Below are positions 1-45,454 of a DNA stretch of 45,454 bases, piece by piece. Each line of letters starts with the position of its first letter. Positions within the stretch are counted from its first letter, which is position 1. The stretch is taken from assembly GCA_002841975.1 (NCBI GenBank), contig PHBQ01000011.1:1-45454 (forward strand). The letters are read 5' to 3'. Below the pieces are notes generated by a model, which searched no databases, was not told the DNA's origin, and was given only the letters and a program-made list of their open reading frames with translations. Both the position numbers and the translations under genes were made by a program. The DNA is from Candidatus Cloacimonetes bacterium HGW-Cloacimonetes-1 (GTDB taxonomy: Bacteria; Cloacimonadota; Cloacimonadia; Cloacimonadales; Cloacimonadaceae).

Positions 1-978
1 ATCTTTGGTGCCAAAATCCAGGGCGATGATTTTGTCCGCTGCGATAAATTTACTCCGCTTGTTCTGCGTGATCGTGATGCCCTGCAGATTCACATTTACA
101 ACCATAGAGTAGTCTTTGGAAGCCAATCGGCGTTTCAGGCCGGATAAAATGGGAATGAGTGCAAAGAACAAACCATAAAAACCGGCGAAAATCCCCTGAA
201 TATGCGGAGGTGTGTTGGTGTGAAGAAAGAAAGATAGCATCTTTATCCCAAAGAAAAGCCCAACCCCCAGAGGGATGAGCTGCAGCAGTATGAGATATGG
301 CGTATAAACTGTATTGGGGATGCGGATGGTAATGCCGGCTTCAGTGGATTTGATCTCGCAAGTGAGATGTTGAGGAGGGATAAGGGGCTCTGGGTCGGGA
401 CATGCGGTAGTAGTATCTTGAGAAGGCTGACCGGGCTTGAATATAGCCGCATTGACGCTGCTTTTGTCCTGCATCGGTATTTTGAGGAAGTCACAGAGCA
501 GTTTTGCCTGGGTGTATGCATGGCCATAGTCCGTTGAAGTTAGCATGCTTAGTTCGCTGCAATTATCTGTGCTCAGGGCTACTTCATAGTTTTCGTCTGA
601 ATCTGTCTTTCCGGAGCTGCGATTGATCACGATGCGGGTATAATCTTTGAGGTCATAACAAGTCCCCCGCAAGGGAAACAACAAACCCCAGGCTATCCAG
701 ATGCGTCCTTGCATGATGTCCAGCGTGATCCACTTCCTGCCCAAAACCAGGCCGGCACCGACGGCAGTGAACACTATTCCCATGAATAGCAATACAATCC
801 AAGCCCGCCAGGGGAGTTCGGAAGCGTTTGAGATCGGGAGCACTTGCCCCACGATCAGGAGCATCAAAATACCGGCACCAAAGAAGGGGAGTCCAAAACA
901 GCCCAAGCAGGCTCCACCCTTTTTGAGCTCAAGTTTGTGAGGAGTAGATTGGCGAAACTGTTCTCTTTGTGGTTTCAT
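1..978 (-). CDS. Unknown membrane protein, 3' end cut by the window edge
   Basis: An open minus-strand frame of 326 codons runs without a stop from ATG at 978 to the left edge, so the C-terminus is missing. The start has a GGGAG ribosome site just upstream. The protein begins MKPQREQFRQ and has two hydrophobic segments near the N-terminus (about residues 27-45 and 57-78). A soluble stretch of about 130 residues follows, then a second pair of hydrophobic segments (about 226-246 and 257-276). The stretches after each membrane pair are similar in style (short beta-rich runs such as ITLDIMQGRIWIAW and YSMVVNVNLQGITITQ), suggesting two related cytoplasmic PH-like modules, but this is inference. 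I do not recognise the family. It is divergent from lepB, with 227 bases between the two starts. Confidence 0.7.
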   Translation of the reverse strand, partial: MKPQREQFRQSTPHKLELKKGGACLGCFGLPFFGAGILMLLIVGQVLPISNASELPWRAWIVLLFMGIVFTAVGAGLVLGRKWITLDIMQGRIWIAWGLLFPLRGTCYDLKDYTRIVINRSSGKTDSDENYEVALSTDNCSELSMLTSTDYGHAYTQAKLLCDFLKIPMQDKSSVNAAIFKPGQPSQDTTTACPDPEPLIPPQHLTCEIKSTEAGITIRIPNTVYTPYLILLQLIPLGVGLFFGIKMLSFFLHTNTPPHIQGIFAGFYGLFFALIPILSGLKRRLASKDYSMVVNVNLQGITITQNKRSKFIAADKIIALDFGTKD

Positions 979-1139
979 CGGATCTCCCATTTCATGCTAA
1001 ACGCACTCTCAGATCAGGATTCCGAATAGTCAAGAAAAATTCATGAATTGGGAGAGGGGAGTGATACCCGGTATTGCAAATAATGGCTGGGACCCAGATT
1101 TTGCCGCACCGTACGCAGACCATCGTTTTGAATTCCCGC

Positions 1140-1166
1140 TTGACATAAACACTACATAAATATGGT
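1140..1166 (+). promoter_or_regulatory. Candidate promoter of the lepB block
   Basis: A perfect -35 hexamer TTGACA (1140-1145) is followed after 15 bases by TATGGT (1161-1166), a four-of-six match to the -10 consensus. It lies 39 bases upstream of the lepB start. The spacer is short, so this is tentative. Confidence 0.35.
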
Positions 1167-1205
1167 GGTTCCTATAAACATCAAAAAATAGGGTAGAGAT
1201 CGGAT

Positions 1206-2117
1206 ATGAACGAAGTAAATGCCAAGATTCAAGAGAAAAACCGTAACAGTTCCAAGGACTTAGGTTACACCGTCACTCCAATTCCGGAAGGAACGAAATT
1301 CCGCAAGAAAAAGCCAACCGTACAGGACTGGACAGAGGCCTTGTTATTTGCCTTTGTGGTAGCTATGATTATCCGTAATTACACCTTTCAGAACTTTATG
1401 ATCCCTACATCCTCGATGGAAAAGACTCTTCTGGTGGGCGACTATCTGGTTGCCAACAAGCTGAAATACTATTTTACCGATCCCAAACGTGAAGATATCG
1501 TTACTTTCCGCTATCCCAAAATTGAGGAAGGAACCCCGGAACATCCGGAATACAAAGACAATTTTATCCACCTCTATGGACCGATCTACATCAACAAAGA
1601 AACTTCGTTTGCAAAGCAACCCTTAACCGCAATTCACATCACCTATTATGCCCGCAAAAACGTGGTAAAACGCGTGATCGGTATGCCCGGTGACATCATC
1701 GAAGTGCGCAACAAAGAAGTCTTTATCAATGGCGAACTCTTTAAACGAGGCTATGAATGCTATGGTATGGCAGATCCTGCCCCGCCCTTGGCACCTGAGA
1801 TAATAAGAGATTATACGATGTTGCCAAATTCCATAGATTACATCTCTATCCACCACTGGTACGACGGCTATAAGACCGATGATACGGCAAATTTTAATCG
1901 TGATTGGTTTGGTCCGGTTGTAGTTCCCAAAGGCAAGTATTTTGTGATGGGAGACAATCGTGACGTGAGTGAAGACAGCAGATATTGGGGCTTTTTGGAA
2001 CGTAAGGATATTACCGGCACACCATGGCTGATTTTCTGGTCCAAAGGTATTGATTTCAACAAGCTTTACGATACACCACACATTCGATGGGAAAGAGTAT
2101 TCCGCTTCGCAAAGTAA
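1206..2117 (+). CDS. lepB: Signal peptidase I
   Basis: Leader peptidase of family S26 that cleaves signal peptides from secreted proteins at the outer face of the inner membrane. At 303 residues it has one membrane segment (about 43-56) after a basic N-terminus. The catalytic serine motif PTSSMEKT places the nucleophile at Ser70. The catalytic lysine lies in KRVIGMPGD (Lys155), and the conserved C-terminal box is GDNRDVSEDSRYWG. An insertion between the boxes (about 170-240) is longer than in minimal enzymes, as is usual in Gram-negative forms. It opens a long co-directional gene block, and its last 31 bases overlap hemW. Confidence 0.95.
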   Translation: MNEVNAKIQEKNRNSSKDLGYTVTPIPEGTKFRKKKPTVQDWTEALLFAFVVAMIIRNYTFQNFMIPTSSMEKTLLVGDYLVANKLKYYFTDPKREDIVTFRYPKIEEGTPEHPEYKDNFIHLYGPIYINKETSFAKQPLTAIHITYYARKNVVKRVIGMPGDIIEVRNKEVFINGELFKRGYECYGMADPAPPLAPEIIRDYTMLPNSIDYISIHHWYDGYKTDDTANFNRDWFGPVVVPKGKYFVMGDNRDVSEDSRYWGFLERKDITGTPWLIFWSKGIDFNKLYDTPHIRWERVFRFAK

Positions 2118-3226
2118 ATGCGGCTCTCTACTTTCACATCCCCTTTTGCTTGACCAAGTGTGATTATTGCAGCTTTTTCTCCACGCCATACCGGCGGGAA
2201 ACCCTAGATAGATATGTTCAAAATCTGATCACCGAGATCGGGCTTTATCGCCAGTATTTTGCCATGGACACGGCCTGGACACCTGCCACCATATACTTTG
2301 GGGGCGGAACGCCATCGCTGCTCTCGGATTTACAGATAAACCAAATTCTGGACTGTTTTCAGATCAGCGCCACTACCGAAATCACGATTGAAATCAATCC
2401 TCTGCAGATCACTCCGGAGTATATCCAAAAACTGGCAAAAACCCCTGTCAACAGGCTCAGCATCGGTTTGCAATCTATGCATGATGCGGAACTGCAATTT
2501 CTCACCCGTCGCCATAAAGCGTGCGATATTGCCGGGAAAATCCGGCTGTGCCGGGCCGAGGGGTTCGATAATGTTTCACTGGATCTGATCTACGGCTTGC
2601 CCGGCAGTACTATCGATAGTGTTAGTGCGAATATTGACCATTATTTGGAACTGGAACCAGATCATATCTCGACCTATCTTCTCACTCTGGAACATGATAG
2701 CATCATGGCACAGGCAAATCCTACCTTGCCGGCGGATGAAGATCTGAATGCTCAATACTACCAGATCCGACGCTCTTTAATCGCTGCCGGATTTCACCAT
2801 TATGAAATCTCCAATTTTGCCAGAAATAATCACGAATCGCGGCATAATCTCATCTATTGGACGGCAGATCCCTATGCGGGATTGGGTGCCTCGGCAGCCG
2901 GGTGGCTAGCCCCCTATCGCTATCAGAACCCTTCCGATCTGGATCTTTATGAGGCTATGATCTCCGCTGGACAGATCATGGGCGAGCGGGAATTGATCGA
3001 TAGCGTCACGGAACGACAGGATTACACCATTATGCACCTCCGGCTTTTGGAGGGCATCGACCGGGCAGATTACCAGGCGCGCTTTGGAGTGGATATCGTC
3101 GATCTTTATACCGATCGAATCACACAGCTACAAAGTCTGGGTATGCTGAATGTAACTCCCCACAGGGTTTACCTTAGCGAACAAGCTCTCTTTGTCTCCA
3201 ATATGGTGCTTGCGGAATTGATATGA
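2087..3226 (+). CDS. hemW: HemW-like radical SAM protein
   Basis: Radical SAM protein of the HemW/coproporphyrinogen oxidase-like family; HemW members act as heme chaperones. The 4Fe-4S motif CLTKCDYC gives Cys21, Cys25 and Cys28. Family landmarks follow: FGGGTPS, SIGLQSMHDAELQFLTRRH, DLIYGLPG, HYEISNFA and YWTADPYAGLGASAAG. The 379-residue length is normal. The ATG at 2087 lies inside lepB, giving a 31-base overlap; no other ATG, GTG or TTG in frame lies between it and the FHIPFC motif. No strong ribosome site precedes it, so translational coupling to lepB is likely. True coproporphyrinogen dehydrogenase activity (HemN) is less likely because HemN is longer. Its stop overlaps the next gene by four bases. 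Confidence 0.9.
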   Translation: MGKSIPLRKVNAALYFHIPFCLTKCDYCSFFSTPYRRETLDRYVQNLITEIGLYRQYFAMDTAWTPATIYFGGGTPSLLSDLQINQILDCFQISATTEITIEINPLQITPEYIQKLAKTPVNRLSIGLQSMHDAELQFLTRRHKACDIAGKIRLCRAEGFDNVSLDLIYGLPGSTIDSVSANIDHYLELEPDHISTYLLTLEHDSIMAQANPTLPADEDLNAQYYQIRRSLIAAGFHHYEISNFARNNHESRHNLIYWTADPYAGLGASAAGWLAPYRYQNPSDLDLYEAMISAGQIMGERELIDSVTERQDYTIMHLRLLEGIDRADYQARFGVDIVDLYTDRITQLQSLGMLNVTPHRVYLSEQALFVSNMVLAELI

Positions 3227-4575
3227 AGCTACCTGAATTACGTGCCCTGATCCATACTGCCATCGAGCATACCGAATTCGCCGGAAAAGTGTATTTTGCC
3301 GGCGGCTGTGTCCGGGATCATCTGTTGGGTAAGGAAAGTACGGATATAGATCTCACTGTCGAGCTTCCGGAGGGAGGTGTGCGGCTGGCATGGTATCTTC
3401 ACGAGCAGCTGGGTGCCTCACATCCGATAGTGTATCAACGCTTTGGTACAGCTATGACAATGTTTAAAGGGATCAAACTCGAGACCGTGATGACCCGCGC
3501 GGAGTCCTATCGACCTCAAAACCGCAACCCCAAGGTCTGCCATAGTGACCTCTACAATGATGTGATGCGTCGGGATTTTACAGTAAACTCCCTGCTCATG
3601 AGCGTCGCGGATGGCTGTATTTTGGATCTCTGTGAACGCGGAAGGCAAGATCTGGCGGATGGGATCATTCGCTGCGTAAGAGAGCCACAACTTACCTTTG
3701 GAGAAGATCCTTTACGGCTCCTGAGGGGGATTCGCTTTGCCCTGAGACTGGGCTTTGAAATAGAACCCATCACCGCAGCAGGAATCCGGGATCACGCTAC
3801 GGACTTGCAATATATCAAGCAGGAGCGTATAGCCGAAGAATTTAACAAACTGATCGTGATGAAAGATATAGAGCGTACGATGAGGCTCCTGGAAAGCTCC
3901 GGTGTCCTGGCACAGATTTTACCGGAAGTGGCGGCATTGCAAGCAATTTTACCAAATCGCTATCACCATTTGAACGGTTTGGAACATACCTTTGAGGTGC
4001 TGCGGTACTGTCCTCCCGAGCCTTTACTTCGTTGGGCAGCTCTCCTACACGATGTGGGAAAAGTGCAGTGCGAAGTATTGGGGAAAGACAATATGCTTCA
4101 TTATTACGGGCACGAGATTAAAAGTGCCAAGCTCGCTGCCAGCATCCTCAAACGCTTTATGATAGCGGCGCAAGATAGCTCCAGGATCACAAAAGCCATA
4201 GCCAAGCATATGGTTTACAAGAATATCGGCTACCAAGCCGAGCGCATCAGTCTCAAATCCCTGCGTAAATTGATCCTCCTCCCGGAAGCAGATGTAGAAC
4301 TGCTCTTGAGCCTGATCCATGCCGACAATTTATCACATGCACCGGACTATTGTATGCCTGAACAAATTCCCTGCCTCCGGGAACAGCTCTCGAAAGAGCT
4401 TAAAAAGCTATCGGGAATAAGATTTAACTTGACAGGCAAGGACTTAATTTCGGAACTTGGCGTGCAACAAGGACCTTTGGTAGGAAAATTGCTTAAGATA
4501 GCTAAACATAAATGGTTAGAGGATCCTGAGATTTCACAAGAAGCCTTGATGCGAATACTGAGGGAAAAACTGTAA
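3223..4575 (+). CDS. cca: CCA-adding tRNA nucleotidyltransferase with HD domain
   Basis: Class II nucleotidyltransferase that builds or repairs the 3' CCA end of tRNAs. The N-terminal catalytic head has GGCVRDHLLG (27-36) and the metal-binding pair Asp41/Asp43 in STDIDL. RRDFTVNSLL (116-125) and EDPLRLLRGIRFALRLG (161-177) are typical conserved blocks. An HD domain follows with LLHDVGK (His276-Asp277), likely giving phosphohydrolase activity, as in other bacterial CCA enzymes that carry HD domains. At 450 residues the length is normal. The start overlaps the hemW stop (ATGA) and the stop overlaps the next start (TAATG), indicating one transcript. Poly(A) polymerase is the main alternative in this superfamily, but the HD domain favours the CCA role. 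Confidence 0.9.
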   Translation: MKLPELRALIHTAIEHTEFAGKVYFAGGCVRDHLLGKESTDIDLTVELPEGGVRLAWYLHEQLGASHPIVYQRFGTAMTMFKGIKLETVMTRAESYRPQNRNPKVCHSDLYNDVMRRDFTVNSLLMSVADGCILDLCERGRQDLADGIIRCVREPQLTFGEDPLRLLRGIRFALRLGFEIEPITAAGIRDHATDLQYIKQERIAEEFNKLIVMKDIERTMRLLESSGVLAQILPEVAALQAILPNRYHHLNGLEHTFEVLRYCPPEPLLRWAALLHDVGKVQCEVLGKDNMLHYYGHEIKSAKLAASILKRFMIAAQDSSRITKAIAKHMVYKNIGYQAERISLKSLRKLILLPEADVELLLSLIHADNLSHAPDYCMPEQIPCLREQLSKELKKLSGIRFNLTGKDLISELGVQQGPLVGKLLKIAKHKWLEDPEISQEALMRILREKL

Positions 4576-5822
4576 TGAAGAAGACACTGCTGATAGTATT
4601 GATATTGACTGCCTGCATCCTGCATGCGGAGATATTGGTACCCATGGACTTGACTCAAAGCAATCACTTAAAGGCTTATGGAGTTGCTTTCCAGGGCTTG
4701 AAAGACAAATATGTGGTGAAGTGGTTACTCAATTATCGGGGTGGATCCTTTCTTTTTCCGGAAACCGAATCAATCGTCGCACAATGCAATATCCGGGGAG
4801 TTCGCTATGAAACGGTCAATTCCGCCCAAGTAGCAGCTATCCTGAGTGAGATTCAAGACAGTAATATGGAAACCATGGTACTGGAAAAAGAACCCAAGAT
4901 CGCAGTCTATATCCCGCCCAATGCCTTGCCTTGGGATGATGCCGTGACACTAGTGATGGATTATGCAGAAATACCCTATGATCGGGTGTGGGACGAAGAA
5001 GTGCTCTCCGGCAAACTGAGCGATTATGACTGGATCCATCTGCATCATGAAGATTTTAGCGGTCAATATGGCAAGTTCTATGGTTCTTATCGCAGTGCTC
5101 CCTGGTATCAAAACGACGTGCGCGTCAATACCGATATGGCAGCCAAATTGGGTTTTGCCAAGGTGTGGCAATTGAAGCATGCCGTAGCAGAAAAGATCCG
5201 TGAATACGTTATGAACGGCGGTTTTCTCTTTGCGATGTGTGCCGCCACCGATAGCTACGACATCGCCCTGGCAGCCCGAGATACCGACATTGTGGACACT
5301 GTGTTGGATGGCGATGGAGTCGATCCCAATTACATTTCAAAGCTGGATTACAACCGCACTTTTGCATTTGAGAATTTTAAGCTCATGACCAATCCTTTTG
5401 TGTATGAATTTTCAGATATTGATGCCAGTGACTATTCCAGATTGCGGGGCGCAGAGGCAGATTTCTTTCAGCTCTTTGACTTTTCTGCAAAATACGATCC
5501 GGTACCCACGATGCTGACTCAAGATCATACCAATATGATCAATGGCTTTTTGGGGCAGACCACCTCATTTTTCAAGGACAAGGTCAAAAAGAGTGTAATC
5601 ATCCTGGCAGAAGTACCGGGAGCCAATGAAGTAAAATATCTGCACGGCAACATTGGCAAGGGAACATTCACCTTTTACGGGGGGCACGACCCCGAAGACT
5701 ATCAGCACAAGATAGGCGATCCGGAGACAATCCTGGATCTCTACAAAAACTCTCCGGGATATCGGTTGATCCTCAATAACGTGCTCTTTCCGGCGGCCGA
5801 AAAAAAGAAATTGAAGACCTGA
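4575..5822 (+). CDS. Secreted protein of the family often auto-named 'asparagine synthetase B'
   Basis: A 415-residue protein with a cleavable signal peptide (MKKTLLIVLILTACILHA). The mature N-terminus, LVPMDLTQSNHLKAYG followed by VKWLLNYRGGSFLFP, resembles a conserved family in Bacteroidota and relatives that databases often label asparagine synthetase B. I see no glutaminase Cys2 start and no ATP-pyrophosphatase SGGLDS loop, so that name is probably wrong. The middle holds conserved runs such as AVYIPPNALPWDDAVTL, DWIHLHHEDFSGQYGKFYG and GGFLFAMCAATDSYDIALAA. The last of these recalls glutamine-amidotransferase-like or ThuA-like folds, though I cannot confirm it. It is translationally coupled to cca (TAATG) and sits just before the MCE gene, hinting at an envelope role. 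Confidence 0.75.
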   Translation: MKKTLLIVLILTACILHAEILVPMDLTQSNHLKAYGVAFQGLKDKYVVKWLLNYRGGSFLFPETESIVAQCNIRGVRYETVNSAQVAAILSEIQDSNMETMVLEKEPKIAVYIPPNALPWDDAVTLVMDYAEIPYDRVWDEEVLSGKLSDYDWIHLHHEDFSGQYGKFYGSYRSAPWYQNDVRVNTDMAAKLGFAKVWQLKHAVAEKIREYVMNGGFLFAMCAATDSYDIALAARDTDIVDTVLDGDGVDPNYISKLDYNRTFAFENFKLMTNPFVYEFSDIDASDYSRLRGAEADFFQLFDFSAKYDPVPTMLTQDHTNMINGFLGQTTSFFKDKVKKSVIILAEVPGANEVKYLHGNIGKGTFTFYGGHDPEDYQHKIGDPETILDLYKNSPGYRLILNNVLFPAAEKKKLKT

Positions 5823-5834
5823 TAAAGAGATATA

Positions 5835-6737
5835 ATGAAGAAGTTTTACACAGGAATGCACCGCAACAACGTCCGCGTCGGTATTTTTACCCTCCTCACT
5901 ATCGTAGTTTTTATCATTTGCTATGCCTGGCTTACCAATCGGCTCAATGCCAATTCCAGCACCCCCATACGAGTACTCTTTGAGGATATCTCGGGGCTCG
6001 AAATCGGCGACAAAATCATGTTTATGGGAATGGAAGTCGGCAGAGTCAAAGAGATTCAGGTTCGTCCCAACGGCATTGAAGTATCCGGGAATATTCGCAA
6101 TGATGTGGCCCTCCGACAGGGAAGTATCTTTAACATTACAGACAGCAGTCTGATGGGCGGAAAATGCCTTTCGATTGTGCAAGGTGATCTGGATCAAGCT
6201 CTGGATCTGAGCAAAGTGCAAAGAGGTATGCCTGCTGAGGGCTTGCTGATCATGGTTGCCAAGGCAGCCGCTACCCTGGATGCCGTCAATGCTACGCTCA
6301 GTGCTCTCAACACCCCGGGCGGGCTGGTGGATCAGTCCCAAAAACTGATCCAGAATGCAGATCAGACCGTAGAAAACATCGATGGATCGATTTCAACCTT
6401 GCGCCAAGAAATACTGGTTACCCTGCGTAAAGTGGATCTGGTCACGGCTCAACTGAATGGAGTGATCGGCGACAATCGGGAAAACGTCGGCAAGATCGTC
6501 TCATCTGCTGCTCCTGCTATCACAAACCTGAACAGCACCCTGGACAGTATGAAGGTTTTGGCATCCAGTCTCAACCAAAGTGTGTCCCGGCTGCAAAGCG
6601 GTAAAGGCACTGCCGGAAAACTGCTCTCGGATGAAGAACTTTATACCAAATTGTTGGAATCTGTCAGTAGCCTCGAGCTATTGATTCAGGACATTAAGGC
6701 ACACCCTCATAAATATGTTAAATTCAGTCTATTTTAG
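5835..6737 (+). CDS. MCE/MlaD-family lipid-transport protein
   Basis: Periplasmic substrate-binding subunit type of Mla/Mce phospholipid transporters. It has an N-terminal membrane anchor (about 14-33). A single MCE domain follows (about 42-117) with the usual pattern IRVLFEDISGLEIGDKIMFMG, then EVGRVKEIQV. The C-terminal half (about 130-290) is helical and low in complexity, likely forming a coiled coil or tunnel extension. The 300-residue length fits MlaD-like proteins with an extended tail. No MlaE permease or MlaF ATPase gene is next to it; here it lies between a secreted protein and an outer-membrane fusion protein. The ATG at 5835 follows the previous stop by 12 bases with an AAAGAGAT ribosome site. 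Confidence 0.88.
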   Translation: MKKFYTGMHRNNVRVGIFTLLTIVVFIICYAWLTNRLNANSSTPIRVLFEDISGLEIGDKIMFMGMEVGRVKEIQVRPNGIEVSGNIRNDVALRQGSIFNITDSSLMGGKCLSIVQGDLDQALDLSKVQRGMPAEGLLIMVAKAAATLDAVNATLSALNTPGGLVDQSQKLIQNADQTVENIDGSISTLRQEILVTLRKVDLVTAQLNGVIGDNRENVGKIVSSAAPAITNLNSTLDSMKVLASSLNQSVSRLQSGKGTAGKLLSDEELYTKLLESVSSLELLIQDIKAHPHKYVKFSLF

Positions 6738-6744
6738 GATGATT

Positions 6745-9700
6745 ATGTTCAAAAAACTGCTAATACTCGCTCTGCTATGCTGTTCGCTCAGTCTTTCTTT
6801 TGCGTACAGTTTTGGACAGAACAAAGTGAACTCCCGCGATGTGGATTGGTCGATGATACAGACCAAACATTTTGATATATATTTCCCCAAAGGTAACGAC
6901 GAATTTGGCAAGATTGTCTCACTCATGGCCGAAAAGTCTTACTACTATTTGAAAAACGATTTGCAGTTTCCTACTACTACCCGGATTCCGATCGTGTTTT
7001 ACGGCTCCAAAACGGATTTCCAAACCACCAATATCATCTATTCCCTCTTGTCCGAAGGCGTCGGTGGCTTTACGGAAAGCCTGAAAAACCGCATTGCTAT
7101 CCCCTTTGAAGGCAGCTATGCAGATCTGGAGCAAGTATTGACTCACGAGATGGTGCATGCCTATGCCAACGATCTGGAGCATGGCTTATCCGCTGCATTT
7201 ATGAATCTGAGGCAATCCACCATGCCCTTTTGGTTTACCGAGGGCTTGCCGGAATTCTTTGCGGTAGGCGGTAAGGACAATTATAACAATATGTTCATGC
7301 TGGATATGGTAGTAAACGACAATATGGGCAAATTGGACTACGTCGACGGCTACCTCGCATATCGTCTGGGAGAGTCATTTTTGACATATATAGCGGAGAT
7401 CTATGGCCGCGAAAAGGTCGTTGACTACTTCTACGCACTACGCTCCGTAAATGGGCAGGATGAAGCCACCAAGAAGATATTCGGCATGGATTTCAAGGAT
7501 CTGGAATCACGCTGGCGTTATTATCTCAAACGGGAGTACTTCCCACTGATCAACACTCATTCTATCCCCAAAGAAAAATACGAACAGCGGACAAAACACA
7601 TGGACGATGGTTCATCTTTGAACTTTAACCCCCGCTTTGCACCCGATGGACAACGTTATGTGTATTTTAGCAACAAGGGAGCCCGTTACAGTGTGTGGAT
7701 GTCCGGTCTGCACGGCCTATCCCCAGCCAAACGCATCCTCAAGGGTGAGACTACTTCCCGCTTTGAAGAATTTTACTATTTTCGTTCGACTTTGTCCTGG
7801 TTCCCGGACAGTCGGCATATCGCACTGGTAAGCAAAACTTCGGATGGAGAACGCATCTATTTTTATGACGTTGATAGCAGAAAGGTCACCCGGACTATCA
7901 GTATACCGGAGCTAACGGCTATTTATGAACTGGATGTCTCTGCAGACGGCAAACAGCTGGCCATTTCGGCGCAACGCAATATGCAGAGCGACATTTTCAG
8001 CTATGATATCGCGTCCGGAAAGCTGACCCAGATCACCAATGATCGCTACCACGACTTTCAGCCCCGCTTCTCTCCGGATCTCGGCAAGATTGCCTTTGCT
8101 TCGGAGCGCAATCCGGTGCCGGACAGTACTCGGAACGGCTTATTCTCGCACTATGTTTCAAACATCTATTGCTACCACGAAGATAGCAAAGACATCTATC
8201 AATATACCTTTGATGATTTTAATACCAAGTCTCCCGCTTGGGACAGCACAGGTACCAAGCTCTGCTTTTTGTCCGAGAAAAACAAAACTTTAAACTATGA
8301 AGTCATTGACATCGTGAACCATCAACGGGGTGAGCTCACCAAGACTTTATCCGGTATGCAATCCGGGGACATTTCTCCGGATAATAAATACATGCTCTTC
8401 TCGGCATATTTCCAAGGCGCTTGGGATATCTATTTTGGCAATAATCCCTTTGACAACCTCACGCTGGAAGACTGCCCGGAGCCACGTTTGTACACCATGC
8501 AAGCGGATCTCTTTGAAGGCATCGACCTCTCTGAACTGGACTATTATGGCAAGTCCAAACCCCGGAAAATACCGGCTGCCACACCTCAACGTTTCTCCGA
8601 CGGCAGCAGTCCTTTCTTCAAGGGCTTTGAATATGTGCCCGATGATTCTACTCGAGTCCGTCGCGATTACAGTTGGGACGACAAACCGGACAGCGTCTCC
8701 GTCGCACCTTTTGTCCGTAAATACAAGACCCGCTTTTCGCTGGATCGTTTTTGGGGAGGAATGGCATATTCTTCATCCGCAGGTACAGTCGGCAACCTCG
8801 AATTGGGTCTCAGCGACCTCATGGGCAATCACGCTATCGGGATAAACCTAGGTATCACAGAAAGACTGAAGGATTCCAATATCTACCTGTCTTATCTCTA
8901 TCTGAAAAAACGGGCAGATTATGGAATCGGAGTCTATAACCTCTACAACGATTATGTCTATCGTTTTGTAGTCCCGGGACCGGATGATTATTACCGGGAA
9001 AGAGAGCGCGAACAAGGCATCTATCTACTCTACCGTTACCCCTTCAGCAAGTTTGCCAGGATAGATCTGGAGCATAGACTCTACCGTTGGGAATACTATC
9101 TGGATCATTGGATCTGGACAGTCCCGGATACGGATGGTTATTGGGACAAGAACATAAATCAGTACAAGGAAATGGTCTATGCCCCCGGCGTATCCGTGGT
9201 GTACGACAATTCTCTCTATGGCTCGACCGGGCCTTTGGCTGGGTGGCGCGGGATGTATGCAATCCGCAAAAGCTTTGCCTCCAACGAAATGGACTATTTG
9301 ACCAACTATATAGATCTCCGCAATTACACCTTCTTTAGCAAAAGATACTGCCTGGCTTCGAGAGTGATAGGCGGGATCAGCACCGGAGACAGCCCCCAAA
9401 AATTCCCCTTGGGCGGAGTCTATGGCGTGCGTGCCTTCGATGGAGACTTGAGTGGATCCAAAAAAGTAATGACTTCGCTTGAACTACGCTTCCCCTTTAT
9501 CGACTATCTGGCCTTGAATTTCCCCATCCCGCTTACCATTGGTGGAATCCGGGGTTCTGCATTCGTCGATGCGGGAGCCGTATGGAACGACAACGACAGT
9601 TTTCGTGGCATGAAAGACGGCAAATTGGAAGACATCTACGTGGGATATGGGGCTGGCCCCCGTATCAACCTCGGGTTTATCGTGCTCAAGCTGGATGCCA

Positions 9701-9768
9701 CCTGGTCTACCGATTTTAGCAAGATATCACGGCCATCCTATTACGTCGGCCTTACCGAAGATTTTTGA
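6745..9768 (+). CDS. Gluzincin peptidase / TolB-propeller / Omp85-type barrel fusion
   Basis: A 1007-residue exported protein. I chose ATG 6745 because AGGA (6736-6739) sits five bases upstream; ATG 6739 and ATG 6715 are also in frame. After the signal peptide (MFKKLLILALLCCSLSLSFA), a zinc peptidase domain of MA type carries HEMVH (His134, Glu135, His138) and a downstream WFTEGLPEFF whose Glu166 is the likely third ligand. Next come WD40/TolB-like repeats (about 260-560: FNPRFAPDGQRYVYFSN, LSWFPDSRHIAL, FSPDLGKIAFASE, PAWDSTGTKLCFLSE). The C-terminal third looks like an Omp85 surface-antigen barrel, with GVYGVRAFDGD and LRFPFID, ending in Phe. It probably acts in the outer membrane. Placement after the MCE gene supports envelope biogenesis; the proteolytic substrate is unknown. 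Confidence 0.85.
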   Translation: MFKKLLILALLCCSLSLSFAYSFGQNKVNSRDVDWSMIQTKHFDIYFPKGNDEFGKIVSLMAEKSYYYLKNDLQFPTTTRIPIVFYGSKTDFQTTNIIYSLLSEGVGGFTESLKNRIAIPFEGSYADLEQVLTHEMVHAYANDLEHGLSAAFMNLRQSTMPFWFTEGLPEFFAVGGKDNYNNMFMLDMVVNDNMGKLDYVDGYLAYRLGESFLTYIAEIYGREKVVDYFYALRSVNGQDEATKKIFGMDFKDLESRWRYYLKREYFPLINTHSIPKEKYEQRTKHMDDGSSLNFNPRFAPDGQRYVYFSNKGARYSVWMSGLHGLSPAKRILKGETTSRFEEFYYFRSTLSWFPDSRHIALVSKTSDGERIYFYDVDSRKVTRTISIPELTAIYELDVSADGKQLAISAQRNMQSDIFSYDIASGKLTQITNDRYHDFQPRFSPDLGKIAFASERNPVPDSTRNGLFSHYVSNIYCYHEDSKDIYQYTFDDFNTKSPAWDSTGTKLCFLSEKNKTLNYEVIDIVNHQRGELTKTLSGMQSGDISPDNKYMLFSAYFQGAWDIYFGNNPFDNLTLEDCPEPRLYTMQADLFEGIDLSELDYYGKSKPRKIPAATPQRFSDGSSPFFKGFEYVPDDSTRVRRDYSWDDKPDSVSVAPFVRKYKTRFSLDRFWGGMAYSSSAGTVGNLELGLSDLMGNHAIGINLGITERLKDSNIYLSYLYLKKRADYGIGVYNLYNDYVYRFVVPGPDDYYREREREQGIYLLYRYPFSKFARIDLEHRLYRWEYYLDHWIWTVPDTDGYWDKNINQYKEMVYAPGVSVVYDNSLYGSTGPLAGWRGMYAIRKSFASNEMDYLTNYIDLRNYTFFSKRYCLASRVIGGISTGDSPQKFPLGGVYGVRAFDGDLSGSKKVMTSLELRFPFIDYLALNFPIPLTIGGIRGSAFVDAGAVWNDNDSFRGMKDGKLEDIYVGYGAGPRINLGFIVLKLDATWSTDFSKISRPSYYVGLTEDF

Positions 9769-9804
9769 TTAGACAAAATAAATAAAGCACAAAGAGGAAA
9801 ACAA

Positions 9805-11304
9805 ATGAAGATTGATGTTATCCGCAAACTTCCGGATCATATGGACACCATAGTCGTGTTACAAACCCAGTCCGGAGACATGAAGAACTTCGAATATTTG
9901 CCTACAGACATCCTGGATTCGATCAAAGTTTACATCAAAGATGAAAACTACCAGTTTAGCTACAACAGCATCTGTACTTTTCATTACATGAATCACAAGC
10001 ACAACTCCAAGGTCATCCTGTGTGGAGCCGGTGAAAAAGACAAGCTGAATGCAGACAAGGTCCGAACTCTCTGTGCAAATATCACCAGAACCGCCTTGAA
10101 GCACAAATCCTCTGTTATGTACATGTTTATGGGCTTTGATATGCCCATCAACGACGTGGTCTTTGGTCATGTCGTATCAGAAGGCTGCCTGCTGGCACTA
10201 TACAAATTTTCCAAATATCTCAGTGACGACAAACCCAAGACCATCGAAGCATTGCACATCGTGATCGATACCAAAAATACCCGTCACCTCAACCGTGGTA
10301 TTATGGAAGGTCGCATCTATTCAGAAGCAACTATTTTGGCACGTAATCTGGTCAATGAACCGGCCAATGTGATCAATCCGGAATCTCTGTCCGAAGCTGC
10401 CAAAAAAACAGCTTTGAACTATGGTTTCTCGATCGAGATTTTTACCTATGACAAGATTAAAAGACTGAAGATGGATGCCTACCTTTCCGTGGCAAGGGGT
10501 TCCAAATACGAACCCAGGCTCATCATCATGCGCTATAACGGCAATCCTGATAACAAGACCGACGTAGTAGGACTGATAGGCAAAGGCCTCACCTATGATT
10601 CCGGCGGATATTGCATCAAAACCGCACAGGGGATGGTAAACATGAAAAACGATATGGGTGGCTCTGCCGCTGTAATCGGTGCGATGGCAGCCATTTCTAC
10701 CCTCAAGCTCAAGGTCAACGTCGTAGGGATCATTGCCGCCTGTGAAAACATGATCTCGGGTGATGCCTACCGACCCGGTGATATCGTCCGTTCCATGGCA
10801 GGAAAGACCATCGAAGTCATCAATACCGATGCCGAAGGCAGAATGACCTTGATCGACGCCATACACTATGGTATCGACCGTGAACACATCACCAAGGTCA
10901 TCGATATTGCAACCCTCACGGGTGCCGCTGTGGCAGCCTTGGGAACTTCCTTTTCAGCAGTTATGACAAACGATGATAGCCTCCTGGAGCAGCTTCAGCA
11001 GGCTGCTGACTTTTCCGGTGAAAACATCTGGCAATTACCCACCCATCTGGACTATCTGGATTTGATCAAATCCGAAGTGGCAGACCTCAAAAACGTCGGT
11101 GGTCCCTATGCCGGTGCCATCACTGCCGGGCTCTTTATCCGTGAATTTGTGGAAGACAAACCATGGCTACACATCGATATCGCAGGAACCGCCCTCAAAG
11201 ACAAAGAAAATGGGATCTATTCCTATGGTGGAACCGGTGTCGGCGTAAGATTGCTGACCGGTTTAGTACGCAACCTGGAAAAAGAACTGAACAAGGAGGT
11301 ATAA
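9805..11304 (+). CDS. pepA: Leucyl aminopeptidase, family M17
   Basis: Cytosolic two-metal aminopeptidase that removes N-terminal residues from peptides. The C-terminal catalytic domain has every expected ligand and active residue: Lys260 and Asp265 (GKGLTYDSGG), Asp283 (MKNDMGG), and Asp342, Glu344 and Arg346 (the NTDAEGR signature). At 499 residues the length is standard. The N-terminal domain is the usual divergent part. The start has a GAGGAAA ribosome site and lies 36 bases after the previous gene. Its stop overlaps the atoD-like start (TAATG), so it is co-translated with the CoA transferase, a sensible partnership in an amino-acid-fermenting organism. Confidence 0.95.
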   Translation: MKIDVIRKLPDHMDTIVVLQTQSGDMKNFEYLPTDILDSIKVYIKDENYQFSYNSICTFHYMNHKHNSKVILCGAGEKDKLNADKVRTLCANITRTALKHKSSVMYMFMGFDMPINDVVFGHVVSEGCLLALYKFSKYLSDDKPKTIEALHIVIDTKNTRHLNRGIMEGRIYSEATILARNLVNEPANVINPESLSEAAKKTALNYGFSIEIFTYDKIKRLKMDAYLSVARGSKYEPRLIIMRYNGNPDNKTDVVGLIGKGLTYDSGGYCIKTAQGMVNMKNDMGGSAAVIGAMAAISTLKLKVNVVGIIAACENMISGDAYRPGDIVRSMAGKTIEVINTDAEGRMTLIDAIHYGIDREHITKVIDIATLTGAAVAALGTSFSAVMTNDDSLLEQLQQAADFSGENIWQLPTHLDYLDLIKSEVADLKNVGGPYAGAITAGLFIREFVEDKPWLHIDIAGTALKDKENGIYSYGGTGVGVRLLTGLVRNLEKELNKEV

Positions 11305-11969
11305 TGCGACCGATTATTTCAGCACGTCAAGCCGTAGAAATGATCAAACCTCACGCTCGGATCCTCTTCGGTGGCTTTCTGGCCGTCGGAGCTGCAGAGA
11401 CCTTGATCGATGAACTGGTAAAGATAAATACCAAAGACTTACATATCGTCGTGATTGCCTCGGATTACGAAAATCGCGGCATTGGCAAACTGGTGGTAAA
11501 TCATCAGGTTAAAAGCGCACAACTTACCCATTTGGGTACCAATAAAGAGATTCAAAAACAGATGAACGAGGGCGAAATCGCGATCACTCTGATTCCCCAA
11601 GGCACTCTTTTGGAATGCGTCCGCGCTTCTGGCGCCGGACTGGGCGGAGTCTTGACTCCTACCGGCCTCGGTACCGTGGTCGAAGAAGGAAAGCAGATTA
11701 TCCGGATTGAAGACAAAGATTTTATCCTGGAAAAAGCAATTCCCGGCGATTTTGCACTGATCCACGCCTGGAAAGCGGACAAACTGGGCAATCTGATCTA
11801 TCGTGAGACAGCTCGCAACAGCAACCCTGTCATGGCTATGGCGGGAACAATCACCATCGCCGAAGTGGATGAGATAGTCGAAGTCGGTGAGCTTGATCCC
11901 GAACAGATCGTTACCCCCGGTGTATTTGTGGATTATCTGGTACTGAGTGGTGGAGGAAATAATGGATAA
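11304..11969 (+). CDS. atoD: Acetoacetate/acyl-CoA transferase, alpha subunit (AtoD-like)
   Basis: Subunit A of a family I CoA transferase, which moves CoA between acyl-CoA and free carboxylates. The start at ATG 11304 is set by a perfect AAGGAGG ribosome site (11294-11300) and overlaps the pepA stop by one base; a longer open frame reaches back inside pepA but lacks such a site. The 221 residues include [18 protein letters not shown], the run [19 protein letters not shown], and [15 protein letters not shown], all closely matching E. coli AtoD as I remember it. The real substrate could be acetoacetate, butyrate, propionate or a 3-oxoacid; sequence alone does not decide. Confidence 0.9.
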
Positions 11970-12609
11970 AAGAACTCTGATCGGGCGTCGCATCGCTCTC
12001 GAACTCAAAGCCGGAGACTACGTCAATCTGGGAATCGGCTTGCCCACCGAAGCGGCAAACCACATCCCGGATGGTGTGCAGGTAATATTTCAATCCGAAA
12101 ATGGCATGATGGGCGTGGGACCCAGTCCCGAAGCAGGCAAAGAAGATCCGGATTTGATCAATGCCGGTGGCGGCTTTATCACTGCCTTACCCGGCGCTGT
12201 GTTTTTTGATTCGGTTACCAGTTTTGCCATTATCCGCGGTGGACATCTCGACGTGACCGTCTTGGGTGCTCTGCAGGTAGATCAACACGGTAATCTGGCC
12301 AATTGGATGATCCCCGGCAAGCTCGTCCCTGGCATGGGCGGGGCTATGGATCTGGTCACCGGTGCCAAAAAAGTGATCGTTGCGATGGAACATTGTGACA
12401 AATTTGGCAATTCCAAGATTTTACGGGATTGTACCCTGCCTCTCACCGGAAAAGCCAAAGTCAGCCTCATCGTGACGGATATGGCAGTGCTCGAAGTCAG
12501 CCCCCAGGGCCTTGTCCTCAAAGAGATTGCAGAAGGCTTCAGCGTGGAAGACGTAGTCGCAGCCACCGCTGCCGAGCTCATCATTCCCGATCAAGTGGGC
12601 GTATTCTAA
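11962..12609 (+). CDS. atoA: Acetoacetate/acyl-CoA transferase, beta subunit (AtoA-like)
   Basis: Subunit B of the same CoA transferase. The start ATG 11962 ([10 protein letters not shown]) follows GGAGG (11952-11956) at five bases and overlaps atoD by eight bases. [15 protein letters not shown] and the catalytic motif SENG place the thioester-forming glutamate at Glu46. [19 protein letters not shown] and the following [14 protein letters not shown] are hallmark blocks of the AtoA/ScoB type. At 215 residues it is normal length. It is the last gene of the block; a strong terminator follows 26 bases after the stop. Confidence 0.92.
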
Positions 12610-12635
12610 ACTAGACTATACATCGATAAATATAG

Positions 12636-12671
12636 AAAACTGAGAGCTCTTCCGGTCTCTCAGTTTTTTTT
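12636..12671 (+). terminator. Rho-independent terminator after atoA
   Basis: A perfect 11-bp stem (AAAACTGAGAG with CTCTCAGTTTT) encloses a 10-base loop and runs into an eight-base T tract. It ends the 1206-12609 block. Confidence 0.92.
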
Positions 12672-12693
12672 CGGGTAACCACCGGATGTTGTG

Positions 12694-12709
12694 CCGTCCC
12701 GCCGGACGG
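12694..12709. repeat. Small GC hairpin
   Basis: CCGTCC and GGACGG form a six-bp stem around loop CGCC, between the two convergent terminators. No T tract follows. It may be a decayed palindromic repeat. Confidence 0.35.
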
Positions 12710-12735
12710 TACAGAGCCCCATACCGCTATAAACA

Positions 12736-12767
12736 AATCAGGTGAGTCCGCTAAGACTCACCTGATT
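12736..12767 (-). terminator. Terminator of the PadR/efflux operon
   Basis: A perfect 13-bp stem (AATCAGGTGAGTC with GACTCACCTGATT) has a six-base loop. It lies 22 bases past the RND stop on the minus strand and is followed there by a T-rich TTTGTTTAT run. It could also stop traffic from the plus strand. Confidence 0.8.
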
Positions 12768-12789
12768 GTATCAACTGCGATTTATGGAG

Positions 12790-15700
12790 TTATTCTGTTT
12801 TGCAATCTATCACTTCTTCAAATTTCTTGTGTTCGCTGAATCTAGTGAGCCCAAATCTACCAAAGAAGGAATCCACCATACTATAGATCACGGGGATAAT
12901 AAAGAGCGTGAGCAGGGTAGAGAACAACAGTCCAAAGGTAAAGCTCACTGCCAGTGGACGCCAGGCCTGAGACGAGGGATCCGAGGAAAATGCCAGCGGC
13001 AGCATCCCCGCCACTGTCGTGGTCGTGGTCAAGAGGATGGGACGCAGGCGCACAGAGCCGCTGGTGATGATGGCATGCCAGCGATCCACTCCCTTTTCCC
13101 GTTCCTGATTGATAAAGTCGATCAGGATGATGGCATTATTTACCACCACACCTGCCAGCGCCACCACCGAGATCAGAGTATTGAGCGAGAATGGCAATCC
13201 GGTGACTACCAAACCGATGATCACACCGATGAAGGCAAAGGGTATCGTCATCATCACGACCAGAGGCTGGACGTAAGAACGGAACTGCGATGCCAGGATC
13301 GTAAAGATGATCAGCAGTGCCAGCATATAGGCACGGAAGAGGGAGCCATAGCTTTTGCTCTGTTCTTCTTGCACACCGCCAAATTCGATCGTGTAACCGG
13401 GGAAACGCTGTTCAAAATTGTTCAGTAAACCCGTCGTACCCTTGGTTTTGTTTCCCATCAGGAGGATGACCACTTCCGGAGGAGTGCGCTTGCGCATCTT
13501 GCCACCATCGTCATAAGTCGTCACCGAACCGGTGATCGTGATGATCCGTTTCTTGTCCCGATGGTCGATTTTGGACAGACTGCTGATAATCTCGAAATCT
13601 GCCAGGTCCCGGATGGCGATCAGATTGCCGTCACGCGTCCGAATCTTGAGGTTTTTGAGGATTTCGAGGTCTTGGGTATATCTGTCCTCCAGCTTTACTA
13701 TCAAGGGGTATTCTTCGACTCCTTCGCCACGATACTTGGTGGCTTCGGTGCCGGAGCTGGCAGTTCGGATCGTCATCGCGATCTGAGCAACGGAGAGCCC
13801 GTACATGGAAAGCTTTTCCTGGTTTGGAACTATGCGCACTTCTTTTTTGCCGGTATCAAAGCTGTCTTCGATATCTGTGACTCCCGGGATCTTTTTGACG
13901 TTGGCTTTGATCACATCGCTGATATAAGCGAGCTTCTCCAGGTTTTCACCCTTGACGCGGATCTCGACATCGTTCCCCACGGGTGGACCGCTGCGGGAAC
14001 TCACAAATTTATAGGAATAGAGTCCGGGCAATTTATCCAAATATCCACGGATCGAATTGCGGATCTCGTCGTGGGTAAATTTCATGTCTTTGAGTGCCAC
14101 GAGATCGATATTGATCTGGGCATTACTGGTCTTTTCGTCTCTGCGGCCTTCCATGCCGATCGAACCGATATTCCCCACTACAAATTCAATGTCCTGCTTT
14201 TCTTTCATGTTCAGGATGTATTGCTCTACTTTGGAGGTCACGGCTTCCGTCTGTTCGAGGGATGTTCCTGCCGGTGTCTGGAGTTGCAAGCCGATAGTCT
14301 GAGACAGGGAGGAAGGGAAGAACTCAAATTTGATGATTCCCGTTCCCAAGATACCCAAAGACAGCACAAAAATCAGGAAGACGATGCCTAAGGTGGCATA
14401 TCTGTGCCGCAAGATCCGTGCCAGAGTCTTCTGATACCATTTTACCAAGGGCTGGATAAGCCGGGTGGTGCGGTCTTTGCCGGTATGCATGTTCTTGCCA
14501 AATTGATTGATATTGTTCGGCAATACGACCATGCTCTGAAACCACGAGCCTAGGAGTGCTATGGATACCACGATGGGCATCACACTGAGGAATTTACCCA
14601 ATACACCGGTCATCAATAAGAGCGGCAAAAAGGCAGCTATCGTGGTCAAAGTCGAAGAAAAGACCGGTACTATGACCTGATCCACACCCATGATAATCGA
14701 ATCCTTGGGGCAGTAGCCCTCTTCCCGGAAACGGTGCATATTTTCCAGGACCACGATGGAATTATCCACCACCATCCCCACCACGATGATCATCCCAAAG
14801 ATCGTGAGGTTATTGAGCGTAACATTAAAATATGGGATTACGATAAAGGCAATCAGCACACTGAGCGGGATACCGAAGGATGCAAAGAGTGCATTCTTCC
14901 AGCCCAGGAAGATCAGCAGTGTGATAAAGACCAGGATGATACCTTTGAAAGCACTACTGCCCAAGGCGTTGATCCCGTTGCGCACATCGATGGAACCATC
15001 GTTGCGAATACTGGTCTCGAGTCCCGGGATCCCCTCGCGAAACTGATCCACGTAGCTGCGGACATCTTTCATCACCTTGATGATGTTGCCGTCCGCTTTT
15101 TTATAGAGAAAAATACTCACGGATTCCGAGCCGTTCAGCCTGGCTATGGTCGTTGTCTTTTGCAGGGTGTCCCGAACTACTGCCAGGTCACCAATGCGAA
15201 TAGCCCTGCCGGTGGGATCGGATTTGACGATCAGGGATGCGACTTCCTGCGGGGAGTTAAATTCACCCAAGGTACGCACCAAAAATTCAATCTTGCCAAA
15301 TCTGGAGGTTCCGCCCGGCAGATTGAGGTTGCGGCCTTGCAAAGACTGAGTCAGATCCGTCAAAGTGAGGCCATAGGCATCCAGCTTGACCTGATCGACA
15401 TCGACCCAGACTTGGCGTTCTCTGGCACCCACCAATTCCACTTTGGAGATGTTTGGTACATTCAGCAAACCTTCCTTGGCGTTATCTGCGATCTTGCGCA
15501 GTGACATGGAAGAGAAATCGCCGCCCAACACCACTTGGCCGATGGGATTGACTTCCCGCATATTGAGCCGGATGATGATAGGTTTTATGGCATCTCTAGG
15601 CAAGTCATTTACCTTGCTCAGTTCGCGGCTGACTTCATCAAAAGCATCTTCGGGCTTGACTTTGGGTTCAAATACGGCACGGATGACGGCTCTACCCTCT

Positions 15701-15957
15701 TCGGCAGAGGATTCCAGGTAGTCCAGTCCATCGATGTCGCCCAGTTCGTTTTCTATCTTGGTCACGATCAATTGCTCGATCTCGGCGGGGGATACACCCG
15801 GGTATGGGACTATTACCAAAACACTGCCAAAATCTACGGCGGGATATTCTTCCCGTGGCATCGTCATCATCGAATACAAACCAAAGATGAAGATCGCCAG
15901 GGTGAGCATATTGATCAGTACAGAGTACTTGATCGCGGTTTTTGCTACTGAGAACAT
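12790..15957 (-). CDS. RND efflux transporter permease (AcrB/HAE1-like)
   Basis: Inner-membrane proton-driven pump of the RND superfamily, 1055 residues, the standard size. The N-terminus has the first membrane helix and MPREEYPAVDFGSVLVIVPYPG, followed by SPAEIEQLIVTKIENEL, typical of HAE/AcrB relatives. Two large periplasmic loops and two sets of membrane helices are visible (about 335-550 and 870-1040). Helix four reads GMVVDNSIVVLEN with one acidic residue (Asp398), where AcrB has an Asp pair; many RND relatives have this pattern. The gene starts 12 bases after the adaptor gene stop with a GGGGGAGA ribosome site. The last gene of the operon. Substrates cannot be read from sequence. Confidence 0.93.
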   Translation of the reverse strand: MFSVAKTAIKYSVLINMLTLAIFIFGLYSMMTMPREEYPAVDFGSVLVIVPYPGVSPAEIEQLIVTKIENELGDIDGLDYLESSAEEGRAVIRAVFEPKVKPEDAFDEVSRELSKVNDLPRDAIKPIIIRLNMREVNPIGQVVLGGDFSSMSLRKIADNAKEGLLNVPNISKVELVGARERQVWVDVDQVKLDAYGLTLTDLTQSLQGRNLNLPGGTSRFGKIEFLVRTLGEFNSPQEVASLIVKSDPTGRAIRIGDLAVVRDTLQKTTTIARLNGSESVSIFLYKKADGNIIKVMKDVRSYVDQFREGIPGLETSIRNDGSIDVRNGINALGSSAFKGIILVFITLLIFLGWKNALFASFGIPLSVLIAFIVIPYFNVTLNNLTIFGMIIVVGMVVDNSIVVLENMHRFREEGYCPKDSIIMGVDQVIVPVFSSTLTTIAAFLPLLLMTGVLGKFLSVMPIVVSIALLGSWFQSMVVLPNNINQFGKNMHTGKDRTTRLIQPLVKWYQKTLARILRHRYATLGIVFLIFVLSLGILGTGIIKFEFFPSSLSQTIGLQLQTPAGTSLEQTEAVTSKVEQYILNMKEKQDIEFVVGNIGSIGMEGRRDEKTSNAQINIDLVALKDMKFTHDEIRNSIRGYLDKLPGLYSYKFVSSRSGPPVGNDVEIRVKGENLEKLAYISDVIKANVKKIPGVTDIEDSFDTGKKEVRIVPNQEKLSMYGLSVAQIAMTIRTASSGTEATKYRGEGVEEYPLIVKLEDRYTQDLEILKNLKIRTRDGNLIAIRDLADFEIISSLSKIDHRDKKRIITITGSVTTYDDGGKMRKRTPPEVVILLMGNKTKGTTGLLNNFEQRFPGYTIEFGGVQEEQSKSYGSLFRAYMLALLIIFTILASQFRSYVQPLVVMMTIPFAFIGVIIGLVVTGLPFSLNTLISVVALAGVVVNNAIILIDFINQEREKGVDRWHAIITSGSVRLRPILLTTTTTVAGMLPLAFSSDPSSQAWRPLAVSFTFGLLFSTLLTLFIIPVIYSMVDSFFGRFGLTRFSEHKKFEEVIDCKTE

Positions 15958-15969
15958 TATCTCTCCCCC

Positions 15970-17043
15970 TTATTGACGGATCTGGACTTTGGTGCCGTCT
16001 TCGAGGTTTTCGGTTCCGCTCACGACGATGTTTTCACCGATTTCGACTCCCGAAAGGAGTACCACATTTTCACCAATGATGTTGCCCAGCACCACCAGAC
16101 GACGCTCTGCGGTACCCTTGTCGTTGATGATATACACATAGTTTTTATCAAATTCTTTTACGATGTTGGTAATCTGGGTAAAGAGCAGATCGGTATGGCG
16201 TTTACTGAGGATCTGAGCCGAGACCACCATGCCGGGTAAGAGCTTCCCATTGTTGCGAATCTCGATCTCGAGAGGATAGGTGGCACTATTGGGCAAGGGA
16301 CTGATCCCAAAGCCGCGCAAGCTGCCCTTGAAAGGCTCTGTGATCCCGGAATAGGTCACTATTGCCGGTTGTCCTCTCTTCAGCTTCGTGATCTGGCTTT
16401 CACCCACTCCGGACTTCATAATCAAAGTCTTGGCATCGGTGATCATAGCTATCGGTTGTCCGGGGTTGATATACTGTCCACTGGAGACCAGCAGATTGGA
16501 GATCATGCCACTTTCCGGAGCTGCCAGATAGGAATTTTCCATGGCTTTCTTGGCAGCTTCCAGTCCGGCTTTGGCACCGTCCAATCCTGCTTTGGCACCT
16601 TTGATCCCGGAGAGGGCGTTATTGTATTCCGCTTCGGAGATCAGGTTGCGTTTCCGGGATTGCTCGGCGTAGCTAAAGTTCTTGGTGGCATTGTCGTAAG
16701 CCGACTGAGCAGAGAGTAAGCCCGCTTCGGCTTGATCCAGCCGGATACGATAGATATCGTTATCGACTGCTCCGATGCGTTCGCCTTTGCTGACGCTATC
16801 TCCCAGTTTTTTGTAAAGATTCATGATGCGTCCGCTGGTTTCACTGCTCATGGTCACTTCGGTGAGCCCTTCCAGCTTGCCGGAGACGGTGATATATTCG
16901 TCCAGAGACCGTGAGTTCAGAGCTTCGATCATCACGGGTTGGGTATCTTCTCCACCGGGTTTGGCTGCTTTGGGGGCAGCTTTTTTACCGCAAGCGGTCA
17001 AGGCTAATACTATTATCATGCTTATCAGGATATATTTTTTCAT
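15970..17043 (-). CDS. RND periplasmic adaptor lipoprotein (membrane fusion protein)
   Basis: A 357-residue HlyD/AcrA-type adaptor linking the RND pump to the outer-membrane channel. It has a lipoprotein signal with lipobox LTAC (Cys18), so it is anchored by lipid. A lipoyl/barrel-sandwich half (SGRIMNLYKKLGDSVSKGE) is followed by an alanine-rich helical hairpin (about 100-170). The second lipoyl half has LAAPESGMISNLLVSSGQYI, and beta-barrel and membrane-proximal domains complete it. Its start overlaps the stop of the TolC-family gene by one base, so the two are coupled. Confidence 0.92.
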   Translation of the reverse strand: MKKYILISMIIVLALTACGKKAAPKAAKPGGEDTQPVMIEALNSRSLDEYITVSGKLEGLTEVTMSSETSGRIMNLYKKLGDSVSKGERIGAVDNDIYRIRLDQAEAGLLSAQSAYDNATKNFSYAEQSRKRNLISEAEYNNALSGIKGAKAGLDGAKAGLEAAKKAMENSYLAAPESGMISNLLVSSGQYINPGQPIAMITDAKTLIMKSGVGESQITKLKRGQPAIVTYSGITEPFKGSLRGFGISPLPNSATYPLEIEIRNNGKLLPGMVVSAQILSKRHTDLLFTQITNIVKEFDKNYVYIINDKGTAERRLVVLGNIIGENVVLLSGVEIGENIVVSGTENLEDGTKVQIRQ

Positions 17044-18395
17044 TATTCCTCCGTGTCTCCGTTTATCAGGTTTGTTAACATTCTGGGATTATCCGTACCC
17101 AAGGCTTGCAAGAGAGCAGTCTTGCTCTTCAGCATTGAATACATGGAGTTTGTGAGCGCAGTACGGGCAGACATCACCATCAGCTCTGCATCCAGCATAT
17201 CACCGGCACTCAGCATATTGTTGCGAAAGCGTTCCTGTAATTGGCGATAGCTTTCTTCGGAATAGGACAAAGCCAGGGTGGCGGCATTGACTTGCTTGAC
17301 GTTGCTGATCAGCGCCAAAACAGAGGATTCCACCCCCAGGCGGATCCCACGTTTGACGGATACCGATCCCAGCTCACTTTGCCGCATCGAGTAATACGCT
17401 TGGCGGGATGCTGCATAGTTCTTGTATTGGGGTAAAAGGGGGATCGAAGCGGACAAGATCAATTGATTGTCTGCTTCAAATTCATAGCGGTCAATTCCAT
17501 TTTCGGAATAAGTCCGGCTCCCGGTCAGCATCACTGTGGGTAAAAAGGAAGATTTGGCGATGCTGTAGGAACGCTTTGCGATCTGCACAGATTGCTCATT
17601 GATAGCGATACCAATATTGTGATCGGTGGCATAGTTTACCGCCCGGTCGATCAAAGCATCCGTCTGGGCATTATCAAAGTTCTGGAGGCTTGTCTGCACG
17701 AGGCTATTATCGGATTGATCGATCTCGACTAAGGTCGGCACTTCATCCAAATCCAGGTAATTCATCAGGCTCCGGAGTGACAGCTGCATTGCCGTGCGGG
17801 CTTGCAGGACAGATACATCCTTGGATGCTTTGTTGGACTGGAGTCGCAGCAAATCGGCATTAGAAATCAAACCATTGTCATATTTGAGCTGGGCTATCTC
17901 CAGGTTGCGGATGGCGGATTGCAGATCGAGCTCGCTGATCTTCATAATCGCCTGCATTTGCAGCGCATTCAGATACAGCTCTTCGACTTTGCTATAGAGG
18001 CTCAATTCCTGATTGCGTAAGCCCAGGCGTGCCATCTTTTCGGCGATGCCATTGATCTTGTAGGCATTCCACAGTTTGCCACCCATGTACAGCGGTTGAG
18101 AGAGGTTGAGACTGACGGCTCTGAAGTCGTGATTGAGGGTGGTAGGTGCTCCCCCGGTCTGCACCGTGGTTGCCGGATCCATATAGATGAAAGATCCGCC
18201 CAACGTCAGGGAAGGCAGCATCGAGCCCAGGGAAGCATTCTTTCCCCACTTTGCTGCTTCAAAACTTGCCTTGGCTGTCAGGTACTCGGTATTGTTTTGC
18301 AACGCCAGTGCTTTGGCTTGTTCCAAGCTCAAAGGTGCGGCGAACACAGTAATTGTAATCAGCCATTGTATTGCTATCGTAATGAATGTCTTCAC
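17043..18395 (-). CDS. TolC-family outer-membrane efflux channel
   Basis: A 450-residue outer-membrane channel protein with a signal peptide (MKTFITIAIQWLITITVFA). Two repeated outer-membrane-efflux halves can be seen, each starting with the amphipathic alanine-rich pattern of TolC (LSLEQAKALALQNNTEYLTAKASFEAAK in the first half, written here as the opening of the mature protein). The second half begins near residue 220 (DRAVNYATDHNIGIAI). It supplies the exit duct for the RND pump. It overlaps the PadR gene by four bases. Confidence 0.9.
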   Translation of the reverse strand: MKTFITIAIQWLITITVFAAPLSLEQAKALALQNNTEYLTAKASFEAAKWGKNASLGSMLPSLTLGGSFIYMDPATTVQTGGAPTTLNHDFRAVSLNLSQPLYMGGKLWNAYKINGIAEKMARLGLRNQELSLYSKVEELYLNALQMQAIMKISELDLQSAIRNLEIAQLKYDNGLISNADLLRLQSNKASKDVSVLQARTAMQLSLRSLMNYLDLDEVPTLVEIDQSDNSLVQTSLQNFDNAQTDALIDRAVNYATDHNIGIAINEQSVQIAKRSYSIAKSSFLPTVMLTGSRTYSENGIDRYEFEADNQLILSASIPLLPQYKNYAASRQAYYSMRQSELGSVSVKRGIRLGVESSVLALISNVKQVNAATLALSYSEESYRQLQERFRNNMLSAGDMLDAELMVMSARTALTNSMYSMLKSKTALLQALGTDNPRMLTNLINGDTEE

Positions 18396-18970
18396 GTAAT
18401 TTCTCCTTCCGAGATAAAGCTCTCGCTCAATCTATCCTGCACAATATCTTCCTTTAGCTCTTCCAAAGTCAGGATCACATCCTGATGAAACCGCGTACCC
18501 AATGCCTTCAGATGTTTCATGGCAAAGGGATCCACACCAGTTTTCATAAATTCAGAGCAATGGGGAGTTTTGTGCATAATTTCTATTTCAGTTATCATGC
18601 TCAGGCGTTTGTCTATCACTTGTAGCATCTCTTGCTTGGTAAATATGCGGTTTGAAAAGGACAGTGCAATCCAAAATTCATGAGGGGAGTCCTGCTCTCC
18701 GGTCAGGGATTTGTACAGCAATTTGCGCAGGTACTCCCGGCCCTTGGGACACAGGGAAAACACAGTACGCGGGGGATTGTTCCCCTCGGCAATCTGTTGC
18801 CCACAGATGTATGCGCCGCTTTCCAGGGTCTGGAGCGCTTTGTAGATGGACGGCAGCTTGATCCCCGCCCAGATGCTAAAGCGTTGCTCCGAAACCATCT
18901 GGCCGATTCTATAACCGTACATGGGCTCATTGTTCAAGAACCCCAGTACTACCATATGTGCTTTTGACAT
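18392..18970 (-). CDS. PadR-family transcriptional regulator
   Basis: A 192-residue regulator with an N-terminal winged helix. VVLGFLNNEPMYGYRIGQMV is the PadR signature, and KLPSIYKALQTLESGAYI forms the recognition region, followed by a wing with RTVFSLCPKGREYL. The C-terminal helical part (about 90-190) resembles the dimerisation arm of the longer PadR class. It is first in the operon and overlaps the channel gene by four bases. PadR proteins beside efflux genes usually repress their own operon and are released by a pump substrate; here that is inference. A candidate operator lies just upstream. Confidence 0.9.
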   Translation of the reverse strand: MSKAHMVVLGFLNNEPMYGYRIGQMVSEQRFSIWAGIKLPSIYKALQTLESGAYICGQQIAEGNNPPRTVFSLCPKGREYLRKLLYKSLTGEQDSPHEFWIALSFSNRIFTKQEMLQVIDKRLSMITEIEIMHKTPHCSEFMKTGVDPFAMKHLKALGTRFHQDVILTLEELKEDIVQDRLSESFISEGEIT

Positions 18971-18989
18971 GTTTGTACCTCACTGTTGC

Positions 18990-19029
18990 AGATAGTCATA
19001 TCTACAGTAATCTACTTTCTAATAGTCAA
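18990..19029 (-). promoter_or_regulatory. PadR operon promoter with candidate operator
   Basis: On the minus strand, TTGACT (19029-19024) is followed after 17 bases by TGTAGA (19006-19001), a weak -10. An inverted repeat, AGATA and TATCT around a four-base centre (18990-19003), covers the downstream edge of this -10. A perfect eight-base palindrome TAGTACTA lies just upstream (19035-19042). Placement suits an autorepressor; binding is not shown. Confidence 0.45.
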
Positions 19030-19156
19030 TATAATAGTACTAGCATTTCGAGCAAGTTTTTTCTTCGGGATTGTGTAAAATACATCTACTTGTTTCGAGG
19101 TTGTCAGATATATTGTATCCTATGAATGTTTGGTAAAAATAGTGGGATGGGTAATT

Positions 19157-19179
19157 GGGCGAGCGCAACTCGCCCCTAC
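19157..19179 (-). repeat. REP hairpin a
   Basis: Stem GGGCGAG/CTCGCCC (7 bp) around CGCAA, followed by CTAC. Read on the minus strand this is a GTAG foot, then stem, then loop TTGCG: the layout known for REP elements recognised by RAYT transposases. Confidence 0.85.
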
Positions 19180-19288
19180 GAGGCGTGATGAAGCCCGTGA
19201 ACCAAATAGATCCCCTACGAGGTGAGTATGAAGTTAGGATGCAAACAAACAGAACCTAGATTATTTCCAGAGTATGAGATTGGTTGTT

Positions 19289-19311
19289 GTAGGGGCGGAT
19301 TGCGTCCGCCC
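19289..19311 (+). repeat. REP hairpin b
   Basis: GTAG foot (19289-19292) then stem GGGCGGA/TCCGCCC around loop TTGCG (19300-19304). Opposite orientation to hairpin a, with compensating changes in the stem (GA/TC in place of AG/CT), so the structure, not just sequence, is conserved. Confidence 0.87.
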
Positions 19312-19373
19312 AATCCATACCATGTTACAGGACGACAGACATGAAAATCGGAATGTCTCCACCCAACGGCAAT

Positions 19374-19396
19374 GTAGGGGCGGATTGCGTCCGCCC
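19374..19396 (+). repeat. REP hairpin c
   Basis: Identical in foot, stem and loop to hairpin b, and 69 bases upstream of the RAYT start. The bases after it (AAATCATC) also match those after the partial copy inside the RAYT gene. Confidence 0.87.
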
Positions 19397-19464
19397 AAAT
19401 CATCCCTTGATACATTATAGCATTATGGTAATGCAACTTACCATCATAGTGGGAGGACACTATC

Positions 19465-19980
19465 GTGAACTTTGATCCCAAGGAGCATCACAGACATTCT
19501 ATCCGGCTAAAAGGCTATGACTATTCGAGCCAGGGGGCGTATTTTGTGACTATCTGCAGTTTTGAGAAAAAGTGTATCTTTGGCAAAGTAGCGGATGGGG
19601 AAATGGCCTTGAATGAATATGGTAAACTCGTAGCAGATGAATGGATAAAATGCGGCGAAATACGCCAGGATGTCGTATTGCATGAGTTTGTGGTCATGCC
19701 CAATCATTTTCATGGGATTGTATTTCTTCACAGCGACGATGAAGCCACGGATTGCGTCCGCCCAAAATCATCGGAATTGGGGAAGATGCTGGCAGGATAC
19801 AAAGCTGCAGTGTCGTCACAGCTAAAACGATCAGGCTTTGCCGGGAATGTTTGGCAGCGAAACTACTACGAGCATATCATACGCAATGAAGAGGATTTGA
19901 ATAGCATCATAGATTACATAGCACAAAACCCACTAAACTGGTCAAAGGACAGTCTGCATACCGTACATGAGGTAGAATAG
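19465..19980 (+). CDS. REP-associated tyrosine transposase (RAYT, Y1/HUH family)
   Basis: A 171-residue single-strand DNA transposase of the IS200/Y1 superfamily, REP-associated branch. The HUH metal motif is HFH in VVMPNHFHGIVFL (His81, His83). The catalytic tyrosine is Tyr134 or Tyr135 in WQRNYYEHIIRNEEDLN, and the family tail DYIAQNPLNW follows. I use the GTG start at 19465 because GGGAGG (19451-19456) lies eight bases upstream and the family N-terminus, RHSIRLKGYDYSSQGAYFVT, needs it. REP hairpins flank it on both sides, the known context for these enzymes. Residues 95-102 (TDCVRPKS) are encoded by a partial REP sequence. The gene looks intact. Confidence 0.92.
   Translation: MNFDPKEHHRHSIRLKGYDYSSQGAYFVTICSFEKKCIFGKVADGEMALNEYGKLVADEWIKCGEIRQDVVLHEFVVMPNHFHGIVFLHSDDEATDCVRPKSSELGKMLAGYKAAVSSQLKRSGFAGNVWQRNYYEHIIRNEEDLNSIIDYIAQNPLNWSKDSLHTVHEVE
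19748..19766 (+). repeat. Partial REP copy inside the RAYT gene
   Basis: CGGATTGCGTCCGCCCAAA is identical to the loop, right stem and flank of hairpins b and c, but the GTAG foot and most of the left stem are absent. It is read in frame as part of TDCVRPKS, in the loop between the HUH motif and the helix leading to the catalytic tyrosine. Confidence 0.85.
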
Positions 19981-20002
19981 TAAAATTTGTTTCAGCCACA
20001 TT

Positions 20003-20025
20003 GGGCGAGCGCAACTCGCCCCTAC
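20003..20025 (-). repeat. REP hairpin e
   Basis: Identical stem, loop and CTAC end to hairpin a, in the same orientation, 22 bases after the RAYT stop. Hairpins a and e therefore bracket the gene as direct copies, with b and c inverted between a and the gene. Confidence 0.87.
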
Positions 20026-20088
20026 GGAGCATTCTGTCATTTTGTATTGTTTTCACAGGCTTTTTCACACCACGGACGATGGCATGGC

Positions 20089-20109
20089 ACTTCCGTGGCG
20101 ATTCCCTCG
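20089..20109 (+). repeat. Dispersed 21-nt repeat, copy 1
   Basis: A 21-base stretch (beginning ACTTCCGTGGCG, ending CCCTCG) is repeated exactly at 45411-45431. In both places the next 25 or so bases return to CACGAGGG, so that CCCTCG and CGAGGG can pair as a hairpin. Confidence 0.75.
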
Positions 20110-20119
20110 CGTGACAAGG

Positions 20120-20152
20120 GGTTCACGAGGGGATCACGAGGGGATCACGAGA
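20120..20152 (+). repeat. Three-unit 11-bp tandem repeat
   Basis: Three successive 11-base units: GGTTCACGAGG, GGATCACGAGG, GGATCACGAGA. The first unit is the right arm of the dispersed-repeat hairpin, so the tandem may have arisen by slippage at that arm. Confidence 0.8.
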
Positions 20153-20430
20153 GATTGCAGTAGGGGCGAATGGCGGTTTGACTGTATTATGATATCCGAT
20201 TTGACAGTACCGCAGTGAGAGCAATATCTCGCAACCGATTATGAAAACCAGATTCGGATTTGAAATGTTCGTAGTCCAATGGAGGAGCCCCTCGTGGGCG
20301 CATGTTGTTGACAAAGCTAGCCCTCGTGGGCGACATCCGATAGCGACGGGTTCGGAGTGCCGCAGGCACGAAGACCCTCGTGATGGTTCCACTCCCCGAT
20401 AAAGCCCTTCACGGGCGACACAATCATGCC

Positions 20431-22983
20431 CTACATCTGATTTCTGTGCTTTTTCTGAATCATTTTTAGTGCTTCAAACCACATGATACTCAGTAATCCT
20501 GCTCCCAGGCAGATAGCCAGATCGACGGCATGCAAAGGATAGAAATGGAACAAGCGGTTAAGCCCGGGAACATGGGTTATCAGTCCAATCAGCCCTAAAA
20601 CCCCTATCACCAGCCACATCATGGCAGGATTGGGAGTTTTGAGGATTTGAATCAGATTGTTTCTCCACGATCTGTTGGTAATTATCAGTCCAATATTAGA
20701 AAACACCAGTGTTGTATAGGTAAACGCCCGCACTTCATCAGTTGATCTTCCCAGTCTTAGCCCTATGAAATACACGGCTATCAGGATTGCCAGAACAGAA
20801 AATCCCTGCAGTAATGATATAAAAACCATCGATTTACCAAACAAGGGCTCATTAATACCTCTGGGAGGACGCTCCATCACATCTGCTTCTTCTTTTTCCA
20901 TCTCGAATACTACCGAACAAGCCGGATCAATAATCAGCTCCAGAAATACAATATGTATCGGCAGGAACACCAAGGGATATCCCTTGATCAAGACCGGCAG
21001 CAGAGCCATTCCTGCTATTGGCACATGAATGGACAGGATGTAGGCAATAGCTTTTTGTAGGTTGTCAAATACTCTGCGCCCCATCTTAACGGCACTGACA
21101 ATGGAAGAGAAATCATCATCGATCAGCACCAGGGAAGATGCTTCTCTGGCTACATCCGTTCCTCTTTGCCCCATCGCTATGCCAATATTGGCAGCCTTTA
21201 AGGCAGGAGCATCATTCACTCCGTCGCCTGTCATTGCCACGATCTCGCCATTTGCCTTCAGTGCTTTAACGATACGCAGCTTCTGTTCGGGCACTACTCT
21301 GGCAAATATTGTTGTATGCATAATGCGCTCTGCCAGAACATCATCGCTCATATTGTTCAGCTCTTCTCCGGTTATCACATTTTCCACTTCTTTGAGCCCA
21401 ATGGTTCTGCCAATGGCCTTTGCCGTACAGGGGTAATCGCCCGTAATCATGATAATCCTGATACCGGCTTTGTAACATTCCTGCACTGCACCCGGAACCG
21501 TATCTCTGCAAGGATCGGCAAACCCGATTAACCCGCAAAATTTGTAACTGAAACCTTCTTGCCGATCAGGAAGGTCTGGTCCTGCATAGTCGGCAATAGC
21601 CACGCCCAAGACCCTCAAGCCCTGTTCTGCCATCTCGGTTACCTTCGCTAAAACTTCCCCGGCTTTGTCCGATGCCATCCTGCACAAGCCGATAATCGCC
21701 TCCGGTGAACCCTTGGCGGCAACCCTAAATTCACCCGCGACATCAGTTTGCCACACATTGGTCATCGCTCGCAAATCATTGCTAAGGGGGTATTCCTTGA
21801 TGATTTGCCAAGCTTGAAGCTCTTGATATTTTGCCGGAATCGTATTTGTAAGTGCTTCATGAATAGCCTTTTCCATGGGATCAAAGGGGTCTTTCATGCT
21901 ACTCAGCACGCTGTTTAACAGTAATTTCTCATTCTGTGCAGGTAATTGTTTGTTTTGTTCTTTACCAATGTCGCTATAGCCATCCGCAGTCCAGATTCTT
22001 TGCACTGTCATGCGGTTGTAAGTAAGCGTCCCCGTTTTGTCTGTACACAGCACCGTTGCCGAACCCAAAGTTTCGATGGCAGGCATTCTCCTGGTGAGAA
22101 CGTTCTTGCGGGACATGCGCCAGGCACCTAAAGCCAAAAAAACGGTTAGCACCACAGGAAACTCTTCCGGAAGGATTGCCATGGCAAGAGTTAAACCGGT
22201 CAAGAAGGCTTCTATGATATTGCCACGGGTAAGGTAGTACAGAATCCCCACCAAAACACACAAACAAGCCCCAATAATCGCAATATTTTTCACTAAGCGA
22301 CCTGTTTCTTTGCTTAGCTTGGTTTCTTCTTCTTTTACCGATTGCAGTGATTTACCGATCTTGCCCAGTTCAGAAAGCTCTCCGATGGCATATACCAGCA
22401 CTATGGCATTACCGCCCACAACCAATGAGCCTGAATAGACAAAAGGCAGATCATCTCCCCCGGGCTGCACAGACTGCTTTTTGCCATCCCAAAGCTGTTT
22501 ATGCACCGGTACTGATTCGCCGGTAAGCAGTGATTCGTCGATACTTAAATTGCTGCTTTCCAATACATAGGAATCCGCAGGGACTCTATCGCCTTCCACC
22601 AGGACAAGCAAATCGTCCAAAACTACTTCCCGTCCGGGAATCCTTTGGCGAACACCTGCTCTGATTACGAGGGCTCTGGGGCTGGAGAGATCGCGTAAAG
22701 CGTCTAATGCACGTTCTGTTTTACGCTCTTGATACAATGTGATGCCCATTACCATGAACACAAAGCCTAAGAGCATCAATGCTTCCTGTAGATCGCCCAG
22801 GATCAGATAGAGGGTTCCGCAGGCTACTAAAAGCAAGAACATAGGTTCCCGGATAACGCCAAATAATATAGCCCAGATACTGCGCGCTTTGGTTGATGGT
22901 AATTCGTTGTAACCGCAACTGATGCGGCGTTGCTGCACTTCCGATTGGCTTAAGCCATGGTTGTCGTTTGTGTTCTGTGACAT
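20431..22983 (-). CDS. P2-like cation-translocating P-type ATPase
   Basis: An 850-residue ion pump with an N-terminal cation-ATPase domain (LSQSEVQQRRISCGYNELPS), actuator motif LTGESVPV, phosphorylation motif DKTGTLT (Asp315), and TGDGVNDAPALKAANIGIAMG in the hinge. The overall form is P2A-like, so calcium is the default guess. However, the membrane-four site reads PEEFP (272-276), not the PEGLP usual in calcium pumps, and the sixth helix reads LELIIDPACS, where the usual N..TD pattern is absent. The transported ion is therefore uncertain. Ribosome site AGAGGAAAG precedes the start. It stands alone, separated by repeat-rich DNA on its downstream side. Confidence 0.88.
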   Translation of the reverse strand: MSQNTNDNHGLSQSEVQQRRISCGYNELPSTKARSIWAILFGVIREPMFLLLVACGTLYLILGDLQEALMLLGFVFMVMGITLYQERKTERALDALRDLSSPRALVIRAGVRQRIPGREVVLDDLLVLVEGDRVPADSYVLESSNLSIDESLLTGESVPVHKQLWDGKKQSVQPGGDDLPFVYSGSLVVGGNAIVLVYAIGELSELGKIGKSLQSVKEEETKLSKETGRLVKNIAIIGACLCVLVGILYYLTRGNIIEAFLTGLTLAMAILPEEFPVVLTVFLALGAWRMSRKNVLTRRMPAIETLGSATVLCTDKTGTLTYNRMTVQRIWTADGYSDIGKEQNKQLPAQNEKLLLNSVLSSMKDPFDPMEKAIHEALTNTIPAKYQELQAWQIIKEYPLSNDLRAMTNVWQTDVAGEFRVAAKGSPEAIIGLCRMASDKAGEVLAKVTEMAEQGLRVLGVAIADYAGPDLPDRQEGFSYKFCGLIGFADPCRDTVPGAVQECYKAGIRIIMITGDYPCTAKAIGRTIGLKEVENVITGEELNNMSDDVLAERIMHTTIFARVVPEQKLRIVKALKANGEIVAMTGDGVNDAPALKAANIGIAMGQRGTDVAREASSLVLIDDDFSSIVSAVKMGRRVFDNLQKAIAYILSIHVPIAGMALLPVLIKGYPLVFLPIHIVFLELIIDPACSVVFEMEKEEADVMERPPRGINEPLFGKSMVFISLLQGFSVLAILIAVYFIGLRLGRSTDEVRAFTYTTLVFSNIGLIITNRSWRNNLIQILKTPNPAMMWLVIGVLGLIGLITHVPGLNRLFHFYPLHAVDLAICLGAGLLSIMWFEALKMIQKKHRNQM

Positions 22984-23558
22984 TACTTTCCTCTCAAGAT
23001 TTTATTCAGGGGGGAAGGATTATGTCGTAGGTTCAATTGCTAGTATGAGAAAGAACCTGCCGGACTATTCCTTCGTTTGGTATCCCGATTGGTTTTTCTG
23101 CCAATCCGGATAACTACGGAGGGAAGTCCCACAGTACAAATAAACTGCTGCTTATCTTATAAGCCCGGTATGCGGTGCATTATCTGCTCCGGAACCTGCT
23201 CTTCCCAGTTAGAACAATAATTTCATCTGATAGATTTGTGTCAATTTATTTAGGTATGGTCACATTGTATCGCCCTGCCGACTGTTGAGGTCTCTTGGTC
23301 ATGGTCTAGTAACTGCACACGCCTCGTGTGCACACTGTAGAGGCGACTGTGAACACGGCGAGTGAACAGGGACTCCCGTGCCATTTTTCCAGAAGAGTAG
23401 ACACACTGCCGATACGTTTAACTTCGCTAGCTATAAGGAAGCATCGCCTGTGTCGAGGGTGAGTTTAAAGGTTTACTCTGGTATTTTTACATATATATTG
23501 ACTTAATTCTCATACTGTAACGAGTGTAAAATTTACTAAACTACCAAAGGAGATCATC
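22984..23558. other. 575-base intergenic region, divergent promoters and a hairpin repeat
   Basis: No gene seen. On the minus strand TTGACA (23244-23239) could serve the P-type ATPase, but the -10 is poor and the distance long. The perfect hairpin repeat at 23309-23331 lies here. A smaller imperfect hairpin, CCGATTGG with CCAATCCGG, sits near 23087-23112. On the plus strand TTGACT (23498-23503) precedes the small membrane protein without a clear -10. Confidence 0.5.
23309..23331 (+). repeat. 23-nt hairpin repeat, copy 1
   Basis: Contains GCACACG-CCT-CGTGTGC, a seven-bp stem. The full 23 bases recur exactly at 30265-30287 in the same orientation. Confidence 0.85.
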
Positions 23559-23981
23559 ATGCAACCAGTAGCACAAGCACAAACAGCGAGTTCGGTATTA
23601 GGTACTTTAATATTCATTGGAATCGTAGTGTTAATCTACTTCTTCGCCAGTAGATCCAAGAGAAAAAAGGAAGCAATTTTCAACACAGTGAATAACTCAA
23701 TGTTCTCAAACATGTCTGTGAAAAACTATCCTGTGATTTCTACGATATCAAAGTTGTTTCAAGTTTTCGGAGTTCTATTAATACTGGCAGGTGTGATGGC
23801 AATGGGGTACTTCGGTGACATACATCAAACTGCTCTCGGAGTGATATTATTAGTAGTATCCATCTTCTTTTCGATCATTTCTTTCGGTATCTCTGAAGTA
23901 CTGATTGTGGTTGTTGACATTTCAAAGAGCGCTATGGGGATTCTGCAGCAGGTATCATCGAAGAATACTAACAACTCATAA
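23559..23981 (+). CDS. Small membrane protein of unknown function
   Basis: A 140-residue protein with a good AAAGGAG ribosome site. I do not recognise it. There is one hydrophobic segment near the N-terminus (about 12-30), then a short basic stretch (SRSKRKKEA). A pair of strongly hydrophobic segments follows (about 66-85 and 90-118), ending in a polar tail. It lies alone in about 1.3 kb of DNA with few other coding signals, more AT-rich than its surroundings, and 310 bases before the sensor kinase. A role with the kinase is possible but unsupported. The reading frame is open and the start signal strong, so I think it is a real gene. Confidence 0.6.
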   Translation: MQPVAQAQTASSVLGTLIFIGIVVLIYFFASRSKRKKEAIFNTVNNSMFSNMSVKNYPVISTISKLFQVFGVLLILAGVMAMGYFGDIHQTALGVILLVVSIFFSIISFGISEVLIVVVDISKSAMGILQQVSSKNTNNS

Positions 23982-24291
23982 TCAGCGTTTCGTCTCGATT
24001 TACAAAGACCGGAAACGGTATTTTGGCTTCGACTTCTTCAATATAGAAGCCTCTTTTAGTGTGCGGATAATTGCGTCGTCCTCCCGGACTAAAACTATGA
24101 GGGAGTGACTTCAATAAAATACTTGACAATATTTAATACTTGTTTTACCAACGGGTTTGAGTCATATTATTATGATAACTCTCAGGTTATTATTAATGGG
24201 TTCTTAAATGTTGTAACCCTATCCATATAGGCATTAGGAGATTTGCCATTAGGCAATCGTTCTGTTTTTTAGATCCGTGTGTGAGGTGCAG
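23982..24291. other. Intergenic region before the sensor kinase
   Basis: No gene seen. After a terminator-like hairpin the DNA is AT-rich. A perfect TTGACA (24123-24128) with a weak TACCAA 17 bases on is the only promoter-like pair I find for the kinase. Confidence 0.5.
24025..24057 (+). terminator. Possible terminator after the small membrane protein
   Basis: GGCTTC (24025-24030) pairs with GAAGCC (24046-24051), followed by TCTTTT. The loop is 15 bases long, so the structure is only moderately convincing. Confidence 0.35.
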
Positions 24292-27200
24292 ATGAAGTAT
24301 AATTTCGAGCGCTTATGGAAACCTGTGGAAATCCTGATTTCTTTGGTGATAATCTTTGTATTGATAGGCTTGTTTAACTGGCTCAATAACACATGGCAGT
24401 TAATGGAATTTGCGGTAGATTATGTGCCCATGGCTCCCACTACGGCAATCACCCTTTTATTATTATGCATTTGTACTCTCTACTCCAATTCCTGGTCCCA
24501 TAACCGTGTTAATAAACGCATATTTAATATCCTTGCCACTCTCATTACGCTTTACACTAGCTGGGTAATAATCCTCAGAGTACTAAATCTCGGTGTTCCC
24601 TGGATTGACCGGGTGATAGCCGGGCAGCAACAAATATCCAATGTCCCTATAGGAGTGATGTCTCCGGTCACTGCTTTTGTAGCAATACTATCCCTGCTTT
24701 CCATCTTAGCGGGTACCACAGGCGATCAAACCAAAAGAGGCTTGCGAAAAGCCGGATTGACCATTTCGACACTCATTATTCTGTTTTGCCTGACCGTAGT
24801 ATTGAGTTACGCTGCCGGGATGCCATTGTTTTTTGGGATCCGTCTTATCCCAATGGCTTTGTTCACAGCCCTGGCATTTCTTTTCCTGAATATTGCCCTT
24901 GCAATTATGTATGGTCCTCAGAGCTGGAAGCAGGATATCTTTGGGAGTTTGCAGGATGATGTCGAGTACAAATTCGGCCTGATTAGAAGAGGCACGGTTG
25001 TAACTTTTATCATTCTATCGGGGGTAATTGCCGGAGGTGGATATTTCTTTCTCCGTCAGGCGTATAAAGACGCCAGGAAAACTGCTGATAAAGAATTGAC
25101 TGCCATCGGTGATTTGAAGACAGAGCAAATCAGCAATTGGTATCAGGAAAGAATGTTGGATGCGACTCATTTACAACAAAATGAGCTGGTAAAAAGTTTG
25201 GCTATGGATATCCTGCAAGGCAAAGCAAGTGCTCATAACATCGCTCAGTTGCGACTCTGGGCCGGTAACTGGCAGAGAACCTTTGGCTATGAAAGGTTTA
25301 TGCTCTATGACGCTATGGGTCGGGAGTTGCTGGGAGAGCCAGTATTGGCTATAGAGCCGGAAGCAGACTTTGATTCTCTTTATACAAGAGCTTTGAGGGA
25401 GAACCGGATTTTTATCAAAGATTTGCATATCGACAGAAGAGTGAAAACCGGAGCAATACCGGGCATCCATATGAATATCTGGGTTCCGATCAGTATTGGC
25501 GGTGTTAATCCTGCCGGAGTATGGCTGATACAGCTGGACCCTCAACATTTTCTTTATCCCCTTATTCAGCGCTGGCCCACTTTCAGCCGCTCCGGTGAAA
25601 CGCTTTTAGTCCGCCGTGAAGGTAAGCATGTCATTTTTCTGAATGATTTGAGACACGTGAACAACATGGCATTCAAATACAAATTTGATTTGAATACCAG
25701 CTTGGCTTTGCCTGCATCCATGGCATTACGCGGTAAAACCGGTGTTGTGGAAGGGCTGGATTACCGGAACGAACCGGTCTTGGCTTCTATAGGGGCTGTC
25801 AAAGGAACTCCCTGGCACTATGTGGTCAAGATAGATCGGGATGAAATCTACCTTCCCTTGAAACACCGGATCTGGACTATCTGGGGGTTTGTCTTACTTT
25901 TGGTAATTGCAGTAGCCTTGGGTGTGGGGTTTTTTGAAAGGAACCGGGACAAGCAATGGCTGGAGCGTCAATATACTCTTAGTCGGGAACGAGCCCAGTA
26001 TGCTGAAAGAATCGCCTTACTGACCAAAAATGCCAATGACATCATTCTGACTCTGGACAAGGATTGTAACATCATTGATGCCAATCAAACGGCAATAGCA
26101 AAATACGGTTATACGGAAGATGAACTAGTTAGACTAAATTTGAATGATTTACGCTCTCCGGACATGAGAGATTTGCAGAGTGACGTGGATTGGGATTCCC
26201 TTGCCAAAGAAGGTAAAAGAACTGAAACTACACATATAACCAAAGCTGGGAGTCCCTTGATAGTGGAGATTAGTATCCATTCGATTGTGATTGAAGGTGA
26301 AATCCTGCAACAAGCAATAATTCGTGATATCACTCAACGCAAACTTGCAGAGGCTGCCCTACGTGAAAGTGATGAGGACTTAAAAGAATCACAACGGATT
26401 GCTCATGTCGGTAGCTGGCATCTGGACTTAGCCAGCAATAAGGTAAGGTGGTCGGACGAACTCTACAATATGTATGGTTTTGACTCATCTATTCCTCCAC
26501 CGCCTTATCCAGAGCATGAGAAACTATTTACAGCGGAGAGCTGGGAAAGGCTGTCCACGGCTTTGGCAGGTACTGCTGAAAAGGGAACTCCTTATGAACT
26601 GGAGCTTGAAACCGTTAAAATAGATGGGAGCAATGGCTGGATGTGGGTATATGGCTGTACAACCCAGGATGCAGACGGCAAAATTGTCGGACTGAGGGGA
26701 GCAGCTCAGGATATCACAGAACGGAAAAGGGCTGAAGTTACACTGAATACCAGCGAAAAAAGGTATCGGGATTTATTGACAATTCTCGATGTGGGCGTAG
26801 TAGTGCATGCCTCGGACACTTCGATTATAATATGTAATGCTCAAGCTTCAGAGTTATTGGGCTTGAGTGAAGAACAAATGCGTGGCCTTTTGGCCATGGA
26901 TCCATATTGGAGATTCATTCATGAGGATCGGACACCGCTATCCATCGATGAATACCCGGTCATTCAAATAGCTCATACAAAACAAGCAGTCAAAAACTTC
27001 ATCCTGGGTGTATGCAGACCTACTACCGATGATATTGTCTGGCTTTCTGTTAATGGCTTTCCCATGTTAAATGCTAAGGGCGAAATAACGGAAATAGTAA
27101 TAAGCTTCCTCGATATTACAGTAAAAAGGGAAGCAAGTGAAGCAATAAGGCAAAGCGAGGAGAGATTTAGGAAAGCTTTTATCGCCAGTCCTGACTCTAT

Positions 27201-29802
27201 TACCATCACCAGAGCCAGTGATGGAATGTTTATCCTGGTCAACGATGGATTTGTCAAAATCAGCGGATACAGTGAAGATGAAGTCGTAGGGAAAACATCG
27301 GTGGAAATGAGTGTCTGGAAACATGTGGAAGACCGTGATTTTGTGGTTTCCGAAGTTACTAAACATGGAGAAGTCCGGAATTTTGAAGCTGACTTTGCCA
27401 TGAAACACAGGGAAATCCGCGGGCTGATGTCTGCCATCATCATAGAAATTGATCACGAGATGTGCATACTATCCATCATACGTGATATTACAGAAAGATA
27501 TCTTACAGATATTCAGATCAAGCAGAGTGAAGTAAAGTTTCGCAATGTTTTCAATAATTCACCACTGGGCAAGTCTATGACTCAAATGAATGGTGAAATG
27601 ATAATCAATAAAGCCTTTTGCGATATTCTGGGATATACGGAAGATGAGCTTCTGAGTAAAAAGTGGACTGAAATTACCCATCCCGAAGACATTGAGGCCA
27701 GCCAAAACTATGTCGAAAAAATGCTTAGCGGTGAGATGGAGCGGGTTAAGTACGAAAAGCGCTATATTCATAAAAATGGCAATGTGGTTTGGGCTGATGT
27801 AAATTCTTCATTGCAAAGAGATTCCGAAGGTAAACCGCAGTATTTTATCACTGCTATCAGCGACATTACCCCCCGAAAATTGGATGCAGAACGTCTCAGG
27901 GAAACCACACAAAGATTGCGTAATGTGATAAACAAAGCGCCCTTTGGAGCACATACATATTTAGTGGATGATGAGGATAATCTTATCTTTTCGAACTTCA
28001 ATCTGTCTGCCAATGAAATTCTCGGATTTGACCATCAACCTTTTATTGGTAAGAAAATCGAAGAAGTGTTTCCCATGCATATCACCAGCGGCATTCCGGA
28101 TATTTACCGGAGAGTAGCGTTAACCGGAGAAGTGTATGAAAATGTGGACTACTATTATCAGGATGACCAAATAAGCGGCGCCTATCAAGTGAGAGCAATC
28201 CAAACAGGGGATAGGCTCATGACGGCTTTCTTTATGGATATCACTGACAGTAAGAAATCTGAAAAAGCCATTTTGGACAATCAGGTAAGGCTGCAAATGT
28301 CTCAAGCCATCGGTCACGTAGGAAGCTGGGAATATGATATGAAAACCAAGCTCATCTGGGGATCACAGGAAGCGCTGAGAATCTATGGTTTCCCACCTGA
28401 CACCAACAGCGTAACTCTGGAACAAGTGGGAGCCTGCCGTCCTTATGATGAAAATATTAGCAGGGCTCTAAGGGACTTGATAGAGCACGATATTCCCTAT
28501 GAAGTGGAGTTTGAATTGCACCCCGCTGATGGCAGCGCTAACAGGTTTGTAGTTTCCAAAGCCGTTCTACTCAAAGACGATACTGGTAAACCGGTTAAGA
28601 TTGCCGGCGTCATACAGGATATCACGGCAAGAAAACAGGCAGAAGAAGAAATCAGACAGAATGTTTCGTTGCTGCGGGCTACTCTGGAATCCACAGCAGA
28701 TGGAATATTGGTGGTGAACCAAGCAGGGAAAGTGACCAGTTTTAACCGCAGTTTTTTGCAAATGTGGAACATACCTCAGGCAGTTATTGACTCCCAAAAT
28801 GACAATCAGGTGTTGGACTATGCACTTAACCAGTTTTCAGACACTGAGGCTTTCTTATCAAGAGTAAGACAACTATATCATGATACAGAGGCAGACAGTT
28901 TTGATATGTTTGAGCTGAAAGATGGACGCATTATTGAACGGTATTCTCAGCCGCAGTGGCTAGATCAAGTAGCGGTGGGTAGAGTCTGGAGCTTTAGGGA
29001 TGTTACGGAGCGCAACAGAGCCGAAGCACAGATCAAAGACTTAAATGAAAATCTGGAACAGAAAGTGATGGAACGTACAGCTCAATTGACTGCAGCTATG
29101 CAGGAACTGGAAGCTTTTTCCTATTCCGTATCGCATGACCTCAGAGCACCTCTCAGGGGGATTGACGGCTGGAGCATGGTTTTATTGGAAGACTATGCTG
29201 ACAAGCTGGATGAACAGGGCATAAACAGCCTGAAGACTATCCGCTCGGAAGCCCAGCATATGGATAAAGTGATTGATGCAATGCTGGACCTGTCAAAAAT
29301 GAGCCGGGGTAAAATGGAATTCCAAAAGACGGACCTCAGCCAGATAGCTGCGAAAGTAGTCAAACGATTGAAAGATTCAGAGCCCTTCAGTCAGGTTGAA
29401 GTACAGATCCAACCCGATTTGACGGACAGTTGTGATTCCAGACTGATTGATGTGGCATTAACCAATTTGTTTAGTAACGCATTCAAATTTACCAAAAACA
29501 CCCCCCAACCCAGAATAGAATTCGGAAGAACAAGCTTAGACGGGATCATGGCTTACTATGTCCAAGATAATGGCATTGGTTTTGATATGAAGTATGTGGG
29601 TAATTTGTTTGGAACATTCCAGCGGCTGCATAAAGAAGCCGATTTTACGGGAACAGGAATAGGACTGGCAACCGTAAAACGCATTGTAAAAAGGCACGGC
29701 GGCAGTGTATGGGCAATATCCGAACCGGATAAACACACAACATTCTATTTTACCTTACAAGACGCGCCCCAAAAGGGTCCCGCTACCGAAAGGGAGGAGT
29801 AA
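24292..29802 (+). CDS. Membrane sensor histidine kinase with eight PAS domains
   Basis: An 1836-residue kinase. I prefer ATG 24292, five bases after GAGG (24283-24286), over the in-frame GTG 24277. The N-terminus has six or seven membrane segments (to about 262). An extracytoplasmic sensing region of about 260 residues follows (264-525), then another membrane helix (about 526-548). Eight PAS-type repeats occupy about 575-1577; two open with the unusual AHVGSW or GHVGSW pattern. The kinase core has SYSVSHDLRAPLRG (phospho-acceptor His1615), the N box NLFSNAFKFTKN (from Asn1725), DNGIGF (Asp1759) and GTGIGLATVKRI. This core is of the phytochrome-like type. No GAF or phytochrome domain is seen. 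The stop overlaps the response regulator start (TAATG). Confidence 0.92.
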   Translation: MKYNFERLWKPVEILISLVIIFVLIGLFNWLNNTWQLMEFAVDYVPMAPTTAITLLLLCICTLYSNSWSHNRVNKRIFNILATLITLYTSWVIILRVLNLGVPWIDRVIAGQQQISNVPIGVMSPVTAFVAILSLLSILAGTTGDQTKRGLRKAGLTISTLIILFCLTVVLSYAAGMPLFFGIRLIPMALFTALAFLFLNIALAIMYGPQSWKQDIFGSLQDDVEYKFGLIRRGTVVTFIILSGVIAGGGYFFLRQAYKDARKTADKELTAIGDLKTEQISNWYQERMLDATHLQQNELVKSLAMDILQGKASAHNIAQLRLWAGNWQRTFGYERFMLYDAMGRELLGEPVLAIEPEADFDSLYTRALRENRIFIKDLHIDRRVKTGAIPGIHMNIWVPISIGGVNPAGVWLIQLDPQHFLYPLIQRWPTFSRSGETLLVRREGKHVIFLNDLRHVNNMAFKYKFDLNTSLALPASMALRGKTGVVEGLDYRNEPVLASIGAVKGTPWHYVVKIDRDEIYLPLKHRIWTIWGFVLLLVIAVALGVGFFERNRDKQWLERQYTLSRERAQYAERIALLTKNANDIILTLDKDCNIIDANQTAIAKYGYTEDELVRLNLNDLRSPDMRDLQSDVDWDSLAKEGKRTETTHITKAGSPLIVEISIHSIVIEGEILQQAIIRDITQRKLAEAALRESDEDLKESQRIAHVGSWHLDLASNKVRWSDELYNMYGFDSSIPPPPYPEHEKLFTAESWERLSTALAGTAEKGTPYELELETVKIDGSNGWMWVYGCTTQDADGKIVGLRGAAQDITERKRAEVTLNTSEKRYRDLLTILDVGVVVHASDTSIIICNAQASELLGLSEEQMRGLLAMDPYWRFIHEDRTPLSIDEYPVIQIAHTKQAVKNFILGVCRPTTDDIVWLSVNGFPMLNAKGEITEIVISFLDITVKREASEAIRQSEERFRKAFIASPDSITITRASDGMFILVNDGFVKISGYSEDEVVGKTSVEMSVWKHVEDRDFVVSEVTKHGEVRNFEADFAMKHREIRGLMSAIIIEIDHEMCILSIIRDITERYLTDIQIKQSEVKFRNVFNNSPLGKSMTQMNGEMIINKAFCDILGYTEDELLSKKWTEITHPEDIEASQNYVEKMLSGEMERVKYEKRYIHKNGNVVWADVNSSLQRDSEGKPQYFITAISDITPRKLDAERLRETTQRLRNVINKAPFGAHTYLVDDEDNLIFSNFNLSANEILGFDHQPFIGKKIEEVFPMHITSGIPDIYRRVALTGEVYENVDYYYQDDQISGAYQVRAIQTGDRLMTAFFMDITDSKKSEKAILDNQVRLQMSQAIGHVGSWEYDMKTKLIWGSQEALRIYGFPPDTNSVTLEQVGACRPYDENISRALRDLIEHDIPYEVEFELHPADGSANRFVVSKAVLLKDDTGKPVKIAGVIQDITARKQAEEEIRQNVSLLRATLESTADGILVVNQAGKVTSFNRSFLQMWNIPQAVIDSQNDNQVLDYALNQFSDTEAFLSRVRQLYHDTEADSFDMFELKDGRIIERYSQPQWLDQVAVGRVWSFRDVTERNRAEAQIKDLNENLEQKVMERTAQLTAAMQELEAFSYSVSHDLRAPLRGIDGWSMVLLEDYADKLDEQGINSLKTIRSEAQHMDKVIDAMLDLSKMSRGKMEFQKTDLSQIAAKVVKRLKDSEPFSQVEVQIQPDLTDSCDSRLIDVALTNLFSNAFKFTKNTPQPRIEFGRTSLDGIMAYYVQDNGIGFDMKYVGNLFGTFQRLHKEADFTGTGIGLATVKRIVKRHGGSVWAISEPDKHTTFYFTLQDAPQKGPATEREE

Positions 29803-30233
29803 TGGATACAAAGACTATTCTCTTGGTGGAAGACAATCCCAGCGATGTCGCACTAACCAAAAGAGCTCTCCTCAAAAGCAGAATCAGTAACAAACTGATT
29901 GTGGCAGAGGATGGCGAAGAAGCTCTGGATTATTTGTTTTGTTCAGGAAAGTATGCAGACAAAGATCCTGATGAATTACCAACAGTCATTTTGCTGGACC
30001 TCCAGCTGCCCAAAATTGATGGCTTGGAAGTGCTCAAACGTATGCGCTTAAACGAAAAGACCAAACGTTTACGGGTGGTGGTTTTGACATCTTCCAAAGA
30101 AGACATTGATGTAGCTTCTGTTTACGATAACGGAGCAAACAGTTATATCCACAAACCGGTGGATTTTGCTCAGTTTGTGGATGCAGTAAAGCATTTGGGA
30201 CTATACTGGCTGGTAATAAACGAACCGGCTTAG
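29802..30233 (+). CDS. Rcp1-like single-domain response regulator
   Basis: A 143-residue receiver domain with no output domain. The acidic pocket is Glu10/Asp11 (LLVEDN), the phospho-acceptor is Asp66 (VILLDLQLPKIDG), and Thr96 and Lys118 (HKPV) complete the site. The insertion with CSGKYADKDPDELP is typical of Rcp1-type regulators that pair with phytochrome-like kinases. It is translationally coupled to the eight-PAS kinase by a TAATG overlap, so the two form a phosphotransfer pair. The downstream target is not visible here. Confidence 0.92.
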   Translation: MDTKTILLVEDNPSDVALTKRALLKSRISNKLIVAEDGEEALDYLFCSGKYADKDPDELPTVILLDLQLPKIDGLEVLKRMRLNEKTKRLRVVVLTSSKEDIDVASVYDNGANSYIHKPVDFAQFVDAVKHLGLYWLVINEPA

Positions 30234-30264
30234 GTCATGTGAAAGGCATAGAATCGCTATCTTT

Positions 30265-30292
30265 GTAACTGCACACGCCTCGTGTGCTTTTT
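30265..30292 (+). terminator. Terminator-like hairpin (23-nt repeat, copy 2)
   Basis: The stem GCACACG-CCT-CGTGTGC (30271-30287) is followed by TTTTT, 31 bases after the response regulator stop. Bases 30265-30287 are identical to 23309-23331, so this repeat may have been adopted as a terminator. Confidence 0.6.
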
Positions 30293-30300
30293 ACGCATAA

Positions 30301-30326
30301 GGGCAGACACACAGGTCTGCCCCTAC
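30301..30326 (-). repeat. REP variant with GTAG foot, copy 1
   Basis: Stem GGGCAGAC/GTCTGCCC (8 bp) around ACACAG, followed by CTAC. On the minus strand it is GTAG foot plus hairpin, the same design as the REP hairpins near the RAYT gene but with a different loop. Confidence 0.75.
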
Positions 30327-30402
30327 TGAAACATCTGTATTCATCCGTATGACTATTGCCCCTACGGATTCCAGTTTCGGTGCTTTGTTTTCGATATTAC
30401 TC

Positions 30403-32796
30403 TTACTCTATCAATGCCACCACTTTATAAAACTTCTGCAAGGCACTCATGTCAGATTCTTGCCAATAGGTATTCACTGTAGCATCTATCGCCACAAAGT
30501 CCCCGTTGGGATCATCGCAAGCCAGTATTCTGTAACCTGTGGCACCCGGAACGGGAGTCCATGATAAACGACCGTTACTCGCCAGCTGTGCCACGGGGGC
30601 AGTCAAAACATCCACTATCCGGACATCATCAATAAACCAGTTTTCATAGCGGTCGTGCATCCCATCCAGAGTCCAACTGATATAGGTGACCGGACTATTC
30701 AGCCCGTTAATTGTTACGCTCACGGCTCCGGAAGCATCTCCGTCGGCACTGGCATGAGACCATGAAGGTGTATACCACGTCACTCCGTCGTAACTATGCT
30801 GGATTTGGGCGGAAACCCCCGAGCCGTTTTCCAGAAAGCTGTGGTTAAAAACCATGTAAAGTGTTGAAACCCCGTCTGTATTCAAGGGGGGAGAAACCAA
30901 GCGGGAAGTGCCGACCTGCCCGATGGGTATTGCCCTCATTTCATAGGGAGCAGCGCCGGCATTACTGGTGGCAGACACTATCCACCGGTTGGAGAACAAC
31001 CCCGTGTAATATTGGATCCAGCCATCCGGCCAGGCATAGGCATCAAAGCTCTCTGTCAGGGGCAGTTCTCGCCGGGGATCTTCCTCTATTTGGAAAGACC
31101 ATACCGGCATAGTTATCGCAGATCCATCGCTATTGGTAGCCTCCACGGTCCAATACCAGATTTCACCATAGTTAAAACTAAGACCTCCCTCAGAAATGGG
31201 ATCGAATAGAGTAGAGCTTATGCCCGGATGATAAAAATCCGAAATGTCGGCTGCGGATTGTGACATGTACACCGCATAGGAGTCCGGCATACCACCCGTT
31301 CCATTCGGGCTCCAGCGCAGGTTAAACCCATCCAGAGGCATGCCCGTCTGTCCATTCCACGGGTGCTCGAGGATTACGGGCTGAGGCGGACCTGTAACTG
31401 GAGGTTCGAACTGGAGCAAGACGTTGGGCCGACGACCGTTCAACCTGCCATTATCGGTCGGTGGAGTATAGTGTGAATACCAGTATTGATGAACGTCTTC
31501 AGTCTCGGTGCTGTAGCGAAATTGAGGGAAAGAATCATCCCCGTACAGTCCATAGTCCGTTTCTACGATAATGATGAGATTATTGCCCGTATATGAAAAC
31601 GGGTTATCGAGATCAAATACGTTCCAGCCCGGGGTATCAAAGGTTTGGACCCCTACCTTCAGCAGTATTGCATCCATGATAAAATCCTCCCAAGGTGTCG
31701 CAGAAAACTCGACGGCTGTAGTCTCTTTGGCATAGATTTTGTATGGAATTTCCGCATCAGTGCTGTAACTATTGTAAACCGCTACTTTTTGCAGAGAGGC
31801 TGCGGTGTGTACAATCTCCGAATCGAAAAACAGCATAGCCGAGCGCTCAAAACCATAGTCCGCACCAAAGGGTTGTCTTTGAGTCGTTAAATCAGTTCCA
31901 ATCGGTACTAAGTCGTTATCGACAGTGACAAAGCTCCATTCCTGACAATCCTCCGCCTCTCCCTCGCTATTGTAGGGAACTATTTTCCAGTTGTATTGCT
32001 GCAGATACTCCAGAGCCGTGGGTGGAGTCCAAGAAGTAACGTCTCCCAAATCTGCAATCAAGGGTGGATTTGAAACTGATCCAAAATACAATTTGTAGCC
32101 CGTGGGTGCACCTCCTCCACTGCTCCAGCTCAAGGTAGGAAATTCTTCCACCCAATCCTGCAGGTCCTGGGGAAAGGTGTTCACCGCCGGGCTCGGTATA
32201 GTACCGGCGGCAGAACTGAAAGTGATGTTGGGTCGCTCATAAGAAAAGTTACCGTTTCCTGTAGGAAAGGAACTACTAGCCACCTTATAGGACGACATCA
32301 TCTCGGGATTGGTAGATGTATAGTGAAAGCCGGGTGCTCCATTGGCATAACTGCCATCCCTGTTTTCCCAGAGAATTTCAATATTCTGAGTGCCGTTCCA
32401 GCTAAAAGGAGTGTCCAGAGTTAGGGTTTTCCACCCGCTTCCGTTCCAGGTGGTATTTGCATTTAAGACGTTTGTGAAACCTGCTGTCCCCGGATAACTC
32501 ATTGCCACTGCCGTGGCAGAGCTGAGACGCATGTAAATCGATTGATTGTTCATTGTAAAATTTACGGGATTGGTGGCTACATCATAGCTGATGGATATGA
32601 TATCCATGGCCGTATTCATCCCCACGGCATTCATTTCGGCAACCGTATAGAGGGACCAACTCCAACCGTACTCGAAGGAACCAAATACCGGCAAAACGCT
32701 GGTAGTTCCGGTTCCGGCACCTATGACAAAAGATTCGGCGGATAATGAGATAATGGCGGTAATCAAAATAAAAATTGCTACTAAATGGCGTTTCAT
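30403..32796 (-). CDS. Secreted adhesin-like multidomain protein
   Basis: A 797-residue exported protein. ATG 32796 is chosen because GGGAG lies just upstream and it opens a signal peptide (MKRHLVAIFILITAIISLSA). The N-terminal part is beta-rich and aromatic. The centre shows two similar fibronectin-like modules: FPQDLQDWVEEFPTLSWSSG with GYKLYFG, and EHPWNGQTGMPLDGFNLRWSPNG with SYAVYMS. A cleaved-adhesin or MAM-like jelly-roll module follows (about 590-740: LTESFDAYAWPDGW, RLVSPPLNTDGVSTLYMVFNHS, NWFIDDVRIV). It ends with a short fibronectin-like tail (LSWTPVPGATGYRILACDD). I see no C-terminal sorting domain. Probably a cell-surface or released protein; the partner is unknown. Confidence 0.75.
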   Translation of the reverse strand: MKRHLVAIFILITAIISLSAESFVIGAGTGTTSVLPVFGSFEYGWSWSLYTVAEMNAVGMNTAMDIISISYDVATNPVNFTMNNQSIYMRLSSATAVAMSYPGTAGFTNVLNANTTWNGSGWKTLTLDTPFSWNGTQNIEILWENRDGSYANGAPGFHYTSTNPEMMSSYKVASSSFPTGNGNFSYERPNITFSSAAGTIPSPAVNTFPQDLQDWVEEFPTLSWSSGGGAPTGYKLYFGSVSNPPLIADLGDVTSWTPPTALEYLQQYNWKIVPYNSEGEAEDCQEWSFVTVDNDLVPIGTDLTTQRQPFGADYGFERSAMLFFDSEIVHTAASLQKVAVYNSYSTDAEIPYKIYAKETTAVEFSATPWEDFIMDAILLKVGVQTFDTPGWNVFDLDNPFSYTGNNLIIIVETDYGLYGDDSFPQFRYSTETEDVHQYWYSHYTPPTDNGRLNGRRPNVLLQFEPPVTGPPQPVILEHPWNGQTGMPLDGFNLRWSPNGTGGMPDSYAVYMSQSAADISDFYHPGISSTLFDPISEGGLSFNYGEIWYWTVEATNSDGSAITMPVWSFQIEEDPRRELPLTESFDAYAWPDGWIQYYTGLFSNRWIVSATSNAGAAPYEMRAIPIGQVGTSRLVSPPLNTDGVSTLYMVFNHSFLENGSGVSAQIQHSYDGVTWYTPSWSHASADGDASGAVSVTINGLNSPVTYISWTLDGMHDRYENWFIDDVRIVDVLTAPVAQLASNGRLSWTPVPGATGYRILACDDPNGDFVAIDATVNTYWQESDMSALQKFYKVVALIE

Positions 32797-33001
32797 GATT
32801 TCTCCCACGCTTGTCTTTCCAAGCTGCCGTTGAAAAACAAATACTAGGCAAGCCTCGTTACTTGTTGTCAAAGCAATCGGTTGCTTTGACGAAACCGTTG
32901 CAAATGTGACATATCCACGATATTATGTCAAGAAGATAATCATCTAATCTCCGGGAAACAATGCTCTGGATCTTAAAGATCAACTCTGTCAACCGCTTGA
33001 A

Positions 33002-33027
33002 GGGCTGACACACAGGTCTGCCTCTAC
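33002..33027 (-). repeat. REP variant, copy 2 (decayed)
   Basis: Matches the copy at 30301-30326 in 24 of 26 positions, including the ACACAG loop and CTAC end. Two substitutions weaken the stem. Confidence 0.7.
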
Positions 33028-33113
33028 GGAGACCATTCAATCATCATTTTTCAGCTTTTCTCCCTTACTGGCACTACGGTACTTTGTAACACATTTGTAG
33101 CCTTTTTGTCATG

Positions 33114-33150
33114 CCCTCACCCCAGCCCTCTCCCAGAGCGGGAGAGGGAG
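33114..33150. repeat. Widespread CCCTCTCCC palindrome
   Basis: CCCTCTCCC (33126-33134) and GGGAGAGGG (33140-33148) form a nine-bp stem around AGAGC, preceded by CCCTCACCCCAG. This motif type occurs in very many unrelated bacteria. Confidence 0.8.
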
Positions 33151-33195
33151 TTCGACGTTGCCGGAGGATGCTGGTCCTCCTAAAAAAAAAGAACT

Positions 33196-33215
33196 CGGAG
33201 CTTCGGCAAGCTCCG
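33196..33215. repeat. CGGAGCTT hairpin, copy 1
   Basis: Eight-bp stem CGGAGCTT/AAGCTCCG around CGGC. The left-hand companion hairpin found in copies 2 and 3 is not recognisable here; an A-rich run precedes it instead. Confidence 0.8.
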
Positions 33216-33378
33216 GTACGAAACTCCGGTCCGCAAACCGGGCATCTGACACAGGATCCCAATTGTGGTACAAAAAAGAACTTGACTGCGAGCGTGAAGA
33301 TGGATAACCTTGTATGTATTGGCTGTTGATAGTGAGCTCCGAAAGCAGCAAAAAGCTCTTATCAATACCGGTTAGCAA

Positions 33379-33816
33379 ATGAACTGGAGTTACACATTGA
33401 AAATACAGACAACAACAGAGCCACGCCGGATCAATAGGGTTTGGCGGATGTTTTATGCTATAGTGGGTCTTTTGGCACTGGGCTTGGCTATTCTGGGGAT
33501 AGTGTTGCCATTACTGCCGACTACTCCATTTCTGCTACTGGCTGCCATCTGCTTTGCCAGAAGTTCTGCCAGTATGTACAATTGGCTGCACACAAACAAA
33601 GTCTTTGGCGCAGAACTCAGCAGCTACCGGAATCGTGAAGGCATACCCTTACGCTTGAAAATCTACACTCTGGTCCTGTTGTGGACTACGATCCTCGGCT
33701 CGATCCTGTTTTTCGTGCCCACCACACACTTGTGGATCAAATTGCTCTTGCTCACCATTGCAATAGGCGTCACGATCCACGTGCTGGCGATCAAAACCTA
33801 TAGCGCTACCCCGTAG
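33379..33816 (+). CDS. YbaN/DUF454-family inner-membrane protein
   Basis: A 145-residue membrane protein. The family pattern is clear: MFYAIVGLLALGLAILGIVLPLLPTTPF followed by LLLAAICFARSS, then NWLHTNKVFGAELSSYRNREGIPLRLK, and two further hydrophobic segments (about 92-108 and 113-131). The function of the family is not well established. Relatives usually begin close to the MFYAIVGLL stretch, so the extra 23 residues from ATG 33379 may be surplus; an in-frame ATG at 33448 is an alternative, but neither has a strong ribosome site. The last two codons before the end (Pro and stop, CCG TAG) coincide with the first six bases of a dispersed repeat. Confidence 0.8.
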   Translation: MNWSYTLKIQTTTEPRRINRVWRMFYAIVGLLALGLAILGIVLPLLPTTPFLLLAAICFARSSASMYNWLHTNKVFGAELSSYRNREGIPLRLKIYTLVLLWTTILGSILFFVPTTHLWIKLLLLTIAIGVTIHVLAIKTYSATP

Positions 33817-33887
33817 TGTAGGATTCCGATCCTACAAAAAGAAAAGACTCGGAGCTTCGGAAAGCTCCGGTACGCAAGCTCCGCTAC
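33811..33887 (+). repeat. Compound two-hairpin repeat, copy 2
   Basis: CCGTAG, then a palindrome (33818-33835: GTAGGAT and ATCCTAC arms), an A-rich link, then the hairpin CGGAGCTT/AAGCTCCG (33850-33869), then AAGCTCCGCTAC. It aligns nearly end to end with 35268-35341. Confidence 0.8.
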
Positions 33888-33917
33888 AAAGCTGTGGGAT
33901 GAAATATATTTGAAATA

Positions 33918-33945
33918 TTGACACGGGATACGGCCTTTGTATTGT
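33918..33945 (+). promoter_or_regulatory. Promoter of the TPR protein gene
   Basis: A perfect TTGACA (33918-33923) is spaced 16 bases from TATTGT (33940-33945). The predicted start of transcription, near 33952, lies downstream of the in-frame start at 33937 and upstream of TTG 33976, supporting the latter. Confidence 0.6.
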
Positions 33946-33965
33946 GTGCTTTATACGCTATTGAG

Positions 33966-33971
33966 AGGAGG
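33966..33971 (+). promoter_or_regulatory. Strong ribosome binding site for a TTG start
   Basis: AGGAGG sits four bases before TTG 33976, the only strong ribosome site near the start of the TPR gene. It decides the choice of a rare TTG start codon. Confidence 0.7.
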
Positions 33972-33975
33972 AACC

Positions 33976-35265
33976 TTGAAATATTCCTTGATTTTTGCAT
34001 TGGCACTGATCTGCCTCAGTCTGAACAGTAAAACCTTTGTCCGGGAATACACCTACAAAGCCGGAGAAGCGGATAGCAAGCTCACGTCCCGGGCAATAGC
34101 CCTGGAACAGGTGAAACGGTTGTTACTGGAAGAAGTCGGTGTTTACATCAAAAGCAGTTTAAGCAGCCAGGAAACGGAGATTAATGGCACAGTTTCAGCC
34201 CTTACCCAAAAAGACATTCAGGTTTTGAGTGCCGGAATTACTCAAACCAAGGTCTTGGAAGAGAAGTGGGACGGAGAATCGTACCGGCTGAAAGCTGAGA
34301 TCCAGCTGGATGAAAAAGACGTACTCCGGCAGTTGGACGACCTGATCAGTAATGAAAAGGGCAAGGAAATCCTGGAACAAAATCGAGCGGCAACCGATGC
34401 AGCTCTGCAAGAGATCGCCAGACTAAAAGCAGAACTGGAACAGGAAAAGGACAAAAATCTACAATCCGCTTTACAAGTGGCATATACCAGTGAAGTGGGG
34501 AAACTGAGCGCTGTGGATTATTACGAAAAGGGTAGATCGTATTTTTTTGGTGATAACAGCAAACTGCCATTGGCTGCAGAATACTTCCGAAAAGCTGTAG
34601 ATGCGGATTCTACTTTTGCTGCTGCCTGGAGAGTATTGGGGCATTGTCACAAAATGGAAAACAACTTGGGATCAGCACTGAAGTGTTTTCAAAAGGCGTA
34701 TGATTTATCGAAAGATCTCGAAATTCTGGTGTTGATTGCGGAGTGTTACTATGATCTGGGCGAGTTTTCCAGGGCAAATGAATATTGTGAGGGTGTGCTG
34801 AAGGTAGATCCTGACAATTTTTCTGCGGTTAACTTTGGTTCCTTGATATATCTCAGTTTACAAGAGTACGATAAAGCGATCGCCTGTTATCTCCGGCTGA
34901 TAGAATTGAATGCCGAGCCTGCTTCGATGTATTCCAGTATCGGTGATGCCTATAGCGAAAAGGGAGATTTTGCTTCTGCCCAGGATTACTACCTGCGGGC
35001 AGTCGAACTGGAGCCCGAAGCATCTTACAACTGGGCATACCTGGCGGTGGCTAGCTTTAACAACGGTGATTTCCAGCAGGCGATCCGCGCTCTGCACAAA
35101 TGTCTGGAGTTTGACACTGAAGAAGCTTGGGCAGAGGAATTGCTGGGCAGAAGTTACGGCATGTTAGCCGACGAAGTAAACAGCAAAAAATACTATCTGT
35201 TGGCTGCCAGGCACGGAAATGAGAGCGCTCAGGACTGGTGCAAATACCGAAATCTCAGCTGGTGA
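33976..35265 (+). CDS. Exported TPR-repeat protein
   Basis: A 429-residue protein starting at TTG, supported by AGGAGG and by a promoter that overlaps the alternative start at 33937. A signal peptide (KYSLIFALALICLSLNSK) leads to an N-terminal domain (about 20-120) with SRAIALEQVKRLLLEEVGVYIKSSL, which resembles the FlgT-N/LPP20-like pattern; that likeness is tentative. A short coiled coil follows (about 123-165, rich in Glu, Lys and Gln). At least six TPR units fill the rest, for example AEYFRKAVDADSTFAAAWRVLGHCHK and DYYLRAVELEPEASYNWAYLAVASFNNGD. It probably scaffolds protein contacts in the periplasm. A compound repeat follows two bases after the stop. Confidence 0.82.
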   Translation: MKYSLIFALALICLSLNSKTFVREYTYKAGEADSKLTSRAIALEQVKRLLLEEVGVYIKSSLSSQETEINGTVSALTQKDIQVLSAGITQTKVLEEKWDGESYRLKAEIQLDEKDVLRQLDDLISNEKGKEILEQNRAATDAALQEIARLKAELEQEKDKNLQSALQVAYTSEVGKLSAVDYYEKGRSYFFGDNSKLPLAAEYFRKAVDADSTFAAAWRVLGHCHKMENNLGSALKCFQKAYDLSKDLEILVLIAECYYDLGEFSRANEYCEGVLKVDPDNFSAVNFGSLIYLSLQEYDKAIACYLRLIELNAEPASMYSSIGDAYSEKGDFASAQDYYLRAVELEPEASYNWAYLAVASFNNGDFQQAIRALHKCLEFDTEEAWAEELLGRSYGMLADEVNSKKYYLLAARHGNESAQDWCKYRNLSW

Positions 35266-35267
35266 AC

Positions 35268-35341
35268 CCGTAGAGTAGGATTCCGATCGTACTTGAAAAG
35301 ACTCGGAGCTTCGGCAAGCTCCGGTACGAAAAGCTCCGCTA
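35268..35341 (+). repeat. Compound two-hairpin repeat, copy 3
   Basis: Same order as copy 2: CCGTAG, an imperfect palindrome (35275-35292), AAAAGACT, then CGGAGCTT/AAGCTCCG around CGGC (35304-35323) and AAAGCTCCGCTA. It begins immediately after the TPR gene. Confidence 0.8.
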
Positions 35342-35357
35342 GTTGGTACTTTCGTCT

Positions 35358-35386
35358 TTGGGTTGAGCAGGCTTTTGGACTATAAT
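35358..35386 (+). promoter_or_regulatory. Promoter of the beta-barrel protein gene
   Basis: A perfect -10 TATAAT (35381-35386) is 17 bases from TTGGGT (35358-35363), a weak -35. It lies 38 bases upstream of ATG 35425. Confidence 0.5.
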
Positions 35387-35424
35387 GTAAAAAAATAAAA
35401 ATCGGACTTATGAGAGGAGATAAT

Positions 35425-36168
35425 ATGAACCACAGAAACAGTATAATGATACTGGTTTTAGTACTTAGCGTTGGGATCAGCATCGGACATGCCGAAACGA
35501 CTATTGATCTGGAATCGGGACTCGTGTACAATTCGATGAATGACGTAGGGATACCAGGGGATACCGGAACCAGGTTTTCACTGACGAGTGATTTTTCGAC
35601 AGATTTAGCCCCATTCCTTCGCGTCAGAGTGTTTCAGACACTGGGGGAAAGGCATACAATATCGGCTCTGTACGCACCACTGGAAGTCCAATCTTCCGGT
35701 ATATCGACCAGGGCGATAGCTTTTGCGGGTGCTGTGTTTCCTGCCAATACCGATATCGATGGAACTTACAAGTTCAATTCGTACCGCCTCACCTATCGTT
35801 ATGATTTTGTAAAAACTCCAGCCAATGAATTTGGCATGGGATTTACTGCCAAGATCAGAGATGCAAAAATAGCTTTGAAAGGTGGCGGATTATCCGGAGA
35901 GAAGGCGAATGTAGGTTTTGTGCCCATTATCAATTTCCGCTATCTGCACAATTTCTCGGAGCAGTTTGCCGTGGTGTTTGAAGGCGATGCACTCGCTGCT
36001 CCTCAGGGCAGGGCAGAGGATGTGTTGCTGGGTGCGATCTATGATATTAACGAAAAAGTATCGCTAAAAGCCGGGTATCGGGTCTTGGAAGGTGGTGCCG
36101 ATAATGATGAAGTGTACGGCTTTGCGCTCTTCAATTATGCCGTACTGGGTTTGTCGATCAAACTGTAG
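35425..36168 (+). CDS. Outer-membrane beta-barrel protein, unknown role
   Basis: A 247-residue exported protein. ATG 35425 is preceded by GAGGAG (35413-35418) at six bases; an earlier in-frame ATG at 35410 overlaps that site and is less likely. The signal peptide runs through about residue 23 (MILVLVLSVGISIGHA). The remainder is a run of alternating beta strands with aromatic and glycine-rich turns (RLTYRYDFVKTPANEFGMG, FVPIINFRYLHNFSE, VSLKAGYRVLEGGADND) ending LFNYAVLGLSIKL, consistent with a small eight- to ten-stranded barrel. I do not recognise a specific family. It has its own promoter and so may be expressed separately from the TPR gene. Confidence 0.75.
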   Translation: MNHRNSIMILVLVLSVGISIGHAETTIDLESGLVYNSMNDVGIPGDTGTRFSLTSDFSTDLAPFLRVRVFQTLGERHTISALYAPLEVQSSGISTRAIAFAGAVFPANTDIDGTYKFNSYRLTYRYDFVKTPANEFGMGFTAKIRDAKIALKGGGLSGEKANVGFVPIINFRYLHNFSEQFAVVFEGDALAAPQGRAEDVLLGAIYDINEKVSLKAGYRVLEGGADNDEVYGFALFNYAVLGLSIKL

Positions 36169-36242
36169 AGTTTTTCGCAACCAGGATCGTAGATTAATCC
36201 TGTTTCACGCATCGGCACTGTGCTATGAGGCTTTCCCGGGAT

Positions 36243-37877
36243 TCATTTATAGAGCAGTAGTTTACGGTTAGTAACTATCCCATCTATCTGTAGTTGCATG
36301 ATGTACATTCCGGAGTTCAGGGCTTTCCCCTTGTTATCACGGGCGTCCCAGGCGATTTGGTGGTTACCACCCGCCTGCTGTTGGTCGATCAGGTTTCGCA
36401 CGATCTGGCCACGCAGGTTGTAGATACGGAGGTTCACTTTCGCATTTTTGGAGAGTTCATAGCGGATGCTGTGATGGGGACGGAAAGGATTGGGGAAAGT
36501 CACTTGCGATACGACCTCCGGCAGCACATCGTCCACGGCAGTGCCGGGCATCGCGTATTTTGCCACAAACATATTGGCATTGGCACCATTGCCGGTGTCG
36601 AGAGTAAATTCTCCAAAGCTGCAGCTTCCGCCAAACCATCCGCAGATCACAATATCTGGTGTGAGCACGATATCCGTTGCCACGTCGTTTTCGGAACCTC
36701 CTACCGTGATCAGCCTTTGCGCAAGATCCCAAGTGGGGTTGTAGCGATCATCGACGTAGATGTAAATGTCATAGGCACCATTGGCTATTTGATTGGGGAT
36801 GCCAAAGAGATTTGAAGTGGCGGAATAGGATCCTGTGGAGACGCTGTAATCGCCGATATAGCAAGCCCTGCCCCGGTCTGAATCTTCACCGCCTGCGCTT
36901 TGAGCATATTGCCACTCCCCGCTGATGGCATCAAAGCCGGCATTATAAATATCATCGCTACCCGCAATGCTGTTCAAACTGAATTCGCCAAACTGTGCGG
37001 ATCCGCTGATTCTACCGGTCAGCATACCTCTGCCGTCGCGGACGGAGATGCTGTTGACTCCTGCGTTTTCTCCCCGATTTGCCCACTGGAAATTGCCATT
37101 GAGGTCATATTTTGCCACAAAGGCACCGGTTCCCGGGAGCAGGAAGGTTCCAAAGGCGGTGGTGTTACTGCACACACCTGTGATGTAGGAAGATCCTAGC
37201 CCATCATTGGCTATTTTATAGCCGTAATCTACTCCCTCCGTGCCGGCACTTTGGCCCCACAGAACGTTTCCGGCGCTGTCCAAAGCGGCAACGTAGATAT
37301 CACTACCGCCAAAGCTTTGCAGACTGAGTCCTGCCGAGAGTTGCATCGTTTCGCCAAACCAGCCGGTGACAAATATGCGATCTGCGGCACAAGAGATGCC
37401 ATAGCCAATATCGTTGCTGGCTCCTCCGAAACTCTGCCCGAAAATCACATCACCTATAGGACTGAGCTTGATTACAAAAATATCCCAGGATCCATTGGAG
37501 TACAAGGTGGAATCGCCCACCTGCATATGCTCATTGAAGTATCCCGTTACATAGCAATTGCCCGTGGGGTCTGTATCGATGCTCAAGGCGACATCTTCAC
37601 TGCTGCCTCCAAAGGATTGCGCCCATAGGATCTGCCCGGAAGCAGAGCATTTGAGCACAAAGATGTCGGAGACCCCTGCGCAATACAGGGTGTCGGAGCC
37701 TACCGCCATGGAATCTGTGAAAGATCCGGTGACAAAGATATTTGCATCCGTGTCGGTAGCTAGATCCCAGGCGCGCTCGTTACCACCGGAACCTATATTC
37801 AAAGCCCATTCCCAGCCAGTGGCAAAGACAGAAAGACATGCCAGAAGCATGATTCCGCTAATGATAGTGTGTTTCAT
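36243..37877 (-). CDS. Secreted beta-propeller protein with FlgD-like C-terminal sorting domain
   Basis: A 544-residue exported protein. ATG 37877 follows GGGAG at six bases and opens the signal peptide (MKHTIISGIMLLACLSVFA). The body has SBBP-type propeller repeats of about 50-55 residues with the recurring pattern D-x-x-GNxxxTGxF and W-A-Q-S-F/A-G-G: DTDANIFVTGSFTDSMAVG, DPTGNCYVTGYFNEHMQVG, ADRIFVTGWFGETMQL, GLGSSYITGVCS. The last 85 residues are a FlgD-like Ig domain: VTFPNPFRPHHSIRYEL, then VNLRIYNLRGQIVRNL, W-D-A-R-D-N-K-G and LNSGMYIMQL. Such tails commonly serve as secretion or anchoring signals in FCB bacteria. It is probably displayed on or released from the cell surface. Confidence 0.85.
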   Translation of the reverse strand: MKHTIISGIMLLACLSVFATGWEWALNIGSGGNERAWDLATDTDANIFVTGSFTDSMAVGSDTLYCAGVSDIFVLKCSASGQILWAQSFGGSSEDVALSIDTDPTGNCYVTGYFNEHMQVGDSTLYSNGSWDIFVIKLSPIGDVIFGQSFGGASNDIGYGISCAADRIFVTGWFGETMQLSAGLSLQSFGGSDIYVAALDSAGNVLWGQSAGTEGVDYGYKIANDGLGSSYITGVCSNTTAFGTFLLPGTGAFVAKYDLNGNFQWANRGENAGVNSISVRDGRGMLTGRISGSAQFGEFSLNSIAGSDDIYNAGFDAISGEWQYAQSAGGEDSDRGRACYIGDYSVSTGSYSATSNLFGIPNQIANGAYDIYIYVDDRYNPTWDLAQRLITVGGSENDVATDIVLTPDIVICGWFGGSCSFGEFTLDTGNGANANMFVAKYAMPGTAVDDVLPEVVSQVTFPNPFRPHHSIRYELSKNAKVNLRIYNLRGQIVRNLIDQQQAGGNHQIAWDARDNKGKALNSGMYIMQLQIDGIVTNRKLLLYK

Positions 37878-37907
37878 CAAATCTCCCAAAGTCTGCTTTT
37901 AAAGTAA

Positions 37908-37929
37908 GGGACGGATCCAAGCCCGTCCC
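37908..37929 (-). terminator. Terminator-like hairpin between two minus-strand genes
   Basis: GGGACGG (37908-37914) and CCGTCCC (37923-37929) form a seven-bp stem around eight bases, followed on the minus strand by TTACTTT. It would separate the upstream membrane protein gene from the propeller gene. Confidence 0.5.
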
Positions 37930-37949
37930 CAAAGTGGATTTAATCCCTC

Positions 37950-38420
37950 TTATTTCACGAACAAAGGGAGCACATTTGCCAGAATAATGTAGAGTGCCGC
38001 CAAAAACAGGTAGATGGCAAGGCCAATCCCGGTCAGTTTGAAAAAGCGGGATAAGCAATACAGGAACTCATTGACGTGCCCGATGGAGGGATCTGTCTGT
38101 ATAGCTTTGACGGATTTGCCGGCATGACTCAAGAGATTGGTAATCGTGAGCCAATACCACAACAATACGCACATCAAGGCGATCGAGATCAGCATTACTC
38201 CGAGGCTCATGTTGTCACGGGCATAAAGGAGAATCCCGATAACGACAAAGCTCATCATCAGCATGCTGATATAATTTGCAATAGTGATAAAGTTTAGCCA
38301 TTTGTCCGAACGCAGCATGATCTGCGTAAACATCCGGGGGGTGAGGACATTATCATCCACTATGGGCAATACTACGGTCGGTTCTTCGATTTCGACATCG
38401 ATTATTTCTTCATTTTCCAT
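37950..38420 (-). CDS. Unknown membrane protein
   Basis: A 156-residue protein starting at ATG 38420 with AGGA seven bases upstream; an upstream in-frame ATG at 38495 lacks such a site. The N-terminal 30 residues are acidic (MENEEIIDVEIEEPTVVLP). Three hydrophobic segments are clear (about 45-66, 72-94 and 131-152), and a conserved-looking stretch between the second and third reads TNLLSHAGKSVKAIQTDPS. I do not recognise the family. It resembles short membrane proteins of FCB bacteria in which a helical hairpin is followed by a tail anchor, but that is only an impression. A terminator-like hairpin follows. Confidence 0.65.
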   Translation of the reverse strand: MENEEIIDVEIEEPTVVLPIVDDNVLTPRMFTQIMLRSDKWLNFITIANYISMLMMSFVVIGILLYARDNMSLGVMLISIALMCVLLWYWLTITNLLSHAGKSVKAIQTDPSIGHVNEFLYCLSRFFKLTGIGLAIYLFLAALYIILANVLPLFVK

Positions 38421-38606
38421 CTTTACATCCTTGCGACTATACATTATGGAGTCAATAGCCGATGCTGAGGCTGAATAATCTGGAGATAATGTCAAGCAAA
38501 ATCGGGATTAGGCAACATTACTGGATACTCCATAAGCAGAATTGACATGGCACCTCTGCTCTGCACTATAGTCGTTAGCGGATTGACAATGACGCAGTTT
38601 AGTTAC

Positions 38607-39287
38607 TCAGTAATAAATAACTGTCGTTTGGGCAGCGCGGATAGTTGCTTTCTTTGTATCAAAGCTATTCTCTTGTTGCAGGCCGAAGCTAAAAGAGTCA
38701 TTCTGCCCTTGAGGTATTACAGTGTTGGCCGGCAAAGAGAAGCTTCGATCGGACGCAAGCAAATCAATCCAGTCCAAATAGTAGATGCTTTTGGATTCGG
38801 GGTTTGATTCAGCACAAACGTAAACATACTGTGCATGGCTATTGGACAATAAACTCCAAGAAATGTTATTGGTTTCCGTAGGGTTAAAACTTTGTGGGAA
38901 AGTAATCGTAGGAGTACAAGGTATAGTTACTTCTGTTGAACAGATCTCTTCGCCATTACGGCTAAAGACCATATTGTAGGTGGCCCCGGCATCCAACTGC
39001 ACACTAGGGGCTTTTAACTGCCAACTATGGTAGGTGCTTTCAGTAACAAGCGGAATGTCCTGGGAGTTTAAACTAAGAGCATAATTATCGGATTGCTGGA
39101 CATTGGTATCAGTTCCATACCACTCTGCAGTAAACTTGTATGAATTTGTTTTTCCCAAAATAGGCACGCTATTCCAAAAAAATATTCTCCAATCCACTTG
39201 CTGAGGAGCTGTGGTATCTTTGCAGGAACTAAACATAATCGAAGATAAAATCAAAATAATAACTAACACAAGTACATGTCGATTCAT
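38607..39287 (-). CDS. Putative lipoprotein, unknown function
   Basis: A 226-residue protein with a lipoprotein-type signal (LVLVIILILSSIMFSSC, lipid-modified Cys22). The ATG has GGAG six bases upstream. The mature part is beta-rich and shows an approximate two-module layout: VDWRIFFWNSVPILGKTNSYKF then YNMVFSRNGEEICSTEVTI, and a second part from about 135 (TITFPQSFNPTETNNISWSL) that resembles fibronectin-like folds. No family recognised. It has its own upstream DNA of about 280 bases with a weak TTGACT (39491-39486) and TAATAG pair on the minus strand. Confidence 0.6.
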   Translation of the reverse strand: MNRHVLVLVIILILSSIMFSSCKDTTAPQQVDWRIFFWNSVPILGKTNSYKFTAEWYGTDTNVQQSDNYALSLNSQDIPLVTESTYHSWQLKAPSVQLDAGATYNMVFSRNGEEICSTEVTIPCTPTITFPQSFNPTETNNISWSLLSNSHAQYVYVCAESNPESKSIYYLDWIDLLASDRSFSLPANTVIPQGQNDSFSFGLQQENSFDTKKATIRAAQTTVIYY

Positions 39288-39571
39288 AAATACTCCATAT
39301 GTAACTAGAGATAAGTGATCCTAGTGGCTTATACAGCACATCGATGAATTAGTAGAGTCCTAAACAATGGTGTACAATCCATTTTGCCACTCATCAGGTA
39401 ATAAGCGAACAATGATAATGCTCTCGTATCCACACTCTATTAGTAGCCTAGTAACATATTACACTATTAAAATCTACTCATCTCAAGTCAAGTTTATTTT
39501 ATTAAATGACCAGCTGCGATAGGCTTAAGGTATTTTCAGCCGACTTTGACAAGTGCAATAATCGATGTCTC

Positions 39572-41797
39572 TTACTGCAGTTTCTTCCGTTTCAGGAGAT
39601 TGGCATTGGTGACCACCGTGATGGAACTGCCCGCCATGGCGATCTCTGCGATCACAGGGTGGAGCAAGCCCAGGACTGCCAGAGGGATGGCTATCAGGTT
39701 GTAAAAGAACGCCCAAAAGAGGTTTTGCCGGATCTTGATAAAGGTCTGTTTGGAGAGATTGATAGCTGTGATCAGCGAGTTGAGGTCACTTCTCACAATC
39801 GTGATATCGGCAGCTTCAATGGCTATATCCGTGCCCTGTCCCATCGCAATCCCGATGTCCGCCTGCTTGAGTGCAGGAGCGTCGTTGATGCCATCTCCCA
39901 CCATTGCCACTGCACCATAGGCAGCTTGCAATTTCCGCACTTCTTCCGCTTTGTCCTGAGGTAACACGTTTGCCAATACCGTCTCGATCCCGCATTGGGC
40001 AGCAATTGCCCGGGCGGTGTTGATATTGTCCCCGCTGATCATGACCGGCAGGATGTCCTGCGCTAGGAGGGCACTGATTACTGCCTTCGCTTCGGTCTTG
40101 ATCGTATCGGCAATCATAAAGATGGCGAGCACCTTCGTGGCATCTGCCAAATATACTGGAGTGGCATAGCTATAGAGGTTTTGAGCCAGGTTTACTTCCC
40201 CGAGGCTGATCTGCTTTTGTTCCAGCAAAGCCTGATTTCCCAAGTGATAGACTTCTCCCGCAATAGATCCGGAGATGCCTTTGCCGGCCTCGGATATAAA
40301 GTCTGTGACTTTGTCCAGGGGCAGTCCGTCTTGCTTTGCTTTGCGGATAATAGCCTTGGCGAGGGGATGTTCGGAGCCCGTCTCCAGCGTTGCTGCCAGA
40401 GACAAGAGCCGTGCCTGATCGGCGTCCTTGCCGATGATTTGCACCAGTTCAGGGTGCCCATAGGTGAGGGTTCCGGTTTTGTCAAAAACGATTACACGGA
40501 TGTCTTTCATGGTCTGGAGTGCTTCCCCATTACGGATCAAGATCCCGCGATTTGCTCCGATTCCGCTGCCCACCATCAAAGCGGTAGGCGTGGCGAGTCC
40601 CAAAGCACAGGGACAGGCGATCACCAAGACGGCAATCGATGCCATCAACGCCGCGGCAATGCCATCGGTAACAATGCTAAAGCCCAGAATACCGGCAAAG
40701 TATGAGGCTATTGCCCCCATCTGGAGCGGTAAGAAGTACCATGCCAAAAAGGTGAGGGCGGAAAGTACCAGAATAATTGGCACAAAGACTGCCGTGATCT
40801 TGTCTGCCAGGACTTGGATCGGGACTTTGGAATGCTGTGCTTCCTGAACCAGGCGAATGACCTGCGCCAGGAAGGTGTCGCTGCCCACCTTTTCTGCTTT
40901 GATGCGGATCAGTCCATCGATGCTGAGCGTGGCACCCAAGACGTGGTCACCCGTTTTGCGGGTTACCGGCATGGATTCACCGGTTGCCATGGATTCATCT
41001 ACTGTAGTAACACCTTCTACCACCACGCCATCGGTCGGTACTTTCATCCCGGGTTTGACGATTAGGATGTCACCTATTTTGATCTTGTGGATCGGAACTT
41101 CAGTCTCCACGTCATCCACTATCATCAGAGCCGTTTTGGCACCTAAATTCATCAATTTGCGGATCGCTTCCGAGGCTTTACCTCGGGCTCGGGATTCCAG
41201 ATACCTGCCACTAAGGTGGAAAGCCAAAATCATGGCTGCAATCCCGGAAAAGGCATGCCCCGGAATGGAAGGGAAAACCAGAGATAGAGGAAGAGTCAGC
41301 AGCGATGCCAGGGTGCCGATCGCGATCAGGACATCCATATTGGCAGAACCGCTGCGCACGGATTTGAAGGCGGAGATATAGACATGGCGGGCCGGGAAGA
41401 TCATTGCCAGGATCGACAGTCCAAACATCAACCAATTATCTATATGACCACCCAGTAGTACCCGGTGAAACAGCATATGTGCTATCATGAAGATCGTGAT
41501 GACCAGGGTAAAGCTCCACACGATCAGCATCTTGGAGCGAGCCGCATGCATAGAGGCGATCTGATCGTCCTCGGTGATCGTCAATTCCTGGCGAACGGAG
41601 AAGCCCAAGGCTGATATGGTCTTTTCGATCAGTTCGAGGCTTACTTTTTTGTCGTCGTATTCGATGCCCGCTTCTTCCAGGGCAAGGTTGACGTGGGCTT
41701 TATGTACTCCCGGGATTTGCCCCAGGGCCTTTTCGGTGCGAGCGCTGCAGGCGGCACAGTGCATGCCGTCGATGCCGATTGTTTGTGATGTCTTCAT
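39572..41797 (-). CDS. copA: Copper-translocating P1B-type ATPase
   Basis: A 741-residue copper exporter. One N-terminal heavy-metal domain carries GMHCAAC (Cys14, Cys17). The membrane-six motif is CPC (395-397, VIACPCALGLATPTALM), the phosphorylation site is DKTGTLT (Asp439), and the hinge has GDGINDAPALKQADIGIAMG. The YN in FFYNLIAIPLA and the MAGSSITVVTNAN near the end are the P1B-1 signatures for Cu(I). It starts 10 bases after feoA and is last in the fur-feoB-feoA-copA run, so it is probably co-transcribed with iron genes. No CopZ chaperone or CsoR/CueR regulator is present. Confidence 0.95.
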   Translation of the reverse strand: MKTSQTIGIDGMHCAACSARTEKALGQIPGVHKAHVNLALEEAGIEYDDKKVSLELIEKTISALGFSVRQELTITEDDQIASMHAARSKMLIVWSFTLVITIFMIAHMLFHRVLLGGHIDNWLMFGLSILAMIFPARHVYISAFKSVRSGSANMDVLIAIGTLASLLTLPLSLVFPSIPGHAFSGIAAMILAFHLSGRYLESRARGKASEAIRKLMNLGAKTALMIVDDVETEVPIHKIKIGDILIVKPGMKVPTDGVVVEGVTTVDESMATGESMPVTRKTGDHVLGATLSIDGLIRIKAEKVGSDTFLAQVIRLVQEAQHSKVPIQVLADKITAVFVPIILVLSALTFLAWYFLPLQMGAIASYFAGILGFSIVTDGIAAALMASIAVLVIACPCALGLATPTALMVGSGIGANRGILIRNGEALQTMKDIRVIVFDKTGTLTYGHPELVQIIGKDADQARLLSLAATLETGSEHPLAKAIIRKAKQDGLPLDKVTDFISEAGKGISGSIAGEVYHLGNQALLEQKQISLGEVNLAQNLYSYATPVYLADATKVLAIFMIADTIKTEAKAVISALLAQDILPVMISGDNINTARAIAAQCGIETVLANVLPQDKAEEVRKLQAAYGAVAMVGDGINDAPALKQADIGIAMGQGTDIAIEAADITIVRSDLNSLITAINLSKQTFIKIRQNLFWAFFYNLIAIPLAVLGLLHPVIAEIAMAGSSITVVTNANLLKRKKLQ

Positions 41798-41807
41798 ATT
41801 TGTTTCC

Positions 41808-42113
41808 TTAGTCGCCTATGCGGACGCGAATTTTATTTGCGACTCTGCGGTCCAGGACATAGCGGGCATCTCCCACCGCGACAATGATGTTGGGCTCTGT
41901 GATGTCGTTGCGCAAGACTTTGATCATGACACCCAAGTACAATCCTCTTTCGATGGTAGTAATATCACCGTTGCAGTAGATCGTGGCGTGCATAGGTTCC
42001 GGAACATCTGCCAAACTGAGGCAGTCTCCATCAAAGCGTTTGCAGTGTTTTTTGGTGTTAAAGAGCTTTCTGCCAAAGCCCCGCAGTCGTGCTCTGTGTC
42101 TATTTGATAGCAT
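41808..42113 (-). CDS. feoA: Ferrous iron transport protein A
   Basis: A 101-residue protein with the FeoA SH3-like fold. The domain occupies about 25-100: CLSLADVPEPMHATIYCNGD, then GLYLGVMIKVLRND and the final VGDARYVLDRRVANKIRVR. The N-terminal 24 residues are strongly basic, longer than usual. It overlaps the 3' end of feoB by 14 bases. In most bacteria feoA precedes feoB, so the order here is reversed. FeoA is thought to aid or gate FeoB. Confidence 0.85.
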   Translation of the reverse strand: MLSNRHRARLRGFGRKLFNTKKHCKRFDGDCLSLADVPEPMHATIYCNGDITTIERGLYLGVMIKVLRNDITEPNIIVAVGDARYVLDRRVANKIRVRIGD

Positions 42114-44229
42114 GGTCTGTGTTTCTCCCGCTATAGCTAAGTATTAGGTAAAAAGATGCAGCAATCGCTGCGCTGACTCCAATCCAGAGCCAGGAACCAG
42201 TGTTAAAGTTTACAATCTGATAAAATAGGGTGCCGATCACCCACGCCAATGCCGTGAGATATGCCACTGTAAAGATCAGCCACCTAGTGCCATGCTCCTT
42301 GAACATCATCGCCAGGGATGCCACACACGGAGCATAGAGGACTATAAACAGCAAATATGCAAAGGTCGAACTCCAGCCGCCAAACTTGGCAGCGATATTC
42401 TCTTCGACGCTGGCTCCTGGTTCCCGATTCAGGGATTGCAGGGAACCTACCACGGCTTCTTTGGCAAAGATTCCGCTGATCAGAGCCACCGATGCTTGCC
42501 AGTTGTCACTCTTGATCCCCATGGGGTAAAAGAGCGGAGTGATCAATTTGCCACCCACTTCCAAGATGGGAACGCGGGGCTGGACCTGATCCGCAGCGGT
42601 TCTCCGGGTAAAGGGATCCGGGATCGTGATCACTTGCAGGATATTGATCAGAACTATCACCATCAGGATAGTCTTGCCGGCACGCAGGATGAAATCCCGG
42701 AGCCGATGCCAGGTATGCAAGAGGATGCCGTTCAGCGTGGGCAAATGATAGGGAGGTAATTCCATCACAAAATTGCCCGGCTCGGTCTTAAAAAGCGTCT
42801 TCTTGAGCAGCAGTGCCGTCACCATGGCCATCACTACACCACTCATGTATAAAGAAAAGATAACCAGATCTGCCCGTTGGGGAAAGAAAATCATCACCAA
42901 AAACGTATAAACCGGTAGTTTGGCACCGCAAGACATAAAGGGAGTCAACAGGGACGCGAAAATACGGTCTCTTTTGCTCTCCAAAGTGCGGGTTGCCATG
43001 ATCGCCGGGACCGTGCAGCCAAAGCCCACCAAGAGCGGGATAAACGCCTTCCCGGGTAGGCCGACCCGACGCATAAACTTGTCTGCAATAAATGCTGCCC
43101 TAGCCATGTAGCCGGAATCTTCCAGAAAAGACAAACTGACGAAGATAAAGAAGATGGGCGGGATAAAGGTGCCGATCGTGACGATGCCGCCTCCGATGCC
43201 TTCCACCACCAGGAAACGGAGCCACTCCGGAACGATGGTGAGCGCGATCAGGGCTCCCAATTGCTCCACCAGTAAATAGGATAAAGCTGCATCGATATAG
43301 CCGATCACAGGTTGGCTAAAACGTACCGCAATCAAAAACACCAAATACATCACAAAGAAAAATATAGGTAAACCCAGATAACTGTTCAATACAACCTTGT
43401 CCGTGCGATCCGAGAAGGTGTGGAGTGAGAGAGCTTGACGCTTCACCACATCTTTGGTAAGGCCGCGGATATAGCCATAACGGTCGTCGGCGATCACGGC
43501 ATCGACATTTTGGCGGCGATGTGCGGAAATAGCCTTGGTTTCTTTGGCAACGGCTTCCAGGATCACAGGAGGCACTTTCTGCGCTATAGTAGGATCTCCT
43601 TCCAATAGCTTCAGTGCAGTCCAGCGCCGGAGATTGACTTCCTCCGGAATAGTGGGCAGCAAGGCTGTATCGAGCCGTGTGAGGCTTTGTTCCACAATCT
43701 CATCATAGTGAATTATGCCCGGGAAGGCAGGGTTCAGGAGGCTGTGCTGGATAGATGTCTTGAGGGCAGGCAGATCCGGTTTTTTATTGAGGACCAGAGG
43801 ATACACGGGATAGCCCAGATGAGATTGTAAATGCATGATATCGATCTCGAGTCCGTTGCTCTTCGCAATGTCCATCATACTGAGGATCAGCATCATCGGG
43901 GTTTGCAACTCCATCAATTGTACCGTGAGGTAGAGGTTGCGCTCCAGATTGGAGGCATCGACGATATTGATTACCAGATCCGGTTTTTCCGTGAGGATAA
44001 AGTTACGCGCCACTTGCTCGTCGGGAGAGCCTGCGGAGAGAGAATAGATACCGGGTAAGTCGATCACGCGATATTCCTGCCCCGCGTGGAGGTATAGCCC
44101 TTCCTTGTGCTCGACTGTGACTCCCGGCCAATTGCCGACGGTTTGGCGTGCCCCGGTCAAGGCGTTGAAAAGGCTGGTCTTGCCGACGTTGGGATTTCCC
44201 GCCAAGGCAATCGTGGGTCGTTTATTCAT
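42100..44229 (-). CDS. feoB: Ferrous iron transporter B
   Basis: A 709-residue Fe(II) importer with a cytoplasmic G domain and a membrane part. The G1 motif is GNPNVGKTS (11-19), G2 is in WPGVT, and G3 is DLPG (57-60). The G4 motif, normally NxxD, reads SMMD (Ser117-Asp120), so the guanine-contacting Asn is replaced. The membrane part has the FeoB gate blocks GFGCTVPAIMATRTLESKR and MSCGAKLPVYTF. A C-terminal FeoB block includes GIFAKEAVVGSL. It begins two bases after the fur stop and overlaps feoA by 14 bases. Confidence 0.95.
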   Translation of the reverse strand: MNKRPTIALAGNPNVGKTSLFNALTGARQTVGNWPGVTVEHKEGLYLHAGQEYRVIDLPGIYSLSAGSPDEQVARNFILTEKPDLVINIVDASNLERNLYLTVQLMELQTPMMLILSMMDIAKSNGLEIDIMHLQSHLGYPVYPLVLNKKPDLPALKTSIQHSLLNPAFPGIIHYDEIVEQSLTRLDTALLPTIPEEVNLRRWTALKLLEGDPTIAQKVPPVILEAVAKETKAISAHRRQNVDAVIADDRYGYIRGLTKDVVKRQALSLHTFSDRTDKVVLNSYLGLPIFFFVMYLVFLIAVRFSQPVIGYIDAALSYLLVEQLGALIALTIVPEWLRFLVVEGIGGGIVTIGTFIPPIFFIFVSLSFLEDSGYMARAAFIADKFMRRVGLPGKAFIPLLVGFGCTVPAIMATRTLESKRDRIFASLLTPFMSCGAKLPVYTFLVMIFFPQRADLVIFSLYMSGVVMAMVTALLLKKTLFKTEPGNFVMELPPYHLPTLNGILLHTWHRLRDFILRAGKTILMVIVLINILQVITIPDPFTRRTAADQVQPRVPILEVGGKLITPLFYPMGIKSDNWQASVALISGIFAKEAVVGSLQSLNREPGASVEENIAAKFGGWSSTFAYLLFIVLYAPCVASLAMMFKEHGTRWLIFTVAYLTALAWVIGTLFYQIVNFNTGSWLWIGVSAAIAASFYLILSYSGRNTDHAIK

Positions 44230-44231
44230 AG

Positions 44232-44678
44232 TTATTGATTCTCATTCTCACTTGATTGGCATTTCCAGCAGAGGCCATAGATATTTAGTTTTAGCTCGCC
44301 CATTGCAAATTTGATGCGCTTTGCCGAGCGGTTCAAAATCGGAGTAAGCTCTTCGTAGTCTGTTTCTACGATGGTCCCGCACTTGCTGCAGATCCAGTGG
44401 ATGTGACGGGGATGACCAAAGATGTGCTCAAAACTGTCACGGGATGAGGTGCGCATCGACTGCTGGATCAGATTTGCATCTTTCAACAGCGGAATACAGC
44501 GGTAAACGGTAGCGCGGGAGATGCTGTCTGTAAGAGTTTTGATCTTGTCGTACAGCGCTTCTACATCAAAATGCTCGTGCATATCGAACACCGTGTTCAG
44601 GATCAAGGCCCGGGTGCGGGTGAGCTTTAAGCCCTTGGTAGCTAAATAGTCTTGAAAAACCTTTTCATGTTCTTGCAT
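44232..44678 (-). CDS. fur: Fur-family metalloregulator
   Basis: A 148-residue winged-helix repressor. The N-terminal half has LKLTRTRALIL and the recognition helix region SISRATVYRCIPLL. The HEHFDVEALYDKI segment and the His pair in HPRHIHWIC (His92, His94) suit a regulatory metal site. Two CxxC pairs (Cys97/Cys100, Cys137/Cys140) form the structural zinc site. Being first in an operon with feoB and feoA, it is most likely Fur; PerR or Zur cannot be excluded from sequence alone. A GAGG ribosome site precedes the start. It probably represses itself and the three genes that follow. Confidence 0.9.
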   Translation of the reverse strand: MQEHEKVFQDYLATKGLKLTRTRALILNTVFDMHEHFDVEALYDKIKTLTDSISRATVYRCIPLLKDANLIQQSMRTSSRDSFEHIFGHPRHIHWICSKCGTIVETDYEELTPILNRSAKRIKFAMGELKLNIYGLCWKCQSSENENQ

Positions 44679-44697
44679 TGGAACCTCTTCTATTGAG

Positions 44698-44735
44698 AAT
44701 GAGTCTCATTGTATTTAAGGCGGGCTTTTGGTCAA
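44698..44735 (-). promoter_or_regulatory. fur operon promoter with Fur-box-like palindrome
   Basis: On the minus strand TTGACC (44735-44730) is spaced 16 bases from TACAAT (44713-44708), each matching the consensus at five of six. AATGAG-T-CTCATT (44698-44710), a perfect 6-1-6 palindrome of Fur-box type, overlaps the -10 and the predicted start of transcription, 20 bases before the fur ATG. Confidence 0.8.
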
Positions 44736-44855
44736 GAAAATTCTGCATTTCTAATAATGTTTGAAACGTTATAGCATCAAGCAGCATGGTAGACTGCGTT
44801 AACGGCGAAGGGACTCACATCTGCCTTGCAATCTTTCTTCGCTATCCCAAATGCC

Positions 44856-44868
44856 GTTCCGACGGAAC
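44856..44868. repeat. Small hairpin GTTCC-GAC-GGAAC
   Basis: Five-bp perfect stem with three-base loop, followed by TCAGGAT. Related in form to the hairpins at 44910, 45026 and 45299. Confidence 0.6.
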
Positions 44869-44909
44869 TCAGGATTATCTTTGAGATCATCGGTTCTATC
44901 TAAAACAGT

Positions 44910-44921
44910 GTCCCATGGGAC
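44910..44921. repeat. Palindrome GTCCCATGGGAC
   Basis: A 12-base perfect palindrome followed by TCATGCT, at the start of the 44917-44938 inverted repeat arm. Confidence 0.65.
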
Positions 44922-44938
44922 TCATGCTGTTGACAAAG
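44917..44938 (+). repeat. Inverted repeat, left arm
   Basis: Bases 44917-44938 match the reverse complement of 45282-45303 at 20 of 22 positions. The shared part includes CTGTTGACAAAG; a shorter match, TGTTGACAAAG, also occurs near 20304-20315. Confidence 0.75.
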
Positions 44939-44980
44939 TCCGGGGGATTGCACTTAAGTCCGCAGGATGATATTGTATAA

Positions 44981-45000
44981 CACGGTACGCAAGTGCCGTG
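44981..45000. repeat. Hairpin with GCAA loop
   Basis: CACGGTAC and GTGCCGTG pair over eight positions (one G-T wobble) around GCAA, close in form to the REP hairpins near the RAYT gene. Confidence 0.6.
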
Positions 45001-45025
45001 CTCAAGATCCCTGGTTCTGATCTGA

Positions 45026-45037
45026 GTCCGATAGGAC
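45026..45037. repeat. Small hairpin GTCC-GATA-GGAC
   Basis: Four-bp stem with a four-base loop, followed by GACATAA. A shorter member of the same hairpin set. Confidence 0.5.
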
Positions 45038-45281
45038 GACATAAAATCCAGCAATAATACTTGATTACATGGAATTACAATCCATGTTTGTGTCGCCCTC
45101 AAGGGGCTAATTCGCATCTAATTATGGCGTTACGAGGGGCTCCACTGCGTTGCGCACCCTCGCTAATACTATATCGCCCGTAAAGGGCTTCTCCCGCGGA
45201 CTACGATTGAGAGCATAAACATTCCGAATCTCGTTTGTACTATAATCATATAATCCGGTTCTGCCAAAATGCATACTTGTA

Positions 45282-45303
45282 CTTTGTCAACAGTCTGAGT
45301 CCC
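45282..45303 (-). repeat. Inverted repeat, right arm
   Basis: Partner of 44917-44938; the pair spans 387 bases and encloses most of the small hairpins. Confidence 0.75.
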
Positions 45304-45311
45304 AGCGGGAC
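45299..45311. repeat. Small hairpin GTCCC-AGC-GGGAC
   Basis: Five-bp perfect stem with three-base loop, followed by TGCATATT, overlapping the right arm of the inverted repeat just as the palindrome at 44910 overlaps the left arm. Confidence 0.65.
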
Positions 45312-45410
45312 TGCATATTCGATAGAATGAGATATGTCAAATAAGCATATCAAGACCAAACCGGAGGGCTCAAGGGCTTACCTTGCTTCAATCACTGCTG
45401 GCAGCGGGGA

Positions 45411-45431
45411 ACTTCCGTGGCGATTCCCTCG
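45411..45431 (+). repeat. Dispersed 21-nt repeat, copy 2
   Basis: Identical to 20089-20109. Here CCCTCGTG (45426-45433) and CACGAGGG (45447-45454) form an eight-bp stem ending exactly at the window edge, so the element may continue. Confidence 0.75.
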
Positions 45432-45454
45432 TGGCGACCCGGGCTTCACGAGGG

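Follow-up and report, generated by a model that had tools for sequence, protein, structure and literature searches.

A RAYT gene among GTAG hairpins

The window analyzed here, the whole 45,454-nucleotide stretch of Cloacimonadota DNA under study, contains a RAYT (TnpAREP) gene surrounded by REP hairpins (Table 1). The earlier note had described an intact Y1/HUH transposase gene amid these hairpins and this is what was found: the frame is open, its GTG start is in register with the homologues, and the HUH motif (H81-x-H83) is present together with a single catalytic tyrosine, Y151, followed four residues on by N155. In columns aligned with 49 homologues, H81, H83, W130, and N155 are invariant and Y151 is nearly so. 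The closest solved relative by both sequence and fold is 4er8, the E. coli TnpAREP in complex with a REP hairpin. The sequence match (E 5.7e-5) aligns Y151 to residue 115 of that protein, and the AlphaFold2 model of the window protein (pLDDT 86), which has the TnpAREP fold, retrieved 4er8 as its top PDB match in Foldseek (E 1.7e-7, TM 0.54-0.56). The scores obtained with NF047646 REP_Tyr_transpos (72.5 bits, cut-off 80) and Pfam Y1_Tnp (20.6, cut-off 23) lie below thresholds that are a library convention and not a biological definition; as the motif, the fold, and the REPs were all found, these low scores can be read as divergence. No C-terminal extension follows the core, the protein ending 20 residues past Y151. 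In the tree made here, the gene grouped with two Cloacimonadota RAYTs (support 94/97).

Table 1. REPs, RAYT gene, and associated repeat at the locus, in window coordinates
Feature	Position	Strand	Remarks
REP, stem version AG/CT	19157..19179	-	upstream of the RAYT gene; pattern match and fold
REP, stem version GA/TC	19289..19311	+	upstream of the RAYT gene; pattern match and fold
REP, stem version GA/TC	19374..19396	+	upstream of the RAYT gene; pattern match and fold
RAYT / TnpAREP gene, 171 aa	19465..19980	+	intact ORF, GTG start, GGGAGG before the start
Decayed REP in the RAYT gene	19741..19763	+	codons 93-100, EATDCVRP; foot GTAG to GAAG, basal GGG to CCA
REP, stem version AG/CT	20003..20025	-	downstream of the RAYT gene; pattern match and fold
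~90-bp repeat copy, CACGAGGGNNTCACC core	20070..20159	+	3' end fused to the REP foot; left boundary approximate
Decayed REP of the other (GGCGG) class	20160..20183	+	abuts the ~90-bp CACGAGGG repeat; repeat search

All four hairpins around the gene match the consensus GTAGGGGCGNNTTGCGNNCGCCC exactly and fold, with the positions and orientations previously given for them; 100 shuffles of the window yielded no match to this consensus even at 3 mismatches. Folded as single-stranded DNA (-8.8 or -8.9 kcal/mol, z -3.5 to -3.9), each consists of a GTAG foot, a 7-bp stem, and a 5-nt TTGCG loop, and in all four the stem base is made of three consecutive G-C pairs (GGG/CCC). The paired compensating changes proposed between the two stem versions, GGGCGAG/CTCGCCC and GGGCGGA/TCCGCCC, were confirmed as two compensated base pairs. 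A third version present elsewhere in the genome, GGGCGAA/TTCGCCC, is one pair away from each of them, so that the versions are connected by single compensated steps. The repeat search also showed that the outer REPs, which share one orientation, are identical over 27 nt (20000-20026 and 19154-19180). Two REP copies, at 19741-19763 inside the gene and at 20160-20183, were absent from the earlier note.

The surroundings of the locus were also explored. Genes for a PadR regulator, an outer-membrane efflux protein, and an HlyD-like protein lie at 15970-18970 on the minus strand, in an order kept in many family genomes without an adjacent RAYT. A P-type cation ATPase is encoded at 20431-22983 (minus strand), and directly upstream of it lies a NiCo riboswitch (RF02683, 39.3 bits, 23122-23213, minus strand), suggesting that the ATPase is a nickel/cobalt exporter. 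The riboswitch was the sole match in the Rfam search, in which no REP-like family was found. A 103-nt repeat at 20321-20423 recurs in this genome at C87, C40, and C2 with 89-97% identity, and weaker matches occur in family genomes. Either the PadR-OEP-HlyD genes or the ATPase are retained in the family genomes, at ~40-60% protein identity and never adjoining a RAYT, and a search among these genomes found no empty site at the nucleotide level.

REPs and RAYTs across the genome and the family

The source genome (G000, 2.78 Mb in 128 contigs) contains 13 copies of the strict TTGCG hairpin, nine of them outside the window, with none for the reversed-pattern control. These comprise six AG/CT, three GA/TC, and four AA/TT stems, one of the latter with an unpaired position. 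The count rises to 21 when up to three mismatches are allowed and to 34 REPs with a looser loop pattern, the remainder being mainly of a 24-nt GGCGG/GGTGG class. When the copies were mapped against genes, 33 of 36 (35 REPs elsewhere in the genome and the copy inside a paralogue of the RAYT) fell outside ORF proxies, which are crude and missed the paralogue's own internal REP. This paralogue is a second intact RAYT (C111:30526-31041) with 53% identity to the window RAYT. It carries GGCGG/GGTGG REPs on both sides, the outer ones sharing one orientation, and an intact one inside the gene. The window RAYT goes with TTGCG hairpins and the second RAYT with a different class, relating REP class to RAYT type; the further copies and the company that REPs keep with RAYTs are both as the earlier note had expected. 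A RAYT fragment with ~48 aa of the C-terminal part recognizable (C27:16050-16278) adjoins a REP of a third loop type, GTAGGGGCGAACCTGTGTGTTCGCCC, of which one further example lies at C122.

The decayed copy at 20160 adjoins a repeat of ~90 bp whose CACGAGGGNNTCACC core occurs at no fewer than 74 exact places in the genome, and at 210 sites when 1 mismatch is allowed (against 1 site for the reversed pattern). At around 20 places, a REP or REP remnant of one class or the other begins exactly at the 3' end of this repeat; where no REP follows, the repeat ends in GCAAGG, GCATGG, or a like sequence. As two REP classes are found at one junction, repeated insertion at, or exchange of, the 3' end of the repeat is suggested. 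We considered that the repeat might belong to the other Y1 transposase genes and rejected this, as it is not beside those examined; the exception is one copy ~400 bp from the Y1 transposase gene L036.

Among 37 family genomes, the four with a close RAYT all have at least 3 such REPs versus three of the 33 non-carriers (Fisher p 5e-4, not corrected for ancestry), and the REP version differs from one carrier to the next. With the strict pattern the carriers have 34 (G000), 16 (G025), at least 59 (G030), and 3 (G002) REPs, and the only non-carriers to reach three are G001 (94), G021 (3), and G023 (3). The link between RAYT and REP number is not tight, as G001 has its REPs without a detected RAYT and G002 has a RAYT with so few. 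The three REPs of G002 all lie beside its RAYT (L138, C88:56188-56986), possibly a REPtron that has not spread. The 94 hairpins of G001 are of the form GTAGGGGCG, and no RAYT of this kind was detected in that genome, which is 91% complete.

The REP inside the gene

The relic inside the gene, GAAGCCACGGATTGCGTCCGCCC, differs from GTAGGGGCGGATTGCGTCCGCCC by four substitutions and no indel, all in the first seven bases, which break the foot and the three basal pairs and spare the loop and the inner part of the stem. Over its last 16 nt the match is exact (chance expectation 0.04 for a 16-mer with up to 2 mismatches), and its stem version is GA/TC, as in the two upstream plus-strand copies, with which the repeat search groups positions 19731-19766. 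The relic matches its own flanks at 19/23 positions, compared with at most 0.70 in 300 codon shuffles. It sits in frame between HuH and Y, and the residues that it encodes lie in the loop that links the HUH strand to the following helix, where confidence in the AlphaFold2 model is lowest (pLDDT below 50 for residues 93-97). As any change of the foot abolishes binding and cleavage in E. coli (PMC8266576), the RAYT is predicted not to recognize the GAAG relic. This calls for some caution, as the Stenotrophomonas and Marinomonas TnpAREP are more tolerant than the E. coli enzyme (PMC8266576).

An intact internal GTAG hairpin was found between HUH and W in 68 of the 80 best homologues, a fraction that may be somewhat biased because their ranking was based on similarity to the window protein; they span Cyanobacteria, Chloroflexota, Bacteroidota, Nitrospirota, Pasteurellaceae, and others. 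Nine of the other 12 have a decayed or altered-foot internal copy, each scoring better than every shuffle. The internal hairpins of these relatives occur in several reading frames and in both orientations, never with the TAG of the forward foot in frame. Among the 41 loci having both internal and flanking REPs, 27 showed a match between the two (at least 15 of 16 arm positions) versus 2.6 expected, the mean of 5000 permutations whose maximum was 9. The several frames, both orientations, and match to the locus's own flanks point to the DNA, and not the peptide, as what stays constant. REP type tracks RAYT ancestry weakly, with a rank correlation of 0.107 between REP similarity and RAYT identity (44 of 2000 permutations as high); taken with the high internal-flank match, this argues that the internal REP follows the local REPs and not the protein lineage. 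Three foot-form labels, distinguishing single- and double-foot REPs, changed 34 times on the tree versus 39 when shuffled, indicating that foot form turns over fast.

Within the Cloacimonadota family, the internal REP is intact in two RAYT genes (L034 and L051) and decayed in that of the window. No intact internal hairpin was found in the RAYTs of G030 (L137) and G002 (L138), which, like L140 and L145, are minus-strand loci examined separately from the 80. The case for an internal REP being necessary for spread is weakened by G030, a genome rich in REPs whose RAYT lacks such a copy; unless a different enzyme is responsible there, REPs can be abundant without it. We tentatively raise the possibility, doubtful at present, that the internal REP of the subclass is a working DNA hairpin, repeatedly rewritten, that may serve as a donor or landing site or as a self-limiting decoy, the window copy having escaped or lost this role. 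If this were true, the decoy would act in the gene's own single strand.

A probable REPtron and its known relatives

Very probably, the locus is a REPtron in which a TnpAREP (RAYT) of the subclass 2.4 type is paired with cognate REPs having a single foot. According to Quentin et al. 2018 (PMC6006769), the REPs of this subclass have three basal G-C pairs, and its hallmark is the in-frame insertion of REPs into the gene, between the HuH and Y motifs. Internal REPs are described as unique to subclass 2.4. Judged by this published description, the window RAYT fits subclass 2.4 in the features compared: the in-frame internal REP, the three G-C pairs, and the lack of a C-terminal extension. Starting from the gene, hairpins, genome-wide copies, internal relic, and pairing of REP class with RAYT observed here, the binding, cleavage, and copying steps can be proposed by analogy with the TnpAREP of E. 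coli, Stenotrophomonas, and Marinomonas (PMC8266576). The RAYT would bind REPs in single-stranded DNA, such as the lagging-strand template, at their GTAG foot and hairpin, cut beside the hairpin with Y151, and paste REPs elsewhere, so that REPs would gather around the gene and spread thinly in intergenic DNA. One REP also occupies the part of the gene that encodes what would be a permissive surface loop; in most relatives this internal copy would share in the local turnover, since it resembles the local flanking REPs, and in the window it has decayed to a recognizable relic.

One could instead see the REPs as hairpins maintained by the host at the RNA or DNA level (mRNA-end stabilizers, terminators, or supercoiling sites), their proximity to the RAYT being incidental. 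The genomic REPs are indeed intergenic, many of them between tandem genes. This is nevertheless very improbable as four of the ~40 genomic REPs (six with the relics) lie within ~1 kb around the window RAYT, the second RAYT is likewise surrounded, by another REP class, and internal and flanking copies agree locus by locus. It is also hardly credible that 19157-20025 moves whole as an insertion sequence of the IS200/IS605 type, bounded by the outer REPs: the genome has no second full copy, solitary REPs are found all over it, flanking REPs are oppositely oriented at other RAYT loci, and the site coincides with a break in synteny and has no empty counterpart for comparison. The identity and common orientation of the outer REPs would favor such an element, as would the single orientation shared by those of the paralogue.

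The locus might also be a former REPtron, now inactive, with a gene kept by chance, as the internal REP is destroyed in foot and stem and the 20160 copy and several genomic copies have decayed. We find this unlikely, as the frame is open, the catalytic and invariant residues are kept at ~50% identity to homologues, and the four flanking REPs are perfect. The RAYT of G030 has no internal REP although its genome counts at least 59 REPs, which indicates moreover that a RAYT may stay active after losing the internal copy. Returning to the REPtron, the claim of a complete REP-RAYT unit stands for a RAYT with cognate REPs, which is well supported. Calling the unit complete and probably active in the recent past goes beyond the evidence, as the internal REP is ruined, a second full copy is missing, near relatives offer no comparison of occupied and empty sites, and short identical hairpins are undatable.

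With this analysis, a REPtron type that has received little study is now also documented in a family of Cloacimonadota. The genome holds two paralogous RAYTs, each with a REP class of its own, which provides a natural test of specificity, and the known oddity of REPs inside their own transposase gene is turned into a testable question on REP copying. What is new here are the numbers on the internal REP: its near-universality, multiple frames, flank match, and decay or loss in one family.

GTAG-tagged REPs form a superfamily of palindromes that are mostly intergenic, sometimes intragenic, and sometimes joined to unrelated repeats in mosaic structures (Di Nocera et al. 2013, PMC3733652). The REPs described here share these features; no description of the ~90-bp CACGAGGG partner was found in the sections consulted. 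The locus resembles the E. coli TnpAREP/REP system (4ER8) and the Sm and Mb REPtrons (PMC8266576) in fold, catalytic residues, GTAG foot, and REPs both flanking the gene and dispersed. However, the E. coli REPs have bulged stems, unlike those of the window, and the E. coli, Sm, and Mb enzymes belong to groups other than subclass 2.4. Compared with the subclass 2.4 described before (PMC6006769), the window differs by its Cloacimonadota host, its TTGCG loop, and an internal REP reduced to a relic, its foot and basal stem ruined. It is solidly a new Cloacimonadota example of an already described system, and not one new in kind.
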